Shown in pieces: positions 1 through 64,000 of a stretch of DNA of 64,000 nucleotides. Positions within the stretch are counted from its first letter, which is position 1, and every line of letters begins with the position of its first letter. The notes under the pieces were generated by a model, which did no database searches, had not been told where the DNA came from, and saw only the letters and a program-made list of their open reading frames with translations. This stretch comes from Mesodorylaimus sp. YZB2_4 (Eukaryota > Nematoda > Enoplea > Dorylaimida > Dorylaimidae), in NCBI GenBank assembly GCA_030248295.1, contig JASANH010001421.1, forward strand, positions 124,001 to 188,000. The letters are read 5' to 3'. A program made the position numbers and the translations under genes.

Positions 1-29
1 CCGCCAAGTGTGACCAGCACGCCTGGCGG

Positions 30-195
30 TCGGGAGTAATCGATACGCTCCCCTGGCTGGGACGTCAACCTCTTCGGTTGATGTTTCTAGAGCAGGTATA
101 GTCGCGAGACTTGCCTACCTCCAGTCGGAGTTTTTTGCTTAGAGACTTCGGTCTCGACTATCTCCCGCCGCCTGGGTGCGCTGGTTACACAAGCA
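30..195 (+). repeat. Dispersed structured repeat, family A, copy 1
   Basis: This stretch matches the reverse complement of 24082-24252 over most of its length. The shared core contains CGATAC, CCTGGCTGGGACGTCAACC and TATAGTCGCGAGACT. It folds into four small hairpins in a row: stem 32-36 with 48-52, stem 64-70 with 76-82, stem 100-103 with 108-111, and stem 142-146 with 151-155, the last around a TTCG loop. The ends are blurred compared with the other copies, so this is probably an older copy. No protein is encoded. Confidence 0.7.
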
Positions 196-1392
196 TCAGA
201 ATTTTGCCCGTATATGTTGCATTTGCTAACTGAGCAACAGTTCTTGTTGTCAGGTCCAATTTGCGGGGTATGCAGGTTCTTTGTTCGTTTTGGCATAAGC
301 TTTCAAAATTGAAGCCAGTGCATTCGTGGCTGGTGCCAACCTAGACAGCTAACGTGGGATGTCTTTACTTTGTGCTCGGTTGCCTCTGTAACATGCACTG
401 CGATGGGGGGGGTCCCTCATAAGTTACTGGGTGATACGTTTGATGGTCGAACAGGCACTGCTCGTCTGACTCATCGCTGGCCGTGACTCAGGCACTTGTT
501 TCAGGAGCACGTTGCCCGGCGTGGCGTTCAACGAAATGGTACCGAACGAGTATGGAGCTTTACCGATGATGGCTGCGGGTCAAGTCCCTACGTCCAACGT
601 CGCCATGCATTTCTCATCTACTCATACTAACACTCATTGAATCCGCTTTTTTCTGCCCGTCGTTTGAATTTGAGTTGTAGTTTGACATTTCTTGTCTGGT
701 TTCATTTTGTGTCGTCGGCTTTGTCCCGCCCACTCTTCTTGTATTCCCATGCATTTACCGCAAATGCTTTTAGACGTGGAGCGCGGGCTGTGTGAGGGAT
801 TTTTATTGGTGGATCGGCTGCGGTAGGGACCCGCTATATATTTGTCGACGGTGCAGTATTAGTCTTGGTTTTTGTTCTCTTTCGGAGGCAGCTTGTGTGT
901 TCGATGTTGTGGTAAGTGTAGACAACGAAGCGGAACAGTAATCGATACTGGTTAACGTTTGGACGGATACTTGTTTGGTAATGTGCTGCGATGCCGGTTT
1001 GTAGGTGGCTTGTGCGATGGATGCTCTTTTGTGTCTAGTGATCACGAGATCACGATCACAGTGCCACCCGAATAACAATTTATAAACGCCTGCTTGGTCA
1101 CTGTCCTAATGCGGGTTATACTTTCCTTGCTAGCCGCATATGGTTACAAAGTAAGCGTGCTAATCACTATGGCATACCTGCGCCCTAGTATAGTCGGCCA
1201 ATCCCACCACAGCACATACCAATCGAACAACCCTTACCCAAATTACATCAGGCACTAGCCATAAGCTAGCTAAGCTACATTAAGCTAGGCACGTTTCTTC
1301 TACGCCTTGCTAGTTCTATCGGCGTTACCATGTTGGTCGTTACAACCTGAAATGGAAGGGGTGACTTTGGGGCCGGGAGTGGAAGGGGTGGC
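196..1392. other. No gene seen; 3' flank of the spectraplakin
   Basis: I see no coding exon on either strand here. The region lies downstream of the spectraplakin stop codon, which is read on the minus strand. Exons for the longer rod/GAS2 isoform typical of spectraplakins are not visible and would lie beyond the left edge if they exist. Confidence 0.5.
802..807 (-). other. Candidate poly(A) signal AATAAA
   Basis: The reverse strand reads AATAAA about 590 bases past the spectraplakin stop. It is the first canonical signal I noticed downstream and would give a 3' UTR of ordinary length. The motif is short and could be chance. Confidence 0.25.
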
Positions 1393-2394
1393 TTACTCGA
1401 GTTGCACTACTTCTCCGAGCAATTCGTCGAAACTGTTGCGATCGCGAGGCGTGCGAACGGCTGGCGAGCGTCTCATGCGGACTCTGTCCTCGTCGGGACT
1501 CAGGCTCCTGGCCAGTTCCTCCTCGGAAACTATTCTCTGCGGCCCACCGACCCGACGAAATTGGACATCGAAGTGGCGGCTGGTGGTCGATTCTCCAGCT
1601 GGTCTGCCGCTGGGATCAGTGTGGCGTTCTTCCCTTATGTACTCGTACGAGCCGGGCCTGTAGCTAGAATCGCCCAAGCCACGACGTTCTTCTCGATAAT
1701 CGTAGGAGCCTGGGCGGAAGCCCGAATCGGCGCTGTCGTCCAATCGGCTGCGACGTTCCTCAGTGGTCACTATTTTCTCATATGTGGCTGGTCGATAGTC
1801 GCCGGAATCACGGACTTCGCGGGCATATTCGTAGGAGCCAGGTCGGAAACCTGAATCGGCAGTGCCGTATCCTCCCGTTCGCTCTTCACGAGTTACCACA
1901 TTTTCGTAGGAGCCCGGGCGGAACGTGCCCTCACGACTGAACGACCTGCTATCTTCGGGCAAGCTGGCACGGCTGCCATAGGTGGTGGTGTAGTGGGATG
2001 TCAACTCGCCCTTGGAGGCTCGTAGTTCGGAAGGATGTCCACGCCAGGTCACTTCCTTGACCACGGTTGTGCCTGGACCAATCACTGAATCGCTTCCTCC
2101 TGGCGAAATAAGACTGATGGGACTGAAGTCGGAACGTGGACTCAGGTCTTGCATAACGGCGTGCAGGTCGCTCAGATTCAAATTCAATGCTTCCATGACT
2201 CGTTTACCAGTGCTTGGCTGCAATAATTTCAAATGAACGGCTTTGGGGACCGAATAACGGACACCAGTCTTCGAATTGATGATCTCGCCTGTCATCACGT
2301 CCAGCAGACCACTCTCCACTGCTTGGCGAATAGAGACGCGAGACCCAGTGGCCGGATTGTCTATAGTTCCATCGTCCACATCGTGCCCGCATTC
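1393..2394 (-). other. Last spectraplakin exon: final plectin repeat and RPGSYE-repeat tail
   Basis: The exon opens after TTCCAG with a last plectin-repeat unit (VSIRQAVESGLLDVMTG). It ends in a basic, Ser/Arg/Tyr-rich tail in which RPGSYE, or close variants such as RPATYE, recurs about six times between 1560 and 1930, spaced 20-30 residues apart. The stop follows VVQLE at 1393-1395. The plus-strand frames over this exon are open only because of its biased composition. Confidence 0.75.
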
Positions 2395-5300
2395 CTGGAA
2401 CAATGTCCAAGGAGTCATAGGAGGGAAGGACTGTAGAGGATTGGGCAGGGCCCTCCTGTGCTTAAAGACTGAATCTAGGTTACGAAGGCAAAAGCACGAA
2501 GTCATGGGTTCCCCCAGGGAATATCTACTACAGGGGGACCATGCTACTTGCCCCCCATCTCATACCCCTCATAGATGGAGACCTGCCCCATATTCTAGGT
2601 ACACCACACTTCCAAAACACTGCCTTGGGTGAGGATCGAACTCACGACCTTGAGATTATGAGACTCACGCTCTGCCGACTGAGCCACCAAGGCATACTAC
2701 GGCAAATTTGGCTGGGATACGATTCCTTGCTGTCTGTATGCAAGAGTCGTTCGGGCGGGGGCAGGCAGCCAAACATGAGAAGGAACACCCTCTTATTTGC
2801 ACAATAATGTAAATTTTCCCCTCTTGTCCCGTGTTGCTGACATGAGTGAACCAAGGAAGCCCACTAAAAACCACTGAGGCCAGCACCTCCCCAAACCCCT
2901 CTCCAACCCTATGTGCAGTGAACTGGTACCTGCAGACGCTGCATGAAGTCCCGTTGTCGATCGGCGTATGCCTGGGGATCGCTGATAAAGGATCGCAGAC
3001 GATCGGAGACGTCGTCAGTGCGGACTCGGATGGACAATGAGGGCTCTAGCTTCCTGGGGGTCATCCTAATCGTAGTGACCTCCTCTTCGACGACGTGCCG
3101 ATCGCCCACTGGTGACAGCGAAGGCAAGGACGGACTGTGCGCCCGTTGCAACTTGAACTTGTATCCTTCTTTTTCGCGCCTTTTGATAGCTTCGGCGAAC
3201 GCTTGACTGGCCAGCATAGGACTGGGAATAAAGGCCAACAGGCCCAAACCAGCTGCCTCCTTCAAGTTGATCTTGGCCCCCGTCTTTTTGTCAACGCACT
3301 TGCCATCAGAATTGATGAGACCAGTCTTCAGTGCATTTCTCAATGTCGTCGTTCGACCACGATCGACATCACAAATCAATGAATCGCCATCGATCAAGCC
3401 ACGATCGATAGCTTCTCGGAAGGTCAAGTACAAACCTGTCTTTTGTTCTCGCATGCGACCCGAGTTCTCGTCGAATTCGTACGAGTCAATCACGTGGCAG
3501 AGGTTCCTCTCCTCAGCTCCTTCTTGCGCCGTCACGCTGTCCGTATCGATATATCCTTCTTGCAAGGCTTGTGAAACGGTCATGCGACGGCCGCTTTCGG
3601 GGTCGTGGAATTGATTTGATCGGATATCGATTAAGCCACGGCCGAGTGCTTCGGCGAAAGTGAGTTTGTCCACACGTCTCATCCTCTGACCAATTTCCTT
3701 GGGGAATTTCCCTTCTTCCACAGCTCGACCAATCGGAATGAAGACCCCGTGGGATACTTGCACTGTGCGCTTTTGTGGGTCCACCAAACCGCTCTCAATG
3801 GCCTCCAGCAGATTGACTCGTCGTCCCGAATGCCAGTCTTGGATGCTGGCCTCGGTGATCGCTCGGAATGTGCCTTCGTCGACCAGACCCACCTTGACCG
3901 CTTCCTCCAACGAGTACTGCTCGTTAGTGATCGGATTGTTGTAACGTTTTGACCTGACGTTGAGCAGATTGTCGTTGATAGCGCTGATAATGGGCACGGC
4001 GTAGCTGAAAAGGGCAAAGAAGGGAATAAGACATAGAAGATCGAATGAACTCTAGCCTCGTCTTCAGTAGATTGACCGATGCCCAATTATGTCCTGGTGG
4101 GTTACGCGTCTGCCTCTCACGCCAGATGTGCAGTTAGCGGCAAGTGTTCTCGGCGCAACTCATTTCATGTAAAATGAGTCCTCATCCTCCCGTGTGCGTA
4201 CCTGTACTTGGTGATGAGGTAAATTATGAAACTATGAGGTACTACTGTAACTTGTAAATTGTGGGCCCAAACATGACCGTGTTCATTCATGTACACGATT
4301 CTAGTCAAATGCTTGCAGTCACCCACTCTCGCTTCTGTACTCTAGCTCGCAGGTGTCATTAGCACACAGACTCCGCGTGGACTTCTTCCTGTCTCCGGAT
4401 CGGGCCCCAAGACCCATACTACACAAAACGGTGCCTTGGGTGAGGATCGAACTCACGACCTTGAGATTATGAGACTCACGCTCTACCGACTGCAGGCGCG
4501 TACGCAAGGGGGGGGGGGCTTGGGGGCTCGGGCCCCCTACGACCCTGAAAAGTAAGGTAAGGGTAGCTACCTTTACAAACTTCGTGCAATCCCGGCCATG
4601 CGTTTGGTTACATGTCCACTTCATACATTTTTGTGTTTTCGCAGTGCAAGATTCAAAATTTTTGCGCCTCCGGCGGGGCGGAGATAAACCCAGTGGCGAG
4701 CACAGCGGGTGGCATTGCGGCCAACGGTCCCCGTCCAAACCAGAGAAGTGGGAGAGGGATTTGAGCCCACGCGGAATCACTTTCCGTCGGATCTTATGTC
4801 CGACGCCTTAACCACTCCAGGCGGCATTGCGACCTGGAGTGGTTAAGGCGTCGGTATAAGATGATAACATTAAAGGTTTTCCTTGTATATGGTGAGTACG
4901 GTATGCTAACAAAGATGGCACTCATTGCTTCTGTACGATCAGAAAGATTGCGCGCAAATTTTGGAAGGCCAGAAGCCACGCAGAAGCCTTCAGCTTTTTG
5001 ACTTGAGTTTTTGGCGGGGTTAAAGAAAGTGATTTCTTAAACTAAGTTATTTCTCGCAAATTTATTTAAAGAATCGTGAAAAATTGTGTCTGCGAGAGCT
5101 AATTTTTAAAAAATTTCGCCTCCGGCGGGGCGGGGGCACATCCCCGGCCCCGCACCCCACCCCCTCTCGGGCGCTTCGCGCCCTCGGATCGCGCCTTCGG
5201 CGCTCATTTTAAAATACCAAACTGGACTCTATTTTCTATTTAGCCACATCCGTCTCCTGGACTTTGCGTGATGCACTAAATTAGCATATTTATGCAAATT

Positions 5301-8300
5301 TTTTGCTGGCACCCCACGACCCACAAATCCTGCGTACGCGCCTGGACTGAGCCACCAAGGCGCTCTAAGAAGTAAGTAAGGAGAATGAGTACGAAGAGGA
5401 AGAGTCTCTCAGGCAGCCACAAACAAACGCATGTACTGGTTCAGACCTGACCTAGCTTGGCAACAAAGAGCAGCTGGCCGATCAGCATCCAGGCTGCAGC
5501 AGATTAATGATGGTGTATGTTGTCTGTACTGAGGTCGGAGGTTTTGTGTTTAAAGTATGTGATCAACAAAGCATTTCGTGTCGGACGCGCCTTCCTTGCA
5601 TGCATCTCTACTGGTACCCGCCTCTTCCTGAGATCACACACCCTGCTGACCATGTATAGCAGTCCTGCACAAGGCCATAGCTTACCCTTTCCTGGGATCG
5701 TACACGCCTTGCATGGTGACACTGGTGTAGACTGGCTTCAATATATCCAGCCAAGTGATCTGCTCCTTTTTGAACGGATTGGTCACAGTGCCCGATCGCG
5801 GATCGATAATTCTTAAATCGATTGCCCGCTCGATCGATATGCGCTCGCCGTTAGCCGGGTTGCACACTCCCTTGGGTAACACTTCGGCCAAGGTCAAGTC
5901 CATTAGTCCCATGTTAGCAGCTTGCACGAAGTCATTCTTCTCATTGGTTTGGGGATGAATATATACCAGATCACGGATATCGATCAGACGCGATTTTATG
6001 GCATCTGCCAACGAAATTCGTTCGTTTCTGTTTGGATCGAGGACACCTCGACTGACCGCGTGCGAAATATCAGAACGGTAAACGGCGTATGTCTTGGTAA
6101 GCTGCTTGCCGTGTTTGTCCACTTTAGCCAGTCCAATGCGTTGGGCTTCAGACAAGGCCATGACACGACCAGTACGGTTATCCCTGACCTTGTCGATACC
6201 TATCAGTTCTGCGTGAGGCTCCAATTCCACCGATTGTACCTGTGCCGTCGACTTGACCGTGGTGTGCATCTGGGTAACGTAGGGTTCGTCGTGAAGGCGG
6301 ACTGTGAACTTCATTCCAGTGCTGGGGTCGATGTACTCGCCCTTCTCCACACCCTGCTCGTCCTTGATCACTTTGACCATAGCCCGCTTATCACCGCCGA
6401 GGTCGACCATTTGTTGACGAGCTCCCGGACTGATATCCCGTCTCGTTTCGACTGGTTTGTAAGGGGCCACTTCCAGGGGCCTTCTTATAGCACCTGCGTA
6501 ACCGACTGGTTGGATGATACCGGATATGACAGCTTGCGGCAATCCTGTTCCTTCGCCAGAGCTCTTATTAATGACCAGTCCCCGGTGTAAGTCAACAACT
6601 TTTTCACGAATGGCTTCTGAGAAAGAGATTTCCTGGCCCGTGCTGGGGTCTCTGACCACCATGCTCTCTGGACTGATAATACCACGCGATATGGCCTCGT
6701 GCAAATGCACACATCCCTTGCCATCGGCCAATTGGAACTCGCCTGTGCTCAAGTCCAAACGACCGCTACTAATGGCTGAATCCAATGTTTGGCTGGCAGT
6801 GCCTGAACGAATGATGCCTCTTTCGAAGGCTGTCTTCAAATCTACGCGGTGACCGGATGCGCTGTCCAACACGGTGCCACTGGTGGCGTCGACGATGTTC
6901 TTTTGTATGGCATCCAAGAACGAGAGCTGTTCACCCGTCCTCGAGTCGATGACCAAGGACTCGTAGGGATTGAACAAGCCCTTGATTATGGCCTCTTTCA
7001 AAGTCATCTGTTTCTTGGTATCGGGATGCGTAAACTGACCACTGGCGTGATCGTACCATCCCAAATCGATGACCTTCTCCAGACCGTAGTCGACGAAGGC
7101 GGATGGGCCAGCGATGGCTGCTTCTTTCATGCTCGTCATTTTCTTCACCTGTTGCCGTACATCTGTCCTAATGGCACCTTGAGCGTATTGGCTAGACCCG
7201 CCGCTCACGCAGATAAGACCATGGGCAGCTGCTTCTCGGAGACTGTACTGGGTATTATGCCTCTTATCGTTGTACCAATCGATCCTGGGGTCGATCAGTC
7301 CCCAATTGACCGCTTCGGCGTACGAGAGTTCCCTGTCGGACATGGAGTCCTTGACCAAGAGCATTTCCTTGCTGACGATGCCAGTGCGAATGGCATCGTC
7401 CAATGAGTACCGACGTCCGCTGTGGCCGTCCACGATCTCGCCTGCTTTGGGGTCGAACGAGAAGGACGACTCGCTTTCTTCCATGGTCGATTCTCCCACT
7501 GGGACGATACTCATGACTGGCCCCGTTCTGGCACCAAATTGGATGACCTTGGTGACAGGCTTGGCAACTTCGCGCGGTTCGGGCTGCACGATCACGTGGC
7601 CAGCGTCGATAGCTGCTCGCAAATGCAAGATCGAGCCAGATCTTGGATCGCGCATATGGCCTTTAGAATCGACGACCCCTCGTTCCAAGGCTTCTCTTAT
7701 ATCGAGATGATGACCAGTTTTTGGGTCTCGAACAGTGATGTGTTTCGAGCTGATAATACCCAGATCCAGCGCCTCCTCCAGGCTCACTCTCTGCTGCGTG
7801 TCTGGCACTGTGATATGGCCAGACTCGAAGTCGAACAGACCATCTCTTTCCGCAGTGAAAAGATGCAGTCCATCGACTGGCACCTCCAAAGCCCCGCGTC
7901 CGCTCGTTATGGCCCTGAAGGCGGCTACCCCTCCTGGTCCGCCCGTGGTCACTGTCTCCTTCGTCCTCAGACGTTTGACCGTGGTTAAGGTTTCTTCGGT
8001 ATGACCCGAGGGCTGGTGCTTGGGCGGCATCAGCTGACTGGTTTCGGTCATCTCTTCTGTTACTGATTCTTGGATTCTGGGTGCGGTGGTGTCCTTATGA
8101 GGCACAATCCACTCCGAGGATGTATCGACCAGTCCTCGATCCAGGGCCTCCTGCAGCGTCATATCCCTGTCCCCGTGGCGGTATCTCTGCGACTTGGTGT
8201 CCACTAACCCTTGGCGCATAGCCTCGGCCAATGTGGTCTTCACCTGACCCAGGAGCCCTCCCTCTGGAGGTCTAGCGCGTTTCTTTTTGGGTTCAGCAGG

Positions 8301-11300
8301 TTTGCTCACGGCCACCAAGGACGGGTGAACGTTGAACAGTGAGGTCAATTGCATGGCTCCTTTCAAGCTAATTAATCCCCTTTCGTACGCCTCCTTGGGC
8401 GGGATGGGTTGACTCCTGTCCAAGAAGGCGCCCCTCTTCGTATCGATCAGTCCAGTGCTAATGGCCCGGAACACGTTCATCTCGCTTCCATGCCGATCCT
8501 TGATGCCAGCCATGGAGCTGAGGATATTGTGCAGCAACGGATCGAGCAATCGTCCTTTCTCGACCGTGTCTGGCAGCAGGTAGCTTTCGTTGGTAGCCAA
8601 ATCCACGAACCGTTCCGAGCTGAGCTGCACGATACCAGCATCTATGGCTTCGTTGAAAGTCAGCATTTGATTGGTCTTTGTGTTCTTGATGCCCTTGACA
8701 TCGAATACAGTATACTTGACTGGCTCAGTCAACAGGCCTCGTTTGTACGCATCTTGAATATTGTACTCGTTACTGGTCTCCAAATCTACGAATCGGCCTT
8801 GCGGACTGAGCAGACCACGTTCCAAGGCTGCGCCCAAGGAAATGATATCTTTCTCCTCTGGGTCTTGAATGTGTGGAATATCCGGATCGATCAGCCCCTC
8901 GGCTATGGCTTCGAGCAAAGTCATTCGCTTCTTGGTACCTTTATCGATAAATCGGCCCATGGAATCGATGGAATCGCGATATGCGATTTCCTTCAAGGTC
9001 AGTGGTTTCTGAATGTAGTCGTGGTCATAGGCTTCTTGCAAGGTAAATGTCTGACGTTGACTAGTGTCAGTGAAGTTTCCTTGTCTGGCATTGATAATGT
9101 TCCTCAGTACTGCATCCCCTACAGTAATCCTTTTCCTTTCGTTCGTGTTAATCACTTCGCGGTTGCTCAGACTGATCAAATTATTGGTTTTGGACACGGC
9201 TTCTCTCAAAGTGAACTTTTCGTTGGTGTTTCGATCCAAGAACTCGCCCGAGTGAGGATTGATGTATTTTTGTTCTATGCATTCGGTCAACGACATGGCG
9301 ATCATGGGAGTCAGGGGCGATGTGAGGGTGATATATCCATTACGCAAGGCTTCACGCAAGGGCAGTGTTTCCTTTGAGAATCGACCCACGAACTGACCAT
9401 TCTCGATATCGATCACTTTCTGTTCGATGGCTTGCTCGAGGAAAAGTGGAGGTAATTTGAGGATTCCCAACTTGATAAGTCGATGCACATTGTCCATGGA
9501 GATGACCCCCGAACGCGACGCTTCGTATAACGACAGCAACTCGCCAGTGTTCGGATCACGTAACTGGCGACATTCGGCATCGTACAGGCCTCGTTGTATG
9601 GCTTGGTACAGGGTCAGCTCTTCGCCCGTGTGCGGATCACGAATGCCGTATTGGGTCTGCAGGCAGTCGTTGAATGACTGCGATACGTGCCCACGCTTGA
9701 CAGCTTCTTCCAACGAAATCTTAGCCCCAGTATCATCGAAGAACTCACCAGACACCAAGTCCAGCATGCCTTGACGCACGGCTTCCACAAAAGTGAGGAT
9801 TTCACCAGTTTGCATATGCTTGACGGCGTCCAAATCGAAGAACTTTGTGCGCTCAATAGTTTCCTCAGCGTACATGATCTGATCAGTTTCGTCAGGATGC
9901 GCTTTTGGGACTACTACTTCGGGTGTTGGGGGTCTTGGACGCCAGGAACCGAAGTCATCATCAGTAATAACTTCGCAGACCTCTCTGCCAGTGTGGACGT
10001 GGAGAACGGGGGACGGTCGCCGGGGAGGTGGTGACGGGGTTCTGGGCCTTGGAGGAGGTGGCGGAGTGACTGGCCTTGGTTTCCTGACAATTTCGATGAT
10101 TTCCCTTTCCTACAAGCAAGTCTGTCCGTAGCTGAACGTGAAATATTAGGAATGGACAAGCCTACCTTTTGCATCTGCCTCCATTTCTGCATCAGTAGCT
10201 GCAAGTCATTGCGACGCTGGAAGATAATGGAGGAGAGTTGAGCAAACCGCTTGTTCAGTTCTTCCAGTTCCTTGGCCACTAGCTCGGCACCGGGAGGTAG
10301 AGGATGAGTGGTTCGTCGAATAATCAGAGAATCGACTCCTTTGTGAACCTCCTCTAGAATATCCCTGTATTGATGCAGACGAATATCGTACACCTGAAAC
10401 AATGGGTCAACTGAAACAGTCGTACTTCCGCCCACGCATGAAGCGGTTCTGGCACACAGCATCCGAAAACAAATCGAAGGGCTCCCATAGCTCATGTAAA
10501 CACCTCTGATCACGTGCTTTTGCTCACCTTAGCATCTCTGATAAACTTTCCGCCTTCCAAGTTCACTTTTTCCATGGCTTGCGTTCTCTCGTTCAAATTT
10601 GCATACTCAGCCTAAATGCAGTTCGTGCTGCTTGCAGCTGTCTTTAGTGGAAATCCTGTCCTGACACTTACCACCAAGATGTCCAACTGTTCTTGGTACT
10701 CCTCCGGGCGGAGGTCCTCTGGTCGCCGCAGTTGGTTAATGGTTCTCTCGACTCTTTCTAGCCAAGCCAATTCGTTTTCGTATGAAGCACGATACACCAT
10801 CAGACTCTGAAGAGCCAATTCTGACGTCCGCAATCTGAAAATGCCAAGTGCCACCATGGATCATAGATTCGAGCGTAGTCGAGACACGGCTCCATAGACA
10901 TAGGCAAGGGAACCTAGGGCTCGAGAAGAGGACAGCCAGGGACAAGCACATCCCATACACGCGACCTACAATATGTGTTCACGTCGCAGCGATAGAGTCA
11001 GAGCAGTGGAGTGAGAATGCAGATGACAAATGTCGTACCTTTCGATGACTTGAGAACAAACATTCTCCCATCTTTCAATCACGCGCTGTACTTCCTCTTC
11101 CAATCGATCAACGTCCGGGTGCTCAGCCACGTTGAAACGAGTGCGGGCCACGTGTTGTCGCAAATGCCCAACATTCGTGGCCAAGTCATCAAAAATTGGC
11201 TGCTGTTGTTGCAAAATCAGTTGAAGCTCCTAAAGCCGAGGCAGCTCGAAGTAAATCTGTGATGCTGTACAAAGTTTCAAAAAAGCTTACCAAAAGCTGT

Positions 11301-14300
11301 GAATGTACAGCTCTCAATTCATCCACTTTCGCGGGCAGTGCTTGGAAGGACACCAAAGTTTTCTCATGCTCACTCACAATATGAGTAGATTCTGCCAAGC
11401 CATTGATTACTGAATCCAAGACTTTCAACCTAGAAAACTCCAGGATATGTGACTGTGGTGACCATATGAGGGCCATGCAGCTGGTTACCTCTCGGCATAC
11501 ATCCTCGACAATTCCCAAATATCTTCCCATCGGCCCAACAGCGCATCCATGCGCGATCGCTGGACTGGCGTCGGATCCCTCAACTGCCTAAAGAGCTCCC
11601 TCACGTTCGACACCTCGGTGTCCAAACCTTGCAATGAATCTTCGAAGAGCTGAAAGCCAGATCTTGTAGTATTTATGACCTTGGTTATTAGACTAGCTTA
11701 CCTTATGTTCCAATATCATTTTCTCCCACGCAGCGATGTCCCGAGGCAGTGGGGCTGCCACACGTTCGTTCAACCGCTCCCAAGCCTCTTCCAACTTCAT
11801 CAGCAAAGCGTTAACGCGCTCGCTGAACTGATCGGGACCTTCAGGACCTCGTTGGGACCCCTTCAACAGGTTGTAGTAATGCTCGTTCGTTTTTCGCAGC
11901 TCATCCAGCAAACGTTGAGCGAGCGGATCGTTCGGATCTAGCTCAGTCAGCAGTTTAGCCGTGTCTTCGTTCAAGGCTTTAAGAATGGCTTCACGATGTT
12001 CGGGGTCCATCGAATTGAACTAGAAGCATAAGTTGGGAAGGTATAGTTGGGCATTTGTTTTTGTCCTTAAATTTTTTCGGGTTTGCCCACTTCAGCGGTG
12101 CCATGTTGCGCCTATAGCTGGGAACTAGGAAGCAAGGCTGTGTGAAGACCAGCCACGCAGTAGCTTGTTTTTCAATGAGTCTTCACGCGAGGGAGACTGG
12201 TTACTTTGAGCAATGGCGGACGGCCTCTGAACCCTATGACCCTAACCAACCTCCTAGACTTTCCAGTCAGAGCATCTCGATAGTCGAGGTCAGCTACTAC
12301 TTGGCGTGCAATGTCGGAGACGGCTTATGGTTTTTCCAAACCAACCTCCAATGCCAGGAATCGAACCTAGAGCGAGCCAAGCCGATCTCTAGCATGCAAG
12401 ATCAATGCCGAAGAAGTGCACCCACCGTAAAAAAGTGCGGTCCTTTAGGCTGTCTCAATATCCTGCTCACGTCGCTATCTCTAAGCAATCGACTCCAGAT
12501 CGATTACCAGATCACTTACCATTCTCTGATCCCATCCTTGAATTGTCCGCATGGTATTGATCAGCATGTTGAACCGCACCATTCTCTCTTTTTCTGTCCA
12601 CAAGCGACGCAGACGGTCGAATTGGTTGCGCAGTCTTTGCAGCATGGAGAGTAGCTGGTCATCTGGTGGTGGGAATCGGAACACGACCGACGGAACAACG
12701 CCCTCTTGCCCGGCTGCTGAGCGCACCACCCATCTGACCAAGTCGGTGTTGTCTTGCAAAATGCATTCATCATTTTTTCGAACAGTTGACTGAAGAAAAG
12801 ATGCGCAGGCGTACAGTAGATTAGAGGAGCGTGTAAGCACCGTCTTACATTCCTGTCTTGAAAGTTACACAATGCAATGACCGGGGTCGCTCTATCGATC
12901 CGTTCTCCGCGTTGCCAAATGGGTGAAATAATGCGTGATCGATCGATCAGCGAAGCCAATACGCCGTGATAGCGTTCCAGTACTTGGCGGATTTCTTCCA
13001 ATTCTTTCAAATAGCGCTCTCCTTCGTCCAGAGTGAAATCGCTTCGTTCATAGTGCGTCGTCAGGATCTGCAACTGCTTCTCCATCCATTGATCGCAATT
13101 TTGGGAGTCTTCGAGAAACTGGAAGAGAGGAGTAAAGTAGAAAAAAGTCAGAGGTAACCTGGGATGACTGACTACCTGCTTGTAGTTCGCCGCATCCTGC
13201 AAGTGCACCTCCAGGCACTGCGTCAGGCCGAGCAGCCAGTCCCATTGCGACTGCATGGTTGTTAGGTAGGCCTGCAATGCACAGTGAAAGAGACACTATG
13301 CAGACGTTACAGTACACCAAGTCCCATACCTCGATCACATCGATGGCAGGGTGTCCTTGATTGATCAAAGCAGCACCCTGATTGTGGACTGCCGTGAACT
13401 GTTCTTCTCGTAGCTCAATTTCGTGCATCAGCTGCTTGTAATAGTTTTGAAGCATGGGCAAATCTAAGCGATCCAGGTTGGACCAGTTTCGAGTCACTTC
13501 TATTTCTTCACGCTCCTGGATCCACAGCAGCTCCATTTGGGCGGCACGGATGAAGGCCACCAAAGAATCCAAGTCCAACATTCTTCCAGCAGACAATTCC
13601 TAAAATCATTGCTGTTGTAACCCTGTACCAGGTGGGTGGCAAGTGCCCGCACCCTTAGCTGCGCATAAGCGTCCTCCAACGTTCTCAGAAGATCGACGTA
13701 ATGGGGCGAATCTTCAGCTGATACCTTCGCCTGGTTAGCGATACATTGATCGACTCTGTGGCGGAAGTCCATGACATCTCGATGCACCAGTTTGTGCTTC
13801 TCCAATGCCTCCTCCATAACGAGCACGTCGTCCACGAATTGCATGCTCGACAGTTCTTTCTAAAACAGAAAAAATGATTGCCTTGGTACTCGTGCCGAAG
13901 CCATAGGTGTACTCCCAGATCAAAGGGCTATGGCAAACTTTGTAACCTGCGATTTATTCTTAACAAGATCTTGACCCTATCTGTAATACGCCTGGGGACA
14001 GGAGGGGTGGGTTTGGTGAACCAGTGGAGCTTTTGGTGGGCGCCACTCAAAAAACCCAGTTTTCCCTGATCGCGGGTAGGTCAAAGCCACATGCGACTGC
14101 AGACGTACCAACATTTTCTCCACCCATTCAATGCATTCCTCCACATTTTTGAACAGGTTGTTCCTGCTGCGCATGTATTCTTCGCTCATCCACAAATCTC
14201 TTTGCCCAGTAATCTTGCCATCCGGCCCCACGATCACTCCGCAGCGTTCCAAATAAGCGATACGACGCTGGTGCAGGCCAAAGACCCTGCAAAGAGGACA

Positions 14301-17300
14301 GTGTACATTCGGCGGGCCAAGTCTGAGCAAGGCGACCTACTGCCTGTAGTAATCATTAGCCAATGGGTGCCTGCCCGATTTTAACGTCTCCACGTCGTGG
14401 AATAACGATTCTATGGGGCCTTCCAAAGCAATCAAATCATCGATGATACCATCAAAATGCTCCTTCAATTGTCTGGGCGACGCGGTACGAGAACGCGCTT
14501 CTCCGTCTTCGATTCGGTTCAAAATATTATCTAACTTTTCATTCAAGTGGCCGATTTCGTGGTCCATTTTTCGCGTCAAATCATCAATACCGCCCGGGAA
14601 TCCATTGCGATCCAAACGATCACTCGATCTTGAACCAGCTAATTCACGTTCACGCTCACTGAGCAATCGATCACGGTCACTGATGGCAGATAGAAGACGA
14701 TTCCAAGCGCGATCCAAACCAGGAGGGGTCAATTCTTCCTCGATCGAGCGGATGTAGGCCGTGTCGGCGAACTGATGCTGGAAGAAAGGAAGTGATTGAT
14801 CTTGTCTCACCTTATACGAAAATATCAAAGAACGCTTCGACATTTGAGGTAGGTGTAAATGGTTCATCAGGTTTGTGGGCCAGAAAAAACTGCCTGGCGG
14901 ACTTGCCGTTTTTGCGAACGGTTTGAAGAGGCCCTTACAAGTTATAGGCGAACTCTTCACACAGACCAGTTATGACACACAATTAGACCTCCGTGAGACG
15001 GAGGGACCTTTCCGACTTCCTTACAAGGACACAGCCGATTCATCTATGGACACCTGCCATTCTAACATACACACCTCAAGATCGGAATATAGGTCTTCCA
15101 GGCGACGTTTTTCACGTTGCCTCGGCGGGACTTCTTCAGCTTTGAAACGGTCCAAATCAGAGAGCAGTTGCTAGAAAATTACACACATATTGAAGAAATA
15201 TTTAGGCAAACGCAAGGTCATATACGTACTTTTAATTCAGCGGAATTACGAGGCACAGCACGATCTTGCATCGTCCTCGTGGCTCTCTGAATCCAATGCA
15301 ATAGTTCACGAGCCGCTGATCGGTAATCGCTGAAGCTACGTTCATGCTAAAAATCATGCAAAGATTCAAATTTTAGCATATTCCATGTGCGAATATCGAT
15401 CACTTCAATCAATTGATAATCGATATAGTGAGTAATAATGAATCACAATAAATATCATGACTCTTTGATGATCAAGACTGTTAGAGCATGCTCTGCCCAA
15501 TCCGACACTGCACGTACCCTCTCCGAGCCCCAGCGATCTCCCAGCGCATCTCTCAATGACGAAATGTAAGCCATCATAGATTTCTCATCTGGTTCAGGAA
15601 CATCCACATCTGAAAATCATGCCCTGCCAAAATCTCATTCTCCCCATCGAGTACTACACACCTCTTGGATCCAACAATTTGGCCACACCAAACTCGCGTT
15701 CAGCCGCATCAAACGCATTGTGCAGTCTTTGCCTGGTGTCTTGCTTGGAGCGCACATCTCGCCAGTTGATCAAATCCGGTCTAAAATTTGTAATTGTACA
15801 AAAAAGGCACTTTCTCACTTTTTCATCACTCGTGCCCATTTTCCTAAAGCGAAGGTGTCCATACCCATATCTGTGCAGAATCGCGTTGAATGCCAAACCA
15901 TCGCGCCAACTGGTCGTCAAATCGCGCACGTTTACGCCTTCGTAACCATCCGTAACTCGTCTGGCCCATTGAATCAACGAGTCTCTAGCTGACGAACTGA
16001 ATTCTTCTTGATCCGAAAGCTAAATCAGGAAGAGAACGCTTTTTTGTGCATTCCTGTTTTCAGTACGAGACAACTACTAAAAATAGATTCGAGATGGAGC
16101 GAAGAGGCAACGAGGCCTATGCATGATTGTGGTCACCAATGACAGGCGTCCTGTGGCTTCAGTGACTCGGTAAGCAAAGTGCACGGGTGCGTCACAAAAC
16201 CATGTACGGTATAAAGAGCGTGCTGCTACTATGACCTCATTTTGGGCCCGGCTGGTGCAGCACCATGAGGTCACTAGAGAGTCTCATTCATTGTTGCAAG
16301 CGCCATGGCCATGTCAATTTCGCTTTGCATCATTATTTTTTACAGTAAGCGCATCCGAGTAAACTTCTCAATTCATCATTGTCTACCCCATTCTCGCAAT
16401 TTCTACACACTTCGTCATAGTAGACTGGCACTTTCGCACTCGACCAAGGCTGGTGCTCGAGTCTCAATCAAACAAGGTGGGCTGGTGGGATATTTTCAAG
16501 TGTGAATCATAGATTTAAACTGTTTGAGAAAACTAGTCGGCAAATGAAAAGTGGTCCAAAGAAGGCGCTCTATCGGACACTTGATCGTTCAATTTTGGCA
16601 CGCGATGGATGAGGGTGCTACGCAAAAATTTTCTACGCTTTCAAACCTGTCACTTCGGTAGATATAAATGAATAATTTAAGGATAACACGCGGTCTGAGA
16701 CAGCAAGAATGAATAAGACTAGTCCCGCCAAAACTCGATGCGTATTTTTACAAATACATCTCGCGCGCCCTAAATACTAAAACACTTGGACACACTCGTG
16801 CCGCGCAAGTTGAGCATAGACAGGGAAAACGACCACTCAAAACTGTCAACTAAAGTCCGGTTCTACCAGTCGTTTATGCGCATACTTGGACTATTATTCT
16901 TATCCGGGCTGCAAAAGTTCGAGACCACCTTCGCACACATCCACAATCAGCTGAATTTTATTAATGCATTGCTCAAAATGGTAATAAAGTCGAAAAGTGA
17001 AAAATTAGGACGGAGCTGACACGTACTCTGTGCAAACGGAAATGCAGGGCGCGGAGACAAGTCTTTATTAGGTCTAATTAGAAGACGCCTGTTGTGGTCC
17101 CAAGGAAAAAGAAAGGAATGCGGGGCTTGAGTGACTGTATTGATTTATGGGCCATTGCAAGTGTAAACAAGTAAAAAGGGTCGTGAAAAACATAAAAAAG
17201 CTCACCATTATACTGTATGCTGTGAAAAGAAGTCTGCAAGAACTACTGAAGACAGAACGACCCTGTATAATCCTGCACAAAAGAATAGCTATCAAAATTC

Positions 17301-18010
17301 TTACAATGGGTAATGCAGTCCAGCTTCCGAATACCATGTATGCCCTCAGTTACTGTATCAGCCGTCTTTGGCAGACAGGGCAAATCTTGGGACAAAATAA
17401 TATGCAAAATCACCAAAAAAGGTCGACAACGATGACTCACAATTCAACTGCGAATGCCCGGAGCTAGCACAGACCTAAGCAATCGAGAGTTCAAACCTGG
17501 TCGATCGACCAAAGTCACTTTCCGCAAACCCAAACTGACCAGAGCTGACTGGCTTGTAGCCACCGACTTACAGTGGCGAGCAGCACAAGGCGTCAAAGTC
17601 AAAGAAAACGTATGCCAGTGCTCCAAAATAGCCCCTCCATAGCCTCATTTGATTGCTAGTGTTGGAAAGGTGCTCGTGCATTCAGTGGACAAACAAGCTC
17701 TAAACTCAGACTTTCAGCACCCAGGCTAAAGCAAACCTCATACTTTCAATGCCTTTTTGTCTCCAGTACGACGTCGATCGCTCCTGGCTCGTTTGGTTCT
17801 TTGTAATTTTCGTTCGTAATGTTCATGCGATTCGAATGAGGAACTTTCCGAGAATCGGCCGCCACCCACGTGAGGAGGGGCTACGGCGACAGCCGAGCCA
17901 TTCTCGTGTCCCCGATGGGCATCGCCATTGCGGGTCTGCTGGTCCCTGGGGGTCGTAATTTCATGTTTTCGCTCGACTGACTTATCGTATCTCTTCAAGA
18001 TCTTGTACAT
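1393..18010 (-). CDS. shot: Spectraplakin, plectin-repeat isoform (VAB-10A/Shot type)
   Basis: This gene encodes a giant cytolinker that would tie actin, through the CH domain, to membrane attachments and possibly intermediate filaments, through the plectin repeats. Visible exons in reading order include 18010-17744 (candidate first exon), 16019-15843 and 15782-15660 (CH2), 15612-15493, about 20 small spectrin/plakin exons down to 10166, then 10109-5686, 4005-2930 and 2394-1393. They add up to roughly 3,400-3,500 residues. CH2 is clear from IQWARRVTDGYEGVNVRDLT and RPDLINWRDVR. The plakin domain has spectrin repeats and an SH3-like stretch (PVIALCNFQ, then VVPSVVFRFPPP). The message ends after plectin repeats and a basic serine-rich tail, as in nematode VAB-10A. 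No CH1 domain was found, so this may be a CH2-only isoform like one known for fly Shot. Junction phases at the large exons agree: 10166/10109 is phase 0, 5686/4005 is phase 2 and 2930/2394 is phase 0. Confidence 0.9.
2621..2693 (-). tRNA. trnM: tRNA-Met (CAT), elongator
   Basis: Read on the minus strand this is a complete 72-base cloverleaf plus an A discriminator base. The acceptor arm is GCCTTGG pairing with CCAAGGC. The D arm is GCTC/GAGC. The anticodon loop is CTCATAA, giving anticodon CAT. The T arm is GTGAG-TTCGATC-CTCAC. There is no intron and no encoded CCA. It lies in the intron between the last two spectraplakin exons, on the same strand. The sequence resembles animal elongator tRNA-Met rather than initiator. 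Confidence 0.92.
4740..4833 (-). pseudogene. tRNA-Leu (TAA)-like relic inside the element
   Basis: The minus strand shows a D-arm-like GAGTGGTTAAGGC, an anticodon arm TCGGA-CATAAGA-TCCGA with anticodon TAA, a long variable arm and a T-arm-like GTGGGCTCAAATCCC. This is the layout of a class II tRNA-Leu. The acceptor ends do not pair, so it is not a working gene. Confidence 0.45.
4800..4854. repeat. Perfect 22-bp hairpin made from the tRNA-Leu D-arm region
   Basis: Bases 4800-4821 are the exact reverse complement of 4833-4854, with an 11-base spacer. The arm is the tRNA-Leu-like segment containing GAGTGGTTAAGGCGTCGG, so part of the relic has been copied back in inverted orientation. Confidence 0.8.
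5686..10109 (-). other. Giant plectin-repeat exon of the spectraplakin
   Basis: This single 4,424-base exon encodes about 1,475 residues. It opens with a proline-rich linker (residues about 10-60) and continues as tandem plectin repeats of about 38-40 residues. Each repeat has a pattern like G-x-hydrophobic-D-x4-G followed by SL/TLxEA and a GLID/GLVD-type turn. Such repeats in vertebrate plakins bind intermediate filaments. The exon runs between acceptor TTGTAG at 10110 and donor GGTAAGC at 5685. Confidence 0.88.
10166..15350 (-). other. Spectrin/plakin-domain exons of the spectraplakin
   Basis: About 19 short exons encode alpha-helical spectrin repeats. Family-typical stretches include AEHPDVDRLEEEVQRVIERW (near 11100), RSDFTLDEGERYLKELEEIR (near 13010) and GQRDLWMSEEYMRSRNNLF (near 14180). 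The SH3-like part is split between exons at about 12845-13118 and 12510-12756. This region is usually linked to membrane-junction partners and autoregulation in the family. Confidence 0.85.
12350..12405 (-). pseudogene. tRNA-like relic
   Basis: The minus strand reads CTAGG-TTCGATT-CCTGG, a convincing T arm, preceded by a weak anticodon-like hairpin. No acceptor or D arm can be matched. It lies within a spectraplakin intron and is probably a decayed tRNA or tRNA-derived repeat. Confidence 0.3.
15660..16019 (-). other. CH2 (calponin homology) exons of the spectraplakin
   Basis: The exon pair 16019-15843 and 15782-15660 reads LSDQEEFSSSARDSLIQWAR, continues through DGLAFNAILHRY, then joins RPDLINWRDVRSKQ and ends near EREFGVAKLLDP. 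This is the second CH domain of the actin-binding pair. The intron between them is about 60 bases. The next exon (15612-15493) begins DVDVPEPDEKSMMAYISSL, the usual sequence after CH2. Confidence 0.88.
16020..17743. other. Probable 5' intron of the spectraplakin; no exon recognised
   Basis: I looked on the minus strand for the KWVN-type signature of a CH1 domain and found none. The other open frames here are short and lack recognisable motifs. Confidence 0.4.
17744..18010 (-). CDS. Candidate first coding exon of the CH2-only spectraplakin isoform
   Basis: An ATG at 18010 opens a charged 89-residue reading frame (MYKILKRYDKSVERKHEI, ending RRRTGDKKALK). It reaches a plausible donor AAA|GTATGA in phase 0, and the CH2 exon starting at 16019 also begins in phase 0. 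In flies a Shot isoform with only CH2 uses its own first exon, so the arrangement makes sense. The peptide itself resembles nothing I know, and the link rests on splice-phase agreement only. Confidence 0.35.
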
Positions 18011-19279
18011 TATTTCATCGATAATTAGACGGCAACGATGGCCGTAAACAGAAGAAAAGATGCAATCTTCAACTCAAAATCGAGGGATCGGGTGGATGGA
18101 CGAAAATAGTAAAATACTTTTTATGCCAACAACCACCTTCCTTCGATGGTAGTCTTTTGAAAGACTGTGGGCCAGTGTCCTCTATTTTCGTCTTACGCTA
18201 GCCGATAGTTAGCGAAAACTAGTGCCGCCGCGGCGTTGTCGTCAAAAACTTTTTGGCATTGAATCCTGGTGACAGCGTTTAGGAAGGCATAGCGGCCGCT
18301 TCCTAATCGTTTCTTCACTCACCATAGGTCCAAGTTCTTTGCTATTACGCTACCGTTAACGATTCTGTCACCGGGGCTGGCGGGAATGTCGAAAGACAAG
18401 TTTTTCTATTAAATCCCTGCAAGGTGAACGCGCTCCACTAAAGACTGGATTCCAACGCAACTTCGCTTACTCATTCCTATTTGCACTGTCTAAATGAAAA
18501 ATAGGCACTCAGTGCAAATATACAAAAACAGGGATTATTTTTTATTATGCATAGGCACGATTTCTTCGGTTAGCCGTGCATTTTATCAAAGTGATCTGCA
18601 GCTGATTCATACTGCGTTTCGTGCCCAACCGATATCGTGCAGAGACAGACAGGTTTGCGAAGGAGTACTCGAAAAATAAATGCATAGCACAAACAAATCT
18701 AAGATTTCCAAACTGGGCCACTTTGGGACCCTCTTGCATTTGTAGAATCCCAGTGCTGCCGCTTATTGTCGGAACGGAAGCGAGAGTAGAGCGTGATCAA
18801 ACGTTCAGCAGGAGGTCCATCAAAAATGACAAAAGGGGCGGCAAATTATGGATAAGAACGAAAAGGATCAAAACTGGTTTCGAGTTCTAAGCAAACAAAA
18901 TTCCATGCAAAACGTATCTGTATCGAGGAGTTGAATGGAGCGAGTGTTGATACGAGACGAGAATGCAGGAATCACGATACCAGACTCACATTCGAGTCGA
19001 GAAAATGAGGCTATAATGGCGGATTTGAGAGTGATGGATGGACAATGGTTTGTAATTTTGCATTCACAAAAAGTTTTTGTAGGGAATGACTGAAGTAGTG
19101 TAACTACGCTAGTGGACTAAAGACTAAAGTTCTCACCTGAAATCGTAAAATAAGCATCCATATAAGGCCGAGGGTTAGTTTCGGATTGCCTCCAACGATA
19201 TCTTCGGCGCGTATGTTCACCAATTTCATCTAAACGTGATAGCTTGTCGTCAATCACGGATCCAGTGCACAAAACTTTA

Positions 19280-19345
19280 TCGTTGAGGGGGAGTCGAACC
19301 CTTTTAGGATTACTGAACCAGACTCTTTTCCCAGTCTGTAATGCC
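19280..19345 (-). pseudogene. tRNA-like relic (class II type)
   Basis: The minus strand shows a hairpin CAGACT/AGTCTG with a GGGAAAAG loop, a longer variable segment and a T-arm-like AAGGG-TTCGACT-CCCCC. No D or acceptor arm is recognisable. Part of it recurs at about 19430-19455. It may come from a tRNA-Ser. Confidence 0.3.
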
Positions 19346-20367
19346 TGACTGTCAATTATTCAAAAAATTACACACTAATTTGCTCTATTCTGAAGCCTCA
19401 ATGTTGTCAAAGTTATGTGCTAATAAAGCCTTCTAGGATTACTGACCCAGACTTTATTTATACCCCTTTATACAGTAACGCACCAGGTACCTACTTCCAT
19501 GCGCCTACAGTTCAGCATACCTTACCCACCTTCAATGTTGGTGATCGGAAATGGATTGTTCTACTTTTCCAGTGCAAGGTGCGCTACAGTATTTGAGGGC
19601 TCACAAAATTAAACGGGCACTAACGGGCTGTTTAAATAAAGAAACACCCAAATGCAGAATACAGGACGGCCAGGTATACTTACCTTTCGACAACGCAAGA
19701 AATCCAAGCATATTTGAACTCTGTGAAGGCAGTGGAGACGAATTTGTCCGCTTATGGGTCTCTATGTAAGCAAGAAAATGTAAATGTCAGTGCATTTGAG
19801 GGAGAAAGATATCAGTAATATCTCTTCTATATGTAGCCTTTGCGAGCAGCGATCAAAACATCCTCTCCACAATGCGTAATACACATGATGCAGCTCCTAA
19901 CACAGGTTTCGAAATCGACTGTCCAAGAAATTGTTCGAGATGTTTCATTTTGGTGAAAAAAACTGGGCTATTTTGTCTGTTTTTCAACAAATAGAAAGCC
20001 TTGCTAAAACTTATGATGGGGCTTAAGGATTTGAGTCAGATGCCTGGAAATGTTGGAGAATTTAAAAATACATGTCAGAAAACCTGTTCTTATAACTCAT
20101 GTTTCCTTGAGTGTCCTCAAACATGTCCCCAGCAGGCATGCGTGTTGGCGGTAATGGGGCCAAAAGCACACTCACCAGCGATCACTTCTCACTCACCACG
20201 TACCCCTTTTCATGCCATTCGACTCCCAAGTGTGACCTAATAAGCCTTTTTGGGCAAGTGCCAGATTTGGCTGGACTATGATCATACCTGATGTGCACCA
20301 AAGAATAAGGCTGCTACTGTACCTGGGTATGATCTAGCTGCAGTAGACAGGCACTTCGCAACTAACC

Positions 20368-20548
20368 GTAGAGGCTCGGCAGGCAGTCGATCCTTTGAAC
20401 GGAGCCGGCAGTTGGGAGTGTCACCAGTCAGGGTCATGTCTCAACCATCGACTAGGTCGGAAGACTATGTTGCCTGCCCTGGGTTTTTGGCGTGATGCAA
20501 AAGTTCCACCTGTCACTCCCTCCAGTAACACGAACCCAGACATACTAC
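20368..20548 (+). repeat. Dispersed repeat, family B, copy 3
   Basis: This is a 181-bp copy running from GTAGAGGCTCGG to ACATACTAC. It is clearly related to, but diverged from, the two 181-bp copies at 39423-39603 and 39722-39902, sharing CGGAGCCGGCAG, ACTAGGTCGGAAGAC and GCCCTGGGTTTTTGGCGTG. The central GTCACC/GGGTGAC hairpin is degraded here. I see no target duplication. Confidence 0.75.
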
Positions 20549-21376
20549 GACACTTTGTTTCATGCATTTTAACTGGGGACATTTTGCATGTAGTTGACAA
20601 ATAGTGTGCACTTTTGTCTCCAGGTTCGGGGAACCCTGATGTATATCGCTGTGCAGGCTCAAAAACTTGCATACGTGGATCGGAGTGATGCACGTTAGTT
20701 CAACAATGTTTAGCAAAAAAGCACACTACAAAATCCTTGAATTCTCTAAAGCGCATGATATTTTTAAAAGAAGTTTGTATGTCACCTCGGCGAGCTCTCT
20801 TATAGCGTGTCATGCCTTCCATTTTTGGTGCTTTGGAAAAACACTTGGAGACTTATTTGGCTCCAGTGCATCTGATCGTAAGTTCTTTCGGATTTATTGA
20901 CCTGATGCTGCTTGGTTTCATGATCTTCCAGTATCCAACAAAAAATAATCGTTGCTCACTTGCAACAATTTTTTCCCGCTCAATAATTCCAACAACGTGA
21001 TCAGAAGGCAGCCGTCCCTCAAATCGATGAATAAGTCATGGATCTGCTTGTTTTTCTGAAAATCTCTAATTTTTGGAGATCCCAAATGGATAATGTCAGT
21101 TTAGGAATCGCATACCTTCTTCAAATGTTGGTTGGCCCATCGTGTAAACGCTTTCTTTTGCATGAGATCGCGTTCATCTGAAATAAAATTTATAGTCTAA
21201 TTCAAACTCTTGGGCGCAGATACCAAAAATGTTGGTTTTTCTGTTCAATGCTCTGATAAAACAGTTTGGACGGCAGTAAGCGCGTAAGTATCCATTGACT
21301 CATCATCCATGGGACACTGTATCTTGTTCAAAATGTCATACACAGAAGCTTGGCACCGTGTTTGAGAAAACATATC

Positions 21377-22477
21377 TTATACTTTGTTGTCATCAAGTAA
21401 CCCGAGCACTGCATCGCTGTCAGATATCCTGTATCCAAGATTTTCTAACCTCCCTTGATCAGACATCGCGCTTTCTTTTTTTGTCGACGACAGAGCACTT
21501 GGTTCCAAAGAATGACGACTTCTTTGCCATTTGTTGCAAAATGCCTTTTTGATGGAATTTCTAACTTGTTCATTCATCGTGCACAAAACGAAATTACTGG
21601 CGATGCTATGCGCAATCACGAAGAAAGTACTGTACGGGTATAAAATTTGAATGCGATGTTCTGGGACCATTTTGAAAACGGAAATGACCATGACACTAGT
21701 AACTGGAAAACAACTGAGAAAAAATACGATAGAAACATCCCACACTAGCGCTTTCGTCAATGCTTTCTGACGTTTCAGGTAGGCACTGGGAATCGCGTTA
21801 TTATTTCGGTCTCCCATTTTTTGTTTCCTTATCAAATCGAGCACAGTAACCGTTGATACGAGCACAGTGATGAGAGATATGGAGAAGACAAGGATGTAGT
21901 AAAATGCGACGTACGATCTGCCCACTGCATTTATTAAAATACAGTTGTATGGCCAAGTTGGCGACTGATCTTCGAAATAGGAACAGATATAGGCAGCGAT
22001 CAGGACAAGTGCACTGAAGACGACTAAAATGACAGACGCCCAGACTTGATGCTTGGTTTTGACCTTTTGATAATAAAGGAGAGGAAAATGGACGGCTACA
22101 AAACGCTCGCAAGCATTGGCCATGATGGACATATTGGCTAGCATTGCCACAAATATAAATAAAGGGGAATAAATCCTCCACATGCAATGCCAAGCCGAAA
22201 CCAAAAGTGCTGATTCGCCAGTCAGTATGTACTTCAGTCTGAGACCGCCAGCAAGGGCATATGTTAAATCAAAAGCACTTTTGGCTATTTGCATAGTAGT
22301 CAACAGAATGTGACGTTGACCCTTGCGAAGCTCCACACTTTTGCAAACCAGGCTTATGGTTACAACAGCAGAAAATTTGAAGGCGATGAGCCCAAAAATG
22401 ATATAGGCAATAAAACAGCCAAGATTATGCGAGGAAATGGAGATATTCGGAAATGAGTTTGTATCGTTTTCGAACAT
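21377..22477 (-). CDS. Rhodopsin-like orphan GPCR, single exon
   Basis: This is a 366-residue seven-helix receptor with no introns. Helices are readable around CFIAYIIFGLIAFKF (TM1), ILLTTMQIAKSAFDLTYAL (TM2), SPLFIFVAMLANMSIMANA (TM3), VWASVILVVFSALVLIAAY (TM4), AFYYILVFSISLITVLVS (TM5), ALVWDVSIVFFLSCFPVTS (TM6) and TFFVIAHSIASNFVLCTMN (TM7). The DRY position is CERF followed by VAVHFPLLYY, a variant form. I chose the ATG at 22477 (MFENDTNSF) because it is the first ATG and is followed by N-glycosylation sites. A close paralogue lies head to head at 24657 as a pseudogene. The ligand is unknown; chemoreception is a guess from the nematode-like divergence. Confidence 0.8.
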   Translation of the reverse strand: MFENDTNSFPNISISSHNLGCFIAYIIFGLIAFKFSAVVTISLVCKSVELRKGQRHILLTTMQIAKSAFDLTYALAGGLRLKYILTGESALLVSAWHCMWRIYSPLFIFVAMLANMSIMANACERFVAVHFPLLYYQKVKTKHQVWASVILVVFSALVLIAAYICSYFEDQSPTWPYNCILINAVGRSYVAFYYILVFSISLITVLVSTVTVLDLIRKQKMGDRNNNAIPSAYLKRQKALTKALVWDVSIVFFLSCFPVTSVMVISVFKMVPEHRIQILYPYSTFFVIAHSIASNFVLCTMNEQVRNSIKKAFCNKWQRSRHSLEPSALSSTKKESAMSDQGRLENLGYRISDSDAVLGLLDDNKV

Positions 22478-22868
22478 TTTGCTAACATGTGGGTGCAATG
22501 ATAGAGAATACTGGCCCACGATCCGTTTTCTTGCGCTGACCGTAACTGGGCAAACAACGATTGTGCAAAAGTATTTTAGCCATGCTTAAAGCAGAGAATA
22601 AAAAATCGATAGTAACATATCGCATTACCTAAAAAGCCAGAAATAGAATAATGGCATTACCCGAAATGCGACTGCAGATTATTGCCTGGCCGTGCCGATT
22701 TACACAACCTTTTCCAATTCTCTCCTAATTGCTTAACGGAGAGTAGAAAAGACGGATCGATGTCAGTGTACATACTCGTTCAGTATTTGATGTACACATT
22801 TAGATAATTATAAAATCAAACTTGGGGTCCGTTTTGTTAAGTGAATATGTACCCAGGCCAGACTCAAT

Positions 22869-22945
22869 TTGACCTTTCGGTAATGAGGTAGAGGAAAATG
22901 GATGGACACAGTATGGGAGCAAGCATTAGCCATTATGGGATTATG
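22869..22945 (-). pseudogene. Small relic of a third copy of the same GPCR
   Basis: About 75 bases read on the minus strand as IMANAC...VSIHFPLPHYRKVK, aligning with IMANACERFVAVHFPLLYYQKVK of the receptor at 21377. Nothing else of the gene is recognisable, so it is a fragment from an older duplication. Confidence 0.6.
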
Positions 22946-24081
22946 TGGGTAGCAACTGAACGGCCGGATGTGATTTCCGGGCATAGTTAGGTCATAAAGA
23001 GACTACGTGCGTATTCGCAGATTTTGTGCTGAAAACCAAACATGTTCATCCCGTTCAATCATAATTTCATCCCATATCTAAAAATAAGAAACCACGCACA
23101 AACCTGGTGCATCCCGGTGTGACCTGCGTGGCAAAAAAGAGGAAAATTCAAGATTGTTTCATCATTTTTCCTGAGAAGTACAGTATCCATCGCAAGAAAA
23201 TGACTAAAGTTACCCCAAAACCCATAACCAGTGCAGCATGGTATGTCGTGCTGAAGCAATAAAAAATTCCCGCTCACCCGATAATTTTATGATAACTCGA
23301 TCCACGCAATTCAAGTGTAAAATTTCCACTTGATGTTTGTACACCCAATCATCAATCGGTTTTAAATACAGAGGCAGAATATCAGCGCTTGGGTGTCGTT
23401 TCAAATAAGACAGTTTCTCCTGGCGGGCTTGTTCTTTCTTCCAATCGTTTAAAGTCCAACAGGATGTCATTGTAGTCGACGAGCACAATCCTATGCACCC
23501 TGAAATACAGCCCATCAATTGGTCTGGTGTCGATTTTGTCGTCTTGTTAGACGTACGCATGCTTAGTCAAAGTTTGTTCTCGAGTCACACATTGGACGCG
23601 ACAATGACGTCTGTCGTGAGTCGTTACAATACGATGAGACAGGGTAAGCAAATACATGCTTGATTTCACACTAAACAATGTGTAAGCTGGTCACGTTCTC
23701 TGCTGGCTTATGCTTACACTTCCGAGTCGACCAGGCTCTTGTGTTGCGTTGCGTGTTGTTATGTTGTCAACATAGCTGGGTGGTCAATGGGCTTTGCTGA
23801 TATAGCTCAATGCTGACCAGCGACAAGAACCTGCCTGGCTCTCTTTTACTCAGTGCACACTTGGTTATTGGTACCCATATCACATCGCGGGGTGGATTCG
23901 GGAGTGCATTGAAAAAAGAAATGCCAATGTGTTGCCAATCATTTCGTGTACAATGTGTGGTGATGTGGTACACATCCAAATGATTGTTGAGTAAAATCAA
24001 TGAAATAATTTTGTTTCTATACAATAGAAATGTGTGCACAGGAACAAACTATGCTTGGAAATGTAAACCTATTGTTGAGAC
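22946..24081. other. No recognised gene
   Basis: Minus-strand frames near 23270-23560 are open for 50-115 codons in two overlapping frames, one of them with acceptor- and donor-like sites, but neither resembles a known family. I found no repeat signature. Confidence 0.3.
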
Positions 24082-24252
24082 GTAATAATTACGACCAACC
24101 AGAATATTGCAACCCGTGCAGCCAGGCGTGGGAGAGAGTGCGGCCGACCGAAGTCGGCGGGTCAAGTATAGTCTCGCGACTATACCTGACCTAGAAACAT
24201 CAACCCGAGGGGTTGACGTCCCAGCCAGGGGAGAGTATCGATTACTCTCTAC
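24082..24252 (-). repeat. Dispersed structured repeat, family A, copy 2
   Basis: This 171-bp copy, read on the minus strand, runs from GTAGAGAGTAATCG to CGTAATTATTAC. It has clean hairpins: GAGAG/CTCTC around TAATCGATA, GTCAACC/GGTTGAT, TATAGTC/GACTATA, and GCCGAC/GTCGGC (24153-24158 with 24143-24148) around a TTCG loop. The same ends (GTAG...TTAC) and core occur in family B, so the two families are related. Confidence 0.75.
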
Positions 24253-24656
24253 CACTCACCCTGGCCTGCCCGGTAGGGGCTACAATATGTACCTGCTGAC
24301 ATTGAAAATTCGTAGCACCTATCCAAGTTCCTGGATATTTGCTATGATCATCATGGGCAACACGTGGGCATGACAGACAATACGTGGGCATTACTCGAGG
24401 GTAGCCTGCTGCGTGACCGTGATCCCAAAGTGCTCTAAATTATTCCATTTATGTATAATGGGGTTTTATTTAGGTCAGACGCGTCAGAAATTTGCATACT
24501 GGGGTGCTTATAATATCGAGAAGGCCCTATGAAATTTGCAATTCGGATTTATAATCAAGCAGCTGAGCCTATCAAACCAGTCTGTCATATTTGAGCCTCA
24601 CAGATCTTGACGCTTGAAAGACCGCCAATTGTAGTCGTTTGGTGAAGCCTCCTAGA

Positions 24657-25633
24657 ATGGTTCTCCATGGCACTGTTTCCGCAAATAAAACTCCAATTTT
24701 TCGCAGCGACCTCAGGGCTCAACAGGTCGGTTTTATCATTCTCGGTCTAATCGGAACTGTGCTTTCTGGTTTGATTTCAATCAGCTTACTTCTCAAGAGC
24801 GAGGAACTTCGAAAGGGTCAACGCCACGTCTTATTACCATGTTGGAAATAGTGAACTGTAGCCTGAACTTAACCTACCTTCTAGCGGGGTCTCACCGTCT
24901 CAGGTACGTCATGACGGGGTAGTACACTCTGCACGTGTCATCGTGGCAATGCATGCAGCGCATCTATAATCCCTCTATTCGCCTTCACATTGCAGTTTTT
25001 CCCGTTGACCATATTGGCTAATGCATGCGAGAGATTTATAGCAGTTAAATTCTTAACATTTTATTATCAAAAGGTCACAACTAAACATCAGATCGTAGCA
25101 CCGTTTAGTATTGTTCTATTTTGTGGTGTAGCAACAGCTGTGGCCGTCATATGTTCCTACAATGATTACCAAGAGCCAGTACACCCTTATACGTGTATGG
25201 CCACTCACGCAGTCGGCCCATATTACACTAGCTATTTCCAAGGTATCATGTTCATCTCGACCATGCTCAGCGCACCCATCTCGCTGGCGACCATGTGGGA
25301 GTTGGTGAAAAAGATCAAGGTCCATAATTTAAATCATCACGATTCTAGGCTTGGCTGTTATCACAAGAGACATAGAGCTTTAAGCAAAAGCCTAGTGCTG
25401 GCCACCCTGGTCGTTTTTGCATTGATGTGCTTCCCGTCCAGTATGTTCTTCGTTACTGCTGGTTTGCATGTTGCCAGTCCCGAATGGTTTGAACTGGTAG
25501 CTCCGTGAACAGTTTCATTATCGTTACACACAGTATCGTCAGCGATTTTGAGCTATGCGCCATGAATCGCAAGGTTCGTGAATCTGTCAAGTCTTTATTT
25601 TACAGCTTCATGCTCAAATGCCCTATCCAGTGA
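24657..25633 (+). pseudogene. Decayed GPCR paralogue
   Basis: The plus strand carries most of a copy of the receptor at 21377-22477. It keeps EELRKGQRHVLL, NACERFIAVKF, FYYQKVTTKHQI and MNRKVRESVKSLF. It is broken by a one-base deletion near 24833, a stop at about 24919 where the intact gene has a glutamate codon, another frameshift near 24990 and a further shift after 25490. With four lesions it cannot make a receptor. It is arranged head to head with the intact gene. Confidence 0.85.
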
Positions 25634-25974
25634 AGCGCCAGTAAAAGGTTCGCACGGCGGGGGAAGCAAAAAGTGTGCCTGAATGATGTCAACTACAGTA
25701 GAGTGGTGTTCAAGGACACGCAATCCTGTATAGTGCTGGTATGAAAATGCTTAAATCTGAATATAGTTCTGAGAATGATCAAAGTGATCCACGGTACATC
25801 GCGTTGATACTGTGAGTCCTGAAGCTAACTACTGATTGTGAGTTCTCGTCGGTTCGTACAGTAAACAGCCAACGCGTACACTTTAGGTACCTATATAAAT
25901 ACCCAAAGAACACACGGCAAAAAACTTCCTTAGGAAGAGGGATCTCGGTTCAAATATCTGCGATGTCGTACACA

Positions 25975-28900
25975 TCATTCCTGATATTTCCTTCCCAAGT
26001 ACTGAATCAAATTGACAATTTCAAACACGCTCATGGCAGAAATGCCTAGAAATGCGCCAACCACTGAGGAAATGTCCCACAGGACGTCGAATATCTGAAA
26101 AAGTGGAGTAATTTGCTTCATAAGGAATGGTAAGACAATGACGGAGCTTCTCTGGGTCAACCTGAGCATACATACTAAGAGAACATTCGGCGCTACTGTT
26201 ATGTGCTCATCTAAAAAATGTATGGTGACGCCGAAAAAAGAATTCCCACCCTTTTATATGGAAATCCACACAAACTGAATCCTTGAGAGATATTGACCAT
26301 TTTGGACAAGCGGAGAAAAATATGTATTTCGACGTTTGCCAGAAGCTTCTCACAGTTTGAACTTGAAAATCTCTTTAAAAAGGATGTGTTAGCCGATTTG
26401 CGATCATTTTGATAGATTCTATACAATTTCAGAACAAAAGATGAAGTGTGGCTAAAATCGTACAAGGAACCAGTTTTTGTGATTACAGAGTGGTGAAAAT
26501 AATTTTGTTATTGTTGCCTCACCATACGCTTATTGTCAGAGGTAGGTAGTGAGAACACCACAATAAAATTATTAAGGCAATACTTTCACTTTGTCCAGGT
26601 TGGTTCGACCCTCAGTGCCAATATTCAAACCCTGATCGTCTTACCCCGTAGGCTTCCACTTCGTGATATTCAACTATGGTTAACTCTTGAAAGAAAATAT
26701 CGATCTTTGCCACCTGCGATTTGCTGAAAATATCCTTCCATTCTGAGATGCAGATTAGAGAACTGCTGAAGAACTTACACGAAAGCCAGAGTCGCATTCA
26801 CATCAGTTGTCTTTAGAGGGACCTGTTTAGAAGAAGTTTTGACTAGGAAACGTAGTTATGACTATTTCAGATACTAATAGGCTACTTATGTTTATGTTCA
26901 ACTTTTCAAAATGCAAGGTGGAGAGAAAGAAGAAAACCAAAGACTAGTACTTGAGGTCGAAATAACTTCATCATGCTGAGAGTCGTTTCATAGACGCTGG
27001 TTCTAAAACAACGTGTCCTTTAGACTCACGTTGCTCAATCGCACTGAAAAGGTCCTACCTGCAATTTGGAGGACATCTGCACTCGGTCTCTGTCGAGTCA
27101 TCCAAGGAATAATACGAATTGACGCAATTTCCTGTAAAAATAAAGTTCACCCACTGACTTGGACAATGCGAAACGCTGTGTACGTTTTGTGACGGGGCAC
27201 AGTTTGACCTTGGATCCAACGGGTAGCGGGACTCGGGGGTCCCCGCATTTGCATTTCTGAATAACTTTATCTTGATAGCAGCTTCTTTGGCAGCCCTAAA
27301 AACTTTTATTATCATTTCTGAAAATAAGATGCTGAAGATATGCTGTACCTCGACTGAATAGGATGCATTGTAGTTGAAGTAGTTCACGTTGGATGCAGAT
27401 TCGGCGCATGACTTGGCGGTAGGCAAAATATGACTGGTTACTATCTGAATAGAGGTCATGTTTGCATGGTTAGCCTCGCATTTATGGTTCATGCTCACAG
27501 AAATAAGCAAACCTAGCTGTTACAGCTACTCCTTACTGTAGCTGTGCACCCGCAAGCGTTTTCTAGGAAGGTCAGATATTACAACGGATGAGATTTTCTG
27601 AAAGAGCTTGGGCTATTGAATTGATGGCTAACAAAGGCACCTGGGCCATCAGTCTGGCAAGTCTCATCGGAACGCGATAAAAATCTAGCCTAATGTACAA
27701 TGTAGTACAGAAGTATTACACAGTATTGCTTTCGAAAGATGATAATCTAGCCTGCTTGCGCAAACAGCAAACGACAGCTAGGGACAGTTTACAACACAAA
27801 TCAGGCCACAAACCGGACTCAGGGCCGCAGCGCTGTGATAACCAGTGGGCATATTGAACCCCAACGTGTCTGGGAAAACGGGGTCATTTTGCGCGTGTAT
27901 GACCACCCGGACGCCGGCTGCTGGAGTAAAGTCTAAATATTCCTCTTGGCCCACTTGGTACGCAATTGAGAGCCCTAGAAATCACGACTGCCAACTCCTT
28001 CGCAAGAATAAACTGGCACATGTTCTGGCACATGTTCTGCTTACCTTTGCCCATGCCAGCTCGTTTCGCCACCATGTGCTCGCCATTGGCATTGTAAGTG
28101 TAACAGTTGCCGTAGTTTGGATCCATCAGCAAAGTGAAATCCCTGCGTCGCAGCACGTAAGATTAGTAGTGCCACCAAGTATGGCAGCATAGCCTCTCAT
28201 ACTTCTCGGAGCAGTTGACCCCGTTGTACTCGCAATACAGCAGAACCTCACGCAATGAATACCCCGCGCTTTGTGCCACGTCCGCTGGCAGGGAAGCCAT
28301 GATATAAGCTAGGATGTCTGTGCTAGTCGCGCTCATCGCCTGAAGATCAGCTTTGACCTGCAAAGAGAGGACATGTCGAAGTATTATTAAACAGTGCTGT
28401 CATGGTTACCTCGTCAAGTGAGTCCGAAATGTATTCCTCGACCTCCTTTGGTACCTTGCTTCCATCCGCGGAACTGAAACAGGTTAGGAGTATGTTATAT
28501 TTCCAACCTCGGTAGAAGCTCCATTTCAGTAGACTCCCCAGGAATTGTGTGCGATTGCCAGATATGCTTTACCTGTCAGTGCTGATTATTGGTGCTGTCA
28601 ATGTCGCACTGGCCTCGCTATCCGGCTGGTGCTGAATGCCATCAAATATGAAGGATCGCGGTGAAAAAAACGTGTCGCCTTTCTCGCTGGGTAATGCTGA
28701 ATCGCTCGATATATCCGCTGCTCCCTGTCTTGGCTTATCTTTAGCTTGACTGTCGGTCTGTTGTGTATCTGGAACCCGAGGAAGCGCATTTTGGGCGGGT
28801 GTCACTCGATTGTTTGATAGCCATCTCCTGGTATCCTTACGAGGATCGACTGAGACTGAATCAGGTAATGGCGCTTCCAGCCGAGCATCTTTATTGGCCC

Positions 28901-31900
28901 CTATACCATCCGATGGGGCGGCCGTGGTACTTGCTGGCACACTCCCCACTTTGGCAACCGCTGTTGTTTCTTCTTCGATGGGAATAGACAGCCACATTTG
29001 GCCTGTGGTGTCCATCGATATTTGGGTCTCCTCTGTTGCCAGATCATCCGCTCGCGGAGGTGACAAAGAATCGCCATTCAGTTGGTTACTAGTGACCAGC
29101 CATACATCAGCTTTAGTTGGACCTATCCCTCTGGTTGACCGAGTCTTCTCTTTAGTACGCTTTTCAGTCGCTCTATTGCTCTTTTTGCGGTGTGATGGTG
29201 CCCAAGGTGTTACAGTTCCTACTGATTTCAGAAAGAGTCCTGACGCATCAGTGGCCCTATCGGCTAGTTTTCCAGTTTCCCCAGTGTTAGACAGTGGTGG
29301 AGTGGAATCCGGGAATGAAACTGCAAATATAAGCATAGAATTCGGATGGGAATCTTCAGTGGTGGGCGCAACTGGCTTCGTCATGTCGCTTGTCGATTTG
29401 AGAACCGCGGCCATATTCATACTTCCAAGAGATGGTTGAGTGTCCGCAGTGGCTTCGCCATCTCTCTTTGCTGTAGACGTGAGTTTAAGAATGGTCGAAG
29501 AGTCGGAAGTCAGGAAGGAGTCACCAGTAGAGCCAAGCTTTGCGGTAGTGAGACTAGTTAAATTTAGTTTTGCCGAATCAGATGCATCATGTGTGATTAT
29601 GGGCCAACTTGGTTTTTGGTTTGGTAAAATTACGACTCTATTTCTGCTGTTATTGATACTATAAGGAGTACTTTGCGCATCGCTATCTGTGGCGTAGTCA
29701 GTTTGCGCACCGCTCAAATGAGATAAAAATTTAGTAAAGGACGATCTGGGAGCAATAAAATCAGGCGCTGTCAATTCTTTAGTGATAGGCGTTTCTGTGC
29801 CTATCAGTGCATCTCGCGTCGCAACGTTCAATGAAATGGGAATTGGCACAGGTCGGATAATTCCCTTCAACATGCTTGATGCATCGCCGCCACGAAATCC
29901 AGAGATATTGATTATTCCAGCAGAAAGCGGTGCCGAAGACACAGAATCGGCAACGCGGGAACTCAGACCTCCTGTCCTACTTTCAATTCGGGCGGCGAAC
30001 TCTGCATCGCGAGTCATTCGCATAGGCAAGCTTGTTGTCCCGCCTGTAAACTCTGAATCAGACGAACGTGTGCTCACGAGGATCTTCGGTAGCATCAAAG
30101 TGGTGAGGGAGATCGCATTCGTGTTTGATGGTTCTTCAGTTGATAACTGCGGCGCTTTGGACGGCAATGTCAGATTTGTATTGGCTGTCAGACTCACTGC
30201 CTCTGTTACTTGCCCAGAGGGGAGAGCCGTAGTGCTGAAACCATCGAGAACTGCAGGTGTGTCAGTCACAGCAGGGGCAAAAAGGGTATTCGAGTGGATG
30301 GCTTTGAGAAACGATGTGGCCGGAGTAGCATCTGTGGTGGTAGGCGACGCGGGAAAAGAGGAAGGCAATATGGAAGGTGCGACATTAGCTGAGATTTTGC
30401 CAAGCGAGTGACTAGACCAAATGTTGGTTGTGGATCCTGGCAACTCGTCGCTAAGCTGAGAAGTGGGATCAAGGAAGTTTTGAATTTGATTTGGAGAAAC
30501 GTTTGTCATGGTTTCAATGGCTTCTATTCCGCGTGAGTTTGCAAAGGGCGCTGGAGCTGTCACATGGGATACAGAGATTGGAGGCGTCCAGATAAGGTGT
30601 GGGACTGACATCATGGAAACATTCACAGTACGTATATACGCGGCTGAGGCAGTCTGATCTTGAGTGAGATGTATGCTTGAACTCGTGCTTACTGTGTTTG
30701 CCGGAGAGTCGGCGCTCTCTGTTGCTGCTGCTGTAGACGCTGCCACTGTGGGAATGGCTGACGAGTCAGCGCTAATTACTGAGGTCAATGATCCTGTTGA
30801 AGATGTTGGGGCATTACTACTCGCTGCATCTTCGCTGAAAAGAGATGTGGGGACCATGGATTCGGCAAAGGAGGTTGCGGGGGTTGTGTCAGTAGAAACA
30901 TCTGTCCCAGTCGCAGCATCCTTGGCCATCGTGGTTTCGTAGCTCTGAATTGTTGATGATGTTGCTTGCTGCTGAGGTATATTTGCGCCGATGCTTGCTG
31001 CAGTCTCCATGGCAATCTCTGTTTCTATTCTTCTAGATGTCCACATGTAATTATTTTTCGATTCTATTAAGTGTGAAGAGGCAGAAGCAGTATTGAACAA
31101 GGTTGTTTGTCTGTTTCTCAAAGCCCCATCGCTGTGGGTGACCGTTGACGCTGCGCTGGTTACTGCGATACTGGAGCTGCCTTGATATCCAAGCTTTGAC
31201 GACGCCTGTTGTGTGGAGGCGGATAAGCTGTGTGCGAAGACTTGAAAAGGGGCCTTCATAAATTGGGTCATGTGCAACGCGGTCTGTGTTGATTGTGGTG
31301 TTACAAGGATTCCGGATGTGGCTGTTGGCGCAGCAGTCAATAAACTGGCCTTTGTGGTTGACGGCTGGTCTGCGAATGAGGCGGATGCCAGCAAACTGGC
31401 CACTGTTGCAGTAGGCGTGAATGGCAAGGCTGCGCTCACGGTAGCTCCCGAGTTGCTGGAATCTGCGACAGATGATGATGGCAATTCTATAACTGCCTCG
31501 CTGGATGAAGCGTACACAATAGGTGCAGGCGTCAGCGCATTAGTGCTTCCAACAGATGGCTGGCCTGAGAATAAAGTTGATCCCTGGAGCATCATGGAAA
31601 CGGTAGGCAGACTGTGCGATGTCGACGTCAATCCAAAACCTACAGATGCTTCAGATAAAGGGGAACTGCTGCTTGAAGCAAGAGTGGTCAAGGCCGAGGA
31701 TAACACTGAAGATTTGACAAACGAGGATGGCATCGATGCCACAGTGGATAATTTTCTTGACAGGGACGATGTTGCCGCTGTGCTTGCTGCGGTTGATAGT
31801 GTTGTCTTGACGGAAGATGTCGTTGGGGATACATTCAAAGATGCCTTTCTTGTTGGAGTGGTTGGAGTTAACTGAGCCGATGTAACTTCGGGCGTCGACG

Positions 31901-34900
31901 GATGGTACATTATCGCAGTGCTTAGGGATTCTGATGCAGCGCTGCTACCCAACGTCGAAGGCGATATTGACTCGACCGCTGTCGATGTGGACGATTCAGG
32001 GTTACTAGAGACTTCATTGGACACTTTAGATGAGTGGATCAACGTTGTAGCTGCAGCTGTGCTTGGTGCGGCTGACGCTACTGCCACTACTGATGTGGTT
32101 GGGATTTGAGCTGCAGAAAGCATAGTAGGAGCAAAAGGCGCAGTGGGAAGAGATGGCTGAGCTGACGTCACTGCAAGCGGCGATGCCGATGTCACGCCAG
32201 TGCCTATGGATGAAGTACTGCTGCTCAGGGTTGAGAAAGACGCATCGTCTGTCTGTGATAGAGTGGATGACTGATGCGTAGCTTTCACAGGCGATCCACT
32301 TGTTTGGAGTAATGTTAATAGGGGAGCTGTGCTCGTAGTAGTTATTGAACTTGCCATTGATGTGGTTGAAGGAGTGCTTACATGCAACGTAGTCGCTGCT
32401 GGAGATGTTGTAGGTGTAAGTGACGATGCTATTTCGACAACAGTCGTCGATGGTGATTCAGAAGTCACCAGAGTACTTATGGATTCCGCTGAAACAGTGC
32501 TTGAACTAGAAGTTGTAGATGAGACTGAAGCGCTCTCTGCCAATACTACAGTGGATGATTTGGGCTCAGTGGTTGCTCCAGTGGGCGATCCACTTGTTTG
32601 GGGAAATGTTGCTGTGGCAGCTGTGCTGGTAGTTGTGTTAGTTATTGAACTTGCCATTGATGTGGTTGATGGAGCGCCAATGGGGGATGTGGTCGCAGCT
32701 GAAGGGGGTGTAAGAACAACTGAAGATGATAATACTGTCTCTTCAACAGTGGTCGATGGTAGTTCGGAAGTCATCGCAGTGCTCCTGGATTTCGTTGAAA
32801 CAGTGGTAAATGTCGGAGATGGGACTGACGAAATTTCTGTCAATGCTACACTGGATGATTTGAGCTCACGATTAGTGGTTGCTCCGCTTGGCAACCAAGA
32901 TGATTGGCTGCCAGGGCTTATGGATGCAATAATGCTACTCAGAGTTGAGGAAGGCGTATTTTGTGCCAGTGAGACAGTAAATGATTTCTGTGAACTGGTA
33001 GTTTCAGTGGGCGATCTACTTGTTTGGGGCCATGTGGATAGGGTCACTGCGCTTGTGGTTGGTGTTGCATGGGGCACTGATGTGGTTGAAGGTGAGCTAA
33101 TGGGGGGTGTAGTCGCAGCTGAGGGGGTTATAGATGTAACTGAAGATGGCGATGCTATTTCGACAACAGTCTTGGATGGCAGTTCTGAAGCCGCCACAGT
33201 GTTGATGGATTCTGCAGAAACAGTATTTAAAGTCGTAGATGTGACTAATGAAATCTCTGTCAATCCTACAGTGGATGATTTAGCTTCAATGGTTGCTCCA
33301 GTGGACGTCCCAGTTGACTGGGGAAATGTTGTTGCGGCAGCTGCGCTTGTAGTTGTGGTTATTGAAGTTGCCCTTGATGTGGTTGATGGTGCGCTAATGT
33401 GGGACGTTGTCGCAGCTGAAGGGTGTGGAGTAGCAACTGAAGATAGTGATGCTGTCTCTTCGACAGTTGTGGATGGTAGTTCGGAAGTCATCGCAGTGTT
33501 CCTGGATTTCGTTGAAACAGTGCTCAATGTCGGAGATGGAATTGACGAAATTTCTGCCCATGCTACAGTAGATAATTTGGGTTCAGTGGTTGCTCCAATG
33601 GATGTCCCATCTGACTGGGGTAGTGTTGCTGGGGCAGATATGCTTGAGAATTTTTGTGTAGTTTTCGAGGTTGAAAGGGAATTAATTGGATGTGTAGTCA
33701 AAAGTGACGATGAAGTGGCTATGGATGGAAGGGCCGATGTGGATGTAGCAGATGTTGTATTGATGCTTGAAGTGACAGTGCTAGCTGAACCCACGGACAA
33801 GATACTCGTAACTGCCATCGATGATGTTAAAGTTGTGCTCGAGGTTCCTGTGGTTGGCAACATCGTGGTAGAGGTCACAGCTTCAGGCGTGGTACCCAGG
33901 GGCGTTGTGGTGGCAAATGCTGTTGATAAAGTCGATGTAGCAAACAACGGTGTGGATGACGAATCTTCGTTCGGAAACGTAAACTGAGGGATTGGATGTG
34001 TAGTATTTGGTGTTGGGGGCAGCGCGGTCATGAGAGATGAATGAGCTTGAGCTGCAGCCGCTGTTGATTTCCCCGCTGTCGGTGTGGTCAAAAGTCTTGT
34101 GGTGCGCGCCGTCGTCCTGTAAGACGTAGAGGGCGCAGCTGTACTAGCAGAAGTAGTAGTCAGTGGTTCGAGACCCGTCGGCATAGTCGGGTTTCCATAG
34201 TAATCTGAAACGGAGCAGAAAAGCCAAATCAGCCTACTCATAAGGAAGTCGGAGGAAGTCAGTCTCACGCACAGTCGCATAAAATGCCAAACGTGGGGTT
34301 CGAGCTGGGGTCCCAATTTTTGAAAATAAAGTGTGTAGCATTCTTTGTGACTGTGACTGGACCTCCGTTGGCCCAACCAAAACCGCTGTCATCGACGATG
34401 CAATTTGGGCAGATCGGAAACTTGATAGGCATGGGCCAATAATTGGTGCTGGTATCGTACCAGAAGTAGTTCCCCGCACCATCTCCATACATGCCGATCC
34501 AAAGAGGTGGGGTCGACTTTATCATGTTCTTCACGGCGGAGATGGCCAAAGTCTCGTTGACCAGCCTTATCAGACGCGGTGTCGAGAAGTATCCATCGCT
34601 GCAACAGGTGAAGCCGCATGACCACGAGACGATTGCGTTAGTCGATCTGAACTTTTTCCAATTATCATAAGATGTGCTTGCTGAAGTAGAAGTACAAGAG
34701 CAGGCCTGCCTTTTCACGCGCTTCGGCCCGCCTTTCTTGCCCGATTGCTTCGAGATGTTGTCGTACGATTTAAGTAATTGTGCCGCTTCGGGGATAGTCG
34801 GAAGCACTGCCTTCTTGTAAGGATTCATATTGCAGAATGTTACGGCGGGAAAAGGCATGTGATTGGAGGTTATCTGTGTAAAATACGTGCTTTTGAGTAA

Positions 34901-35199
34901 GATGCCGTCTGCAACAAACTATCTTATCCAAACCTTACCATGGTGATCACCTTCGTGTCCTGCTTGTTGTAAGTTCTTCCCAAAGTAGCAACTAATGAAA
35001 TGGATGCTGCGATAGCAGCAAAGGTCACGAGCCACCACCACACACGTTCAGCCACAGTCTTGGCTGTTAATGCCAGATTCAGGGGGTCGACCGAAGTCGC
35101 GGCACTCTTGTGTTCTTCCATAATTTGTGTGCTCACCAGTTCGTTCCCTGATCGAAGATCGGAAAGTTTGCGACTGAACCTGGCTCGACAGCACTTCAT
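25975..35199 (-). CDS. DEG/ENaC channel with inserted C-type-lectin-like and mucin-like domains
   Basis: This is a degenerin/epithelial sodium channel subunit. Exon 1 (35199 to about 34939) holds a short N-terminus and TM1 (WWWLVTFAAIAASISLVA). The next exon opens with the post-TM1 motif MPFPAVTFCNMNP. Further exons carry GYSLREVLLYCEYNGVNC, NYGNCYTYNANG, the palm strand RVVIHAQNDP, the cysteine block GCQRSCYQDKVIQKCKCG, ECRCPPNC, KIDIFFQELTIVEYHEVEAY and TM2 with GAFLGISAMSVFE. Between TM1 and the finger lie a furin-type site, a lectin-like domain and a 5.6-kb mucin-like exon, which the splice phases place in frame. One intron (near 28180-28120) is only 60 bases. The exact exon 1/2 junction is uncertain (GTAAGG or GTTTGG donor). 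Total length is about 2,600 residues against 500-800 for the family. Confidence 0.82.
28573..34204 (-). other. Mucin-like exon (about 1,877 residues) of the DEG/ENaC gene
   Basis: This is one uninterrupted exon, rich in Thr, Ser, Ala and Pro, with no long hydrophobic segment. It begins after TTTCAG at 34205 and ends at donor GACAG|GTAAAG. Its length is 5,632 bases, which carries the phase correctly from the lectin exon (one base over) to the next channel exon (two bases over). Between about 32330 and 33600 it has four or more degenerate repeats of about 100 residues, marked by PQTSGSPTGATTEPKSST, VSTKSR/VSAESI and SELPSTTVEE. Such sequence is expected to be heavily O-glycosylated and extended. 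Confidence 0.85.
32330..33620 (-). repeat. Internal tandem repeats of about 300 bp in the mucin exon
   Basis: On the plus strand the marker GTTATTGAACTTGCCATTGA or a variant, followed by a TGATGTGGTTGA-type block, recurs near 32340, 32640, 33060 and 33356. Spacing is about 300 bp, with one longer unit. The copies are diverged. They explain the long open plus-strand frame over this segment, which is not a gene. Confidence 0.75.
34273..34706 (-). other. C-type-lectin-like domain inserted in the DEG/ENaC loop
   Basis: The segment after the furin-type site reads NWKKF, a cysteine pair, TPRLIRLVNETLAISAVKNM, then WIGMYGDGAGNYFWYDTST, a later PICPNCIVDD, and a final FGILCD. The order W, C, helix, WIG, W-x-D, C and final C matches the C-type lectin fold. 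I see no EPN or QPD sugar-binding triplet, so calcium-dependent sugar binding is uncertain. The exon ends at donor GACT|GTGCGTGAG, which joins in phase to the mucin exon. Confidence 0.7.
34709..34720 (-). other. Furin-type cleavage site RVKR in the DEG/ENaC extracellular loop
   Basis: The codons for R-V-K-R lie in GGPKRVKRQAC, between the post-TM1 motif and the lectin-like domain. The sequence fits R-X-K/R-R. Vertebrate ENaC alpha and gamma subunits are activated by furin cuts in their extracellular finger, so a similar role is possible. Confidence 0.5.
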
Positions 35200-35546
35200 G
35201 TAATATACTTCTCAAGTGTGGCAACTTGCATGAAGGCCAGGAGATGAGCGACCAGTTACCAAGAGAGTATTCCGGGATAGCTGTTGAACATGCAAAGTTT
35301 TCCAAAATCGAAAGCGCTCTACATCTGCTCTAACAACGATGTTTATAGATTGTGATACCCGTATTTTTGTATTGTTCACGGAGTTTCTGAATTCATGCTG
35401 ATCATTAATATTGAAGGTCAGTCAACAGTGGGCAATTTCGTGTGCTGTGACACAACACCCTATGAAGGTATGGTATGTGTACTACCCATAAAGAGTTAGG
35501 TACGATGCGAGCCGCTCTCGCGGTCATATAACTTGCAGCCACAGCA

Positions 35547-35560
35547 GAAGCTTCTCGAAG
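35547..35560. promoter_or_regulatory. Perfect heat-shock-element-like triplet
   Basis: GAAGCTTCTCGAAG has three alternating GAA/TTC units in the HSF spacing, about 350 bases upstream of the DEG/ENaC start codon. It could be chance, since only one site is present. Confidence 0.25.
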
Positions 35561-38500
35561 CTACTCTCCAGTCAAAGAACCAATGTAGCGCGATAATACC
35601 GTTTTTTTTGGGTTTTGCATTGACCCATTAGAACAACCGGGAATAAACCCGGCTAGAACTTTTTTTCCTAAAGCATAATTTAAATTGCATCAAGTAGCTT
35701 TTTAGGGCAAGTTAAAAATTAAGCTCCAGTGCTGCGTTGCGTTCCCGGTTTCTTGGTTCTTACACTGCCTAACTTTTACTTTAGCATTTGTTTATTGTGT
35801 CAATTTTGTTCGCACGAGCAAGCATAAAAGTAAAACCATTTGAAATCTACTTTCTAACATATCAGAATTCAACATATTGACCTTGCTGAATGATTAGGCT
35901 CATCGCCAGATTCTTGAAAAAGCCAATATTGTTAAGACAAAAACATCTTTTCAGAAATGTCAGCGATGACCACGTAAAAAGTGCTACCAAAAATCCGTGA
36001 CGTTCTAGCCAGCAAAACGACCAAACAGGCTAGTGGCCATGCGAATTTGCTCTTGTCTGCTACCTACTGAATATGTACATAGCATAAATTATGATAACAA
36101 TGAGAAATTTTAGCTACTGTACCTTCGCCTACGGTTTTTCTGCCCTCTCGTTTCTAAAGCGTTACTACGTAATTACATCGTTTACTGGTCGCCCACACGC
36201 GGGACTTCTGTTGTCTGAGTGTAACATGAGGCTCTATAAACTTCCCATGACGCAGCCTCTGACCTTGTCAACCACCTTTGCCAAGTGCCACGCTTACTCA
36301 ATGTTTATTATCACCATTATCTGAACCGTAATTACACCATTTTTGGCAAGTTTTCCTGACATTCTGACACTCTCAAGATGCAGCAGGCAAAGCTCAGGTG
36401 TCCCGCATAGGATTAGGATGATCATACAGCTTAACGTTATCGCGTAATCTGCTGTGTGGTGTCTTGATAACTAGCCCTTTTCATCTGGTTAAAACTTTCA
36501 TGATGGAGTCAAGCATTGCTTTCGAACCACCCGCTCATCCCGTATTTCCCATCTTACTCATTTCTCACCCAGTCTGAGCAAAATCTTAGCATGAGGGTGC
36601 AATCTCATAAAATTTTTCTTTTTTTTTCGGAAATCCTCGAAGGCATTTTTCAATCTGGGCCCCCGGGAAACCACGCCCCCTAAATTCTTGGTAAGATTAT
36701 ACCGTAGAAAATACTTCTTTTTTTTCCCCCTCCTTCTCCCCTTTTTCCCACAACCCCCCCCCCCCCCCCTTCTCTTTTCGATTTTTTCTTTTTAATTATC
36801 ACTCCTTCTTTTCTTTCCCTTTTTCCCTCTTTTCCCTTTTTCTTTTTTCTTTTTTTTTCTTTTTTTTTTTTTTATTGCTCAAATCCCCGGATTTCCCCGC
36901 CTTTCAAAACAAATTTCTTCTCTTTTTATATTTATAAAAGGATGTAAATAAAGATAAAAACCGCAAACAACCAAAACCGCTAACCAAAAAAAATTTTTTT
37001 CCTTTTTTAAAAAACTTTTTAAAACATTCTTCCTCCCTTCTTTCTTATACATCATTACAACATTCCTCCCTCTCTTCTTAAATCTGATAAAACAATATAT
37101 AAATATAAAAAAAAAAAAAAAACTTACAAAAGCCGCCTCCCTTTCTCCCCCCCCTCCTCTTCTTCTTCTTTTTTTTTTCTTATTTTTATATCAGAACTCA
37201 GACACGCTAGTAGTAATAAAAAATAAAAAATATTATTAGTAAATTATATTTGTATATGCCAGCACTGAGCCTCTGCCTCTCTTCATTCCCTCAGCGGTCC
37301 TACCGGCAGATCAATCACATAGCGAACTCACTCTTCTGAGCTGCTGTAAGCTCGAGTAAAGGAGGGGTAGTAATTATTCAGGAGCCCCAGGAAAAAATTT
37401 CCTAGAGATGACAATAGCTGTCTGCCTTCTTTTGGTACAGTCTCTTTTCGATGCACCTGATCGTATGCAATGCAACACTCCTGCTGGTTCAGCAAACTGA
37501 TTTCATCCTTTTTTCAGGTTGATTTTACTTCTTTCTTTGCACTTACGAACAACTAGGGACAAGAGAACACCAGATATTTGTTTCTGCAGCATATTATAAC
37601 TGTCGCTGCTCTCGCGATAATGACCGTTCCTCCTTTTCATTGAATCATAACATCACCTTTCAATTCACGATCAGTAACCTTTTTCGCGAATCTTTCTAAA
37701 ACAAGCCACTTTTCCACAGTACCTTCAAGCGCTCTCTCTGCTTTTTATCCCATTCCATTCTCTTCAGCTTTTCTGTGCCTATTAGCTGTATTATATTTAG
37801 TAAGCGTGCAGTAAATGACGCACACTAAATATAAATGCCGGAAATCAGGTGGCATCTTTTCTGTAGAAAAACATCGTTACAATAACTGGGCCTGCTGTAA
37901 ATGTGGAATAATATTACCTTTGGTTCCGCTAAAGTAACCTTGACCCAGATATTGAGTCGTCATATTTACTCCCTAATATTTTCTTGCCAAAACTGAATTT
38001 CCCGTCTATTTCGTTAAAAATTTTTATTCTCGCAACTTTTTCAAATTGATTTTTTCCCAAAACTTTTATCAAAATTTTAATTCTCACCAATCCTTTCTTA
38101 AAATTAAATTTCCTGTGCTCTCTTTCTCAAGATTTTTTCCACGCCGTTTTCTGTGCCAAAATTAAGTCCGCTAGTCTTACCGAGTAGTCAGTCCTCCGCT
38201 ACTTTTTAAAATGCGTGCTATGGTCATATCTTGCATCGGATGCGAAATCGGAGGATACTCGGCGGAATTGCCTTGGAAGTTGCGCAAGACTGCATAGTTT
38301 GCTCGTAGAGATCGAATCCAACTGATCACAGAAGCAAGCAGGATTTTGCACAAAAAATAACAGAAAAATAGTTGATTGACACATTTTTCAGCAGCTTGAA
38401 CAGGGCTGATGAGTGTGTGTGGTGCGCTTTTCATGAAGTCGCACTGCACTTTTCGCTGCTTGATTAAAGCCGCGCCATACGCCAGAGTCGAACTTACAGA

Positions 38501-39056
38501 AATGCGAGGTTTCTGCACTGAATGAACTTACGTAAGAAAAATGAGTTTCAAAGTGCTATACGTGAATAAAAATCGTGCCTTTGCCAAGTTTTATTCAATC
38601 TTTACTGCCGCACATAATTCTGTATATTGAAATCAAGTATTACCTTTGCCTCTCAAAGGCTCTGCCGTCAGAAAATACAATGTAATATCATGACGTCACA
38701 TTGTTCCCCCTGGGCAAGGAGTGCTTCAGATATTTCCTATAAAACTACTGTATTGACCATACACAAGCGTGAGATAAATCGAAGGAAAAATTTTGGTTCA
38801 CTCAGAACTGAAACAGCAGACTGATCAAGTAATACATGCACATAAAAATGTCAACCAGTCTGTCCATATCTTCGGACATATGCACATATTATTGAGTCGC
38901 AAAAAGTAGGGGTCAAAGAAAGCGACACCAGAAGTGCGTGAACACAAAATTAGATGCAAATGTACGTAATCTTTAAATAGTGTTCGCTAACATAGTGTAG
39001 TGCGCCACCAGAGCCACAAACACCCGTATCGTTAGTAAGATACATGGCGCTGCCCT
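35561..39056. other. No recognised gene; AT-rich and low-complexity intergenic DNA
   Basis: A minus-strand stretch at 38177-38380 has an acceptor-like and a donor-like site (CTCG|GTAAGAC) and stays open in two frames, but its product is not recognisable. The middle is a pyrimidine-rich tract listed separately. Confidence 0.35.
36600..37190. repeat. Pyrimidine-rich low-complexity tract, possibly assembly noise
   Basis: About 590 bases are dominated by C and T homopolymers on the plus strand, with a C run near 36760, long T runs near 36860 and an A run near 37110. The composition changes abruptly at both ends. It looks like a collapsed microsatellite or poor base calling rather than ordinary DNA. 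Confidence 0.6.
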
Positions 39057-40667
39057 CTACTTACAAAAAAAATCTTTAACCTCCTTTCTAAAACTAATAC
39101 TGAATTTGTAATAAAGGTAAAAATTAGCGCTTCTTGTCAATAAACCCGCTAAAACTGTGAACCAGTTATCAACAGCGTAAAACATGATTAGCCTCACATA
39201 TCTGTAGACTTCTGCCATGCTGCTGTCAAATCCGATTCCTTTTTCTAGCTCTCGCCTTATGGGGGATAATATAAAAAACACTATTATAGAGAGCTGCGAA
39301 AATAGAAAGAGAGAAGCAAGGACTCCCAGCAGCTTTAGGATGCCTGCAGATTGTTCTTCTACCGCCTGTTGCTGCTGTGATGATGCACTGTCGCTGACAC
39401 GAGTGCGGCGTCTTTGAATGATGTAGAGGCTCGACTGGCAATCGATACTCTGCACGGAGCCGGCAGCTGGGAGCGTCACCCGTCAGGGTGACGTTTCAGC
39501 CATGTACTAGGTCGGAAGACTTGGTGGGCTGCCCTGGGTTTTTGGCGTGGTGCAAAAGCTCCACCGGTCTCTCCCTCCAGTAATACGGACCCAGTCGTAT
39601 TACATTGGTGCGTCGGCGGACCCGACCTTGGTCACCCCTCGTGGTATCCTGGTCTCGTCTCGCCTCCGTCCTTCTGCAGGTGTCCTCGTTCGGGCCTGCC
39701 GGCGGGCGAGAAGGGAGTGATGTAGAGGCTCGACAGGCAATCGATACTCTGCACGGAGCCGGCAGCTGGGAGCGTCACCCGTCAGGGTGACGTTTCAGCC
39801 ATGTACTAGGTCGGAAGACTTGGTAGGCAGCCCTGGGTTTTTGGCGTGGTGCAAAAGCTTTACCGGTCACTCCCTTCAGTAATACGGACCCAGTCGTATT
39901 ACAATGATAACAAGAGCGATTCTAAGGGAAAAGTAGAAAACGGATAAAAACAGGAGCGACCTCACGATCATGGTGACAATGTAAAATGAATTTCGATAAG
40001 TTTGACTCATCCCAAGATCAGTAAGCCCGATAGCATATACCTTGTCACCTTGATCATTCAAAGTTTCAATAATCTGATCAGAAAGAAAAGATCCAATGCA
40101 TCTCAAAAGGGCTACAAGCGAAGTCAAGGCGACCCCTAATACTGTGAACCACTTGCTTTTGTGAAAAGTTTGTTTTGGCTTGCAAATAACTAAAAATCTC
40201 TCAAATCTTAAAATGACAGTGGAAAAGTCTGCTCCCAAGTCCAACAGGTATAGAGCCCGGAATAAGTAAAGCATGCAAATCATGCCTGTATAACTGTACC
40301 GATACAAATTCGGATTAAGAGAACCCCCTGTGTGAGCGTAAGGTATAAACAGAATGTTATAAAGTAGCTCAAAACTTGAAATGGCAAACATCCAACAATA
40401 AAAGCGCTCTTTTTTGACAATGGCCTTACGCCATAGCGATCCTATGCAAAGGGCACATCCTATAACCCCAAACGGGGGAATCCCCAAGTACCCAACATGA
40501 CTTAATTGCGCAAAAATGGTTTGAACTTTGAGGACCATGGCAGAGATCCAGAGCCAATCTGATTTTGAGACGTGCAACCATGGCCAACAGTCATTTGAAT
40601 CATTGATAATCGAAATTTCTCGTGGTTGAAGCCTGAACCATTGAAGGGCTGATAGGTTCGAAGCCAT
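39057..40667 (-). CDS. Rhodopsin-like GPCR interrupted by a 480-bp repeat that may act as an intron
   Basis: Two open segments make one seven-helix receptor. 40667-39903 encodes TM1-TM5, with FERFLVICKPK at the DRY position. 39422-39057 encodes the third intracellular loop (QRRRTRVSDSAS), TM6 (LFLFSQLSIIVFFIL) and TM7 ending SANFYLYYKFSISFRKEVK. Without the insert the protein is about 374 residues, normal for the family. The insert (39423-39902) sits exactly between TM5 and the loop. If the GTAATA at its edge and the TTGCCAG twelve bases before its other end are used as splice sites, the frame is kept and six residues are added. Otherwise the gene is broken after TM5. The ligand is unknown. 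Confidence 0.68.
39423..39902. mobile_element. Dimeric family B insertion with 6-bp target duplication
   Basis: Two near-identical 181-bp units (39423-39603 and 39722-39902) are separated by a unique 118-bp spacer, giving a 299-bp period. The insertion is flanked by AATGAT at 39417-39422 and 39903-39908, which marks recent insertion. Each unit starts GTAGAGGCTCG and ends GTCGTATTAC and has a strong central hairpin GTCACCC/GGGTGAC. No protein is encoded. Confidence 0.82.
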
Positions 40668-42812
40668 TCAGGATTCTTCCAGTGAGACCTAGAAGGCCAA
40701 AAATATCTTCTGGTTAGCTCTTTCAAGCAGGCGCATTAAAATCTGACTATGAAATACTGCACAAAAGGCTGGTCCTCTTTTTCAAATACTATTCGGACAG
40801 ACGTGCCTACAAGACTAGACATACGAGCAGGATATGCCGATCAGCAGCATGGCTTCAAATTAAATATTTCTGTGCCCTGCCCGAGGCATCTGATATTCGC
40901 TCGTAGCTGCTTATTAGCAGATCTTAATCACTCATGTCAGCCACAGTGTGTACTGTATTTAGCTGCCTGCACATAAAAGTGCACTCAGCACAGAATGTTC
41001 CCGAAGAGACAGCAAAGGCGAGTTTCCTCTGTCTCTGGTGCAAAAAGAGACGTCTTATGAGCCAAGACTCTGCTACGGTAGCACGAAAGTTGCGTCTTTT
41101 CTCTCGGCTCGTTTGTGTGTTCACATGGACGAGGATAAATCTTCTGTTTTCCCAAAGGCGCTTTGATAATCTCACCATCACTTGCAACTTTTTGGAGCAT
41201 ACGGTACTAGAAGGAAGAACATGGATTTTTATCCAAAAAAGAGGCCCAATACATTTTTGAGGAATTTTTTTATAACCCACCCACAAAGAGAAATTCTGAT
41301 TGAATATATATTATCAGGTAAATTACAGAAGACATGACAAATCATGATCGATCTGAACTTTTTACAATACGTAATTGTAAGTTATCAAAGATACACCAAA
41401 GATGAGCCAAAACGACAGACATGAATTCTCACCATCTCCTGCTTATCCATCTGATAATTGTGAGCAACACCACTTGAACTCCGTGATATTAGCACGGCCG
41501 TAGGTGTGCACTTTTCTCACAATACGCTCTCCTGCTTCTTCATACCGAGCCCGCTATATGGTCGACGCATTTTGACTCGATCGCTTAATTCAGCCACGGA
41601 CGACCCACCAAATCGAAAATGCGAGCTCTCTCTATAATATTTGCATGGATCTGGAAATTCTTCATTGAATGAATTGAAATTATTACCGTAAATAGTCACA
41701 TATCCTCCGGTCGGGTCTCTTTTGAACCTGACTGTATAGCACTGAGTAACACGTGAGAATTTTTGGTACTCAGATAAAGTTTCCGCTGCCTTTCTATGGT
41801 GGGGGCAGGCTGGGGTAGAAGGGGGGGAATTCATGTGGTTAAAAAAAGTTGCTTGAAAATAAATGCAATTTTCCAGCATTCCTCGATCATACCTCAACAT
41901 TTTTTGCAGCATCCTGTAGTAGTCACAGATGTGTCAATGACAACTAGGAGTGTAGCCGCGAATTTGCAACAATTTGCAATTTAGTGGTAATTTCTCCATT
42001 GCGCAGTGCGTTGAAAGACTGTACGCCTGGAACTTGACAGCAAGCGGAAGCTGAAGCCCCATTCAAGCACACCTCATTTTTTATGCATACTGAATTGAAG
42101 CATTCATTCTGAAACCCGCCTCAATTTAGTTTGATCGCCAGGGTCTTCAGCTAGACAAGCAATTTTTCTAAGACCGTTGCCCTTATGAAGAAAAGTCTCG
42201 CAAGCCAAAATGTTATTAATCTGTTTTTAATTTATGCAAAAGCCGGAGCTTTTTTCGGAAGTGGTAAAAAATACACAATTTGCTTCATGACAACGCCACT
42301 TTTCAAACTCCGCGCAATTTTAATGCGCGGCCAGCAGACATTTTACTCTCCGGTTCATTATGTCATGCCTAGCGCATGTGCACCATCAGTTTCAGGTGCG
42401 CATGTGTCTCACGTGCACCGAACGAGAGCGCTGAATAAATAAAAAGCTGGCAACTAATCGCATAGAAATTTCTAGAAACTGTCAACTCTCTGCTGCCCAG
42501 ATATCGATCCATTCCTTCCTGTCCGCTTGCCTACAGCGCTCCAGTCAAAGTAGCTGCGGTGCCACGAGCAAGTCGTTCATGTTGGGTTAAGATTCGCCTT
42601 CAAATAGAGCGTGAAGTCCGTGCGAGTGGGAGGATTAGGACGTCACTGTCAGAGTAGAGGAGTGACTAACTTGAGACAGGTATCCCTTCTATTCAGCCCG
42701 TGCCTGGTACTGACTATGAGCACCGCTTGCTTTATGTATTTTAGATATTTTGCGTAACCTCGACAGCGAGAATTGACATGGTTGGCGCCTAGCGACGGCA
42801 CTTCAATCATAC
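40668..42812. other. No clear gene; possible weak minus-strand exons
   Basis: Near 42111-41990 a minus-strand segment after GGGTTTCAG encodes cysteine-containing sequence (NECFNSVCIKNEVC). A second possible exon starts after the pyrimidine tract and CAG near 41820. I could not join them in one reliable frame or recognise a family. The bases just before 42813 are probably the ABHD2 promoter and 5' UTR. Confidence 0.25.
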
Positions 42813-45055
42813 ATGGATCAGGCGTACGTGGTGGTCGAAGAGTTCTCCGCTTACAGCACCTATTTTCTATTCCTCGTCGGCTCTTATCTGGTTATCTTCA
42901 AAGTCATGAAGATATTCAGCGTCCCCGAGCCGCCTATGCTAACCTATTCAAAAAGCAGCCCCGATTTAGAGTTGTACGAGGAATCGACCAGTTTCAGTGA
43001 CAAAGAGAAGGGGCGAATTGACGAACTTATTCGAAGGTGTCAATTACTGAACGAGGCGTAAGTTTGTTACATCTTATCCGAAGGGTACCACTGAAAAATG
43101 TTTTTGGTGGGCGCTTCAGATACAGCCCACCGTGGTTATGGGGTCGGAACGGGCATGTGCAAACTGCCGTTTACGGTATTCTTGGTCGTCATACATTCGC
43201 TAGAGTCGGCAAAAAACGACATTATATTAGTTTGAAAGATGGTACTACGGTTACTTTCGACGTTTTCGAACCGGCTCCTGGAAAAGAAAAAGGTGAGTCA
43301 TGGAAACTTGTGGACTTTTTTTGGGGCGATTTGTGCTCTTGTCTCAAGCTCAAGCTCTTCAAGGCAACTTGGAAGGACAAGCCATAATTTACGTATCGTC
43401 GTGCCACACGGCTCTCTTGTTTCAGGTGATATCACTCTAGCCATGTGCCCTGGCATTGGAAGCAGTAGCGAGAGCACCTCGATCCGTCGATGCGTTCATC
43501 ACGCCCAAATGGCTGGTTTCCGATGCGCAGTTTTGAATCATCTAGGCGCTTTGAAAGACGAAAAGTTGACATCGCCGCGAGTATTCAGATATGGTATGTT
43601 TGCTAGCAAATATGCCATCGCTATGTTGAATGCTCTCAATCCACACCTGCATGATGTGCAGGTGGAACGGAAGAATACGATGCCATGGTATGGAAAATTT
43701 TGCATGTGTTTCCAAATACCAAAGTGATCACTGTCGGGTTCAGTATGGGAGCGAATATCGTGACTAAATATTTGGGCGAAAGGGCGTTGCATGGAGTCGA
43801 GGAGGACCGAATTTTAATGGGTATATCTATCTGTCAAGGATACGATGCTGTCAGGTATGTAAACACGCCTGAGTCAATTTTTGTGTTCTTGTACAAACAA
43901 TGATAAGGATATGACACGTCAGGCCCATGCGCTCAATTTGAAATGCCAGGCCTGAACGTGGTTTACCGGATACCACACACAGCTGCTCTCATTCTCTCAT
44001 GATCAAATTTCCGTTTTTAAGGGCTGCAGCTGTTCTGCGCAGTTGGGAAAGTGGTCGTCGCTTTTACGAGTTTATCATGACTGAAAATATGAAAGCAATT
44101 CTTCGCCGTAATTACGACGATGTAGTGCGACCATATGTGGAACAAGGGTTGATCGACGAACGACTGTTGTGGTCGTCAACTAGCTTTTTGGCTTTGGACG
44201 AACATTACAGCAGGTATGTGAGAAATGTGTAGTCATTGATGCTGGATTGGGATGTCGGTTTATGAGACAGGCAGTAACATGTCTGCCATCATTCACTTAC
44301 AATGCTGCAGCTGTGAGGTCTTTGTTTGAACACTCTCTGATTGAATAAGAGTTGCGCGTGTGCCTTGGATATTGAATGGACGAGTCGTGTGTACATTAGC
44401 TTGTTGAGCTTGTATGGAACGATCCAGGCGAGTGTTCATGTTTTACCACATCACCAAACGCTTATGCGCACGCGAGGGTGACTATTCACACTAGGCCTAT
44501 TAAGATAAAAGTGCCGATCTCTTCCTTCAGCATTAGATTTGAGACATACTGTGCTTAGGCAGTCGTATATGCAAATTAAACAAATTTATAACAAGCACAG
44601 CAATCTGAACGATGGATTCGTTTCTTTTCAGGCGTGTTGCTGGCTTTAAGACGTTGCAAGCCTATTACGAATGGTGTAGCTCGATCCACGTTGTCGATAA
44701 AGTATGTTCTCTGAGACACCTTCGCAACGTGCATGCTTTATAAGGATACAATATTTCTAGATAAATATTCCCATGGTATTTCTAAATGCGTTAGACGACC
44801 CGGTCGTTCCACCTGCCTTGTGGCAACCAATCAAGAGGCTTGCAGGTAAGTGCGAATTCCGTATTATTTTTCTTCTAATCAATAAAGCAAGGTTTCTTTG
44901 TAGAATCGAAACCAAATTTTCTTTTCGCTTTGACCAAGCACGGCGGCCATTTGGGTTTTTTGGAAGGCACGTCGTTTGCGCCCAAGAGCGCCACTTGGCT
45001 GGATCGATTAGTTGTACAGTTATCGGATGCTGCTGTCGATCTATACGGGTCTTGA
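42813..45055 (+). CDS. ABHD2: ABHD2 monoacylglycerol lipase (alpha/beta hydrolase)
   Basis: This is a membrane-anchored serine hydrolase of the ABHD1/2/3 group; vertebrate ABHD2 cleaves monoacylglycerols such as 2-arachidonoylglycerol. Eight exons join in phase: 42813-43057, 43120-43292, 43426-43593, 43662-43854, 44022-44213, 44632-44701, 44761-44845 and 44904-45055, giving 425 residues. An N-terminal membrane segment (STYFLFLVGSYLVIF) comes first, then PPWLWGRNGHVQTAVYG, the strand CAVLNHLGALKDEKLTSPR, the nucleophile elbow GFSMGANIVTKYLGE, the acid loop NALDDPVVP and the histidine in HGGHLGFLEG. The Ser, Asp and His triad is complete. Wording such as VLNHLGAL and CQGYDAVR points to ABHD2 rather than ABHD1 or ABHD3. 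Confidence 0.93.
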
Positions 45056-45730
45056 ACGTCATTGCCGACCACTGGTCATTCCAGATTTCTATATAAGCAT
45101 GCCAGAGCTTCTATTCAAACTGCTGTTTATTTCCTGTCAAATATTCTTAAATGCCGTCAAACATAACTAATCACGGTGACTATCAGGTCTGAATGCTTGT
45201 ATGGAGAATACGTCATTTGGAGTGTTCTCTACTGTGCGCCAGTGGTTACACCTTTTTCAACTAATTTTAAAATTTAGTTCAATGAGAATACTACTCCACT
45301 GTAATGAGCGCAGCACCTTTCAGCCTTAGCGTTTTGCCATTTTTTCGTTAGCAGGCTCGCTGGTGATAATCTTGTGTTCATGAAAATGTTTTAAAATATT
45401 TGTTCTATAGTGAAATATAATAATCTCGGTGAAGTAATGACAAAACATATTGTGCGATTCCCAACGCATAAGTAGGAAAATACTTTATATTTGCCTGTTG
45501 CAGATGGCACAACGAACGGTTGCATGGATGGAAATTTAACATTTTGAACTTTCCCGCCGTTTTGTTGTGCATAGGCAACACCATGCAAAAATTTGCCTAC
45601 TTTCGCCACTCATTCATGCATAAAAATAAAAAATTAGGTATCTGTTTAAAATAATCGTGCGGGAAATAAAAATATTAGAATCGATCCTGTTGGTGTAGAT
45701 TTTCCACATGAAATAGGTTCAAACTACAAA
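45056..45730. other. Intergenic; no gene seen
   Basis: AT-rich sequence between ABHD2 and the first MARVEL gene. It presumably holds the ABHD2 3' UTR and the MARVEL promoter. I see no TATA box or repeat. Confidence 0.4.
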
Positions 45731-47826
45731 ATGGCTGGTCTTCCGGTGACAACGAATACAGCAACGACGCCCTCAACCACGACGCGACCAAGTACAACAC
45801 CAATACAGCGAACAAAACCCTTCTTCGATCTCTCACATCTAAGAACACTGGGCGGAATTTTGAAACTAGTTGAACTGGTACGATAGGCGTTTGAATTTTC
45901 CTCATGACTTTTGATTGACTAATCAAAATACGCTGGGAGTTTTGATTAGTTTGGGTTTTTCTTATAGCTTCTGGATTTCATCACTTTCATATGTTGTATA
46001 TCTGGACCAGATCCGAATGCCTCTGACGTGGGTTGGGCAACGTTCGTGTCGGTTACAGCATTTATAGTCACTATGGTCTTGCTCTTGATGTATTTGTTCC
46101 ACGTGATTGAACTGGTCCCCGGCTTGCCATGGCTCTTATTGGTGAGTGAAATCTATGTGCCCAGTCACAGCAACATGCACGTACATGATACCGATTCGAT
46201 TTCAGGAATTTGTGTATTCCGTCATCTGGGTACTGTTCTTTGTGATCGGGTCCAGCTTATTGGCTTCCAAGGCAGCCACTTACGCAGATTGCCAAGCCTA
46301 CGGGGCAGCTGCAGTAAGAAATTACTCGCTTTTAAGAACCATTGCCTTTTAGGATATGCTAACTTGTATACATGACTTCTCTGAGATCCCGATGATAACC
46401 ACACCATTTGCACCCCTACACAAGCCGAGTTCATGGGTGCAATATGACCGCTTCACACTGCGTCTGGGGTCGGTGGCGGGAATTCAAAATTTTGAGGTTT
46501 TTTGTGACCTCAAAAAACGACGACTTCAGACGCTTTGCAATATTTTCACGACCCGTTAGAGTTTTCCAATTTTCTTTTTTTTGAAATGTAGAGCAGTAAT
46601 TTCTGAACAAAATCTTTTTTTAAACTTCAAGATGTGTTTAGATTTTATTAAACAGCATGAAATCAAAGTCGGGGCTGGAGTTCGCTTTGGTGTAAGGTGT
46701 ATAATTTTTGTGCCGCACCTGTTATGGAGGTGAAATTTTTACCGGACATACTTCGATGTTTAGGGTATCTGTGACAAAAATTTTAACTGGGGCCCGAATC
46801 TGGTTATGGCGCAAGAGCGTCGCAAATTTGAGCTATTTGTGAAAAAATCTTGTGTTTTGCACGCGCGCCATGCGAGTGCAAAGTGTGCTACAGTGTTTAG
46901 AAATACTGCCAAGATAGGAACTCATTACCCAATACCCGAACCCTTATTATAACTGTTGTTGAATGCGTATTGCCAGAGATAATCTCACTCAAACATGCCC
47001 CCTCGACCAATTACCTTAAAAAAGAAAATTTTTCAAAAAAATGAAAAATTTGCTGTCTTTGAAGGATTTTTCATAGGAGGGCAGAAGTGTATTGGGTAGA
47101 GTCCTATCTTGGCAGCATTTATGAACACTGTAGCACACTTTACACTCGCATGGCGCGCGTGCAAAAACACGATTTTTTCAAAAATGGCTCAAATTTTCGA
47201 CGCTCTTGCGACATAACCAGATTCGGGCCCCAGTTAAAATTTTTATCACAGATACCCTAGACATCGAAGTATGTCCAGTAAAAATTTCAGCTCCATAACA
47301 GGTGCGGCACAAAAATTATACACCTTACACCAATGCGAACTCCAGCCCCGACTTTGATTTCATGCTGTTTAATAAAGTCTTAACATATCTTGAAGTTTAA
47401 AAAAAGATTTTATTCAGAAATTGGTGCTCTACATTTCAAAAAAAGAAAATTGGAAAACCCTAATGGGTTGTGAAAATATTGCAAAGCGTCTGAAGTCGTC
47501 GTTTTTGAGGTCACAAAAAACCTCACAATTTTGAATTCCCGCCACCGGCCCCAGCCAGACGCAGTGTGAAGCGGTCATATTCCACTCGGGTTGGGTTCAA
47601 ATGGTGTGGTTATCATCGGGATCTCAGGGAAGTCATGTATTCAAGTTACCATATCCTCAGGCAATGGTTCTTAAATTTTACGTTTTTAATCGAAGCTTTT
47701 TAGTTTTTCGGCTTCCTTGCAATGGCGGCGTACGGTTATGATGGCTTCGAGAAGCTGAAGGCCTGGCGAAGAGGCGAATCAGCGCAGGGTGCACCAGCTG
47801 CGTCCAGTGTTGGACGAGCGAGCTGA
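45731..47826 (+). CDS. MARVEL-domain four-helix membrane protein 1
   Basis: Four exons (45731-45877, 45968-46141, 46206-46313, 47704-47826), all joined in phase 0, encode about 183 residues. A Thr/Pro-rich cytosolic N-terminus (TTPSTTTRPSTTP) is followed by four helices: near ILKLVELLLDFITFICCIS, ATFVSVTAFIVTMVLLLMYL, EFVYSVIWVLFFVIGSSLLA and FFGFLAMAAYGYDGFEKL. The layout fits the MARVEL/CMTM/plasmolipin group, which works in vesicle traffic and membrane apposition. The last intron (1.39 kb) contains a long palindromic element. A paralogue with the same intron positions lies at 50993. Confidence 0.8.
46331..47674. mobile_element. 1.34-kb palindromic foldback element in a MARVEL intron
   Basis: The left arm 46331-46935 and the right arm 47089-47674 are inverted copies with high identity, separated by about 150 bases. 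The outer ends read TTTAAGAACCATTGCC in both arms. Shared inner landmarks include GACGACTTCAGACGCTTTGC, CTGGAGTTCGC/GCGAACTCCAG and GCCAAGATAGGA. No coding capacity is seen. It could be a foldback transposon or a recent inverted duplication. Confidence 0.85.
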
Positions 47827-48818
47827 TGGTTTTTCAGAGATTTGGTACTATCTTGCCTGAATCTTGTCTGGTCAATCTTTTACGTTTCCATAAAATCGCT
47901 TTGCTGTTTGCCAAAAAAAGGAGTTGGAGATCGATGGGATTGAATTCTGGGAATACTTTCAACGTTGTTGTGCATGCTCGCTTGGTAGTTGGTTTGTATC
48001 CCTTCCGTACCTCGGTGTATTTGTGTTAGGGCTGCTGCATAGATCTGTTATAAAATTCTAAGGGTGTTTTCAAGACAAGCTTGTGCTGTATATAATATAT
48101 ATGTATTTGATAAATGTTCGATAAGTCAGTTTGACAAACTAGGATGCAGGCCTTGCATTGCACACTCTTGTGCAGATGCAGATGCGTTTGCTCTGGTGGG
48201 TAGCAGATGTGAAACAAATGATTTTATGCGCTTCTTTTGGTACATGATTGACGCCGTCGCGTGATACCTATCAACAGTTTAGCCCAGCCACACAGACGCG
48301 CAATGTAGCGGGCAATTTTGATCGTCCATAACTCGACAACAAATTAACAAAAATGCACAAAATTTTGGAGATGAGCTATGTTTGCCATGGCCAATGATCG
48401 TGCAAAATTTTGTAGGAAATGGCTCAGCCGTTTTCGAGATCCAAAATGCACGTTTTGCTGTTCCAGAGATGACGACGGAAGACGACGACGACGGCGAAGT
48501 ACTTAAGTCCTGCCCACAGCAATAACCACTGAAGCTGCAGATGAAAAGTTTGGTTTTTCTGAAAGCTCTCATATCAGGGGTTATTCTTTTGAGGGTGTGA
48601 TTTTATGATTCGAGCTAATAAATTTTTTATGCTCCAAGAACTCGATTTTAAGCACAAATACCACCAGCAGGGGGAGTGTTTTTGTTAGCCGTGCGGCTCG
48701 AAAGTGCTGGTTTAGCCGTAGTTAGATGGCCAAGAAGGCAAGATGCGTGTTCTGTGTGATGTTAAGCGATAAGAGAAAACTTCGTCGCTAGAACCTTCAG
48801 TGTGTTAAGATTTTCAAA

Positions 48819-48845
48819 GGGTCGGGTCGGGTCGGGTCGGGTCGG
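48819..48845 (+). repeat. GGTCG tandem array
   Basis: Five head-to-tail copies of the pentamer GGTCG lie here, followed by a GGATTGG-type degenerate end. Confidence 0.85.
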
Positions 48846-49232
48846 ATTGGATCAGTAGTGCTGTGCCAGGGTCGGCCAAGTTTTTGGATGTGAAGCTGAA
48901 CAGCTTGGGGCGATCGTGAGCGGTTCTTTGTGGACGTTCGCGTGAACTTCCTCCGATTTCGTGGCTACTGAGGCTGCTAAGCTGTGGTTGTGCATCAGTA
49001 TTTGACGAGTGCGTCCTTGCTGGACGCTCTAGAAGCGGAGCCATTGTCGGGATAAGCGCGGCAGCGGAATGCTTTAACAATATGATAAGTCTATAACTAT
49101 TAGAAGTCATATGCAATAGACTACAAAGAGTATAGTGTGGGAGCCTTTTTTGCAAGAGATTTGCGTCAGCTAAGGAGGAACTAGACGGCAAATTTCTTGT
49201 ATGTATTCTGAATTCGGTACCAAAAAGTAATG

Positions 49233-49896
49233 GTATTTCTAAAAAAATCTTTTATCAGACACCCACAAAGTTAGCCCAGCCACTGCACTCTGACCAGATG
49301 CAGGGCGAGACTAGGTTGGCTGGGCTCCCTCGGCGGCGTTTGTGTATAAATTGTGATCAAAGAGAATCCCCAGTGATGAAAAGTGTAACAGGGCATCCCC
49401 GCCCTCAGCTACTCCATTCAGGCAATTGAGAAATGGCAAACAGAGGCTGACAGTCTTGAGTTCTATTGCAGCATGTTGGTCGCCCAAAACGATGCTATTA
49501 GCAAGCTGGCTCCTCAGCAGCTAAATTTTCTGTTCCAGTGTTGCTGGCTAGGCTAGACATAAAGTACTCATACCCTCCTATGACAGCTGCGACCTTACTG
49601 CAACAAGTCCTCACTGTTTCCCTGTTCTCAAGGCAACAGAGGGTCGCATTGCATTCCTCCAAAGTACGAATAAAGATGTTCATGCGAGTACTAGCCATTG
49701 GTGTAAAACAGAAAGAATAAAATCCGACAGGAAATCGACCCCGTGACCTTACGATTTTACAAAAGTGTAATGCATCCAAGCATGCGTCGCCGAGGGAGCC
49801 CAGCCAACCTACTGTAGTCTCACCCTGCATTTGGTCAGAGTACAGTGGCTGGGCTAACTTTGTGGGTGTCTGATAACAGATTTTTTTTGGAAATAC
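49233..49896. mobile_element. 664-bp foldback/MITE-like element with inverted repeats of about 110 bp
   Basis: The left arm (49233-49342) and right arm (49785-49896) are inverted copies sharing TCAGACACCCACAAAGTTAG, CCCAGCCACTG and GGTTGGCTGGGCTCCCTCGG. No transposase is present. No convincing target duplication was found. Near the right arm lies a tRNA-like segment. Confidence 0.8.
49727..49790 (-). pseudogene. tRNA-like segment within the element (Thr TGT-like)
   Basis: The minus strand reads CTTTTGTAAAATCG and GTAAGGTCACGGGGTCGATT, resembling a TGT anticodon loop followed by a T arm. The remaining arms do not pair well, so it is probably a tRNA-derived promoter relic. Confidence 0.3.
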
Positions 49897-50292
49897 GAGT
49901 ACATGTACAATGTCGCGTACAGTCAGTCTCCAATTTGAATTCCCGCTATGATTCGCAGGCTGTTTGTCGTTGACAAGCAATTTTTGCTTTCACGCCAAGG
50001 AAAGAGTAAAATGGGCGCAATGGTGTTTTGTGCATCGCTGGATTTTTTTCTTCACTAGCGCTGACTAACTGATATTGTATATTTGCAAATAAAAGGTCTG
50101 TGCAAACACACCTTTTCAGCCGAGGCGGAGCGAGGAGGGGAAAATACAAATACGGTTTCATTCGTCACCGTGCTCGCCGCGGATTCCTCGACCGAGGCCG
50201 CAACAAAAAGCCGCAGACGATATAAACACGCCCGCGGCTCAGCGAACACTTTGGTAGCGTGAGACTGTGAGTCAAGATGCCGGAGGCCATTA

Positions 50293-50650
50293 TTACTTAG
50301 GTATCGGTGTGCACATTCGAATCTGAGTTGCCCCGCGGTTGGCTCCATGTGTACCGTTCTTCGCAATCTAACTCAAACTTCGTAGGCCGATGTGTGCATA
50401 CTCATACTTTGTGGAGCTCTGCACAAGGAGCGTTTGGAGCCAGCCGCTCGGTCGGTCTGGGATAGGCGTATAGAGGGTTCTCGACGTAGCGAATGCGCGC
50501 TGGCTGACAAACGAGGCCACCGCGACAACAGGCGGGCGGACCCGCGAACGGCAGGAAATCGACGTCGCCGAACACATTGTAGTTCGTATTCGCGTTCTTC
50601 GGCATCTTCTGGCCAAGGTTGACGAAAGGTGGTGTGTGCGTGCGAAACAT
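50293..50650 (-). CDS. Hypothetical small proline-rich protein
   Basis: An ATG at 50650 opens 81 codons (start MFRTHTPPFVNLGQK) to a donor AAA|GTATGA at 50407. An acceptor CTCAG at 50323 then continues in frame for nine codons to TAA (ending MCTPIPK), about 90 residues in total. The composition is rich in Pro, Cys and Arg, and the local DNA is GC-rich compared with its surroundings, as expected for coding DNA. No family is recognised. It would be divergent from the MARVEL gene at 50993. Overlapping open frames on the same strand weaken the case. Confidence 0.3.
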
Positions 50651-50992
50651 CTTTCGCCCCCACTCACATATCTTCGACCGGAAAAGTTCTGAACGGGACG
50701 AGACTTGAGTGATAGACACTAAGGTAAAGGGAAAACGATACTGGCTCGTCCTCCTCCACCCCGACACTGCGCGACTTCTAATTCTGTGAGCGGGCTACTT
50801 GACGAAACATTCTTCGTCGGTGACTGGATATCATTCTGGCATTTTGACGCTTTCTAATCTTCTGCTATCTCAATTTGAGGCTTACCCGAGCGAAGGCTGT
50901 CACATTGTCGCATTCGCGCTTGATTCATTTCAAAAAGTTACTTTATTTTTTCGGACGAATTTTCAAAACAGCAATCTCGCTTCATTCCAGTC

Positions 50993-52769
50993 ATGTCGGA
51001 TTTTCCCCAATCGCATACGACTCACACCACAACTACGACGACCACCGTGACCACAGGTCGCGTACATTTAGATATTTCCTACATCAAAACCATCCCTGGA
51101 ATATTGAGGATCGTGGAAATTGTGAGTAATCTTTGCATGAACTGGTCCCGAGTAAATGTGATGGTGGGGTTACTGGCTCCTCAAAAACTAAATAATGCAC
51201 ATTCCCCAGTGCTGGGTCGGGGTCCCTTCACGTGTGCCTAAACTTCGTTTTTGTTAATCATTAAATAGCAAGCTGCTAAAATCTGCTCGAATTCCCCAAA
51301 TGTTTACAAAGCAAAGCAAACTTTCTGAGGCGGAATTCTATGTTCTAAAAGGATAGCCTCTGGGATGGTACACTGATGTGTTGTGGCCACCAAATGTTGG
51401 TTGCTTGGTGAGAAGTAATAGGCTGGAGTGGGCTCATCAATCACACAGGCTGTTGCTGAACCACTAACTACCAGCTAAGAATAGAGCAAATACTTTATGC
51501 GGGTTTTTTCGAGGATAACAACTAACAGAAGAGAGCCTGTTTTTTTTGGCGGGATCTAAGCGCACTATGGCAGGGTGCCAGTTGAATAGCGGATGTAATT
51601 TTATCTCGAGTGCGCTTCACGTTAGTGACCGGATTTCGAGACCTGGACACAGTGACCAGTTTGGCAAAGGCTACTTTGTCTTTTCCATGTTCGTCACCTT
51701 CGCGCATTTCTCATCGAAAGAATTCAAAACGAAGATGGCACGCAGAGGTGCATGGAATGGCCGAAATAGGTCGTGTTTGGAAGGGCATGAACTGACAGTT
51801 TTCAAAAGACATTGACCTCTTCTAATCTTTCTATTCAATCAAAATTTTTTAAAGAGGATATGAACCGAATTTTATGCCGCGTCATGGGCTGGCGCATTGA
51901 GGCTAGAAATAACAGCCGGGTTTAGATAGGTTTTGATCACAGTCGTATGTTGAAATTGCGATCCATGGTTAGCCAGAAAAGTAGGCCCCGGCTTAGGTTA
52001 ATATGGAATTCTGGTAAAATGTTGGCCTTACGACCAATGTCGCGTAATGGCAGGCCGTTTTGACCACAGGGTTGCTCAAGCAGCAAAGCACGCTCCAGCT
52101 GTTCATGCACAAGACTGTAACAATCACAACCCCCTATCTCTGAATATATAAAGTAGCTCTGAATAAATTTATGGTGTGATAAAGTTATTTAGAGCTACTT
52201 TTCACGGAATTCTTGTGTTTTAGGTCCTCTGTATCATCGTGTTCATCTGTTCGGTCAGCGCTAACAGCGGCATTCCTTGGAGTATTGCAGGATGCGGCTG
52301 GGGTGGTTTCGTCGGTTTCATGGGATTTCTCCTGGTTCTCGCCTGGTTGCTTTTCCATCTATTTCACGTCTACGATGTGCTGCCAAATGTTCCATGGCTG
52401 CTTATTGTAAGCTAGCTATATAGTAACTCGATGAAAGACTTACCATCTGTTTGCATTTTCCCTGCAGGAACTAATTTTCTACGCTATTTGGACGTTTTGT
52501 CTTTTTACCGCTGGCATTGGTCTAGCTGTAACAGCTAGCCATAACCCGGGATCTGGCTGGTATGCCCAGGTTCGTTCTGGTACTGGAGCAGGATCGGTAT
52601 GTATGCCCGCCCTCATCACCTTCATCTGGGCATCGAAATTGAATAACGCATTTTATTTCAGTTTTTCGCCTTCGTTGCCGCATTTGTGTTCGGTTTTCAC
52701 ACGTTTTTGATTTTCCGGGATTGGCGCAGTCGCACAACAGCACGAGGCCCTATTCAAGGACATCCTTAA
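50993..52769 (+). CDS. MARVEL-domain four-helix membrane protein 2
   Basis: Four exons (50993-51121, 52224-52406, 52468-52596, 52662-52769), all phase 0, encode 182 residues. The N-terminus is Thr-rich. The helices are around LRIVEIVLCIIVFICSVS, GFVGFMGFLLVLAWLLFHLF, LIFYAIWTFCLFTAGIGLAV and FFAFVAAFVFGFHTFLIF. Exon ends fall at VEI|, PWLLI|E and |FFAF, the same places as VEL|, PWLLL|E and |FFGF in the gene at 45731, so the two are tandem duplicates. The role is probably in membrane traffic or junctions, as for other MARVEL proteins. Confidence 0.82.
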
Positions 52770-54591
52770 TTAGATAGGGCATCCGAAATTGTCATGTGTG
52801 GTTATATCTCTATTACTCTTGGTGTTTTGCCTTGTGTATCGCAAGTTATTTGCCATCAGCGCAGAGGCAGTTCAGTTATAACGTTTAATATTTTTCGTAG
52901 GTATGCATCGTCCTAGATGAACATACACGCCAACTGGATTTATTTGTAATTTTAAAATTGCGAATCTGGTTTGTGCTCGCTCGTTTGGATAGAGCGTATG
53001 TTGCTACTTGACAAGTATTTGCTATTTTGGATAGATAGTATGCAATGTGGACGGAGTAGGAACTGTCATTTTTGGTATGTGCAGTTGATAGTGCTAAAAT
53101 CAAGTGTAACGTGGTCTTTCCCCTCATATTGGCCGTTGATTCGGCATTGGCAGTTTGCAAGCACTGTAGGTGACTGATGACAAGAAAACATGTAAGAGTG
53201 AGAAATACGCCATACATCGGATTATGCTCTTTGAGTATGACATGGTATGAATGACGCAATATTATTGCTGAATCCCCGTTTCTGTAGTTTTCTATGCACC
53301 ATTCCAAGCGGCGAACGAATTCGCAAGAGCTTGGAAAAAATTTGTTAAAACTGTAAGCCGCTCCGCTCAGTTTCAACAACAACGTTATGCTACGCGCACT
53401 GTGAACTGGGAGTTCTGCCTGACGATAGGGTGTAATTTATGAATTTTTATATTTAGAAAAAGGGCGCCTTCGGCAATAAATACCTCAAGACGAAGCACGA
53501 ACATCTCGATTGAAAATACAATTTTGGAAAACGACGTTTTTTTGTGGATCAATCCTTCAAATCCTTGGAATGTAGATAATCAACCAAAAATTTTGAGGTA
53601 GAATCCTGTCCTGTAGTTTTAGCTGTAAATTTGTTGGCTACTCTAAATTAAATGGTCGTACAGGAAAAAACTTTCCTCTGACTTTTCCTCGCTCCTGGTG
53701 CATTCTGCTTTGGTTTTTCCATTTCGTTTTCATCCCATCGTGCCCTTGGGACTCATCATTTTCAAATCATACCCTTGGCTTGTCTGGGGGGAGGCAGCAA
53801 GACACCCATGTACAAGGGCTTTGCATCATTTTCTCGGCATTTTGACTGCACTGCTGTGCAGGCCTTCTCACATTGAGCCTCTAGCTTCTGTTGTGTACGT
53901 GTTCAAATCGAAATCATGCAGTAAATATCGCTTGATGCAAAAAACCCGAGCACCCGTAATTCGCAGTAACCAGAAGACCAGCTTTAAAACCTTCCCCGTT
54001 GCTCATCTTTAGTCTTCTACTTGCACAGGTCACCAAGTCTGCATTACTCTATTTGACCTTTGTGGGAACTGTGCGTTAAAGCCGGGGAGTGTGGAAACAG
54101 CTCATCTGACGGTGAGCGGAAGTGCTCTCGGTAGCGGAAGTCCGGTTGTCGGCCCCTAGTTGTCGAGTCACTCTGCCAAAAATTTTTTTAAAATCATTGT
54201 CGCTCAAACAAAGCTCTAGGAAGAACGCAATCATGGAACAGTACGAATTACCTAGTCAATCGTTTCGTGATATGGTTTTGACAGTGACCCTAGAGCCACT
54301 GTTGTCTGGCCAGCTTATCAAGATTTCGTTTTCCTAAAATGATGCATCATACACACAAAAGGGCAGTGATGCACAAAATTTGGCGTGCACGCCTGTGCTG
54401 ATCGTCTCACTGTCAGCAAAGCATCTGGCAGGTGGGCATCCGATCATAGCCTGGCAGGCCTCTGAGCATGAATACAGCAGAGACATAATTCGCAATCTCC
54501 CCAAATTTTTACTTTATTGCCTCCAATATCATTTTTAACTCCACAAATCTCGGATTCTTCATGTTTTTTAGCTATTGCATCTTACTCCCTG
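52770..54591. other. No recognised gene
   Basis: A minus-strand frame near 53225-53110 starts like a secreted protein (MYGVFLTLTCFLVISH), but the frame continues upstream and no mature domain, splice partner or promoter is clear, so it is not annotated as a gene. No repeats were found. Confidence 0.3.
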
Positions 54592-55113
54592 TTACTTGCC
54601 AGGTTTTCTTATGCGGGTACATACACAACCGAGGTCTGAGCCATCTTCTTGCTGATGTCTTTGGCACTGGTAGTCGGGGTCGCTAGAACAACCGTTATCA
54701 CTGCACGTGCCGTCCTGGTTGCAATTCGATGAGCCTTGCAAAAGCGCCGACTAAAATACAATATCAGTTACAAGATCGATTGATTTTTAAAAATAAGCCA
54801 CTGCTCGAAGCAAAAAGGAGACTGCGATATGCAGTCCACGACTCTTTTCGAAAGTCATTGCTGCAAAATCTACCTTCTTGCTAAGACGACAAGCGTGTGA
54901 ACAGTACATACAGAATGCACTACATAGTTATAAAAAAAATCTGATTATGAGAAGAGTTGCATCATTATTTGCTATACTGCTTTTGCACAGCAGACTATGA
55001 CAGTCGTAACTCGAAATTTGACCAGTACTTACCTCGTTCTTTGCTTGGCGGCCATGACGTTTTTGGTGCGTCGATGAGACCAGCATTAAAATACAGAGAA
55101 GTTGAACAAACAT
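54592..55113 (-). CDS. Small secreted cysteine-rich peptide
   Basis: Two exons (55113-55033 and 54750-54592), joined in phase 0, encode 79 residues. Exon 1 is a signal peptide (MFVQLLCILMLVSS) followed by a basic stretch HQKRHGRQAKNE. Exon 2 gives the mature part with six cysteines in NCNQDGTCSDNGC...QCQ...GCVC, ending in a basic tail. I chose the ATG at 55113 because the earlier one at 55173 lies only about 20 bases from the TATA box, probably upstream of the transcript start. The cysteine count and size suit an extracellular disulfide-bonded peptide (defensive, hormonal or matrix), but I recognise no family. Confidence 0.6.
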
Positions 55114-55190
55114 TTTCGGGTTTTTTGACTTTCGACCAAGTAGCGATCGTTGAAACTTTAGGCTAGCTGGCACTTAGGACTTGTGACTCC

Positions 55191-55198
55191 TATATATA
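55191..55198 (-). promoter_or_regulatory. TATA box of the cysteine-rich peptide gene
   Basis: TATATATA lies about 80 bases upstream of the chosen start codon, in the right place for a transcript beginning near 55160-55165. The motif is a palindrome, so its direction comes from the gene. Confidence 0.55.
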
Positions 55199-56066
55199 CC
55201 TCGATGGATTAGTAATTGTTTGTATTCTTGTCACGAAACGATACAATCTGGGAATTTCTACAATATATTAATCCTATGTTTGATAATAAGTTTGATAAGA
55301 TTTGCAATTCAGACAGTCATTCAAGAACAAGCACGAAGCATTTCGTGTCTTTTTGTCATTTAGATCGTCGCGGCTCACAACAAAGCTAACCAAACTGCTT
55401 TTAGAATGCTTTTCAAGCCGCTTCTAAGACTTTTAGATTGCATCTAAATTTTGTGTGTTTAAAGTTCCGTGCAAAAAAAACTTGCATTCATCATTTCTCG
55501 TCAATAGGTGCAACAAAAACGAGAATTCCTGCATAAAAATTACTGAATGCAACCATTGCAAGCATAAAATTATCGACAAATGATACGACCCCCATTATAA
55601 TGGCTTTGCGCTCACAGTTGACAGTAGGTTCTTTCTGAGCACGATTGAATGCTGCTAGCAGTGTCTTCCAGTATATCATTCAGGAAAACGCCACGAGACT
55701 GACTGATAAGCTTATCCACCAAAGGTCACTGTCTCATGCTAGCAGTGCTAAAGACAGTTACTGTACGTATGTACGTATATACGTAGAAGATGCGGTGTCG
55801 GAGCACTAACAGAGCAAGCAAAAAAGCCTTTCACGAAAACATAGACAATGGCATGCGCTCATAGTATATTCTATACAAAGGTACTCATGTTCGTTGAGCT
55901 GCCAGCTCAGATATAGTCAGGTCATTGGTTTTGCTTTGCTTTGTTGATCATTAGCAAAGGTTGATCTGGGTTACTAGTGCCTGAGTCTTGCGTTAGTCGC
56001 ACATCTTTGGGGCAAGAAGAAATCAGGCAGCAAACCTACAGTAGGATTGACGCTGGGTAATGATAT
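55199..56066. other. No recognised gene
   Basis: A minus-strand frame at 55491-55679 has one hydrophobic stretch (FVDNFMLAMVAFSNFYAGIL) but no family signature. A short GTACGTATGTACGTATATAC alternating repeat lies near 55764. Confidence 0.3.
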
Positions 56067-56462
56067 ATGGAATGTTCGGAGGTGATCCGGTTTTTTGGAG
56101 GGCTCATCGTAACAAATGTAGCAACTTTGACGGGTGATCTTTCGATTTTGAGAGGACGATGCGTCCTTATCAAGCTCATGGAATTCTGGAAAGCGCTCGG
56201 ACGTGTACTAGTGGTCAGCTGCTGCACAAGCAAGATGGTAAAGTTGGTTCCACTCGCTGAATGTCAGAATTACAGGCTGTAACTATCATTTTGGCAGGCC
56301 TTGGTGAAAAAGATTGATGAAGTCAGTTTGAGGAAAATTACAGAGAAGCATCAGCAGCAACAGCAACAACAACAACAACAACAACAGCAGGAACACCCTT
56401 GCAGAACTTGGTTCGGTAACGTGAAGAGCCTCCCTCTGCTTCCGAGCGACGTGGTTAATTGA
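56067..56462 (+). CDS. Hypothetical small polyglutamine protein
   Basis: Exon 56067-56237 (start MECSEVIRFFGGLIV) ends at donor ATG|GTAAAG. Exon 56298-56462 begins after TTTTGGCAG in the same phase and reads ALVKKIDEVSLRKITEKH, then a run of about 14 glutamines, then a short tail to TGA, for 111 residues. The helical segment before the glutamine run looks protein-like, but I know no family. The glutamines are encoded by a mixed CAG/CAA repeat, so length variation is likely. Confidence 0.35.
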
Positions 56463-57323
56463 GCTTGGTTGAAACCTTCAGCAGCAGCTTCCTCAACTGC
56501 CGCTCCAAGCTGATCGTGCTAATTTGCAGAGTTTCGTCTCTTACTTTGGAAAGTATCGTATTGGTATTGCCACCATGACTGCACAAAAAATAGGTCGCCG
56601 ACAAACGGCGCGGCCCCGCGAACAATGGACATGGACAAGTGTCTCACAATCAGTAGGTATATGTCTTCTTACCCAAAGTTCTAGTCTCATTGACTACCCC
56701 TGCCCCGTAAATAGCCAAAGGATTGCTGGTACAAAGAGCAAACGTCAGCTAGCCTTTGGCAGAGGATGCAAGACAGGCCAATGTCTGCAGTCATTGTGTG
56801 TCAACATTAAACATTTTCTTAAATCTCGAAAATGGTGGATTGGTGTTTTGAAGTGATGGACAACGTCCAGATTCGACTAACGATGTGCGACTAGCAAGCC
56901 TTACAGGCATCAAAGACTAATCTTTCCTTTGGTAATATAACAGAGCATAACACACGACTTCAGTATTATTGAAATCAGTTGAATGCATCTTACAAAACGG
57001 AGTTCTCGCTCAGTTTTGTACATACACGATCTTCTGCGTTGTCTGTCGGTATGATACATGATAATGTAATAGGCATGGACTAGACATTGTATCCCCCCCA
57101 CCAAACCCCCCTCCCTTACCAGCACAACCAAAAAAAAATGGATCACCTGATCTGAACTGCTCTGTGAGCACTTCGGGCTCAGGCCCGTCAGAACCGTCAT
57201 CATATGATTGATGGATCATCCATTTACGGTGTCGCGCCCATGGTGATCAACGCGTTGAATGATGAGGTATAACATGAATGCGGCAATATTGCACCTCACA
57301 TGCTCTGTATGTGATTTAAGCTT
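56463..57323. other. No recognised gene
   Basis: Plus-strand frames near 56524-56856 carry no recognisable motif. The part close to 57323 is presumably the 3' UTR of the DEG/ENaC gene on the minus strand. Confidence 0.35.
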
Positions 57324-59298
57324 TCACACCTTCAAATTGCTTACATGACGTTGCTGAGATTCACAGCTACGTGAACACATTTTAAAAATACAATTCAGCA
57401 GGTAGACGATGGCTTGAAATATGCTTAGCAGACTCAAGCCAGTCCACACGCCTAAAGCGCCGCCGATGTTCGATATTAGCTGGCCAGCTGTCGATTTCTC
57501 CGTTTTTGTGACCACTCGATGCTCCAGCGTCTCGTAGTACATCTCGAACAGTATCAGCTGCTTGGCATCGTCTTCCGTAAATGGACCAAAGGACGGCAAC
57601 GCGCGATTTAGATACGTAGTGAAGGCTTTGACTTTGGGTGGCGCTGGAAAGAGAGCCTGAGAAATTTTGGCTTCTACCTTGCGATAATTACACGATTCAT
57701 GGCATCGCGATTTGCAGGTGGCGTAATTGAAAGAGTCTTGGTAAGTATTTTGCAATTTCCTAAAATAAATTACGGAATCAAGACCTGCAAAAAAAGCCAT
57801 AAAACTTAGACAGTGCAGTGCTTACTCAGAATCTCGAGCAGCGATGTGGCACAACGTGATTTGCTCTCCAACGCATTCGACAGTGTTCTTCAAGCGAAGT
57901 CCAGTTTCCGTGGTGCACCCACACTGATTCATTTCCCACGTGATCCAACAATCCAATTTGCACAAAAAATGCGAGTACGAGTAACCTGCAAGTCGAAAAA
58001 CAATACCATACAAGTGCCTGTCTACCTGCCTGACTCATCCCATCCATGCAAGGCGGGCGGTAATGGCAACACAAATAACCGACACAAAAGCTTACCGTCA
58101 TCAATAAATTTGTAATTCACAGTAGGACATTCTTTCTCGTTAGTTTGAGCCCCGGGGATCAGGGAATGCTTCTGGGGCTTTGTCACGTGTAAAACGGGTA
58201 CCAGGGTTGCCAGTGCATAGATGCCTGGGGAAAGCATAAGTGTAGCTGGCAATGTCTCTTCCATTGTTCCGAAATACAAATTGATGTAGAAACCAGCGAT
58301 TGGGCTCGAGTCGACGGTCATTATCTCGTAATAGTCGGATATGTTCGGGTTCAAAAGTATATAGACACCAGAACGCTCGTTAGCTAAATGAAAGTGGAAT
58401 ATAGCAGCATTTATTTGTAGCGAGAAATCAACCACAGTTGAGAGAAATAAGAACAAAACTCAAAGATGTCTTCCGAAAATATTCAGAGCCTCTGCAGTCA
58501 GTCACCTGGTAACTACAACTTTTTCTCATCTAATAAATTTCTATGTAAGCCCTCCCGCTTACTCGAACTTTTGTAACATTTTCCAAAAATATTTGTCGGA
58601 TGTATCGAGAAACAACTTCGCCATCTCAGCTTCTCATACATGTCACAGCATTGCAGCGAATGATTGTACAAGTCAAACGCATCCGAGCGGCCGCAGTGTA
58701 GCACAGTGTTGTTGCATCGCCGGACAGATCTTCTAAGAATCTATAATAAAATTAAATAGAGCCATTTTCTGGTAAAATGGTTTGGAGAACTCACCTCACT
58801 CGCCGAAATGTTGTGGGCCCCGATGGCGTCGCCGAGGCTGAACATAATCGTATCATTCTGGATCATTGTATCATCTCTAGTTTCTTGATACTTTTTGTAA
58901 AACTCGATTCCTTCCGACTGTAAGCCTGCCATGTAAGCAACCTCGTACGGATCGTTCACATTAGCAGCCTGTAGACCAGATTTAAAGAAATCGTTTAGGC
59001 TGCATATACTCATATTGGGCCAGTCCAAGGCCCCGTCCGAAGTCATCTCGTAACTGATGCTGGTGACCCACTTGTTGTCGTCCCGATAATCCAGGTACAA
59101 TATAGTGCTTTGGTAAAACGCTAGAAATCCACTGAATAGCACGACTGTCAACCAGGCTACCCTTCTCCACCAAGCAGTTGCCCTCTGCACATTGTTAACA
59201 CAGTGCCAGGCCGTGACTTCGCACCACTCTTTCAAATACAGGATTGATATGTTCACATTCTTAAATTTAGGGACACTGGTTTTGGTGGAGATGGCCAT
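57324..59298 (-). CDS. DEG/ENaC sodium channel subunit
   Basis: Five exons join in phase (59298-58795, 58740-58563, 58383-58096, 57985-57826, 57759-57324) for about 521 residues, a normal size for the family. TM1 is AWLTVVLFSGFLAFYQS, followed by WPNMSICSLNDF at the FPAVTIC position. The finger/palm carries CCDMYEKL and FGKCYKS, the palm strand FYINLYFGTMEETLP and the YSYS-type cysteine block. TM2 holds QLISNIGGALGVWTGLSLLS, the pore and selectivity region (G-x-S type, here TGLS). I chose the ATG at 59298 because the codon at 59307 is GTG. The gene would conduct sodium and may be gated by peptide, acid or force, which cannot be told from sequence. It lacks the lectin and mucin insert of the channel at 25975. 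Confidence 0.9.
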
Positions 59299-60747
59299 GG
59301 TCTTCACGCTTAGGATTATCGAGTCGAGTTCTTTTCGTTGGATCTTGTCAGCGATGAAAGAGGGCCCAGAGGCATCGTCTTCTCATTCCTACCTGCTTGA
59401 ATTCACTTATCGTCAGGAAAGCTTCGGTGAGAAACTTGAGCCTTTATTGACTCATGACATTTGACCAAAGGCAGCAAATACGTACTACCTATTCTAATTT
59501 AATAGCAATTTCATAAGTGCTATCAATTAACTTTTAGTCGACGAACTTGTAGAGCTGGGCTGCTACTTTTCTCTTCTAGCTTGCTAACATCATTCGCAAA
59601 AGTGTGATTGGGGTCTTTAGTTTTCCATCCTAGAGTGGTAATACATATACTATGAACGCTAAAGTAGTGCAGAGATCTAGCATTGTAAGTGAAAAAGCGT
59701 GCAGATAGCGCTCAATTTCTGCATAGGAACCAGCCAACAGAGCTTTTGCCGCCACTAATCCTCGAGTTTCGATGGACAGGCCAACTCGTAGTTCTAGGTA
59801 TTTAAAAGTAGCGTGTAGTCAACATTTCATTCCATATTGCAGACAAGCCATACTTTATGGTAACACAAAGCACCAGAAACGTCGCATACAGTATACCAAA
59901 ACTTTTTAGCCAATGTCCGTAATAAAGTTTGTACTTGTTTCTTACGACTGGCCTCACAGCGCAGCATGGTCAAAAGTCATCCTGCAGAAATTTATATTTG
60001 CTACACCTGTTTGCTTTTATGTTTATACTTGCTATTTGTCCGTATTTCCCACCATGCGCTCCTTGCTTGTCTGTTGCTGTGAATAAGCCGCACGCTGCAC
60101 TGATCAAAAAATGCGACAGATACAGTATGTACATATCACTGGCTCACTTCTAATTGACCTGTAACCTGACGTCATCAGTTTAAGGTTCTGTTTCTGTCAA
60201 ACTTTTGAATTTAGTCAGAAGCATCCCAAGAAAACCATTCGAAAGAGCCTCAGAAGACGGTACCTATTATTTGTACTTTGCAACTCAAAAACGCTCCACT
60301 GATACGCTCGCTTCTGAACACAATACCCATTGTCTTTGTGTGATCCCACAGTACTGTATTTCTGCATGCAATTAGATACAATACTTATGCGTATTTTGTG
60401 CGCCATGCCGTCTAAGTGCGCGGCATTAGGATAAAAAGTATATAGCAAACTTCCTGGAGGGCGAGGGCAAAATCCCTTATCGGAGTAAGTTTTTGAGCAG
60501 TGAATGATGACTACTATATCATTGTTTCAGTTTATGAGCATTTGCATAACTAAGGCCATTTGCAGTCGTTGGGGTACGAGAGCTAGTTCGATCAATAAAC
60601 TAATTTTTGCAACATTTCCAATTTCTACTGATTTTTTCATAGTCAGCCCAGGGCTATCCATTCAAAAAAACTTTAGGTATCACGGGGCATTTACCTTGGC
60701 TTTAAAGAATTATAACTAATAGAAACGCACATGAAACTTTCTGCTGC
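59299..60747. other. No recognised gene
   Basis: AT-rich sequence without convincing exons or repeats. The right end is presumably the 3' UTR of the GPCR at 60748. Confidence 0.4.
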
Positions 60748-61830
60748 CTAGCAATTAATGCGGGTGCTAGCAATCCCTTCGCTTTTTCTGCACGTGGCAT
60801 AATCTATCAGGTCAGTTGCGACCTTGTTCGTCCTACATGGCAGCTCTGCCAGGATCATCCGTCGATAGTGAGGCCTCATAATGATCATGGACACAAAAAC
60901 GGCTATGTCTCCACTCTGAAAAATAATCTCTGTAGTGGGACTCATTATTTTGTATCCGCAATTGAAAAAAGTGGGGATAGCATAGATCAGAATGACCATA
61001 CAGCCGTGTATGGACAAACCAATGGTGATATAAAGAGATTGGACTATGGACAGAAGCAACAGGGTTTTTTCTTCTTCTTTCTTCTTTCTTTGACGTGAAC
61101 TCGAATTCCTCATTTGCCGTACTCGCTTATTTCTTTTCTGATATGCGTACATCAGTGCCACATTGCACAGTGCTAAGCACACAGTCGCAAACAGACGAAT
61201 GGCCACTCGCAGATACGCTAATACGGCCAAACATGTGACCATTGCGTGTGCTATTGCTGAAGTGGCCATGACAACAGTGTGTTGACCACCGCCCATATCT
61301 TGCACTGTGGACTGAAAAAATTGGTACAAATTGATCAAAACACCCGTGATCACGCAAAGCATAGCAACTGCGACATGGTCTTTTTTATGGCATCTATTTC
61401 TATACTCTATTGGTTTCCAAATAGCGAACAGTCTGTCCCTCGCCATGCTCAAAGTTAGGAATAACGTGATTGTCGTAAATGTATTCTCCACTGCGCCAGA
61501 ACATCGAGCCAAATACCACATGCAGGGGTAGCATCCGAGAAACCAGGCGGGTCCGTCACCAAAGTGCCACATACCCTGGAAGCCCACATAGATGCTGGAT
61601 GCAAAAATATGACATGTTTCAGTGATGGTGACAAAGATTTGATTCAGATAAGCTTGCTCTTTCTTTGACTTTTTGTAATAGGCTAGCAGACAGAGAATAT
61701 GGCCTGTGATACCAACAACGAAGTATACAGGCATAACAATTCTATTTGACACAACCATAAATGCTTTAACGGTTTCGTTGAATGATGAAATATGTTGACA
61801 ATGAAGTGAAACCTTTGTATTGTTGAACAT
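60748..61830 (-). CDS. Rhodopsin-like orphan GPCR, single exon
   Basis: This is a 360-residue intronless seven-helix receptor. TM1 is around VMPVYFVVGITGHILCLLAY, TM3 around AVENTFTTITLFLTLSMARD, with DRLFAIWKPIEYR at the DRY site, and TM7 around SGDIAVFVSMIIMRPHYRRM. Between TM5 and TM6 is a basic loop with RKKKEEEK. N-glycosylation sites (NNT, NET) sit in the N-terminus. The ATG at 61830 (MFNNTKVSL) is chosen because the frame further upstream begins only at a TTG codon. The DNA from nine bases upstream of this ATG is repeated in inverted orientation near 63485-63842. The ligand is unknown. Confidence 0.78.
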   Translation of the reverse strand: MFNNTKVSLHCQHISSFNETVKAFMVVSNRIVMPVYFVVGITGHILCLLAYYKKSKKEQAYLNQIFVTITETCHIFASSIYVGFQGMWHFGDGPAWFLGCYPCMWYLARCSGAVENTFTTITLFLTLSMARDRLFAIWKPIEYRNRCHKKDHVAVAMLCVITGVLINLYQFFQSTVQDMGGGQHTVVMATSAIAHAMVTCLAVLAYLRVAIRLFATVCLALCNVALMYAYQKRNKRVRQMRNSSSRQRKKKEEEKTLLLLSIVQSLYITIGLSIHGCMVILIYAIPTFFNCGYKIMSPTTEIIFQSGDIAVFVSMIIMRPHYRRMILAELPCRTNKVATDLIDYATCRKSEGIASTRINC

Positions 61831-61838
61831 CGTTCCGC

Positions 61839-62062
61839 TTAAAGGTATCCGTTCATGTGAAAAGCTAGGACTCAAAATTTGTTGAAATTCAAAGCATATT
61901 TAGTAAATAGGGTCAGAATACTTTCGAGAAACATAATTTCCAGCCTGGTCACTCCATTCGCTGACCGCTGGTATTTATTTTATTTGAAGAAGTACCCTCC
62001 CCCTTATCAGTTTGGAATGGATATAATCGAAACGTGTGCGCGCAAGGCGGCCGCCGGGTGGT
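61839..62062 (+). repeat. Inverted repeat, left arm (GPCR promoter/5' UTR)
   Basis: This arm runs from TTAAAGGTATCCGTTCATGT to GGCGGCCGCCGGGTGG and matches the reverse complement of 63484-63842 apart from an insertion in the other arm. It covers the DNA directly upstream of the GPCR start codon. Confidence 0.8.
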
Positions 62063-63483
62063 CCTGCCCTATTGTCAGCACGGCCGTTGGTATAGCTTAT
62101 GTTAGGGAGCAGCATTTGAACATGAAATGCTTCTCGAGTGTCCAATAATTCGCATCTTGCATTTTGACGAACATCATGAAATAACCCTTGGATTTTGGCG
62201 GACAGAAGCTGTTGCACCATGCATTGATGATCTGTTGGCCGAATTGCTTGGTATTGATTTTGTTTTGCCTCAGATTTATTGGGGATTATTTATTTCGGTA
62301 CCTGCGACTGTGGTGCGAGTCAGAAAACTCCTTGAGCCCTGGATACACGTATGTACAGTATGTGCTTACATTTGTGCTGGTTGCCACAGAACTCCTGTTT
62401 TAGTTTTCGTTTGGATGATGTTCCTTAGTTCGGCAACTTTACGGGTTCTGCAGCAGCTCTACATACCAGCTGCTCCTACTGCTTGGCCAACTTGTGACAC
62501 ACATAAAAGAAGTGAGGCGAATTTTTGTTGGCTTTTGTGTTTTTGATTCTGTGACTCCTGCATCGTGTGAGATATATACCTACTCGTTTACTTGTGTACA
62601 TTTAGAAAAGTCTCTAGCAATGTCGAATGCACAATAAAATACCAAGCATCGCTATCACAATACATCAAAAACCCAAAGACAAATCATTATCGTCGTTCAT
62701 AAGAAAAGTCCTACTGTAGCTCGTTTGAAAACGCGTAAAAAGTAAACTCAGTGATAGAAAGCAGTGGCTTCATCTTTCGAAGCGCGTCGTGCAGTACTCA
62801 CATTTTTATCCCATGGACAATTCAAGAGCAGGCGTTATTCGGGTTATTAGCCATTCCACATCGAGTATATCAGTCCGCTGCTTCCCGACGACAAAGCTTC
62901 TCAGTAGGTTGCGTTCCATCCGCTACTGCTGTCCGACGTCGACAAGAAAAGTGCCGATCCCCGTACGAGCCAACGACGACCAATTTGTGACTTGGTGTAT
63001 CCTGAAGCGAACACTTCTTGCAGTCGGGGACATTTTCAGAATGAGTTGACTTTAAGTAATCCTTTTCAATGTAGTTTTCCCCCTTCAAAAAAGTCCTGAT
63101 GTTGACCTCATCCCCCTTTTTCATTTAGAAAATCCTTAATCGTTTAGTGTTTACTCTGCGCGGAGCGATAGAAAGCCTAAAACTTCATGTCGCTGTTGTA
63201 ATTTACCAAATGGTACAACACATGCAGGAACATACAGCATAGTGGCATATTATTATCATGTAGCATATTCGTACCTGGGCCGGCCTATCTCCCATCCAAC
63301 TGTGGAGCTCGCTCTTCGTCCACCAGCATTCGCAGCCACTCAGCAAAACCTGCTATTGCCACATCGTCGTCACTTCTAGATAAAATCATTATTTCAAGAA
63401 AGGTTCAATATTTTTTTTTTCTTTCTTTCTATCAGTCCTCATACACGCCAGTTTTACGTGGACTGAACCATCCTGGCAATAGA

Positions 63484-63842
63484 GCCACCCGGCGGCCGCC
63501 TCGCACGCACACTTTTCGATTATATCCATTCCAAACTGATAAGGGGGAGGGTACTTCTCCAAATAAAATAAATACCAGCGGTGAAGGCCTACATACTCTC
63601 GCTATCGACAGACAGCAAAAAGACAGCGCACACAAAAAGCAGGCACCAAGCAGCGGACCCGCACCCCGCCAACCAAAAACCAACCCAACCCCCCCCCCCC
63701 CCCCCCCCCCCCCCCCTTCAGCGAATGGAGTGACCACGTTGGAAATTATGTTTTTTGAAAGTATTCTGACCCTATTCGCTAAATATGATTTCAATTTAAA
63801 CAAATTTTGAATTATAGGTTTTCACATGAACGGATACCTTTA
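63484..63842 (-). repeat. Inverted repeat, right arm with inserted poly-C segment
   Basis: This arm is the inverted copy of 61839-62062. It is longer because about 130 bases are inserted between CCGCTGG and CATTCGCTGA, ending in a run of about 32 C at 63686-63717. The C run may be longer or shorter in reality than the assembly shows. Confidence 0.75.
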
Positions 63843-63875
63843 AAAACTACTCTACATAAGGGTTTTGAGCCAGCT

Positions 63876-63971
63876 ATGATCGAAAATCTGGGAGATACGT
63901 CGTATAAACCTCTGAATATGGTTAAGCGATGCAACGATCGCTCAGAAATAAATGGAATCCTTCAAATCTGG
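63876..63971 (+). CDS. Possible first coding exon of a gene running off the right edge
   Basis: An ATG at 63876 opens 32 codons (MIENLGDTSYKPLNMVKR) to a donor-like TGG|GTTAGT in phase 0. It lies just after the duplicated GPCR promoter, pointing away from it, so the copied promoter could drive it. No family is recognised and the exon is short. Confidence 0.25.
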
Positions 63972-64000
63972 GTTAGTATCAGAAAAGGAAATCTCCTTTC

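Follow-up and report, generated by a model that had tools for sequence, protein, structure and literature searches.

The window, a stretch of 64,000 nucleotides of DNA from Mesodorylaimus sp. YZB2_4, encodes what is almost certainly one fusion protein, in which a C-type-lectin-like domain and a mucin-like block are built into a DEG/ENaC channel. The COX1 sequence likewise points to a dorylaimid. Judged from its sequence, the gene belongs to a set of several tens of paralogues whose stalks differ in length. Two further features are new here, a predicted furin-type site shortly before the lectin domain or block, and the apparent absence of the His-Gly gating motif from this channel family. Taken jointly, the fusion gene and a role as a sensory tether are reasonably probable.

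Gene Structure and Channel Identity

The whole gene lies on the minus strand, where 14 exons run from 35199 to 25975 with the elements in channel order and phase. The features are listed below in the order of transcription; exons are those of the gene model.

34939..35199, minus strand: exon 1, N-terminus and TM1 (about 35043-34981); Pfam ASC match from residue 45
35083..35097, minus strand: T-S-V-D-P in place of T-S-A-H-G of the nematode relative P0002 (ungapped alignment by eye)
34273..34873, minus strand: exon 2, FPAVTFCN (34852-34829), a basic cleavage-type site and the C-type-lectin-like domain
34709..34720, minus strand: R-V-K-R directly ahead of the lectin-like domain, furin-type motif R.[KR]R
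34274..34708, minus strand: predicted C-type-lectin-like domain, about 145 aa, eight Cys in the spliced protein (AF2, Foldseek, VIA-align, profile search)
28573..34204, minus strand: exon 3, mucin-like Ser/Thr-rich block, 5,632 nt
28410..28473, minus strand: exon 4, linker to the helix preceding the next channel segment
28203..28357, minus strand: exon 5, ...AYIMASLPADVAQSAGYSLREVLLYCEYNGVNC; match in 20/20 paralogue loci
28045..28142, minus strand: exon 6, DPNYGNCYTYN segment
27814..27974, minus strand: exon 7, beta-ball/palm segment; ASC 1.2e-6 for the ORF alone
27349..27444, minus strand: exon 8
27184..27295, minus strand: exon 9, thumb, GCQRSCYQ...CKCGDPRVPLP; match in 19/20 loci
27059..27131, minus strand: exon 10, CRCPPNC
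26951..27002, minus strand: exon 11
26779..26822, minus strand: exon 12, borders set by phase and similarity, the least certain exon
26645..26723, minus strand: exon 13, wrist/palm strand ahead of TM2
25975..26094, minus strand: exon 14, TM2 (about 26064-25996) with the G-I-S (G-x-S) motif, and the stop

The spliced frame has 2,515 codons and no internal stops. Its start ATG is assumed to be that at 35199, which an in-frame TGA precedes by 12 bases, and the ATG at 35121 is a possible alternative. The original prediction had placed TM1 with FPAVTFCN, a lectin-like domain, a Ser/Thr-rich exon, the rest of the channel and TM2 collinearly on one strand, with phases at both inner borders that fit one frame. 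The gene model has the same order and the same borders, 34273/34204 (lectin/mucin, phase 1) and 28573/28473 (mucin/channel, phase 2), and the frame stays open across them. A cassette role for exon 3 was ruled out; its length is 3n+1, so skipping it breaks the reading frame and leads to a stop at residue 317.

When the joined channel parts were searched without the block, Pfam ASC (PF00858) matched residues 45-625 over profile positions 15-453 of 455 (E 3.5e-75; 254.2 bits, with a curated cut-off of 23.6), as expected for the DEG/ENaC channel that had been claimed. Read from the model and the ASC match, two TM segments flank one Cys-rich ectodomain, and TM2 carries GIS. The channel cysteines are present, namely C101 of FPAVTFCN, C2251 of YGNC (DPxYGNC) and those of the thumb; C101 and C2251 presumably form a disulfide, as in ASIC1 structures. 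ASIC, ENaC, and FaNaC are the relatives of the channel in PDB, and six of the seven protein matches are from nematodes. When all 2,515 aa served as query and matches were scored on residues 36-310, none of 2,451 candidates from elsewhere proved to be a relative of similar length, so that the architecture is seen in one genome only. No DEG/ENaC with a lectin or mucin-like insert was found described among the papers listed from an open-licence library, in agreement with the earlier statement that no subunit with either insert was known to have been described.

Paralogues and the Fusion

The genome contains 44 FPAVTFCN-type exons (48 matches minus four second pieces of exons already counted). With linkage assigned by nearest match, 35 of these are followed on their own strand, after 0.6-9 kb, by a channel exon; the downstream exons are a subset of 142 matches covering the post-block segment or DPxYGNC and later segments. 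Twenty-one of the 35 linked genes were read, the window gene and 20 loci. In a tree of joined family fragments (230-417 aa) and four roughly cut outgroups of 352-601 aa (P0001, P0002, P0003, and P0005, of seven relatives), the family stands apart from the outgroups with a support of 1.000, and inner nodes have 0.60-1.00. Three of the 20 loci (L045-L047) have no comparable block and three others (L034-L036) no lectin domain, hence neither insert is indispensable.

The paralogues display both junctions within single ORFs. FPAVTFCN and the Ser/Thr-rich block share ORFs of 1868, 1813, and 1665 aa in L034, L035, and L036, while L033 and L037 have ORFs of 1847 and 1626 aa that run from the block into the channel segments that follow. 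The latter two may span a short intron equivalent to intron 4 of the window gene; in L037 an intron of 84 nt is likely, the frame is kept on its removal, and the block/channel border itself is unbroken. Of 13 domains picked by pattern, 12 share a T/GT donor at one and the same codon of the lectin/mucin border (L047 has A/GT; one internal false match in L044 is left out of the count), and for five of the 12 the scan found no acceptor nearby. This donor overlaps a Cys codon, and its conservation may therefore partly be that of the cysteine.

The Ser/Thr-rich exon could alternatively be a separate secreted mucin gene situated in an intron of the channel gene, since its ORF is open alone and could in principle be transcribed separately. 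Against this stand the single-ORF fusions at both junctions, the shared donor position, the phase match at both borders, the out-of-frame skipping of exon 3, and a strand and order that do not change among the 35 copies, of 44, that are linked by nearest match. The two-gene arrangement is highly improbable and was rejected on the single-ORF fusions, which bear out the single fused gene proposed at the outset.

The Lectin-Like Domain

The AF2 model of the domain following R-V-K-R has a pLDDT of 82.5 and a pTM of 0.82, and its structure matches by Foldseek and VIA-align agree on a CTLD fold. A profile built from 16 domains (that of the window gene and 15 others) matched three PDB chains, all of them C-type lectin-like (best 2.2e-4). 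By structure prediction and profile the domain thus has a C-type-lectin-like fold, as had been suggested. The Pfam route proposed for it failed; Lectin_C (PF00059) gave no match for the window domain, and one of the 16 family domains matched at E 0.013. We therefore claim the fold and not Pfam membership.

Lectins that bind sugar in a Ca2+-dependent manner typically have EPN or QPD plus WND motifs. All three are absent from the window domain, and neither EPN nor QPD is found in any of the 16 members, while a WND string occurs, wherever in the domain, in two (L038 and L015). The lectin domains of the paralogues are 18-30% identical to that of the window gene. Such divergence would suit a chemosensory variant, where, as in peptide-gated relatives, a soluble ligand is captured by the lectin domain close to the finger, the stalk is a spacer, and the expansion of the family reflects diversity of ligands and not of reach; FaNaC among the PDB matches points the same way. 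However, the range of stalk lengths is not explained by this variant, which we consider unlikely.

The Mucin-Like Block

The block consists of 1,878 aa, 691 of them Ser or Thr (36.8% S+T), with 7.8% Pro, no Cys, and 10 N-glycosylation sequons. It contains four copies of the module S-E-x-P-S-x-T-V and a tandem repeat at 33078-33637 (period 297 nt, 1.9 copies). The repeats rest on this motif and the tandem-repeat scan, as no repeat pair of at least 50 aa was listed by a self-blastp of the block. These properties match the mucin-like block of about 1,880 residues that was first described. The block is probably O-glycosylated and extended.

The longest ORF in exon 3 has 1,876 codons, while 200 mononucleotide shuffles averaged 136 and never exceeded 266. 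This is a simple null, and the composition of the exon itself favours open frames, as is evident from a 570-aa open frame on its opposite strand (32275-33987).

A similar ORF of at least 1,143 aa is found in 13 of the 20 paralogue loci. S+T is 30-45% across 14 long blocks, those of the window gene and the 13 loci, which were chosen as long Ser/Thr-rich ORFs. DNA matches of at least 150 nt were found between the long blocks in only one pair of 91. Of the 45 gaps in that pair, 37 have a length divisible by three; its dN/dS, taken over 1,367 codons, is 0.65. Stalk length differs widely across the family, the shortest stalks having about 140 aa or fewer and the longest about 1,880 aa; L041 and L045 are short-stalk forms.

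The Furin-Type Site

Of 22 ORFs examined that contain FPAVTFCN, 17 have the motif R.[KR]R a short way ahead of the lectin domain or block (shuffle P 0.001-0.09 each). It is absent from L039, L044, L047, L048, and the second copy in L041; the first four display looser basic clusters by eye. No furin-type motif is found inside the 1,878-aa block of the window gene. All six nematode relatives have R.[KR]R within 200 residues after the FPAVTFCN-type motif. Cleavage before the lectin domain is slightly favoured.

Cleavage at the site would decide where the lectin domain lies. The original prediction pictured a lectin head on a glycosylated brush. A cut at R-V-K-R would put the lectin domain at the free tip of the stalk, and to that extent the picture stands; an uncut chain puts it at the base, with the mucin looping out from two anchorage points that belong to one subunit. 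Lectin domain and mucin would in the latter case form a loop closed at the finger, without binding at a tip, and the mucin would be an entropic or steric cushion that sets the spacing of subunits, protects the channel or adds a mucus-like cover. The primary sequence indeed ties both ends of the block to one subunit, and the blocks are alike in composition and hardly in sequence, as for filler. On the other hand, such a cushion does not account for a basic motif before lectin domain or block in most ORFs and nowhere within the window block, and both the closed loop and the functions ascribed to it appear doubtful.

Absence of the His-Gly Motif

The His-Gly motif holds a lower gate in chicken ASIC1 (PMC10148893). 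It is found before TM1 in P0001, P0002, P0003, and P0005, whereas the window gene has TSVDP. Twenty loci were examined, and none of the 15 with an exon-1 match has HG at the aligned place; 12 of the 15 have x-P. L004, another DEG/ENaC of the genome and the sole readable locus of L001-L008, has HA there, showing that HG is not universal within this genome.

The lack of the motif could mean altered or absent conduction. In its extreme form the family would be non-conducting subunits for adhesion or scaffolding, where the DEG/ENaC frame displays lectin domain and mucin without ion flow. While the consistent lack of His-Gly speaks for this, the HA of L004 weakens the argument, the ectodomain and thumb cysteines are retained, and TM2 still carries G-x-S in the window gene as well as in all but one of the 13 loci where TM2 was matched (L041 has NAS). 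We regard a non-conducting role as rather improbable.

Proposed Mechanism

The lectin-like domain and the stalk of about 1,880 residues occupy the place of the small Cys-rich domain and short linker of other nematode degenerins. In the secretory pathway a furin-like protease would cut at R-V-K-R, and the first piece, from TM1 to FPAVTFCN, would stay bound through the FCN-YGNC cysteine pair. The new N-terminus would then be the lectin domain, free at the tip of a stalk that is stiff and O-glycosylated and whose foot connects with the channel in the finger/knuckle segment. When the tip binds a ligand, a surface or matrix, this may pull or free the foot and so gate the pore, and the paralogues would be sensors differing in specificity and reach. 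Gating through the stalk is a tentative proposal; a little more tentative still is the full picture, of about 35 or more channels in which a convertase cut frees a lectin tip on an attached mucin stalk of graded reach, and in which His-Gly has been lost. We infer a possible role for the fusion channel as a sensor of force or matrix.

Comparison with Known Systems

The nematode ASIC-1-like DEG/ENaCs from Haemonchus (P0001), Caenorhabditis (P0002), and Acanthocheilonema (P0003) match the window gene in the succession of TM1, FPA-T-CN, R-x-K/R-R, a Cys-rich piece, the channel segments that follow, thumb, and TM2. Their insert is a small Cys-rich domain with a linker, whereas that of the window gene is a lectin-like fold followed by 1,878 residues. 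In Acanthocheilonema viteae P0003 a Thr-rich linker, or Thr run, is found at about the place of the block. The NK-receptor and Mincle-type C-type-lectin-like domains are 8-18% identical to the window domain, which lacks EPN, QPD, and WND.

PC1 has a C-type lectin domain, and the ectodomain of LOV-1 is rich in Ser and Thr. Polycystin-1 and LOV-1 are unrelated 11-TM proteins and are cleaved at GAIN/GPS instead of a basic site. They are nevertheless alike in being channel-related with a large cleaved ectodomain, and the N-terminal part of LOV-1 is described as going to the matrix after GPS cleavage (PMC9829181).

The alpha and gamma subunits of vertebrate ENaC have, like the window gene, basic furin-type sites in the ectodomain; these are polybasic, and gating is regulated by cleavage (PMC8791634). 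There, two cuts excise an inhibitory tract from the GRIP domain, which the same source calls unique to ENaC subunits (PMC8791634), whereas the window gene has one site before the lectin-like domain and the giant stalk. EGAS-1 to -4 of C. elegans likewise are DEG/ENaCs with an extra extracellular domain (EGF and ASC); the added domain is EGF-like, and the portion of the source that deals with them mentions no lectin-like or mucin-like block (PMC10424705).

For MEC-4, tethering to the ECM is described as an attractive model, and any tether of a DEG/ENaC has been regarded as a partner in its own right, from the matrix or the cytoskeleton (PMC10148893), which has made the force or matrix route hard to test. 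Here the candidate tether belongs to the channel itself and comes as a natural length series in one genome, so that the length of the stalk, its cleavage, and its tip are each open to variation. To judge from the family, the finger region of these channels can accommodate an insert roughly three times as large as the channel, and a whole subfamily can do without a conserved gating motif. Its differing stalks suggest channels adapted to sensing or catching objects some way off.

Gene Model and Channel Part

The gene under study lies on the minus strand. An open frame, splice borders of the GT/AG type and similarity were used to place its 14 exons, from 35199 down to 25975. They encode a 2,515-residue product with a single terminal stop. 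The phases are consistent at all exon borders and the introns are 52-128 nt long with two exceptions of 369 and 550 nt, while exon 12 is the least certain. The borders originally predicted for a fusion of channel, lectin-like domain and mucin-like block, 34273/34204 and 28573/28473, are those of the model, and the phases agree at each of them. Skipping of exon 3, which encodes the block, shifts the frame. Without the 1,878-residue block, 637 residues are left; these match Pfam ASC (3.5e-75, profile 15 to 453 of 455), and also ASIC, ENaC and FMRFamide-gated channel structures. A protein search, scoring the 7,996 candidates that share most words, gave seven matches, six of them nematode; among the seven only the Haemonchus match reached 95% query coverage.

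Evidence for One Protein

The window comes from an animal assembly (145 Mb, 1,067 contigs), in which the protein of exon 2 (FPAVTFCN and lectin-like domain) has 48 matches and the segment following the block 142. Merging of four duplicates leaves 44 FPAVTFCN-type exons, and 35 of these have a channel exon 0.6-9 kb downstream on the same strand, with no other FPAVTFCN-type exon in between. The window and 20 further loci from these 35 linked genes were read. A single ORF holds FPAVTFCN and the block in L034, L035, and L036, and in L033 and L037 one open frame continues from the block through the channel segment equivalent to window exons 4 and 5. The L037 frame contains a likely 84-nt intron at the place of window intron 4 and is kept when this is removed; an intron scan of the L033 frame named none matching window intron 4. 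Where an intron separates lectin-like domain from block, the donor T|GT occupies one shared codon position in 12 of the 13 domains found by pattern, and as it overlaps a Cys codon, this conservation may partly be that of the residue. A nearby acceptor opens an S/T-rich frame starting with Phe or Tyr in seven of the 12, while the scan found no near acceptor for five. The window gene is real and well supported as one gene, belongs to a large family in this genome, and has a putative function.

The Mucin-Like Block

Ser or Thr make up 691 of the 1,878 block residues; their share is about 45% near the lectin and declines towards the channel, to about 22%, as the charge increases. There are ten N-glycosylation sequons and no Cys. 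The module S-E-x-P-S-x-T-V occurs four times (spacings 99, 140, and 102 residues), and no repeat pair of at least 50 aa was among the matches listed in a self-blastp of the block. The block exon has a tandem repeat at the DNA level:

33078-33637, tandem repeat of 297 nt, 1.9 copies

Fourteen long blocks, selected as long S/T-rich ORFs, contain 30-45% S+T, and only one of their 91 pairs has DNA matches of at least 150 nt. In this pair, L051 and L052, a length divisible by three is seen in 37 of 45 alignment gaps, and dN/dS is 0.65, or 0.57 in the better-aligned part, a value biased low by choice on identity. A translated mucin constrained in composition would be expected to look like this.

Variation within the Family

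An S/T-rich ORF of at least 1,143 aa is found in 13 of the 20 loci; it is shorter or broken in L043, L044, and L049, about 200 aa in L041, and at most short (about 140 aa) in L045-L047. Three of the 20 loci read, L034-L036, have no lectin domain, and L051 and L052 have an exon-2 frame that stops within this domain. A tree built from joined fragments, with a small outgroup and modest inner support, places four nematode outgroups apart from the family (support 1.000). Since stalk-bearing genes occur in most of its branches, the tree suggests that the stalk is ancestral and that shortening and lectin loss came later.

L045 (C188:189881-191718), just past the 3' end of the window, encodes a lectin-like domain with little or no stalk. 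In L041, a second family copy at 5027-5305 (exon-1 match at 4704), adjoining C14:810464, has a stop in TM1 and is perhaps a pseudogene.

Neighbouring and Other Loci

Other DEG/ENaC genes on contigs C64, C617, C223, C120, C189, C215, and C59 have open frames of 507-1,015 aa that match ASC in pieces, with gaps whose positions in the profile differ, a pattern suggestive of more inserts in other parts of the ectodomain. Seven-helix-receptor-like frames, recognized by eye only, stand on both sides of the channel gene, and two open frames encode similar peptides, perhaps as copies of a dispersed repeat:

21377-22585, minus strand, seven-helix-receptor-like open frame
24618-25508, plus strand, seven-helix-receptor-like open frame
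39876-40667, minus strand, seven-helix-receptor-like open frame
20347-20604 and 39492-39725, plus strand, ALGFWR.AK.PPV.PSSNT.P

Within the long contig C73 (L053, 1273-2844) there is a 523-aa COX1 frame, open in the invertebrate mitochondrial code. With 7,997 candidates scored and the best 120 listed, the first named matches are Longidorus vineacola and Xiphinema rivesi (78% each); listed matches without organism name reach 82% and named insects 59-63%. On this comparison a dorylaimid nematode is the probable source of the assembly. At least 16 COX1-like matches in the genome were among those listed, and the C73 copy is perhaps nuclear mitochondrial DNA.

Putative Mechanism

Of 22 ORFs examined, 17 have R-x-K/R-R 36-90 residues past FPAVTFCN and a short way ahead of the lectin domain or block, and such a site also lies within 200 residues after the FPAVTFCN-type motif in all six nematode relatives. 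In the window it immediately precedes the lectin-like domain, and none lies within the block. Activation of ENaC by cleavage at a polybasic site is described as established (PMC8791634). If the site is cut, the lectin end would be freed and the lectin domain placed at the tip of the stalk; a closed steric loop is a rival reading.

The His-Gly motif is described as the site of a lower gate in chicken ASIC1 (PMC10148893). The window has T-S-V-D-P where a Caenorhabditis relative has T-S-A-H-G. Exon 1 was found in 15 of the 20 loci and not in the other five; none of the 15 has HG and 12 have a similar x-P. A display subunit that does not conduct ions is a second alternative.

Glycosylated stalks measure about 0.25 nm per residue, and if glycosylated, this one could reach several hundred nanometres. 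The mucin would be a stiff spacer with its foot at the finger/knuckle; in a ligand receptor, the third alternative, it would be a passive one. We favour a channel with its own putative built-in tether, and the closest known way of working is the model of tethering by matrix proteins described for MEC-4 (PMC10148893).
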